IMG/VR virus record: IMGVR_UViG_3300033153_002081
Coordinates: 1 to 20,132 of that record
Strand: one strand, 5' to 3'
Source: a virus
Length of the DNA stretch: 20,132 nt
The notes beneath the pieces were generated by a model. The model searched no databases. It was not told the DNA's origin and was given only the letters and a program-made list of their open reading frames with translations. Shown here in pieces: positions 1 through 20,132 of this stretch (positions are counted from its first letter, which is position 1; each line of letters opens with the position of its first letter). A program made the translations under genes and the position numbers.

Positions 1-194
1 TTATCAGTGTTACGGTCTTTAGACTTCTGAGACTCTTTGGTCTTATAGCCTTTGTCTTTAATCTTGTGAGGTTTCTTCTTGCTGGCTTCCATAGCCTTCT
101 TGCCAACCTTAACCATGTGCTTCCGCTTTGCGGCTAGCATCAAAGCACGAGTAGCATATGTAACACCTAAGTAAACTAGAGCAGGAATAGCCAT
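1..194 (-). CDS. Partial small basic protein with N-terminal hydrophobic helix
   Basis: An open frame runs from ATG at 194-192 off the left edge, giving 64 codons without a stop. The first ~22 residues (MAIPALVYLGVTYATRALML) are hydrophobic and could form one membrane-associated helix; the rest is rich in Lys/Arg and Ser with no recognisable motif. The start overlaps the stop of the preceding minus-strand gene as TAATG, so translation is probably coupled to it. Its composition resembles that neighbour's, and together they may be virion or packaging-associated basic proteins, but this is inference. The frame is visible in the sequence; function is unknown. Confidence 0.6.
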   Translation of the reverse strand, partial: MAIPALVYLGVTYATRALMLAAKRKHMVKVGKKAMEASKKKPHKIKDKGYKTKESQKSKDRNTD

Positions 195-490
195 TAGCCA
201 CCTACCTTCTTTTTCATTCGACCGTGACGAGAGCCATCATCGTCATATGACTTACGGACTTTCTTCATCTTGTTAACTTTCTTCTTCTTGCGAGAAAGTT
301 TAAGTGTCTTAGCATCTTTAGCAGTGATAGGACGTGCCTTGGTATCAGCTTTCTGCTTCTTCAGGAAGTCCTTTCTATCTGTTTTCTTCTTGGTGTCAGA
401 CTCAGTTTTGCGCTTCTTAACAGACGGTGTCTTATTCCGCTTGTAGACTCCACCAAGAGCAGATATGAGTTGTCCAAAGCCAGTAGCCAT
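194..490 (-). CDS. Very lysine-rich 98-aa protein
   Basis: The product has about 27 Lys and 8-9 Arg in 98 residues, including KKKK and KKK runs, and no cysteines. Only the first ~15 residues (GFGQLISALGGVY) are moderately hydrophobic. Such composition suggests nucleic-acid contact or an intrinsically disordered, highly charged tail; I recognise no family. The gene starts with ATG overlapping the previous stop (TAATG) and ends in the same way on the next gene, so it is the middle member of a translationally coupled trio. It could be a DNA-condensing or head-associated protein, but nothing here proves that. Confidence 0.65.
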   Translation of the reverse strand: MATGFGQLISALGGVYKRNKTPSVKKRKTESDTKKKTDRKDFLKKQKADTKARPITAKDAKTLKLSRKKKKVNKMKKVRKSYDDDGSRHGRMKKKVGG

Positions 491-846
491 TAGTCAAGTA
501 CCACTCTGAATGATCTCATCTTTTTATTTTCTGAATCAGCGGGTAAGTCGGCATCCCATTCGTCGCCAAAGCGAGCAAGGTAACTAAGTGCTACCTGTCC
601 GCCTTGTCTCTGGTCCATCTGTTTGAATAAGCTATCCACTGCTTGCTTCCGACCCTGGGAACGACCTATGCGATAATGAAACTGGAAGAACTTGAGATCT
701 TCACCATCCATTGTCTTCAACTCAATACCGAAGTAATCCGCTACCTCGTCTTGACTCATTCCGCGTGCCATAGCCTGAATCAAGACTCCATCGCAGGACT
801 CCTGTAAGTACTTCATTTCAGTTTGTTTAAACTCTGGCTCATTCAT
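490..846 (-). CDS. Putative HTH protein, possibly small terminase subunit-like
   Basis: This 118-aa protein has a helix-turn-helix-like stretch near residues 29-45 (MSQDEVADYFGIELKTM), followed by a helical segment with an RSQGRKQAV pattern and an ALSYLARFGDEW-like end. That order (HTH, basic linker, amphipathic helices) resembles phage small terminase subunits or DUF-type HTH proteins encoded beside them. The large terminase is not in the window, so the assignment is tentative. It is the first gene of a minus-strand trio, lies 27 bases downstream of a good sigma70-like -10 box, and has a weak AGG ribosome site. Alternative: a simple transcriptional regulator. Confidence 0.6.
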   Translation of the reverse strand: MNEPEFKQTEMKYLQESCDGVLIQAMARGMSQDEVADYFGIELKTMDGEDLKFFQFHYRIGRSQGRKQAVDSLFKQMDQRQGGQVALSYLARFGDEWDADLPADSENKKMRSFRVVLD

Positions 847-872
847 CTCAGTTACCTATCAATATGATTCCG

Positions 873-900
873 ATTATACTCCTATTTCTAGGGAAGTAAA
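873..900 (-). promoter_or_regulatory. Sigma70-like promoter for the minus-strand trio
   Basis: On the minus strand the sequence reads TTTACT (900-895), 16 bases, then a perfect TATAAT (878-873). Transcription would start about 20 bases upstream of the ATG at 846. The bases just before the -10 (GGAG) are shared with the promoter at 12554-12582, which also has a TTTAC-type -35. Confidence 0.6.
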
Positions 901-1207
901 CACTTTTCTTTGTATATAAGCAAATCCGTATATACTAATATACTAACTAACCTAGTCTATCACATATTCCGCTTGTATGTGGCACTCAGACGAAATCCCT
1001 CACACTCTAAGCTATTCTAGGGGTAAGGAGGTATAAGGAGTAGGGGAGGGATTAGAAAGGCTTAGGGAGGCTTAGGAGAGGTGGTTCTTTGTGAAAAAAA
1101 TTTTATATAATTGTGTGTGAGCTACCCGAATAAAGCGGTATAGGAGTCCCGTGGATCTCGGGGGTAGGGGTCTACATATACGATTCTCTCTTCACTCTCT
1201 ATATAAG

Positions 1208-1234
1208 AGGGCGGGGGACGCTGGTCCCCACCCT
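1208..1234 (+). repeat. Conserved hairpin element, copy 1
   Basis: Stem AGGG, C opposite A mismatch, then GGGG; loop GACGCTGGT; return CCCC, A, CCCT. A second copy with the same orientation is at 2140-2168. The two share the loop core GGACGCTGG, the C/A mismatch and downstream sequence (ATGCT then a TC/CTC pattern), while stem lengths on either side of the mismatch differ (4+4 here, 5+3 there). There is no T-run, so it is not a textbook terminator in either direction. Confidence 0.6.
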
Positions 1235-1252
1235 AACATGCTATCCCTCGAA

Positions 1253-1327
1253 AGTCTATAGGCCAAGAGAGATATAGACTAAGGTTTAGTATATCCCTTA
1301 TGCGCCAACGTCTATACCTCTCTTGGC
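1253..1327 (+). other. Long inverted repeat with alternative pairing
   Basis: The arm at 1262-1279 (GCCAAGAGAGATATAGAC) pairs with 1310-1327 (GTCTATACCTCTCTTGGC), 17 of 18 positions, with a 30-base loop. The 3' part of the left arm (1273-1280, TATAGACT) also pairs perfectly with AGTCTATA at 1253-1260, and the two pairings exclude each other. This is the layout of an RNA switch or attenuator, or of a DNA dyad cluster at an origin. No coding frame crosses it. Confidence 0.55.
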
Positions 1328-1453
1328 TTAGTAAATAAGGCGCTAATATACCTCTACATAGGTATAGTCGGGAGGGTTCGGATATGATATACTATCTATA
1401 CTGACTTAGGGGATTAGCCCCGAAGCGGTAAATAAACTACTTAGGAGTAGAAA

Positions 1454-1786
1454 ATGGAAAAGAAAGAGCTAATAAAAGCTATAGACGGTTTAACTAAAGC
1501 CGAAGCGATGAACGTTATATTCGCGGATTTAAAGGACTTCGCTAAAGCGGAGAAGTTTTGGAAGGATAACGGGGCTAAAACGGTAAAGCGTGGATTCTTC
1601 GATACCTACCTAGACTACCTTTTAGAGAACGAGTTAGACGAAGAAGGTGTTAAGACCTATATCGAAGTTAACGGTTCGGCTAATAACCTTAAGGATAAGG
1701 GGTTTTATACCAAAATAGCCCTAGCGTTTACGAAGAAGCGTAAACTCCACGAAGCCGAAGCCCTAGAAGCCGAAGCCGAGAAGTAA
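1454..1786 (+). CDS. Hypothetical 110-aa charged helical protein
   Basis: The product is strongly charged and predicted by eye to be mostly helical, with heptad-like KAEK/LLENELDEEG stretches and a C-terminal Ala/Glu-rich tail (EAEALEAEAEK). I recognise no family. A strong ribosome site TTAGGAGTA stands 5-12 bases before the ATG, and the same TTAGGAGTA leader precedes the genes at 1835 and 5427. The gene is followed by a GNRA-tetraloop hairpin (1796-1815) and then the next small gene. Codon use leans to CGA/CGG-free, TA-ending codons, and the long structured leader upstream suggests regulated expression. Function unknown. Confidence 0.8.
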   Translation: MEKKELIKAIDGLTKAEAMNVIFADLKDFAKAEKFWKDNGAKTVKRGFFDTYLDYLLENELDEEGVKTYIEVNGSANNLKDKGFYTKIALAFTKKRKLHEAEALEAEAEK

Positions 1787-1795
1787 CCCAACCGA

Positions 1796-1815
1796 GAGGG
1801 GGAGAAATCCCCCTC
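1796..1815 (+). terminator. Perfect 8-bp hairpin with GAAA tetraloop
   Basis: GAGGGGGA, loop GAAA, TCCCCCTC, followed by CATTTATTA. The stem is very stable and capped by a GNRA tetraloop, but the downstream T content is weak. It sits between two co-directional genes, so it could be a leaky terminator or an mRNA-stabilising intercistronic hairpin. Confidence 0.55.
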
Positions 1816-1834
1816 CATTTATTAGGAGTATAGT

Positions 1835-2008
1835 ATGAAAGATGTATATGTATTAATCGACGAAGTAACTGCCCTTAAACGTGAAGAGCAACGCATCAAG
1901 GATGAAATCCGCGGCAATAGCGAGATGCTAAAAGAAGCTCTGATTGACCAGAGGATGACGGACTACCTCAGTATTGACTGGGCTAGACTTAGACGGTCGA
2001 ACCGCTGA
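1835..2008 (+). CDS. Hypothetical 57-aa protein
   Basis: ATG at 1835 follows a TTAGGAGTA ribosome site (1822-1830). The frame encodes 57 residues starting MKDVYVLIDEVTALKREEQR, a short coiled-coil-like helix with an alternating charged pattern, and ends in a basic tail (ARLRRSNR). Small coiled-coil proteins of this size are common in phage early regions; I cannot assign a function. It is the last plus-strand gene before the convergent hairpin zone. Confidence 0.6.
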   Translation: MKDVYVLIDEVTALKREEQRIKDEIRGNSEMLKEALIDQRMTDYLSIDWARLRRSNR

Positions 2009-2010
2009 GC

Positions 2011-2055
2011 GTAGGGTGGTGGGACATATGGATATGTCTTGCTTTCCCTCCCTAC
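2011..2055 (+). other. Two-tier hairpin downstream of the 57-aa gene
   Basis: The outer stem pairs 2011-2019 with 2047-2055 (GTAGGG, T/T mismatch, GG), and the inner perfect stem pairs GACATAT (2023-2029) with ATATGTC (2032-2038). It starts 2 bases after the stop codon and has no T-run. It could be a 3' mRNA structure or the 5' part of a small RNA ending at the hairpin at 2101-2124. Confidence 0.45.
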
Positions 2056-2100
2056 ATAGTCTTAGTGGTCTGGAAGGTCATTAAGGGTTGAACGAAGAAT

Positions 2101-2124
2101 GGGAAGGATAATGGTATCCTTCCC
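2101..2124. terminator. Perfect 10-bp hairpin, probable bidirectional terminator
   Basis: GGGAAGGATA, loop ATGG, TATCCTTCCC. It lies between convergent genes (plus-strand gene ending 2008, rusA ending 2177), where a bidirectional terminator is expected. Plus-strand downstream sequence is AAATTAG and minus-strand downstream is ATTCTTC, so the U-tract is weak on both sides. Confidence 0.55.
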
Positions 2125-2139
2125 AAATTAGTTAGTAGT

Positions 2140-2168
2140 AGGGGCGGGAGGACGCTGGACCCACCCCT
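2140..2168 (+). repeat. Conserved hairpin element, copy 2
   Basis: Stem AGGGG, C opposite A mismatch, GGG; loop AGGACGCTGGA; return CCC, A, CCCCT. It matches the copy at 1208-1234 in loop core, mismatch and flanking ATGCT. On the minus strand it begins 9 bases after the rusA stop, so it may end rusA transcription. Confidence 0.6.
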
Positions 2169-2176
2169 ATATGCTC

Positions 2177-2581
2177 TCACTCCAGCATATCAAAGATATT
2201 GGGATCATCAGGCAGTATTAACCCATGGTGGGCAGAAATGCGCACCGCACACTTGCCGCCCTTGACAAGCTTCCCGCGATGTATATTCAGGTTATCAATC
2301 AGACTGTCATCCTCCCACACCTTAGCCTGTGTAAAGGCATCGAGTAGTGCCTTCATATAGTTATCAAGGTCACGTATCCTTCGATCAGGTGGATACAGTA
2401 CAACATCTAAAGTAAGACGCTCGTCTAAGTTTAGTCCATAAGCGTTCTGTTGAACGCATGATTCGGCACACCTATCCCTAAACACCCTTCCCCGCTTTGA
2501 TATGTATATCCCTCGTTGAGTCTTAGTATAATAACTATTGACCGTTGGAGGAAAGTCCAATTCTATGTGTACATTCTTCAT
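2177..2581 (-). CDS. rusA: RusA-family Holliday junction resolvase
   Basis: The 134-aa product matches the RusA family in length and signature. Residues 11-17 (PPTVNSYY context) are the N-terminal core strand. DLDN at 71-74, Lys77 and Asp91/Asp92 (WEDDSLI) align with the catalytic Asp70, Asp72, Lys76 and Asp91 of E. coli RusA. RusA dimers cut four-way junctions symmetrically; in phages they resolve recombination and replication branches before packaging. The gene follows the primase-helicase on the minus strand after a 220-base gap containing AGGGAAT repeats, one of which (AGGG, 2586-2589 complement) serves as the ribosome site. All metal ligands appear intact. Confidence 0.93.
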   Translation of the reverse strand: MKNVHIELDFPPTVNSYYTKTQRGIYISKRGRVFRDRCAESCVQQNAYGLNLDERLTLDVVLYPPDRRIRDLDNYMKALLDAFTQAKVWEDDSLIDNLNIHRGKLVKGGKCAVRISAHHGLILPDDPNIFDMLE

Positions 2582-2582
2582 G

Positions 2583-2619
2583 ATTCCCTAATTCCCTATA
2601 AATTCCCTTACTATTCCCT
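2583..2619 (-). repeat. Array of four AGGGAAT words upstream of rusA
   Basis: On the plus strand ATTCCCT occurs at 2583-2589, 2591-2597, 2602-2608 and 2613-2619, with spacings of 8, 11 and 11 bases, the last two near one helical turn. Related words in the opposite orientation lie at 2753-2758 (AGGGAT), 2765-2770 (AGGGAA) and 2774-2780 (AGGGAAT). The pattern resembles iterons or an operator array; the copy nearest rusA doubles as its Shine-Dalgarno sequence. Confidence 0.6.
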
Positions 2620-2627
2620 TTAATAAT

Positions 2628-2661
2628 CCTATATATATTAGTAAGTTAGAGTATATATAGG
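2628..2661. repeat. Perfect 10-bp AT-rich inverted repeat
   Basis: CCTATATATA (2628-2637) and TATATATAGG (2652-2661) are exact reverse complements around a 14-base centre. The dyad lies between the two clusters of AGGGAAT words in the gap between the primase-helicase stop and rusA. The rest of the gap (2662-2801) holds no credible gene. Confidence 0.6.
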
Positions 2662-2801
2662 TTGAATAGTAAGGGGTATGGTAAACTCCCTCTCTCCCAC
2701 AGGTAGGGGGGTTCTCCCTTTTCCCGTAATCCTCGTAAGTACTTGATTTATAAGGGATTTCCTGAGGGAACGTAGGGAATTCAGAGAATGGTAATATCCC
2801 G

Positions 2802-5063
2802 TTATTCACTATATTTACCCTCAATGAAGTAACTACTATTAAACTTGACATACTTTACACCTTCTACATTGATTGACTTGATCCACTTATTCTTCTCCAT
2901 ATATTCTAATACTATATCAAAGCCAGGCTTATTAAATGAGGACATATTTAATACACTCTTATTCTTCCTGAGAGACCTTCTAAGCATAGCCAGCGGAATA
3001 CGAGACTCAGCTCTATCCCGCTTTGAGGGTTGTTGCTGCTTATCTTTATATCCAAGATTAAACATTCTAAGTATGTTCTCATATACTGAACCTATACTTA
3101 CATTATAAAGATCATCACTATCACTAGTCTTAAAGAACTCTTCCAATCCATCCATTTCATACTCGTGTAGTTCTTTAGCCCAATCCCAACATTCATCCGC
3201 TATCTGTAAGTGATCTCTCATACCTTGTGCGAAATTATGATTAAACAGGGTAATTAAACAGGCTACCTTTACTGTCTTAAGCCCTGCCCTACTCAACATC
3301 TTAGCCTTAATCGGATTCTCTTCACGTAACTCCAGAGATAGCTTCTTACAGTCATCCATGAACTCGTAATGCTTGTCCTCTAGATCAAAATGACTACAAT
3401 CAGGGTCATTATCTTTCTGAGTCTTTAGACACCTAGCTACTAGCTTATGAAACTTATCCTGTACTGGCTTATCTATACTGAACTTCTTATGCCTATTAAG
3501 CTTCCATCCTGGAGCATCAACGCGGAATACATGCATACGAGTTATTTCGCCTGTATCTGTACCGTCTTTTAATGCCTGTAAGAATACCTCAGGGGTGCTC
3601 TCATTCACCATACTAAAGCAAGGTGCTACTACTTCCTCTATGCTATTCTTCTCATCAGAGTAGCTTTCTGCCGCCATACACTCAGCGTGACCGCTTTTGC
3701 CTATTAAATCTAATATTGTGCGCGTTAAGCCTGCTTTATCACCTACCTTACTACTAAACATAAACCCTGCTTCTGTAAATATACTTACGAAACATCTGTT
3801 ATCCTTTAGCTTACGCATTAACGATTTAGCACCTGTATATCTTCTATCTCCCACGAAAGTCTTACTCTCATTACTCAGCGGAGTATCTGTGCCCTTAACT
3901 GTATTTCCAACCACGAGCGCACGTTGAATAAATGAATCTATTACCGACTTTCCTTCTCCTGTTCCCATTAATAGTGTTAAATATAAGTTAAGACCTGTTT
4001 CACTTACATTAAACCGTCTACCTGCTACCCCAGCTAGCATACCTAATACTGTAACTATACTCACCATATTATTAGGATAAGGACTGTAGTTATATACACT
4101 AGTACACATACTCCCTGCTGGACCAGGTGGAAAGCCCATAACCTTAACTAACTCTTTCTTCTCCATCTTTGGGATAACTACTTCTTCATCTGGAGAATCA
4201 GCACCTTCTACTAGCCTACTAATATCATTAAATCTATCAGTCCACCTTCCATCCTTCTCTGGTATAGCCTGCATTAAGCCCTGTAGAGTAGCGATAACAA
4301 CAGCGGGAGCAACTCCGTCTTGGATTTGTCCGAAGCTATAAGATTTCATAGCATGATGTAAACCTTCTCCGCCTGTTATAATGGTATTGATGATCTCGTC
4401 TGTTGATTGGGATGATACACCAACCAGATTCCCAGTGCTATTTGAATGTGTATTACGAGTGGTTTCCTTTTGTACTTCCAAGTAAGGAGTTCCATCATAG
4501 TAGCCGTAGAACTGAAATACTCCATCTTCTGGATCATCTCTAGTTGGGAGGTACCACGCCTGCGACCAGACGCCCATTTCTGTGACATAATCTATCTCCA
4601 ATTTACTTACATTTAAAAGGTCTATAATGCTCTGAGCCGTCGCTACCATATACTTCTTATCTGATATCTCACAGGGAAGAACAACGCGGAAATTGTTTTT
4701 ATCCGCGGAATGCGAATGTGATGTATATATGAAATGTATATAATCACAATTCCTTAATACATTAAATACTTCTTCTGGAGTACAGCCTACATTATCAGCA
4801 TCTATAATAAGAAACTGAGCAGACTTAATAGCACTATCATGACGAAAGCGCCCATTAAAATAATCTGTTCCAGATTTGCTTTGATATTCTTCTTCAAACT
4901 CTGGTACACCTCTAACAAAATAACTTTCATGTTTACCGCCCTTTTGAGGTTTGCTACAAAACTCTCCAAACTCTTTAAATGACATCTCTGCCACTTTCAT
5001 CTTAATATTCTTACTTGTACCCTTAGCCATAGCTATAGGTATCTTATTATCAGGATTGAACAT
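2802..5063 (-). CDS. Primase-helicase fusion: AEP/PrimPol-like domain plus DUF3987-like P-loop domain
   Basis: This 753-aa protein combines two domains. Residues ~25-200 carry archaeo-eukaryotic primase motifs: hydrophobic strand with DAD (88-90), SHSH (115-118) with NNFRVVLP, and LEID (155-158), followed by SQAWYLP. Residues ~310-640 resemble DUF3987 phage helicases, with Walker A GTGEGKS (367-373), an acidic Walker B-like SIFTEAG (427-433) and a downstream arginine region (GEITRMHVFRVD). The C-terminus looks like a winged helix. It should synthesise primers and unwind DNA at the phage fork. The ATG at 5063 has an excellent AAGGAGGC ribosome site, lying inside the 3' end of the upstream 53-aa gene (14-base overlap). 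It is on the strand opposite to the polymerase operon. Confidence 0.85.
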   Translation of the reverse strand: MFNPDNKIPIAMAKGTSKNIKMKVAEMSFKEFGEFCSKPQKGGKHESYFVRGVPEFEEEYQSKSGTDYFNGRFRHDSAIKSAQFLIIDADNVGCTPEEVFNVLRNCDYIHFIYTSHSHSADKNNFRVVLPCEISDKKYMVATAQSIIDLLNVSKLEIDYVTEMGVWSQAWYLPTRDDPEDGVFQFYGYYDGTPYLEVQKETTRNTHSNSTGNLVGVSSQSTDEIINTIITGGEGLHHAMKSYSFGQIQDGVAPAVVIATLQGLMQAIPEKDGRWTDRFNDISRLVEGADSPDEEVVIPKMEKKELVKVMGFPPGPAGSMCTSVYNYSPYPNNMVSIVTVLGMLAGVAGRRFNVSETGLNLYLTLLMGTGEGKSVIDSFIQRALVVGNTVKGTDTPLSNESKTFVGDRRYTGAKSLMRKLKDNRCFVSIFTEAGFMFSSKVGDKAGLTRTILDLIGKSGHAECMAAESYSDEKNSIEEVVAPCFSMVNESTPEVFLQALKDGTDTGEITRMHVFRVDAPGWKLNRHKKFSIDKPVQDKFHKLVARCLKTQKDNDPDCSHFDLEDKHYEFMDDCKKLSLELREENPIKAKMLSRAGLKTVKVACLITLFNHNFAQGMRDHLQIADECWDWAKELHEYEMDGLEEFFKTSDSDDLYNVSIGSVYENILRMFNLGYKDKQQQPSKRDRAESRIPLAMLRRSLRKNKSVLNMSSFNKPGFDIVLEYMEKNKWIKSINVEGVKYVKFNSSYFIEGKYSE

Positions 5064-5211
5064 TAACTGCCTCCTTCATCAATCTCTCTTCTTTTTTGGT
5101 TATTCGACCTTTAGACAATACACTCTTAATGAACTGATTGCTTTTAGGATTATTGTTTTTCTCCCATATCTTATAGCTTCTGCTACCTTCAGGGAAAGGA
5201 TTGTTGTTCAT
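5050..5211 (-). CDS. 53-aa basic protein upstream of the primase-helicase
   Basis: ATG at 5211-5209 is preceded by GGAGG at ideal spacing (TGGAGGAACG). The frame encodes 53 residues (start MNNNPFPEGSRSYKIWEKNN, end LMKEAVNVQS) and terminates with TGA at 5052-5050, overlapping the next gene by 14 bases. The product is Asn/Lys-rich with a helical C-terminus and matches no family I know. Being the leader gene of the primase-helicase transcript with a strong ribosome site, it may be a replication accessory or simply couple translation of the primase. Confidence 0.7.
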   Translation of the reverse strand: MNNNPFPEGSRSYKIWEKNNNPKSNQFIKSVLSKGRITKKEERLMKEAVNVQS

Positions 5212-5426
5212 CGTTCCTCCAGCTTATTTAATTAGTCAGCGACTCTATAAGTATATACTATTTAGCCTTCCAAGTATACAACTATTTAGAGATAGGCTAG
5301 ACTCGTTCTATCTATCCCTTATAGGGTATAGCGTCTATCCCCTAAAGTATAGTAAAATACTCTTCTACCAGAGAGACTCGCTTTCTGATAGCTAAAATGT
5401 TAAATAACTTACTTAGGAGTAAGACC
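5212..5426. promoter_or_regulatory. Divergent control region with direct repeats
   Basis: This 215-base gap separates the minus-strand primase unit from the plus-strand operon starting at 5427 and must hold both promoters. A direct repeat, AAGTATA then CTATTTAG with 2 or 3 bases between, occurs at 5249-5265 and 5272-5289. GACTC words recur (5241, 5300, 5376 areas). TAAAAT at 5353-5358 is a possible plus-strand -10, but I find no convincing -35 for it. The repeats are candidate regulator sites; exact promoters cannot be placed by eye. Confidence 0.45.
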
Positions 5427-5693
5427 ATGAAAGAACTACTTAATAAAGCACCATCTGATATACGACTTCAATCTATAGACCACCCTGGCTTTAGCTACGG
5501 AAGGCCACCAGTTAAACTGAATTCCTTCCCTAGTAAGAAAGCCATTGTAGCCTTTAAGGGTAACGGTGGTTTCTATGGCCACGTTGGAAGATATATTACC
5601 GATAACTTTTCCAATACAGCCTGCCTATCCGCTTTTGGAGAAGTAGAGGCTAACAATCTGGTTCGTAAACATAATGAAGGGCTAGAGTCGTGA
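5427..5693 (+). CDS. Hypothetical 88-aa protein
   Basis: I place the start at ATG 5427 because TTAGGAGTA (5413-5421) sits correctly before it; an upstream in-frame ATG at 5397 lies before the ribosome site and is unlikely. The 88-aa product (start MKELLNKAPSD) is mixed charge with a Gly/aromatic stretch FKGNGGFYGHVGRY near the middle, and no recognised domain. It is the first gene of the plus-strand operon and its stop overlaps the next start (GTGA). Its place next to the divergent promoter suggests an early phage function. Confidence 0.65.
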   Translation: MKELLNKAPSDIRLQSIDHPGFSYGRPPVKLNSFPSKKAIVAFKGNGGFYGHVGRYITDNFSNTACLSAFGEVEANNLVRKHNEGLES

Positions 5694-5887
5694 GTTTATC
5701 TCCTCGATATACTGACTATAAGAACTCTAATGATGCGCTTAAAGCCTATCTCGATGGTAAAGATTTTACCCTTAACGATATTTCTAGCCGTTGGAACGGT
5801 ATGGCTTGTTCTATTCGTGACTTCCCTGATGAATCTGTTACGATAAGATACGATGGTAATCGTAAAGTGATGGTTTATAAACCCTAA
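5690..5887 (+). CDS. Hypothetical 65-aa protein (GTG start)
   Basis: GTG at 5690 overlaps the previous stop as GTGA, preceded by GAAGGG. The 65-aa product contains NDISSRWNGMACSIRDFPDESVTIRYDGNRKVMVYKP, a pattern of short beta strands (split here only in description: RYDGNRKVMVY at the end). No catalytic motif or family is recognised. Tight overlap supports translation as the second cistron of the operon. Confidence 0.6.
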   Translation: MSLSPRYTDYKNSNDALKAYLDGKDFTLNDISSRWNGMACSIRDFPDESVTIRYDGNRKVMVYKP

Positions 5888-5894
5888 GTAAGTT

Positions 5895-5931
5895 GGACAT
5901 GGATGTCCGCTGTATAGAGGTACTGCCTCTA
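5895..5931 (+). other. Two adjacent short hairpins
   Basis: GGACAT, loop GG, ATGTCC (5895-5908) is followed by TAGAGG, loop TACTG, CCTCTA (5915-5931). They lie in the ~90-base gap between the 65-aa gene and the gene at 5981. No T-run follows, so they are more likely mRNA processing/stability structures than terminators. The first shares an ATGGAT core with the inner stem at 2023-2038. Confidence 0.4.
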
Positions 5932-5980
5932 CTGATGATTCTATTATGATGAAACAGCAACTACTATATTGGAGAATATA

Positions 5981-6178
5981 ATGATTATAACTAGAACTTC
6001 CCCTTTCAGTGGGAAAGAGAATACTAGAGATATAGATGTCTCAGAAGCAGCTATGGAACGATATAGCTACGGTATGTTGATACAAGATGCTATGCCTAAT
6101 GTATCCGCTGATGATAGAGAGTTTATTATGACTGGTATAACCCCTGAAGAATGGGACAACACTTTCGGAGATTCATAA
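5981..6178 (+). CDS. Small conserved phage/bacterial protein (GITPEEWD family)
   Basis: The 65-aa product starts MIITRTSPFSGKENTRDIDV and ends DDREFIMTGITPEEWDNTF. This resembles a widespread small protein of unknown function found in phages and plasmids, with an N-terminal beta hairpin (the TRTSPFSGK turn) and a C-terminal D-D-R-E-F-I...G-I-T-P-E-E-W-D signature. I choose ATG 5981 because GGAG (5971-5974) is spaced properly; an earlier TTG at 5969 overlaps that site. The stop overlaps the next start (TAATG). Family resemblance is from memory; function is not known. Confidence 0.75.
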   Translation: MIITRTSPFSGKENTRDIDVSEAAMERYSYGMLIQDAMPNVSADDREFIMTGITPEEWDNTFGDS

Positions 6179-6597
6179 TGAGATTAGTACATACTGATTG
6201 TAACGGTGATTTACACGATGTTTATGTTGGATATCAATTTGGTCATGGACCAGATACTCTTGAAGTCGTAGCGATGCCTAAACCCCATAAAGCTTCCTCT
6301 CAAGGTAAGGTGAACGCGGTAAAGCGGATAAATGATGAAGAGTTAGAGTTTGGTATTGAATATTACGCCAGTGTCTATGATATGAAATGGGTAGAGCGTG
6401 AAGATCAAGGATGGATTCATCCTGATGTAGAGATGCGTCTAGTCTTTGAGGCTTACGATAGTATCTTTGGTGTAGACCTCTCTGGTCTTAACCTAGATGA
6501 TGCTATAGCATTTATTAGAAGCACTACTATTGCTTCTTTCCCTGATAACCGATTAGATGATATGATGTTAATCAAAAGATGGTTGGATAAACAATGA
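6178..6597 (+). CDS. Hypothetical 139-aa acidic protein
   Basis: The start at ATG 6178 forms TAATG with the previous stop and has GGAG about 10 bases upstream; a longer in-frame start at 6151 would lie inside the preceding gene. The product is acidic, with beta-rich N-terminal half (MRLVHTDCNGDLHDVYVGYQ) and a helical C-terminus ending in MLIKRWLDKQ. No family recognised. The next gene starts at the stop (ATGA), consistent with a coupled operon of small accessory genes. Confidence 0.65.
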   Translation: MRLVHTDCNGDLHDVYVGYQFGHGPDTLEVVAMPKPHKASSQGKVNAVKRINDEELEFGIEYYASVYDMKWVEREDQGWIHPDVEMRLVFEAYDSIFGVDLSGLNLDDAIAFIRSTTIASFPDNRLDDMMLIKRWLDKQ

Positions 6598-6782
6598 GTG
6601 ATCTATTTAATGAAGTAAGAACCATCGTTCTTAATGCTCAGGCTATACACGGGGCTGATGAGAATTTCGATGAACAGGAAATATTTGAGACCATAGGTTA
6701 TATGACCTTAAGTGATTTCGAACCTGATGAATCTAGCAAAATCCGTAAGTGGATGTTAGAATATATGGAGAGTAAGAAATGA
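6594..6782 (+). CDS. Hypothetical 62-aa acidic helical protein
   Basis: ATG at 6594 overlaps the previous stop as ATGA. The 62 residues are acidic and helical (FNEVRTIVLNAQAIHG, then DEQEIFETIGYMTLSDF), ending RKWMLEYMESKK. The helical, acidic character resembles small phage proteins that bind host proteins, but that is a guess. Its stop overlaps the next start (ATGA). Confidence 0.6.
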   Translation: MSDLFNEVRTIVLNAQAIHGADENFDEQEIFETIGYMTLSDFEPDESSKIRKWMLEYMESKK

Positions 6783-7045
6783 ATATCTATAGCATGATAT
6801 TAGAAGCAACTGATAATGAACGCGCTATGTCTGGGAACACCTTGTACTATATAGGCAAACCTATGACTGCTAATAGAGAGCGTATCAGAGTCAATAAGAG
6901 TGGGTCTTTAGTATTCCTTAAAAACACTTTATTGTGGAATACATTTAGACCTATATTTGATGAACATTGTGTAACTTACAATGATGACCAAGGTCTATAT
7001 ATGACTGTATCCCGTAAAGAACTTAACTTTGCTGGATTAGTTTAA
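6779..7045 (+). CDS. Hypothetical 88-aa protein
   Basis: ATG at 6779 follows GGAGAG at good spacing and overlaps the previous stop (ATGA). The product begins MNIYSMILEATDNERAMSGN and has a mixed alpha/beta look without motifs I recognise. It ends 24 bases before the ribosome site/start of the next gene, the first break in the overlapping chain since 5981. Confidence 0.6.
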   Translation: MNIYSMILEATDNERAMSGNTLYYIGKPMTANRERIRVNKSGSLVFLKNTLLWNTFRPIFDEHCVTYNDDQGLYMTVSRKELNFAGLV

Positions 7046-7069
7046 ACTATACTGTAGGAGTATAACAAA

Positions 7070-7507
7070 ATGATTACATTTAAAGACACACAAATAGAAA
7101 AGAAAATGTCCGCGCTACGGTGCGTTGACTCCCAAGTAACTAGACAAGTAGTAGGTGAGATGCTTAATAAGGTGATGAAAGGATCAGGCTGGGATGGTGA
7201 TGTAGAGTTCGATTTCACTATAAGTGATTGGCAACCTGGAAAGTTCACTGATACCGTTTGGATATCAGGTAACCAATATTATGATTGGCTTATGGATAAC
7301 AAGGAGACATCTATAGATGATAAGATATCAGCTAGAATCCTTAAGAAGATGACCTTTGTATCTCACGACTTTGCTGAGTTTACACTTACAGTAATAGTAA
7401 GTTGCGACTTACCTGAGGAGGACTTCAAAACCTTAGATATGTTAGGCAAGGTTCATCGTGAGTATAAACCTGGACATATGTCTGAAAGCATATTCTGCGC
7501 AATATAA
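7070..7507 (+). CDS. Hypothetical 145-aa protein
   Basis: ATG at 7070 has the ribosome site TAGGAGTATAAC. The product has a basic helical N-terminus (KDTQIEKKMSALRCVDSQVT) and a beta-rich remainder with many aromatic and acidic residues (TVWISGNQYYDWLMDN; SHDFAEFTLTVIVSCDLPEE). No domain recognised. The stop overlaps the start of a 28-aa membrane microprotein (TAATG). Confidence 0.65.
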   Translation: MITFKDTQIEKKMSALRCVDSQVTRQVVGEMLNKVMKGSGWDGDVEFDFTISDWQPGKFTDTVWISGNQYYDWLMDNKETSIDDKISARILKKMTFVSHDFAEFTLTVIVSCDLPEEDFKTLDMLGKVHREYKPGHMSESIFCAI

Positions 7508-7593
7508 TGACTATGTTTAGAGTATTGCTCAACCTTATAAGCACAATTATTATAGTGCTTATAGTGTTGTTCTTCATAGGATTAACTGTATAA
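7507..7593 (+). CDS. 28-aa single-span membrane microprotein
   Basis: ATG at 7507 overlaps the preceding stop (TAATG) and the frame ends with TAA at 7591-7593. After MTMFRVLLN the remainder (LISTIIIVLIVLFFIGLTV) is almost purely Ile/Leu/Val/Phe, a clear transmembrane helix with one Arg near the N-terminus. There is no separate ribosome site, so translation would depend on coupling. Phages use such peptides as membrane toxins, holin-like or superinfection/immunity factors; which applies here is unknown. The chance that so hydrophobic a frame begins exactly at a stop/start overlap is low, which supports it. Confidence 0.55.
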   Translation: MTMFRVLLNLISTIIIVLIVLFFIGLTV

Positions 7594-7698
7594 CCTAGTG
7601 TGCTCCCGCTAGAGGTGGCAGAGCCGTGATAGATAAATGAATAACCTCCGAATGGGTGTAATGCCCAATAACTAAATCAACTACAAAAGAGAATGATA
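7594..7698 (+). other. Leader between the small-gene block and the recombination module
   Basis: No ORF of note. GAGGT (7612-7616 area) can pair with ACCTC (about 7646-7650), with a GGC/GCC mini-stem inside, and TGGG/CCCA forms another small hairpin before the start. No tRNA cloverleaf or good promoter is seen. Confidence 0.3.
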
Positions 7699-8067
7699 AT
7701 GTTAACATTAGAAGACAAACTGGAAAATTACAGAATTATAAAGAACAAGCTAGCAGAAGTAAAAGAAGATGAGATGGAGCTGAGGCTAGCAATAGCGGAA
7801 GAATTATCTGTTGACAATCTTTCCGCTGGAACCCACAACTTTGACTTTACAGGCTTACATGTTAAGCTTGTCACTAAGTTATACAAAAAGATTGACAAGA
7901 GCATCCTTGAGACGCTGGAACTCAGTGAAGAAGAAGCTGAGTGCATCCGTTGGAAGCCAGAGATAGATGCTAGGGCTTACAAAAACGCTGATGATACAGA
8001 TACTCTAGATGAGGCTGTAATTGTCACTAACGCTACACCTACATTAACAGTGGAGTTGGTAGAATGA
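7699..8067 (+). CDS. Conserved phage protein with N-terminal coiled coil, recombination-module neighbour
   Basis: The 122-aa product has an N-terminal coiled coil (residues ~1-35, LEDKLENYRIIKNKLAEVKE), a beta-rich core (THNFDFTGLHVKLVTKLYKK) and a C-terminal segment with EEEAECIRWKPEIDARAYKN and DEAVIVTNATPTLTVEL. This layout matches small proteins often found beside Sak4/DUF669 genes in phages; I recall no proven function. ATG 7699 is preferred to 7693 because the GAGAAT ribosome site then has the same spacing as at 5981. It overlaps the next gene by ATGA. Confidence 0.7.
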   Translation: MLTLEDKLENYRIIKNKLAEVKEDEMELRLAIAEELSVDNLSAGTHNFDFTGLHVKLVTKLYKKIDKSILETLELSEEEAECIRWKPEIDARAYKNADDTDTLDEAVIVTNATPTLTVELVE

Positions 8068-8465
8068 GCAGATTCAGCGGAGCAAAAGGAAAGGTTAGAC
8101 AGTATTTATTTGACCTTAAAGAAGAATTAGTATTCACTCAATCAGAACTAGCTAAATTAGCAGGAACTAATGTTAGTGCTGTATCCAATGGGATATATGG
8201 CATGGAGCAAAAAGGATTCCTAAGTGTTGAAATGGATGGAAGGAATAAAACATATACTGCTGTGCCTAATGATGTACAGCTATTCTTTGTTAAATATCCA
8301 CAAGGCATAAGCTCACAATCAAATGGAAAGCCTAAAAATGCTCCAGCATCTGGTACACGCAGAACGCCATGGCAGATGAAAATAGATGATAAAATATCAT
8401 ATCACCTTAAGCAGATTGAAGGGCTTACTGTTGCTAGAGAACTAGACTTAGATGGAGTTTGCTAA
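8064..8465 (+). CDS. Winged-helix DNA-binding protein
   Basis: Residues ~8-66 form a MarR/phage-type winged HTH: helix KGKVRQYLFDLKEELVF, then TQSELAKLAGTNVSAVSNGI as the helix-turn-helix, KGFLSVEM and NKTYTAV as the wing. The C-terminal half is a basic Ser/Gly/Asn-rich linker and a short helix (MKIDDKISYHLKQIEGLTVA). It overlaps the preceding gene (ATGA) and the next (TAATG). It could regulate the module or act as a DNA-binding recombination accessory; the sequence does not separate these. Confidence 0.75.
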   Translation: MSRFSGAKGKVRQYLFDLKEELVFTQSELAKLAGTNVSAVSNGIYGMEQKGFLSVEMDGRNKTYTAVPNDVQLFFVKYPQGISSQSNGKPKNAPASGTRRTPWQMKIDDKISYHLKQIEGLTVARELDLDGVC

Positions 8466-8698
8466 TGGCTGAGAAAATAACCATGTGGGAAGCTAGTGAT
8501 GGATCTACTTTCAATAGTGAAGAACTAGCTAATCATCATGATGAAAGAATTGCTCTATCTGAATACATAGATGAGAATCCTATATATGGCTTAGCAGTTG
8601 AAGCTAGAATAGATGGGTCTGAGTTCCTTAGATGGGCTGATGAGCAGAAGCGCATTGTAATTATGCTATTACCTGAGGAGGGAAAGAATGGCAATTAA
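8465..8698 (+). CDS. Small acidic phage protein, 77 aa
   Basis: ATG at 8465 shares its A with the preceding stop (TAATG); an upstream TTG at 8459 is less likely. The product starts MAEKITMWEASDGSTFNSEE and contains EARIDGSEFLRWADEQKRIV. Similar short proteins with a histidine/acid-rich N-terminus and an IDG.EFL.W motif recur in phage recombination loci, by memory. Its 3' end overlaps the Sak4 start by 11 bases and carries that gene's GAGGAGGG ribosome site. Confidence 0.65.
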   Translation: MAEKITMWEASDGSTFNSEELANHHDERIALSEYIDENPIYGLAVEARIDGSEFLRWADEQKRIVIMLLPEEGKNGN

Positions 8699-9371
8699 GA
8701 TAAAAAGTACCAAAGATGTTACAGCAGAAGGTGCTAATATGGTCATCTATGGGGAGTCTGGGGTGGGTAAAACCACTCTAGTTTCTCACCTAGAGAATGC
8801 TATAATACTTTCCGCTGAGCAGGGGCTTCTATCCCTGAAGAACTTTGATATTCCTTACATTGAAATAAAGAATATTGATGATGTTCAAGAAGCATACGAT
8901 TATGTGCGCAAATCTGACTATGACCATATAGTCTTTGACTCGCTTACTGAGATAGCTGAGGTTGTTTTGTATATTATACAAGATGACTTGGTTAAGGAAG
9001 GTAAGGGCAAAGATAAACGTCAGGGATACGGTGCGCTGGCTGATGCTTTCGGGGTTATGATAAGAAAGTTCAGAGATATAAAAGGCAAGAATACCATATT
9101 CTTTGCCAAACAGAAATACATCTATGATGAGGACGGTATGATAACATCGTTCGCACCTATGATGCCAGGTCGTGTGCTCCCACATGGCTTACCTTATTTG
9201 GTTGATGAAGTATTTTGTCACCAGATGGATCGTAAAGGAACACGATTCTTTCAAACCGTTGCTGATCGGAAGCATCCTGCTAAAGACAGAAGCGGAAATC
9301 TTGAAGCAAAAGAAATGGATCCAAACTTAAACGACATTATAAAACGAGTCCTTACGGGACAGGAGAAGTAA
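8688..9371 (+). CDS. Sak4-like RecA-fold ATPase / single-strand annealing protein
   Basis: The 227-aa protein has Walker A GESGVGKT (22-29), Walker B IVFD (81-84) followed by SLTE, and a later FFAKQKYIYD strand, the arrangement of phage Sak4 / AAA_24 RecA-core proteins, which are RecA-like but shortened and assist single-strand annealing and recombination. Length is typical. The ATG follows GAGGAGGGAAAG. It is immediately followed by a DUF669 gene (1-base gap), a pairing widely seen in phages where the partner behaves as a ssDNA-binding protein. Together with the nuclease and helicase downstream it forms a recombination module. Confidence 0.85.
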   Translation: MAIKIKSTKDVTAEGANMVIYGESGVGKTTLVSHLENAIILSAEQGLLSLKNFDIPYIEIKNIDDVQEAYDYVRKSDYDHIVFDSLTEIAEVVLYIIQDDLVKEGKGKDKRQGYGALADAFGVMIRKFRDIKGKNTIFFAKQKYIYDEDGMITSFAPMMPGRVLPHGLPYLVDEVFCHQMDRKGTRFFQTVADRKHPAKDRSGNLEAKEMDPNLNDIIKRVLTGQEK

Positions 9372-9372
9372 A

Positions 9373-9810
9373 ATGGCTGAATTGCCTGATGTATTCGCAG
9401 TAGATGATAGCACCGAACGTATGTCTGACTTTGGTATTATGCCAACAGATGATATTTACTTAGGTCATATCAAAAAGTCTGAAATCAAAAAGACTAAAGC
9501 AGGAACAGGCTTACGCCTCAACATGCAGGTATTGATTGAAGAGTCTAAGAAAAATGAAGAGAAGTACAAAGGTCGTCTTGTCTTCATCGGTCTTAATATC
9601 AAGAACCCGTCTGAACAGGCAGTAGCTATCTCTCAGAAAGAGCTAGCATCTATTTGTGATGCGGTTGGAGTAGAAGAAGTGGAAGATTCGGAAGAACTCC
9701 ATGATATCAGCTTTGGCTTTAAGATGAAAGTCGAGAAGTCAGAAGGCTATGATGATAAGAATGTTATCAATAGCTACATGACCGAAGCTGATTACAACGA
9801 AGCGGAATAA
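9373..9810 (+). CDS. DUF669 family protein, probable ssDNA-binding partner of Sak4
   Basis: The 145-aa product follows the DUF669 pattern: DIYLGHIKKSEIKKTKAGTG near residue 28-47, then KYKGRLVFIGLNIKNPSEQA, then KELASICDAVGVEEVEDSEE and a beta strand FGFKMKVEKSEGY. DUF669 proteins are OB-like and regarded as phage SSB-type factors next to Sak4 or annealing proteins. It is acidic at the C-terminus (ADYNEAE), as in SSB tails that bind partner proteins. Ribosome site AGGAGAAG precedes the start. It is followed by the structured gap at 9811-9927. Confidence 0.82.
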   Translation: MAELPDVFAVDDSTERMSDFGIMPTDDIYLGHIKKSEIKKTKAGTGLRLNMQVLIEESKKNEEKYKGRLVFIGLNIKNPSEQAVAISQKELASICDAVGVEEVEDSEELHDISFGFKMKVEKSEGYDDKNVINSYMTEADYNEAE

Positions 9811-9842
9811 CTTACCACGCCACGGAGGGCACAATTCAAATT

Positions 9843-9916
9843 ACTGGTTGAGGTGGGTTAGGCAAGGTACTCCTCAGGGCGCCCCAACCAGTACTCCTAT
9901 AGTCCCTGAGGAGTAC
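9843..9916 (+). promoter_or_regulatory. Interleaved inverted repeats burying a Shine-Dalgarno sequence
   Basis: ACTGGTTG (9843-9850) pairs with CAACCAGT (9885-9892). GTACTCCTCAGGG (9867-9879) pairs over 13 perfect bases with CCCTGAGGAGTAC (9904-9916). The stems interleave, the topology of an H-type pseudoknot. A second GTACTCCT (9891-9898) can instead pair with AGGAGTAC (9909-9916) as a local hairpin. Both alternatives cover AGGAG (9909-9913), the only Shine-Dalgarno-like sequence before the ATG at 9928, although its 14-base spacing is long. Candidate translational switch; a DNA-level role is not excluded. Confidence 0.6.
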
Positions 9917-9927
9917 ACCTAATTATT

Positions 9928-10149
9928 ATGGCTAATAGATGCACATTACATAAGTTTAAAATTGATGAATTTGTCGATTGGCTAGACAAAGAAGATATTG
10001 AATGGAGAGATGGTAAAGGAGATTGGCAAGTTCTTCAAGTCAAAACAGATAAGGGATGGTCACCAATCTATACAAGAATAAAAGGTGATCATTTAGTTAT
10101 ACAACAAGCATTAAAATCAATTGTAAAGAGGTTTATACAGCATGGCTAA
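9928..10149 (+). CDS. Small conserved phage protein, 73 aa
   Basis: The product starts MANRCTLHKFKIDEFVDWLD and ends LKSIVKRFIQHG, with a DWQVLQVKT strand and YTRIKGDHLVIQ in between. It resembles short phage proteins placed before a RecB/Cas4-like nuclease, whose layout is helix, beta-hairpin, then a basic helix. Function is unknown. Codon use here is more A/T-rich than in the neighbours. Its start has only a distant Shine-Dalgarno sequence locked in the structure at 9843-9916. It overlaps the nuclease start by 8 bases. Confidence 0.65.
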   Translation: MANRCTLHKFKIDEFVDWLDKEDIEWRDGKGDWQVLQVKTDKGWSPIYTRIKGDHLVIQQALKSIVKRFIQHG

Positions 10150-10963
10150 GATAGAAAAGTTCAACTCCATTAATTCTATAATGGAAGAAGGGGAGATTAC
10201 CAGCATACCAAGAACATATCTTGGATACTCATCACTTGGTAGCTCATGTATGCGCAAGCTGTGGTATGGTTTCCGCTGGGTAGCGCCAGACTCAGCCTCC
10301 AGAAGAATGAACCGAATCTGGGACAGAGGGCATATTGAAGAGGACAGAATCTTTGATGACTTGAGAAGAGTTGGAGTAGAGATAACAGGAGTAGAGCAGG
10401 AAGTGGTAGGAGTAACAGGACACCTAAAGGGTCACTGTGATGGGATACTGTTTAATGTACCTACTGCTGAAAAGACTCCTCATCTATTTGAAGCCAAGAC
10501 TATGAAGCATTCTAGCTTTGTATCTTATCTGAAGAAAGGGCTGAGAATGTACTCCCCTGCCTATTGGCAACAAATACATAGCTACATGGGTCACCTAAAC
10601 CTCACTCGCTGCTTATATGTAGTAGTGGATAAAGATACAGAAACTAGAGATTACCAAAGGATAAAGTATGACAAAGATCAATTTGACGAAGGTGAACGAA
10701 TCGGCTTTAACATCATCGCAGCAGGAGAAGCTCCACCAAGAATGGCTAATGCGTCATCAACATTCTTTGAATGTAAATGGTGCTGCTTTAAAGAGGTTTG
10801 TCACAAAGGTGCGCAAGTTGCTAAAAATTGCAGAACGTGCGTCTACTGGGACATAGAAGAGGAAGGCAGATTCTCCTGTTCAAAATGGAAACATGATTTA
10901 GAGAAAGAGATGCAGTTACTAGGTTGTAAAGATTATGAAAAGGATACCATCTATGATCTATGA
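10142..10963 (+). CDS. PD-(D/E)XK nuclease, Cas4/RecB-like, with C-terminal cysteines
   Basis: The 273-aa protein shows LGSSCMRKLWYGFRW (32-46), DRGHIEEDR, the catalytic Asp100 (HCDGIL), Glu117-Ala-Lys119 (LFEAKT) and the QQIHSYM glutamine motif (143-149), i.e. a PD-(D/E)XK/RecB fold. C-terminal cysteines at 211, 214, 215, 220, 230, 233 and 246, plus Cys36, suggest a metal or Fe-S cluster as in Cas4/AddB-type exonucleases. It likely resects DNA ends for the Sak4/DUF669 pair. The start overlaps the previous gene; AGAGG lies upstream. The 3' end overlaps the helicase start. Confidence 0.85.
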   Translation: MAKIEKFNSINSIMEEGEITSIPRTYLGYSSLGSSCMRKLWYGFRWVAPDSASRRMNRIWDRGHIEEDRIFDDLRRVGVEITGVEQEVVGVTGHLKGHCDGILFNVPTAEKTPHLFEAKTMKHSSFVSYLKKGLRMYSPAYWQQIHSYMGHLNLTRCLYVVVDKDTETRDYQRIKYDKDQFDEGERIGFNIIAAGEAPPRMANASSTFFECKWCCFKEVCHKGAQVAKNCRTCVYWDIEEEGRFSCSKWKHDLEKEMQLLGCKDYEKDTIYDL

Positions 10964-12503
10964 AGATAGACAATATCAAATAGATGCCTCAGATGCTGTA
11001 TTCAAGTACCTAGATAAACACTCTCAGGGTCACCCTTTAGTAGCACTTCCTACTGGAGCAGGCAAGACAGCGGTAATGGCTAAGATAGTTGCTAGGATAT
11101 TCAAGAGAGAACCATTAGCTAAGATAGTGGTGGTCTCTCATGACTCTAGGATACTAGAGCAAAATGCTGCTGGTCTGGAAGGCATACACCCCGTACATAT
11201 CAATTCCGCTTCTCTTATGCGCAGAGAGGTGGGCAGGCTAACCGTAGCGGGAATACAGTCTGTATATAAGAGCAACGAGTTTAGCGACTTTACCCATGTG
11301 ATTATTGATGAGGCGCACACTATCCCTCAAGCTGAGAACTCTATGTACAGACAGTTCTTTGATAGTATAGGTGCTCATACTAGGATAGGACTTACAGCTA
11401 CTCCATATCGAACAGGTCAAGGCTATATAATTGGCGAAGATCATATGTTTGATAAGATAGTCATAGACTTGACATTTGGCGCGAAATTTACCAAACTGGT
11501 TAAAGATGGCTACCTATGTAACCTCACTATCAACTCTACTCATATTAAATTAGAGACAGAAGGGATACATTCTCAAGGTGGGGACTTCAACATAAAGGAA
11601 ATGTCTACTAAGTTTAATCGCATGTCTATCACCAAAGCAGCACTAAATGAAATGGTAGAGAAAGGCAAGGGAAGAAAGAAATGGCTTATCTTTGCTATTG
11701 ATATAGATCATGCTGAATCTATAGTAGATGTTCTAAATAGTATGGGTGTATTTGCTATGCCTGTTCATTCTAGAAATGAGTTTGATAATGATAGAATCAT
11801 AAACTTATACAGAAGAAATATGCTACACTGTATAGTGAATGTAGGTATGCTTACCACAGGATTCGATGCGCCAGATATTGATTTGATTGGATTACTCCGA
11901 CCTACTCAATCCGCAGGACTTCATGTTCAAATGATCGGACGCGGTCTGCGGATTGCTGATGGGAAAGATGATTGCTTGGTGCTAGACTACGCAGGTAATA
12001 CTGAGAGGCTTGGACCAATCAATAGGATTAAGCCATATGTAAAAGGCAAAGGAAAAGCTACGGGTGAACCCATCACTAAGACTTGCGAAGTTTGTGATAC
12101 TATTGTAGCACCTAATGTTAAGATATGCCCTAAGTGCGGAACAGAGTTCAAGTTTAAACAACTCATAGGTTCTTATTCCGCTGATATGGAGGTGATAGCA
12201 GATTCTGCCTTGAAGTGGTTTCGCATCGACTCGATGGACTTTAAGTTACATAATAAGAGAGGTGGTATATCTAGTATCAAAGTAACATACCAATGCGGTC
12301 TGAAGATATTCAATGAATGGATATGTGCTAACCATAAAGGATATGCTGGTAACAGGGCTAAGCATTGGCTAACAGAGCGGAAAGTAGTACATAATGGAGA
12401 CTTGCGCATGACCATAAGTCTGCTGGAGCAAGCTATTGTTCCTAAACGCATCCAAGTAAAGACTGACTCTAAGTACCCAGAGGTGCTTAAGAGTGAGTTT
12501 TAA
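10953..12503 (+). CDS. SF2 DEAH-box helicase with zinc finger (RadD/UvsW-like)
   Basis: From ATG 10953 the product is 516 aa: Walker A PTGAGKT (33-39), DEAH (119-122), TATPYR (148-153), GFDAPDID (303-310) and QMIGRGLRI (326-334), all standard SF2 motifs. Four cysteines (378, 381, 392, 395) in CEVC...CPKCG form a zinc-ribbon after the helicase core, as in RadD (YejH). Such helicases remodel branched DNA. I prefer 10953 over ATG 10935 because AAAAGGA is spaced well before it. It overlaps the nuclease gene by 11 bases. The ~105 residues after the zinc site are not recognised. Confidence 0.88.
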   Translation: MIYEDRQYQIDASDAVFKYLDKHSQGHPLVALPTGAGKTAVMAKIVARIFKREPLAKIVVVSHDSRILEQNAAGLEGIHPVHINSASLMRREVGRLTVAGIQSVYKSNEFSDFTHVIIDEAHTIPQAENSMYRQFFDSIGAHTRIGLTATPYRTGQGYIIGEDHMFDKIVIDLTFGAKFTKLVKDGYLCNLTINSTHIKLETEGIHSQGGDFNIKEMSTKFNRMSITKAALNEMVEKGKGRKKWLIFAIDIDHAESIVDVLNSMGVFAMPVHSRNEFDNDRIINLYRRNMLHCIVNVGMLTTGFDAPDIDLIGLLRPTQSAGLHVQMIGRGLRIADGKDDCLVLDYAGNTERLGPINRIKPYVKGKGKATGEPITKTCEVCDTIVAPNVKICPKCGTEFKFKQLIGSYSADMEVIADSALKWFRIDSMDFKLHNKRGGISSIKVTYQCGLKIFNEWICANHKGYAGNRAKHWLTERKVVHNGDLRMTISLLEQAIVPKRIQVKTDSKYPEVLKSEF

Positions 12504-12521
12504 TATTAGGGTGTGCTAATA
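12504..12521 (+). terminator. Short hairpin after the helicase stop
   Basis: TATTAG, loop GGTGTG, CTAATA begins directly after the TAA stop and is followed by TAAAAATAG. The stem is AT-rich and there is no clear T-run, so it is a weak terminator or an mRNA end structure. Confidence 0.35.
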
Positions 12522-12553
12522 TAAAAATAGTTTAAAATAATCCCTTAAAACGC

Positions 12554-12582
12554 TTTACCTTTAGCCTAAAGGGGAGTAAAAT
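12554..12582 (+). promoter_or_regulatory. Sigma70-like promoter with internal dyad operator
   Basis: TTTACC (12554-12559), 17 bases, TAAAAT (12577-12582). Between the boxes and overlapping the -35 lies CCTTTAG, C, CTAAAGG (12558-12572), a perfect 7-bp dyad placed where a repressor would block RNA polymerase. Transcription should start near 12588-12590. Confidence 0.6.
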
Positions 12583-12587
12583 AGCGA

Positions 12588-12611
12588 CTCTACCGAAATA
12601 AATCGTTAGAG
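12588..12611 (+). other. Hairpin at the predicted mRNA 5' end
   Basis: CTCTA pairs with TAGAG (12588-12592, 12607-12611), then after a C/T mismatch CGA pairs with TCG around the loop AATAAA. It begins at about the predicted transcription start, the position where 5' stem-loops protect mRNA from decay. It supports abundant, long-lived mRNA for the gene at 12645. Confidence 0.4.
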
Positions 12612-12644
12612 AATTTTATTTAATCCAAGACAGGAAATAAGACA

Positions 12645-13241
12645 ATGAATGATGAAACAAATGTAGTAGACATCGAAGAAACAGAAGTACCTGAAGTAAG
12701 TGAAATGGATATTGCTATCCGTGCCGCATTCGATGACAATGTTGACGAAGATGAAGAAATCGTCAAGATGGCTATGTTACAAGCTGGTTGTAAGATCAAA
12801 GCAGTATCTCGCTTGTACAATACTTTCATGATCGATTCAGGTCAGATGGCTTCTAAAGAAGAAAAAGATGACGCTCTTGATGCTGCGTTAACTGATCTTG
12901 ATCTTTCTGATGAAGACACTTTCAACGAAGCTGTTGAAACTCTTGTTGTTAACATTACTGGTGCGTCTGAAAAGTCAGCAGCAGCTATGGCTCGTGCCTG
13001 GGCAAAGCGTAACGAAGTTGAATGTTACACTAAACCTAAAGGTGCTCCTCGTGGTGAATCTTTCATCGACAAATTGGGTGATGCTCTTGTAGAGAATCCT
13101 GAGATGACTGATAAGGAATGTGAAGCTTATGTCCGTGAGAACGGTACTGAGAACACTATCCGTAGCCTTGGCCATTACCAGAAGTTCCGTTCAGCAATGA
13201 ACCGCTTACATGTTAAGTTAACAACTGCTGAAGCAGCATAA
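12645..13241 (+). CDS. Unknown 198-aa acidic protein, apparently highly expressed
   Basis: The N-terminal ~55 residues are very acidic (EIEETEVPEV-type and DDNVDEDEEIVKM stretches), the middle is helical (LYNTFMIDSGQMASKEEKDD), and residues ~110-190 contain SEKSAAAMARAWAKRN, GAPRGESFIDKL and IRSLGHYQKFRSAMNRL, a basic helical part. I recognise no family. Codons are biased to CGT, GGT, GCT, GAC and AAC unlike neighbouring genes, the usual mark of strong expression. The gene has its own promoter with operator dyad, 5' hairpin, AGGAA ribosome site and intrinsic terminator. The acidic-plus-basic layout could suit a DNA mimic, nucleoid or ssDNA-binding protein, all unproven. Confidence 0.8.
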   Translation: MNDETNVVDIEETEVPEVSEMDIAIRAAFDDNVDEDEEIVKMAMLQAGCKIKAVSRLYNTFMIDSGQMASKEEKDDALDAALTDLDLSDEDTFNEAVETLVVNITGASEKSAAAMARAWAKRNEVECYTKPKGAPRGESFIDKLGDALVENPEMTDKECEAYVRENGTENTIRSLGHYQKFRSAMNRLHVKLTTAEAA

Positions 13242-13270
13242 TCTAAAAGACATAGTCGTTATGTTAAAGT

Positions 13271-13320
13271 CCTCCTACTTTTATTCTTGCCCAGAGTACA
13301 AGTAGGGGGCATTTCTTTTT
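13271..13320 (+). terminator. Intrinsic terminator of the 198-aa gene
   Basis: CCTCCTACTT (13271-13280) pairs with AAGTAGGGGG (13300-13309) with one mismatch, followed by CATTTCTTTTT. GC-rich stem plus T-run is a textbook rho-independent terminator, 30 bases after the stop. Confidence 0.8.
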
Positions 13321-13342
13321 AACCCACCCATGAGATAATAAA

Positions 13343-14239
13343 ATGCATATAAATGTAGATACCCTCATAATTGGTGCTGGATACTCAGGTTTGATACTTC
13401 AGAAAAAGCTACAATCTATGGGGTTTCAAAACAACATCATAGTTGAAAGAGGCTATGAGAATGGCTACGCAGATTCTGACTATGTAGTCTTCACCAAAAA
13501 CGAATACCCATTTTCCGCTGATCCGCTTAATGTTACCACCACTATGACTAGTAGCGGTGCTCACGACTTCGGCACGGAATATGCTAAAAAGATTTACAAC
13601 GAAAAAATGAATAATATAGACATATATTATAAGGATATGGAAGAGGCAGTAGGCTACTCTATATCTAATGAATACTTGCTCAAAGGCGCAAAGTGCTACG
13701 GTAACATAGCTATCGAAAGTATAGACCTTGAGAACAAGAAGGCGAGAGGCAGAGTGCTACACCTAAAGGAGTCTGTAGAGATAGATTACAAATTCCTAGT
13801 TAGCACTATCCCTGTTCATCGCTTTGCTAAGTTAGTTCGTACAGACCTAATGAAAGCGTTCAATATGTTTATCTCTTACTACCCAATCGGGATACACAAG
13901 ACAAGCGGGAATTTTGATTATCCTGATATGTCTATCGAATATGTATCAGACCCCAAGATTCCATACTATAGAAAGCAGATGTATAAGAGCTGTATCTTCT
14001 ATGAGTATTGTTTGAATAAGCCTATGGATATTCGCTTTAATCATGTGATAATTCCAGGCAGATTCAAGAAGCTGGAAGAAGAAGTAATGGGTGCATTCTA
14101 TGAATATTTTCAACTTCATGGAATCTACTTCGCAGGACGATTTGCTACATGGGATACGGACTTCCTACTTGAGAAGATATGGTCTCCAGATGAGACTTTA
14201 CCTAGTAAATTTTTACAACTATTTTATGAGGAACTATAA
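13343..14239 (+). CDS. FAD-binding Rossmann oxidoreductase, UDP-galactopyranose mutase/amine-oxidase-like
   Basis: The 298-aa protein begins with a beta-alpha-beta dinucleotide motif GAGYSG (11-16), then VERG near the second strand end (acidic residue that would bind the ribose). It carries FLVSTIPVHRFAKL mid-protein and GIYFAGRFATWDTDFLLEKI (about 260-280), the C-terminal FAD-contact GR motif of UGM/protoporphyrinogen-oxidase-like enzymes. It is shorter than UGM (~370-390 aa), so a cap or substrate domain is reduced. It overlaps thyX as TAATG. Substrate is unknown; ThyX linkage invites a role in nucleotide chemistry, but surface-glycan chemistry is equally possible. Confidence 0.75.
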   Translation: MHINVDTLIIGAGYSGLILQKKLQSMGFQNNIIVERGYENGYADSDYVVFTKNEYPFSADPLNVTTTMTSSGAHDFGTEYAKKIYNEKMNNIDIYYKDMEEAVGYSISNEYLLKGAKCYGNIAIESIDLENKKARGRVLHLKESVEIDYKFLVSTIPVHRFAKLVRTDLMKAFNMFISYYPIGIHKTSGNFDYPDMSIEYVSDPKIPYYRKQMYKSCIFYEYCLNKPMDIRFNHVIIPGRFKKLEEEVMGAFYEYFQLHGIYFAGRFATWDTDFLLEKIWSPDETLPSKFLQLFYEEL

Positions 14240-15012
14240 TGGAAATACAAACAGAACAACCTAGAGTAATACTTTATGACTTCCCAGAGCAACCAGAGCG
14301 CCAAATTGCTCTTGCAGTATCCGCTTGGGCTAGCGATAACTTTGTAGAGAGTCCAGAAGGATTCAGTAACCATCAGGCTAGAGAGTTAGCAGGTAAGGGC
14401 ATCAAGGCATTCCACAGAACGGCTCTTGAATATGTAGGAATGACGTTCATTATTAAGAACACTTCCCGCGCCTTTCAGCAGCAGATCACTCGTACAAGAC
14501 ATGCTAGCTTCTCTATCCAGAGTATGCGAGTTATCTTGAAGAACGGTTTTGCTAAGCAAGGTCACTACACTATGCCTCCTGGCCTATCAGAAGATGATCA
14601 GAAAGGGTTTCACTATAGTATGCTAAAGATTCAGGAAATGTATGACCTGATGATACTAGAGGGATTCAGCGCAGAAGATGCTAGAGGTATATTGCCTCTT
14701 AATATTCATAGTGATATTACTATGACTATAAACCTTAATGCTCTCTATCACATGATGGGTCAACGGTTTTGTGTTAACACTCAGAGTGAGTTCCGTCAAG
14801 TGGCTTCACAGATTAAGGAGTTGGTGAAGGATAAAATGGGCGCACTGTTCTCAGAGCCTATGGATGCTCCTTGCGTTAAGACTCGCAACTGCCCTATGGG
14901 AGAGGACTTCTGTAAGACTTCGGTTTGGTTGATGGATGAGCCTCAGCGGATAGAGTTTTACAAAGGCTACCAGCAAGGTGATGAGTCTTGGAATCCAAGG
15001 TTCGAGAGATGA
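14239..15012 (+). CDS. thyX: Flavin-dependent thymidylate synthase ThyX (divergent)
   Basis: The 257-aa protein has the ThyX order: F-I-I-K-N-T-S-R (70-77), QQQI then RTRHASFSIQSMR (85-97), aligned with the RHRxxSxNxxSxR signature but with RTR for RHR and Ser for Asn; then RGILPLNIHSDITMTINL (149-166) and MGQRFCVNTQSEFRQVA (173-189), which matches the R...Q.E.R FAD/dUMP region. It converts dUMP to dTMP using CH2-THF, FAD and NADPH. A C-terminal extension has Cys212, Cys218 and Cys225, unusual for the family. GAGGAA precedes the start; the gene overlaps FAD-oxidoreductase and methyltransferase genes (TAATG, ATGA). Confidence 0.85.
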   Translation: MEIQTEQPRVILYDFPEQPERQIALAVSAWASDNFVESPEGFSNHQARELAGKGIKAFHRTALEYVGMTFIIKNTSRAFQQQITRTRHASFSIQSMRVILKNGFAKQGHYTMPPGLSEDDQKGFHYSMLKIQEMYDLMILEGFSAEDARGILPLNIHSDITMTINLNALYHMMGQRFCVNTQSEFRQVASQIKELVKDKMGALFSEPMDAPCVKTRNCPMGEDFCKTSVWLMDEPQRIEFYKGYQQGDESWNPRFER

Positions 15013-15488
15013 AGATACAGACCATGTTCGCGTTGGGTATGAAGCGAGAGATACCCGAATTGCTAGAAAGTTATGGTGATGAAATAGAACTTGGTCCAGG
15101 TCATAATCCTGTAGGCTGTCCTGCTCTGGAATATCCAGAGTGGGATGCCGACTATATGGCCATACCTTATCCAGATGAAAGTATGGATGTAATCCATATG
15201 TATCATTTCCTAGAGCATGTAGAAGATCCAATAAAGCTATTGAGAGAATGTGAAAGAGTTCTCAAAGTAGGAGGGCACATTAACATAGTCGTTCCTCATA
15301 AATCTTCCGCTTTAGCTTGGGAGGACTTAGACCATAAGACCTTCTTCAACGAAGAGACCATACCTAAACTTCTTATCACTCACGGTTATGATAAGAACTC
15401 AAGCTGGGAACTTCAAGTCCATGCCAACTTTATAATGGCTATAGTAGAACGTAACCTTTCAATATTTACTCAATTGAGGAAAAGATAA
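15009..15488 (+). CDS. Class I SAM-dependent methyltransferase, short (Methyltransf_11-like)
   Basis: The 159-aa protein has a motif I-like LGPGHNP near residue 28-34, then PYPDESMDVIHMYHFLEHVE (54-73) and LLRECERVLKVGGHINIVVP (77-96), the typical core of Methyltransf_11. It lacks the acidic residue after motif I expected for ribose binding and has no substrate domain, so activity is uncertain. I start at ATG 15009, overlapping the thyX stop (ATGA), not at in-frame ATG 14988, which lies within thyX. Substrate unknown; could be a small molecule, nucleotide or protein. Confidence 0.7.
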   Translation: MKIQTMFALGMKREIPELLESYGDEIELGPGHNPVGCPALEYPEWDADYMAIPYPDESMDVIHMYHFLEHVEDPIKLLRECERVLKVGGHINIVVPHKSSALAWEDLDHKTFFNEETIPKLLITHGYDKNSSWELQVHANFIMAIVERNLSIFTQLRKR

Positions 15489-15808
15489 TGATGCGATTTA
15501 ACGATGAAAAGCCTAAGCTATCATTCGTGCTAGACTTCCCTAACACACTAGCGGAAGTAGCTGACGTAATGACTATGGGGGCAGAGAAGTATGCCCGTAA
15601 TAATTGGAAAGAGGGTGGACCATTCTCTGAGTCTGAAGACAGCCTACTAAGGCATCTAACGGCATTCCATAACTGTCAAGATAATGATCCAGAAAGTGGT
15701 AAGAGTCATCTTGCTCACATTATCTGTAACGCAGCTTTCATACTTGAAAACTATGAACGCTTTGGTGGTGAATTCGACGACAGGGACTGGGACAATGCGC
15801 AGGATTAA
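15488..15808 (+). CDS. DUF5664 / dATP-dGTP diphosphohydrolase-like protein
   Basis: The 106-aa product follows the DUF5664 pattern: N-terminal RFNDEKPKLSFVLDFP, then MTMGAEKYARNNWKEGGPFS, then LLRHLTAFHNCQDND and SHLAHIICNAAFILEN. This family is annotated as dATP/dGTP diphosphohydrolase-like and is related to all-alpha NTP pyrophosphatases (MazG-like), which clean nucleotide pools. It overlaps the upstream gene as TAATG with GAGGAAAAG as ribosome site. It overlaps the next gene by 14 bases. Function in this phage is inferred from family. Confidence 0.72.
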   Translation: MMRFNDEKPKLSFVLDFPNTLAEVADVMTMGAEKYARNNWKEGGPFSESEDSLLRHLTAFHNCQDNDPESGKSHLAHIICNAAFILENYERFGGEFDDRDWDNAQD

Positions 15809-16331
15809 TATATTTGATACAGAGACAACAGGGCTGCTCAAGCCTCGTGCAGCAGGTCTAGAATCACAACCTTACATAACGGAGATATACATTGTTCAAG
15901 TTGATGAAAACATACTTAAAGAGGTTGATAGCTACATCAAGATACCAGTACCCGTCCCAGATTTCATTACCAAGATTACTGGTATTAAAGATTCTGATTT
16001 GGTTAGCGCACCTACTTTTGAAGAACTCTTACCCAGTCTCATTGATATCTTTAAAGACTCAACAGAAATGGTCGCTCACAATCTCTCTTTTGATAAAGCG
16101 ATGCTTGGGAATCAAGTACTCAGATGTGGTATAAAAGAGTTCCCATTCCCAGAGATAGAGACATGTACAGTTATTAAGTCTATGCCTTTAGAGCAGAGAA
16201 GAATCAACTTAACTAAACTACATGAGATTCTATTTGGCAAAGGGTTCAAAGATGCCCATAGGGCTAAGTCTGATGTACATGCTCTTGTAAGATGTTATCA
16301 CGAAATGCGTGAGAGAGGCTACTGTGACTAG
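15795..16331 (+). CDS. DnaQ-like DEDDh 3'-5' exonuclease
   Basis: From ATG 15795 the product is 178 aa and has the complete DEDDh set: Asp8 and Glu10 (FDTETTG), Asp100 (AHNLSFDK), and His155/Asp160 (HRAKSDVHAL). This is the epsilon-type proofreading exonuclease fold. The upstream in-frame start at 15684 would lie within the preceding gene and adds nonsense-like sequence. It lies just before the PolIII-alpha-type polymerase and probably provides its proofreading. No clear separate ribosome site; translation is probably coupled to the overlapping upstream gene. Confidence 0.85.
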   Translation: MRRINIFDTETTGLLKPRAAGLESQPYITEIYIVQVDENILKEVDSYIKIPVPVPDFITKITGIKDSDLVSAPTFEELLPSLIDIFKDSTEMVAHNLSFDKAMLGNQVLRCGIKEFPFPEIETCTVIKSMPLEQRRINLTKLHEILFGKGFKDAHRAKSDVHALVRCYHEMRERGYCD

Positions 16332-16485
16332 TTGTCAAAAGCACGGAGTACAGGAAGCAGACTATAGCAATATGACTGATAAGCAGTTAGTTGAATATGC
16401 TATAGACATTCATGTATCAATAGAATCTCATAGTCTAATAATTGAATTGATAAGGAGGTGGGAGAATGATAAATTTGGCACTTAA
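16324..16485 (+). CDS. 53-aa protein between exonuclease and polymerase
   Basis: GTG at 16324, within the previous gene's 3' end and preceded by GAGAGG, opens a 53-aa frame (MTSCQKHGVQEADYSNMTDK at its start, ending RRWENDKFGT) that terminates at 16485, 20 bases inside the polymerase gene. A shorter version from ATG 16372 lacks a ribosome site. The C-terminal part (LVEYAIDIHVSIESHSLIIE) is a likely helix. Its reading frame bridges the exonuclease and polymerase genes, so it could serve translational coupling or encode a small polymerase accessory. No family recognised. Confidence 0.5.
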   Translation: MTSCQKHGVQEADYSNMTDKQLVEYAIDIHVSIESHSLIIELIRRWENDKFGT

Positions 16486-19261
16486 AACCGAATATAGCTT
16501 TAAGCATTGCTTCGGGCATATACAGGAGTTAGTTGATAGCTGTAAAGAATCCGCTCTGGGCATAGCCGATATGGATAATACCTACGGTCATGTCCTATTC
16601 GGTGAGGCATGTAAGAAGGCTGATATCAAGCCTATCTACGGGGTTAGGCTAAGATACACTGTCGACCCCAAACAGCGCACCTGTCAATACTACTGGGTAT
16701 TCCTGGCTAAGAATGACGAGGGGCTGAAAGAAATCTATAGGCTAGTAACAAAGGCTTATGAAAACTTCTATTATTTCCCGCGCTTGTTGCTAGATGACCT
16801 ATCCAATATCTCGGATAATGTAATCTCTATACAGCCCGATATGGACGGTAGGATTATGGCTGATTATCAGATGCTAACTCCTTGCCAAGAGAGAATAGCA
16901 AAAGGCATAAACATGGTAGCTATGCAGGATAACTATTACCCTAACGAAGTTGACAAGGAGATATATGAGTTGCTAGCAGGGGCGCGGAAAGACAAAGGCG
17001 GAGGTTACATACACTTCTTTGATGATAGACCATGCCCTATGCATATAGTTTCAGATGAATACTTTAGGACTGGAATTCTAAGAACTACAATAATAGCTAA
17101 TGAATGTAATGCTTCTATACAGAAAGCAGAAATGGTAAAGTTCAGTGGGAGTGCGAATATAAGAGACTTATGTACTATTGGCGCAAAAAGGCTAAATCTC
17201 CCTATGGACAAAGAGCCTTATCAATCACGCCTAGAGAGAGAACTATCACTTATAGAGGAAAAAGGTTATGAAGATTATTTCCTTATCGTTGCTGATATGC
17301 TCCGTTATGCTAATAAGCAAATGCTCGTTGGACCATCCCGTGGTTCATCTGCTGGTAGTCTTGTCTGTTATCTTCTGGATATTACCAAAATTGATCCCAT
17401 AGAACATGACTTATTATTTGAGAGATTCATTGATGTTAACCGTTTCGATCTGCCTGATATTGATATTGACTTCCCTGACTCTAAGCGAGTTATGGTCATT
17501 GACTATCTTGTACGAAAGTACGGAAGAAACAATGTTAAGAATCTAGCCAATATTAACAGGCTCAAAGCTAAGTCTGCTATTGATCTATTTGGTATGGGTA
17601 TGGCTGTGCCAAAAGGTGCTTGTGAAACAGTTAAGAATGCGATGATCGAAAGGTCGGCAGGTGATGCTCGTAATGATATGTGTATCGGAGATACTTTTAA
17701 TGATACAGAACCTGGACAGGACTTCATTAGTGAATACCCCAAGATGAGGCTAGTGGAGAGGATAGAGAATCATGCTCAACACGCGGGTAAGCATGCTGCG
17801 GGAATCATTGTATCCAATCTTCCGCTGACTAACTTCGGCTCTGTAACGGCTAAGTCTTACGCAGGGGTTCCTGGTGATACTATCATGGTAGATAAGAACG
17901 CAGCTGAGATAATCGACCTATTGAAGATTGATTGTCTAGGCTTAACTTGTCTTACCATATTAGAAGAGTCAGCTAAGTTAATCAAGAAGCCTAAAGACTT
18001 CTACTACAGTCTGGAGTTAGATGATGATAAGACTTTTAAAATCTTTCGTGATGGAAGGCTCAACGGTATATTTCAATTTGAAGGACAGGCTCTCAAGATG
18101 CTTACTAAGTCTATTGATGTCAATCATTTTGATGATATTGTCGCTATCACTGCGCTTGCTAGACCTGGTGCGTTACGTTCTGGTGGTGCGGCTAAATTCG
18201 CCAAGCGTAGGTCAGGGAACGAACAACCGATATATTTTGGATCTAAGCATAAGTCAATTACGGAATCTACACTCGGTATTATGGTCTATCAGGAACAGAT
18301 GATGTTCCTTGCTAAGGACTTAGCAGAGTTCTCTTGGATGGAAATTAACGACATGAGGAAGGCAGCCAGTAAGTCTAAAGGTGATGACTATTTCTCCCGC
18401 TATGAGAAGAAGTTTATAGATGGGTGTAAGGAGTTCTCAGGGCTGACTACGGAAGAAGCCGAAGCAGTATGGAAGGATATTCAGCATGCTGGCTCTTGGA
18501 TCTTTAACAAGGCTCACGCTGTAGCTTACGGTATGCTAAGTTACTATACTGCTTATATGAAAGCTAACCATCCGTTAGAGTTCTATGCTGCTACACTCAA
18601 TAACGCCAAGAATGAAGATTCCGCTTTGAGGGTATTGAGGGATGGAGTGGAGAACGACGGCATAGAGTATACAGCTGTAGATGTAGATGAGTCGATGGCT
18701 AAGTGGGCTGTTGTAGATGGCAAGCTACTAGGCGGGCTATGTAATATCAAAGGAGTCGCTGAGAAGAAAGCAGAGGTATTGATCAAAGCGAGAAATGCGC
18801 AAAAATGGACAGATGCCCAACTCAAACTTATGATGAACCCAAAGACCGCCTTCGATATTCTCTTCCCAACTCAGCACCATTGGGGGCACTATTTCGATAA
18901 GCCTACAGACAACGGACTATATGCTTCACCTACTCTTATCAGAGATATAGATAAGCCAGGTGATTATATGATCATAGGAAGATTGATAGACAGAAACTTG
19001 AACGATCTTAATGAATACAACAAGGTGGTGAAACGTGGACATAAACTGGAAGACCATACGGTATATCTTAATATTATCATTGAAGACGATTATGATAGTA
19101 TTATGTGTTCTATTGGTAGGTACGAATTTGATAGACTTCATGGTAGACATATTGCTGAGTCAGCCAAAGTAGGTGAAGACTGGTATCTAGTAAAAGGTAA
19201 AATGAGTGGTAGCTGGAGAGGTATCACTGTAGAAGAAATAATCAACTTATCGGAGTTATGA
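16466..19261 (+). CDS. Family C DNA polymerase (PolIII alpha / DnaE-like)
   Basis: The 931-aa protein shows the C-family palm: GPSRGSSAGSLVCYLLDITK (289-308), then PDIDIDF (330-336) with Asp333 and Asp335, and IDCLGL with Asp489, which align with E. coli Asp401, Asp403 and Asp555. ALARPGAL (564-571), YQEQMM (608-613) and FNKAHAVAYG are further family motifs. The N-terminal PHP domain has lost the HxH metal ligands (LALKTEYS instead of LHVHSEYS). Length is below E. coli DnaE (1160 aa); the C-terminus ends in an OB-like beta segment. ATG 16466 has AAGGAGG. It likely relies on the upstream exonuclease. Confidence 0.92.
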   Translation: MINLALKTEYSFKHCFGHIQELVDSCKESALGIADMDNTYGHVLFGEACKKADIKPIYGVRLRYTVDPKQRTCQYYWVFLAKNDEGLKEIYRLVTKAYENFYYFPRLLLDDLSNISDNVISIQPDMDGRIMADYQMLTPCQERIAKGINMVAMQDNYYPNEVDKEIYELLAGARKDKGGGYIHFFDDRPCPMHIVSDEYFRTGILRTTIIANECNASIQKAEMVKFSGSANIRDLCTIGAKRLNLPMDKEPYQSRLERELSLIEEKGYEDYFLIVADMLRYANKQMLVGPSRGSSAGSLVCYLLDITKIDPIEHDLLFERFIDVNRFDLPDIDIDFPDSKRVMVIDYLVRKYGRNNVKNLANINRLKAKSAIDLFGMGMAVPKGACETVKNAMIERSAGDARNDMCIGDTFNDTEPGQDFISEYPKMRLVERIENHAQHAGKHAAGIIVSNLPLTNFGSVTAKSYAGVPGDTIMVDKNAAEIIDLLKIDCLGLTCLTILEESAKLIKKPKDFYYSLELDDDKTFKIFRDGRLNGIFQFEGQALKMLTKSIDVNHFDDIVAITALARPGALRSGGAAKFAKRRSGNEQPIYFGSKHKSITESTLGIMVYQEQMMFLAKDLAEFSWMEINDMRKAASKSKGDDYFSRYEKKFIDGCKEFSGLTTEEAEAVWKDIQHAGSWIFNKAHAVAYGMLSYYTAYMKANHPLEFYAATLNNAKNEDSALRVLRDGVENDGIEYTAVDVDESMAKWAVVDGKLLGGLCNIKGVAEKKAEVLIKARNAQKWTDAQLKLMMNPKTAFDILFPTQHHWGHYFDKPTDNGLYASPTLIRDIDKPGDYMIIGRLIDRNLNDLNEYNKVVKRGHKLEDHTVYLNIIIEDDYDSIMCSIGRYEFDRLHGRHIAESAKVGEDWYLVKGKMSGSWRGITVEEIINLSEL

Positions 19262-20132
19262 TGGAAAAAGTATTATATGCTAAAGATGTAAAGGGTAATA
19301 TCCGCGTGTGGATGGTAACAGCACATGACAACGGATTAACTATCGAACATGGATTGTTAGGTGGGGAACTTCAATCGAAGGAAGAACATATCAAGACTGG
19401 AGATACAGTCAAGACTAAAGATCAGAAAATCTATTCCCGCTATCTTAGCAGGATTAACTCACAGTATGATAAAGGATATACAGAGAGCCTAAGCCAAGCG
19501 GAAAGGAGTAAAAGAACAAACTCAATGGGACTGTTGCGCCCAATGCTAGCGGCACCAATTAAAAACGTAAGGAATATAGATTATGGGCAAGCCTTTTACC
19601 AACACAAATATGATGGAAACAGATGCCTCATCACAAAACGGAATGGGGTACTTGTTGCTTATTCTCGTAATGGTAAACCTGTTACTAGCATCGGGCATAT
19701 CTTGGATGGAATACAGCTTGATGAAGACGAAGTCATCGATGGAGAACTCTATTGTCACGGAGTGCCTCTCCAACGCATCTGTAGCTGGATTAAACGAGAG
19801 CAAGACGCAACAAAGAACCTCTCCATGAGGGTGTACGATATTATCTCGGAACGCCCCTATATAGACCGCTTAGACCGCCTAGAATCGCTTAGGCTAGGCG
19901 ATCATGCGGGAGTAGTACCTACCGTAAGGGTAGACTCAGAAAACGCCTTAGACGGGCTTCTAGAAGGCTCACTTAAAGATGGGTATGAAGGAGGCATCCT
20001 TAGATGGGGAGAGGCAGGATATGAGGACGGCAAGCGGAGTAAGTCACTAGCAAAGATTAAAGTCTTTGAAGATGATGAGTACAAGGTAATAGGTATCGTG
20101 GCTTCCAAAGATGGCTGGGCTATCTTAGTTTG
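19261..20132 (+). CDS. ATP-dependent DNA ligase, 3' end beyond the window
   Basis: The frame from ATG 19261 (TGATG overlap with the polymerase stop, CGGAG upstream) runs 290 codons to the window end. Residues ~1-73 resemble a WGR-like N-terminal domain (VWMVTAHDNGLTIEHGLLGG). The nucleotidyltransferase core has KYDGNR with catalytic Lys116 (motif I), DGEL (160-163, motif III), EGGILRWG (243-250, motif IV) and KSLAKIK (261-267, motif V). It seals nicks with ATP. The OB domain is cut off by the window. At 19876-19900 a CGCCTAG/CTAGGCG dyad lies within the coding sequence. Confidence 0.93.
   Translation, partial: MEKVLYAKDVKGNIRVWMVTAHDNGLTIEHGLLGGELQSKEEHIKTGDTVKTKDQKIYSRYLSRINSQYDKGYTESLSQAERSKRTNSMGLLRPMLAAPIKNVRNIDYGQAFYQHKYDGNRCLITKRNGVLVAYSRNGKPVTSIGHILDGIQLDEDEVIDGELYCHGVPLQRICSWIKREQDATKNLSMRVYDIISERPYIDRLDRLESLRLGDHAGVVPTVRVDSENALDGLLEGSLKDGYEGGILRWGEAGYEDGKRSKSLAKIKVFEDDEYKVIGIVASKDGWAILV

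Follow-up and report, generated by a model that had tools for sequence, protein, structure and literature searches.

A candidate intercistronic pseudoknot RNA behind the DUF669 SSB gene of a phage recombination operon

The gap behind the gene for a DUF669 single-stranded DNA-binding protein (SSB) in a phage recombination operon can fold, as RNA, into a strong H-type pseudoknot whose shape is retained, without its letters, in a distant relative. Judged from sequence, the pseudoknot is very probably a real, uncharacterised control element. It lies in IMG/VR record IMGVR_UViG_3300033153_002081, of which we studied positions 1 to 20,132 (the whole 20,132-nt stretch is called the window below). Quite possibly, it acts as an intercistronic RNA within the Sak4–SSB–nuclease–helicase operon that would separate expression of the SSB from that of the downstream nuclease and helicase, and we set out this reading below together with four alternatives.

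Results

On the + strand of the window, a Sak4-like ssDNA-annealing ATPase gene (8688-9371; PF13479, 3e-28; phrog_124 Sak4-like, 6.5e-49) is followed by the DUF669 SSB-like gene (9373-9810; PF05037, 1.3e-06; phrog_6015 single strand DNA binding protein, 1.5e-20), a 73-aa gene with no assigned function (9928-10149; phrog_26384, 4.5e-28), a Cas4-domain exonuclease gene (10142-10963; phrog_1990, 1.6e-69) and a DNA helicase gene (10935-12503; phrog_16, 1.5e-81). In HK620, the DUF669 protein has been shown to be an SSB acting together with Sak4 (PMC5928155). The element (9819-9916) begins after the DUF669 stop at 9810. A near-identical phage in IMG/VR (L001, 99.5%) carries the same element letter for letter. 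A second relative, IMG/VR 3300013099_000136 (L002), is far more distant, with DUF669 and nuclease proteins 68% and 51% identical to those of the window. Elsewhere in the window, an AT-rich palindrome, ATAAGCAC-N10-GTGCTTAT, occupies 7524-7565, inside a 186-nt gap behind gene 7070-7507.

Within the element, all on the + strand, the 5′ arm of a first stem, P1 (9842-9853), and loop 1 (9854-9866, 13 nt) precede the 5′ arm of a second stem, P2 (9867-9879); the 3′ arm of P1 (9882-9893) comes next, separated by loop 3 (CTCCTATAGT, 9894-9903, 10 nt) from the 3′ arm of P2 (9904-9916), which includes an AGGAG at 9909-9913. The original prediction had described a perfect 13-nt inverted repeat interleaved with an 8-nt one. 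The former is P2, which pairs perfectly over 13 bp, and the latter (9843-9850 with 9885-9892) is part of P1, in which 11 of 12 positions pair and one is an A-C mismatch. That such interleaving exceeds chance, as was also claimed, is borne out by the pseudoknot score, the best summed stacking energy of a two-stem pseudoknot: the window reaches -44.9, a value matched by none of 100,000 dinucleotide shuffles. Of 331 stretches taken from behind genes for Sak4, DUF669, nuclease and helicase, just this locus of the window and its counterpart in L002 score below -38, the next best standing at about -29. Nested folding of the region is unremarkable (z -1.27) since, without the pseudoknot, formation of either stem shuts out the other, and the minimum free energy (MFE) over the first 100 nt is not unusual in either phage (z 0.36 in the window, -0.75 in L002). 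In the nested fold, an outer helix present only in the window (9857-9862 with 9918-9923) extends P2.

Other strong pseudoknot scores among the loci fall within long open frames (L039, L093 and L099). In another phage contig, L144, a very strong interleaved inverted repeat with stems of 17 and 11 bp scores -64.7 on the - strand (5193-5281; about 2383-2471 of the + strand); it lies upstream of the Sak4 gene, a place unrelated to that of the window's element.

Both stems are kept in L002, where the arms follow the same order with different letters: P1 pairs 2233-2244 with 2261-2272 and P2 pairs 2249-2260 with 2282-2293, each over 12 bp, around a loop 1 of 4 nt and a loop 3 (ACCTTAGTT) of 9 nt. 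The L002 score of -46.9 is again reached by none of 100,000 shuffles. Between the two phages, 14-16 double compensatory changes preserve pairing, eight in P1 and six to eight in P2 depending on the register chosen, so that conservation of the pairing, whose absence from related phages the original prediction had named as refuting it, is found in this relative. Five of the 24 L002 pairs are G-U, which favors a + strand RNA over DNA.

These G-U pairs also bear on whether the repeats act as DNA, for example as palindromes for recombination, replication or regulator binding. Inverted repeats would not be out of place within a recombination neighborhood, and the - strand of the window also scores well; the strand is less clear there because the single mismatched position of P1 would pair as a wobble on the opposite strand. 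In a DNA cruciform, however, the five G-U pairs of L002 would be mismatches, and the arm sequences differ between the two phages, unlike those of a conserved protein-binding site. We consider a DNA-level element highly improbable.

Further homologues were sought in IMG/VR with the DUF669, Sak4, nuclease and exonuclease proteins, by comparing Sak4 with genomes, and by block-pattern scans of IMG/VR and genomes. A relaxed-block scan gave at least 243 sites among the matches listed, redundant copies of loci included, and a pseudoknot of the window's strength occurs at these sites only in the window and L001 and in L002; the other matches inspected appear coding or chance. Among the matches listed, the pseudoknot is known from only two lineages. 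Two candidate homologues were set aside, as Shewanella phage 1/40 (GCCAATAATGGCACAATTT, E about 1) has no such pseudoknot and Agrobacterium phage Alfirin has a terminator and no such pseudoknot. Rfam covariance models gave no match to the element at gathering or permissive thresholds, and no core sequence shared with riboswitches of the preQ1 or SAM-II type, which are H-type pseudoknots, was seen.

The original prediction held that the pseudoknot buries the Shine-Dalgarno sequence of the 73-aa gene as part of a two-state switch. Its sequence landmarks are sound: a second GTACTCCT copy lies at 9891-9898 and could form a competing hairpin with 9909-9916, this hairpin is strong in the window (z -3.2), and both it and P2 cover the AGGAG. 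The proposed purpose is not supported by L002, which retains the pseudoknot and lacks the 73-aa gene, the buried Shine-Dalgarno sequence and the competing hairpin (z 0.1; the second copy is not conserved). The L002 nuclease probably starts at TTG 2313, as inferred from protein alignment, and the GGAG at 2303 lies outside the pseudoknot, 10 nt past the last stem, which ends at 2293. In the window itself, 14 nt separate the AGGAG from the ATG at 9928, a wide gap for a Shine-Dalgarno sequence. Relatives of the 73-aa protein (PHROG 26384) occur in phages of Klebsiella, Acinetobacter, Serratia and Pseudomonas, and in the two annotated neighborhoods inspected (Acinetobacter AP22 and Pseudomonas Itty13) they sit amid unrelated genes, so the 73-aa gene has the look of an accessory insertion separating the pseudoknot from the nuclease. 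Given what L002 lacks, burial of the AGGAG can be no more than a side effect in the window, where it would reduce translation of an accessory gene, and a two-state switch is a very unlikely account of the element.

Upstream of P1, the two phages share a block, GCCANGGANGGCACAATT, which in the window reads GCCACGGAGGGCACAATT (9819-9836, + strand) and is identical at 16 of 18 positions in L002; the best of 150 shuffled pairs reaches 14. The block starts 8 nt from the DUF669 stop in the window and 10 nt from it in L002, and this 2-nt difference means that it is not read in a common frame. A readthrough or frameshift pseudoknot, or a coding block, was rejected for want of a fixed register and, in the window, because the frame closes at TAG 9859-9861. 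A sigma-54 or sigma-70 promoter at GGCACAATT was likewise rejected, since no consistent second hexamer was seen by eye and no promoter was predicted in the gap.

The first part of the block forms a hairpin, GCC-ACGGAG-GGC (9819-9830, + strand; counterpart at 2207-2218 in L002), predicted to fold at -4.2 kcal/mol in the window and -5.0 kcal/mol in L002. In both phages it presents GGA in an ANGGAN hexaloop, a loop seen in RsmE–RNA structures and in keeping with the preference of CsrA and RsmE for GGA in a loop (PMC7652899). An A/U-rich stretch lies 3′ of the hairpin in each (ACAATTCAAAT in the window, ACAATTTTAAAGAC in L002). Four base pairs could join the GGA loop to loop 3 in each phage, a contact that is possible but easily chance.

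A putative host CsrA might bind the ANGGAN hairpin, possibly with a bridge to another GGA in the ribosome-binding site downstream, and so shift translation or stability with the growth state of the host. Beyond the loop itself, several observations are consistent with such control: the only positions that differ within the 18-nt block are the two N positions of ANGGAN; the string CANGGANG occurs once on the + strand of L002's 16 kb, in this hairpin; second GGA sites lie downstream (9910 in the window, 2303 in L002); and another ANGGAN hairpin, GGAC-ATGGAT-GTCC at 5894-5907 in the gap behind gene 5690-5887, is itself a candidate CsrA-type site. Against it, the window has 9 copies of the plain string CANGGANG where 6.3 are expected, which is no enrichment, the bridging distance is about 90 nt, and the second GGA of the window lies inside P2. 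As an explanation of the whole element, CsrA/RsmA control is unlikely.

Strong structure behind DUF669 apparently is a general feature of the Sak4 operon. We compared 100-101 distinct Sak4–DUF669–nuclease loci (final 300 nt of DUF669 less than 90% identical), drawn from L001-L226 and L330-L332. A terminator-like hairpin lies within 120 nt past the DUF669 stop in 24% of distinct loci; the corresponding shares are 3% behind Sak4, 6% behind the nuclease, 7% behind the helicase and about 5% for shuffled sequences. The mean MFE z behind DUF669 is -2.09, compared with -0.36 to -0.48 after the three neighboring genes, and z is -2 or lower in 53 of 100 loci; because the loci are related, these figures are a trend rather than independent trials. 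The nearest named phages, Cronobacter Ss1 and Vibrio VA-RY-3 and PVA7 (DnaE 47-49% identical, gene order similar), have clear terminator-like hairpins directly after DUF669, as do L187 and L189. No intrinsic terminator is predicted in the gap of the window, where P2 is followed by ACCTAATTATTATGG rather than a T-tract. As neither the window nor L002 has a proper T-tract at the element, its resemblance to terminators concerns location rather than mechanism.

Four Lachnospiraceae loci (L282, L262, L269 and L281), three of them contigs from one genome, RUG13856, carry repeated GTGCCANGGATGGCACAATTA(C/T)GAAGTT-like palindromes upstream of genes. These are probably a DNA operator, unrelated to the pseudoknot element.

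Discussion

We propose that, as polymerase exits the DUF669 gene, the GGA-loop hairpin would fold first, followed by P1, after which P2 would lock across to complete the H-type pseudoknot. Such a block behind the SSB stop would most likely protect the SSB message at its 3′ end against 3′ exonucleases, and the same block could hinder ribosomes or polymerase going further, uncoupling the SSB from its neighbors. The outcome would be SSB in excess over nuclease and helicase. The GGA hairpin probably would dock a protein, either of the CsrA/RsmA type or encoded by the phage, making the block adjustable. A phage requires much SSB but little nuclease or helicase. A structure that ends or protects the SSB message while damping the downstream genes would suit this need, and terminators could do so in relatives. 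The lack of a T-tract in the window's lineage favors a role in blocking exonucleases and uncoupling expression, and the pseudoknot there would replace the simple hairpin or intrinsic terminator of many related phages.

The main rivals of this uncoupling explanation, control by CsrA and an SSB feedback operator, are compatible with parts of it. In a feedback operator, free DUF669 protein would bind the pseudoknot and the adjacent A/U-rich strand and repress the downstream genes. By analogy with T4 this has some appeal, as the element adjoins an SSB gene, the DUF669 protein of HK620 is an SSB (PMC5928155), T4 gp32 uses a pseudoknot together with an unstructured UUAAA/UAAA stretch (PMC535899), and in both the window and L002 the conserved hairpin leads into an A/U-rich stretch. 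Nevertheless, the next Shine-Dalgarno sequence lies outside the structure in L002, a simple hairpin is all that most relatives with this SSB family have, and the position of the element behind, not before, the SSB gene means that its target is not the start of that gene. We therefore regard an SSB operator as fairly unlikely.

Even so, the gene 32 operator of T4 and RB69 (PMC535899) is the closest known system in spirit: an H-type pseudoknot at the SSB gene of a phage, adjoining an unstructured stretch rich in A and U, whose shape is retained as its sequence diverges. The T4 operator lies before its SSB gene and represses that gene, whereas the window's element lies behind. Moreover, the window's SSB belongs to an unrelated family (DUF669), and the stems of the element are of about 12 bp each. 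The hairpins and terminators behind DUF669 in Ss1, VA-RY-3, PVA7, L187 and L189 share the element's place in the operon, with strong structure after the SSB stop; in contrast to these, the window has a pseudoknot rather than a hairpin, no T-tract and, in addition, a conserved GGA hairpin. CsrA/RsmA-bound leader hairpins (PMC7652899) resemble the block in placing an ANGGAN hexaloop upstream of further GGA, but the candidate site in the window is intercistronic and followed by a large pseudoknot. The preQ1 and SAM-II riboswitches (see PMC11625349) resemble the element in having H-type topology near a ribosome-binding region, and differ from it in that the window's element has no Rfam match and no metabolic gene downstream.

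We see the element as a candidate phage intercistronic regulatory RNA whose pseudoknot is specific to its lineage. More speculatively, the element might represent a new class of phage regulatory RNA, in which a GGA-loop hairpin and a pseudoknot of two stems, each of about one turn, behind the SSB gene replace the terminator of relatives, and a putative host CsrA-type or phage protein would adjust the balance between SSB and recombination nuclease. T4-type phages are known to autoregulate their SSB by means of a pseudoknot in its mRNA, and here a pseudoknot accompanies the unrelated DUF669 family, on the other side of the gene, in Sak4 recombination operons. The pseudoknot behind DUF669, together with strong folding at this place in about half of 100 related operons, makes the gap a testable control point for SSB versus nuclease and helicase, one that possibly links phage control to a putative host CsrA.
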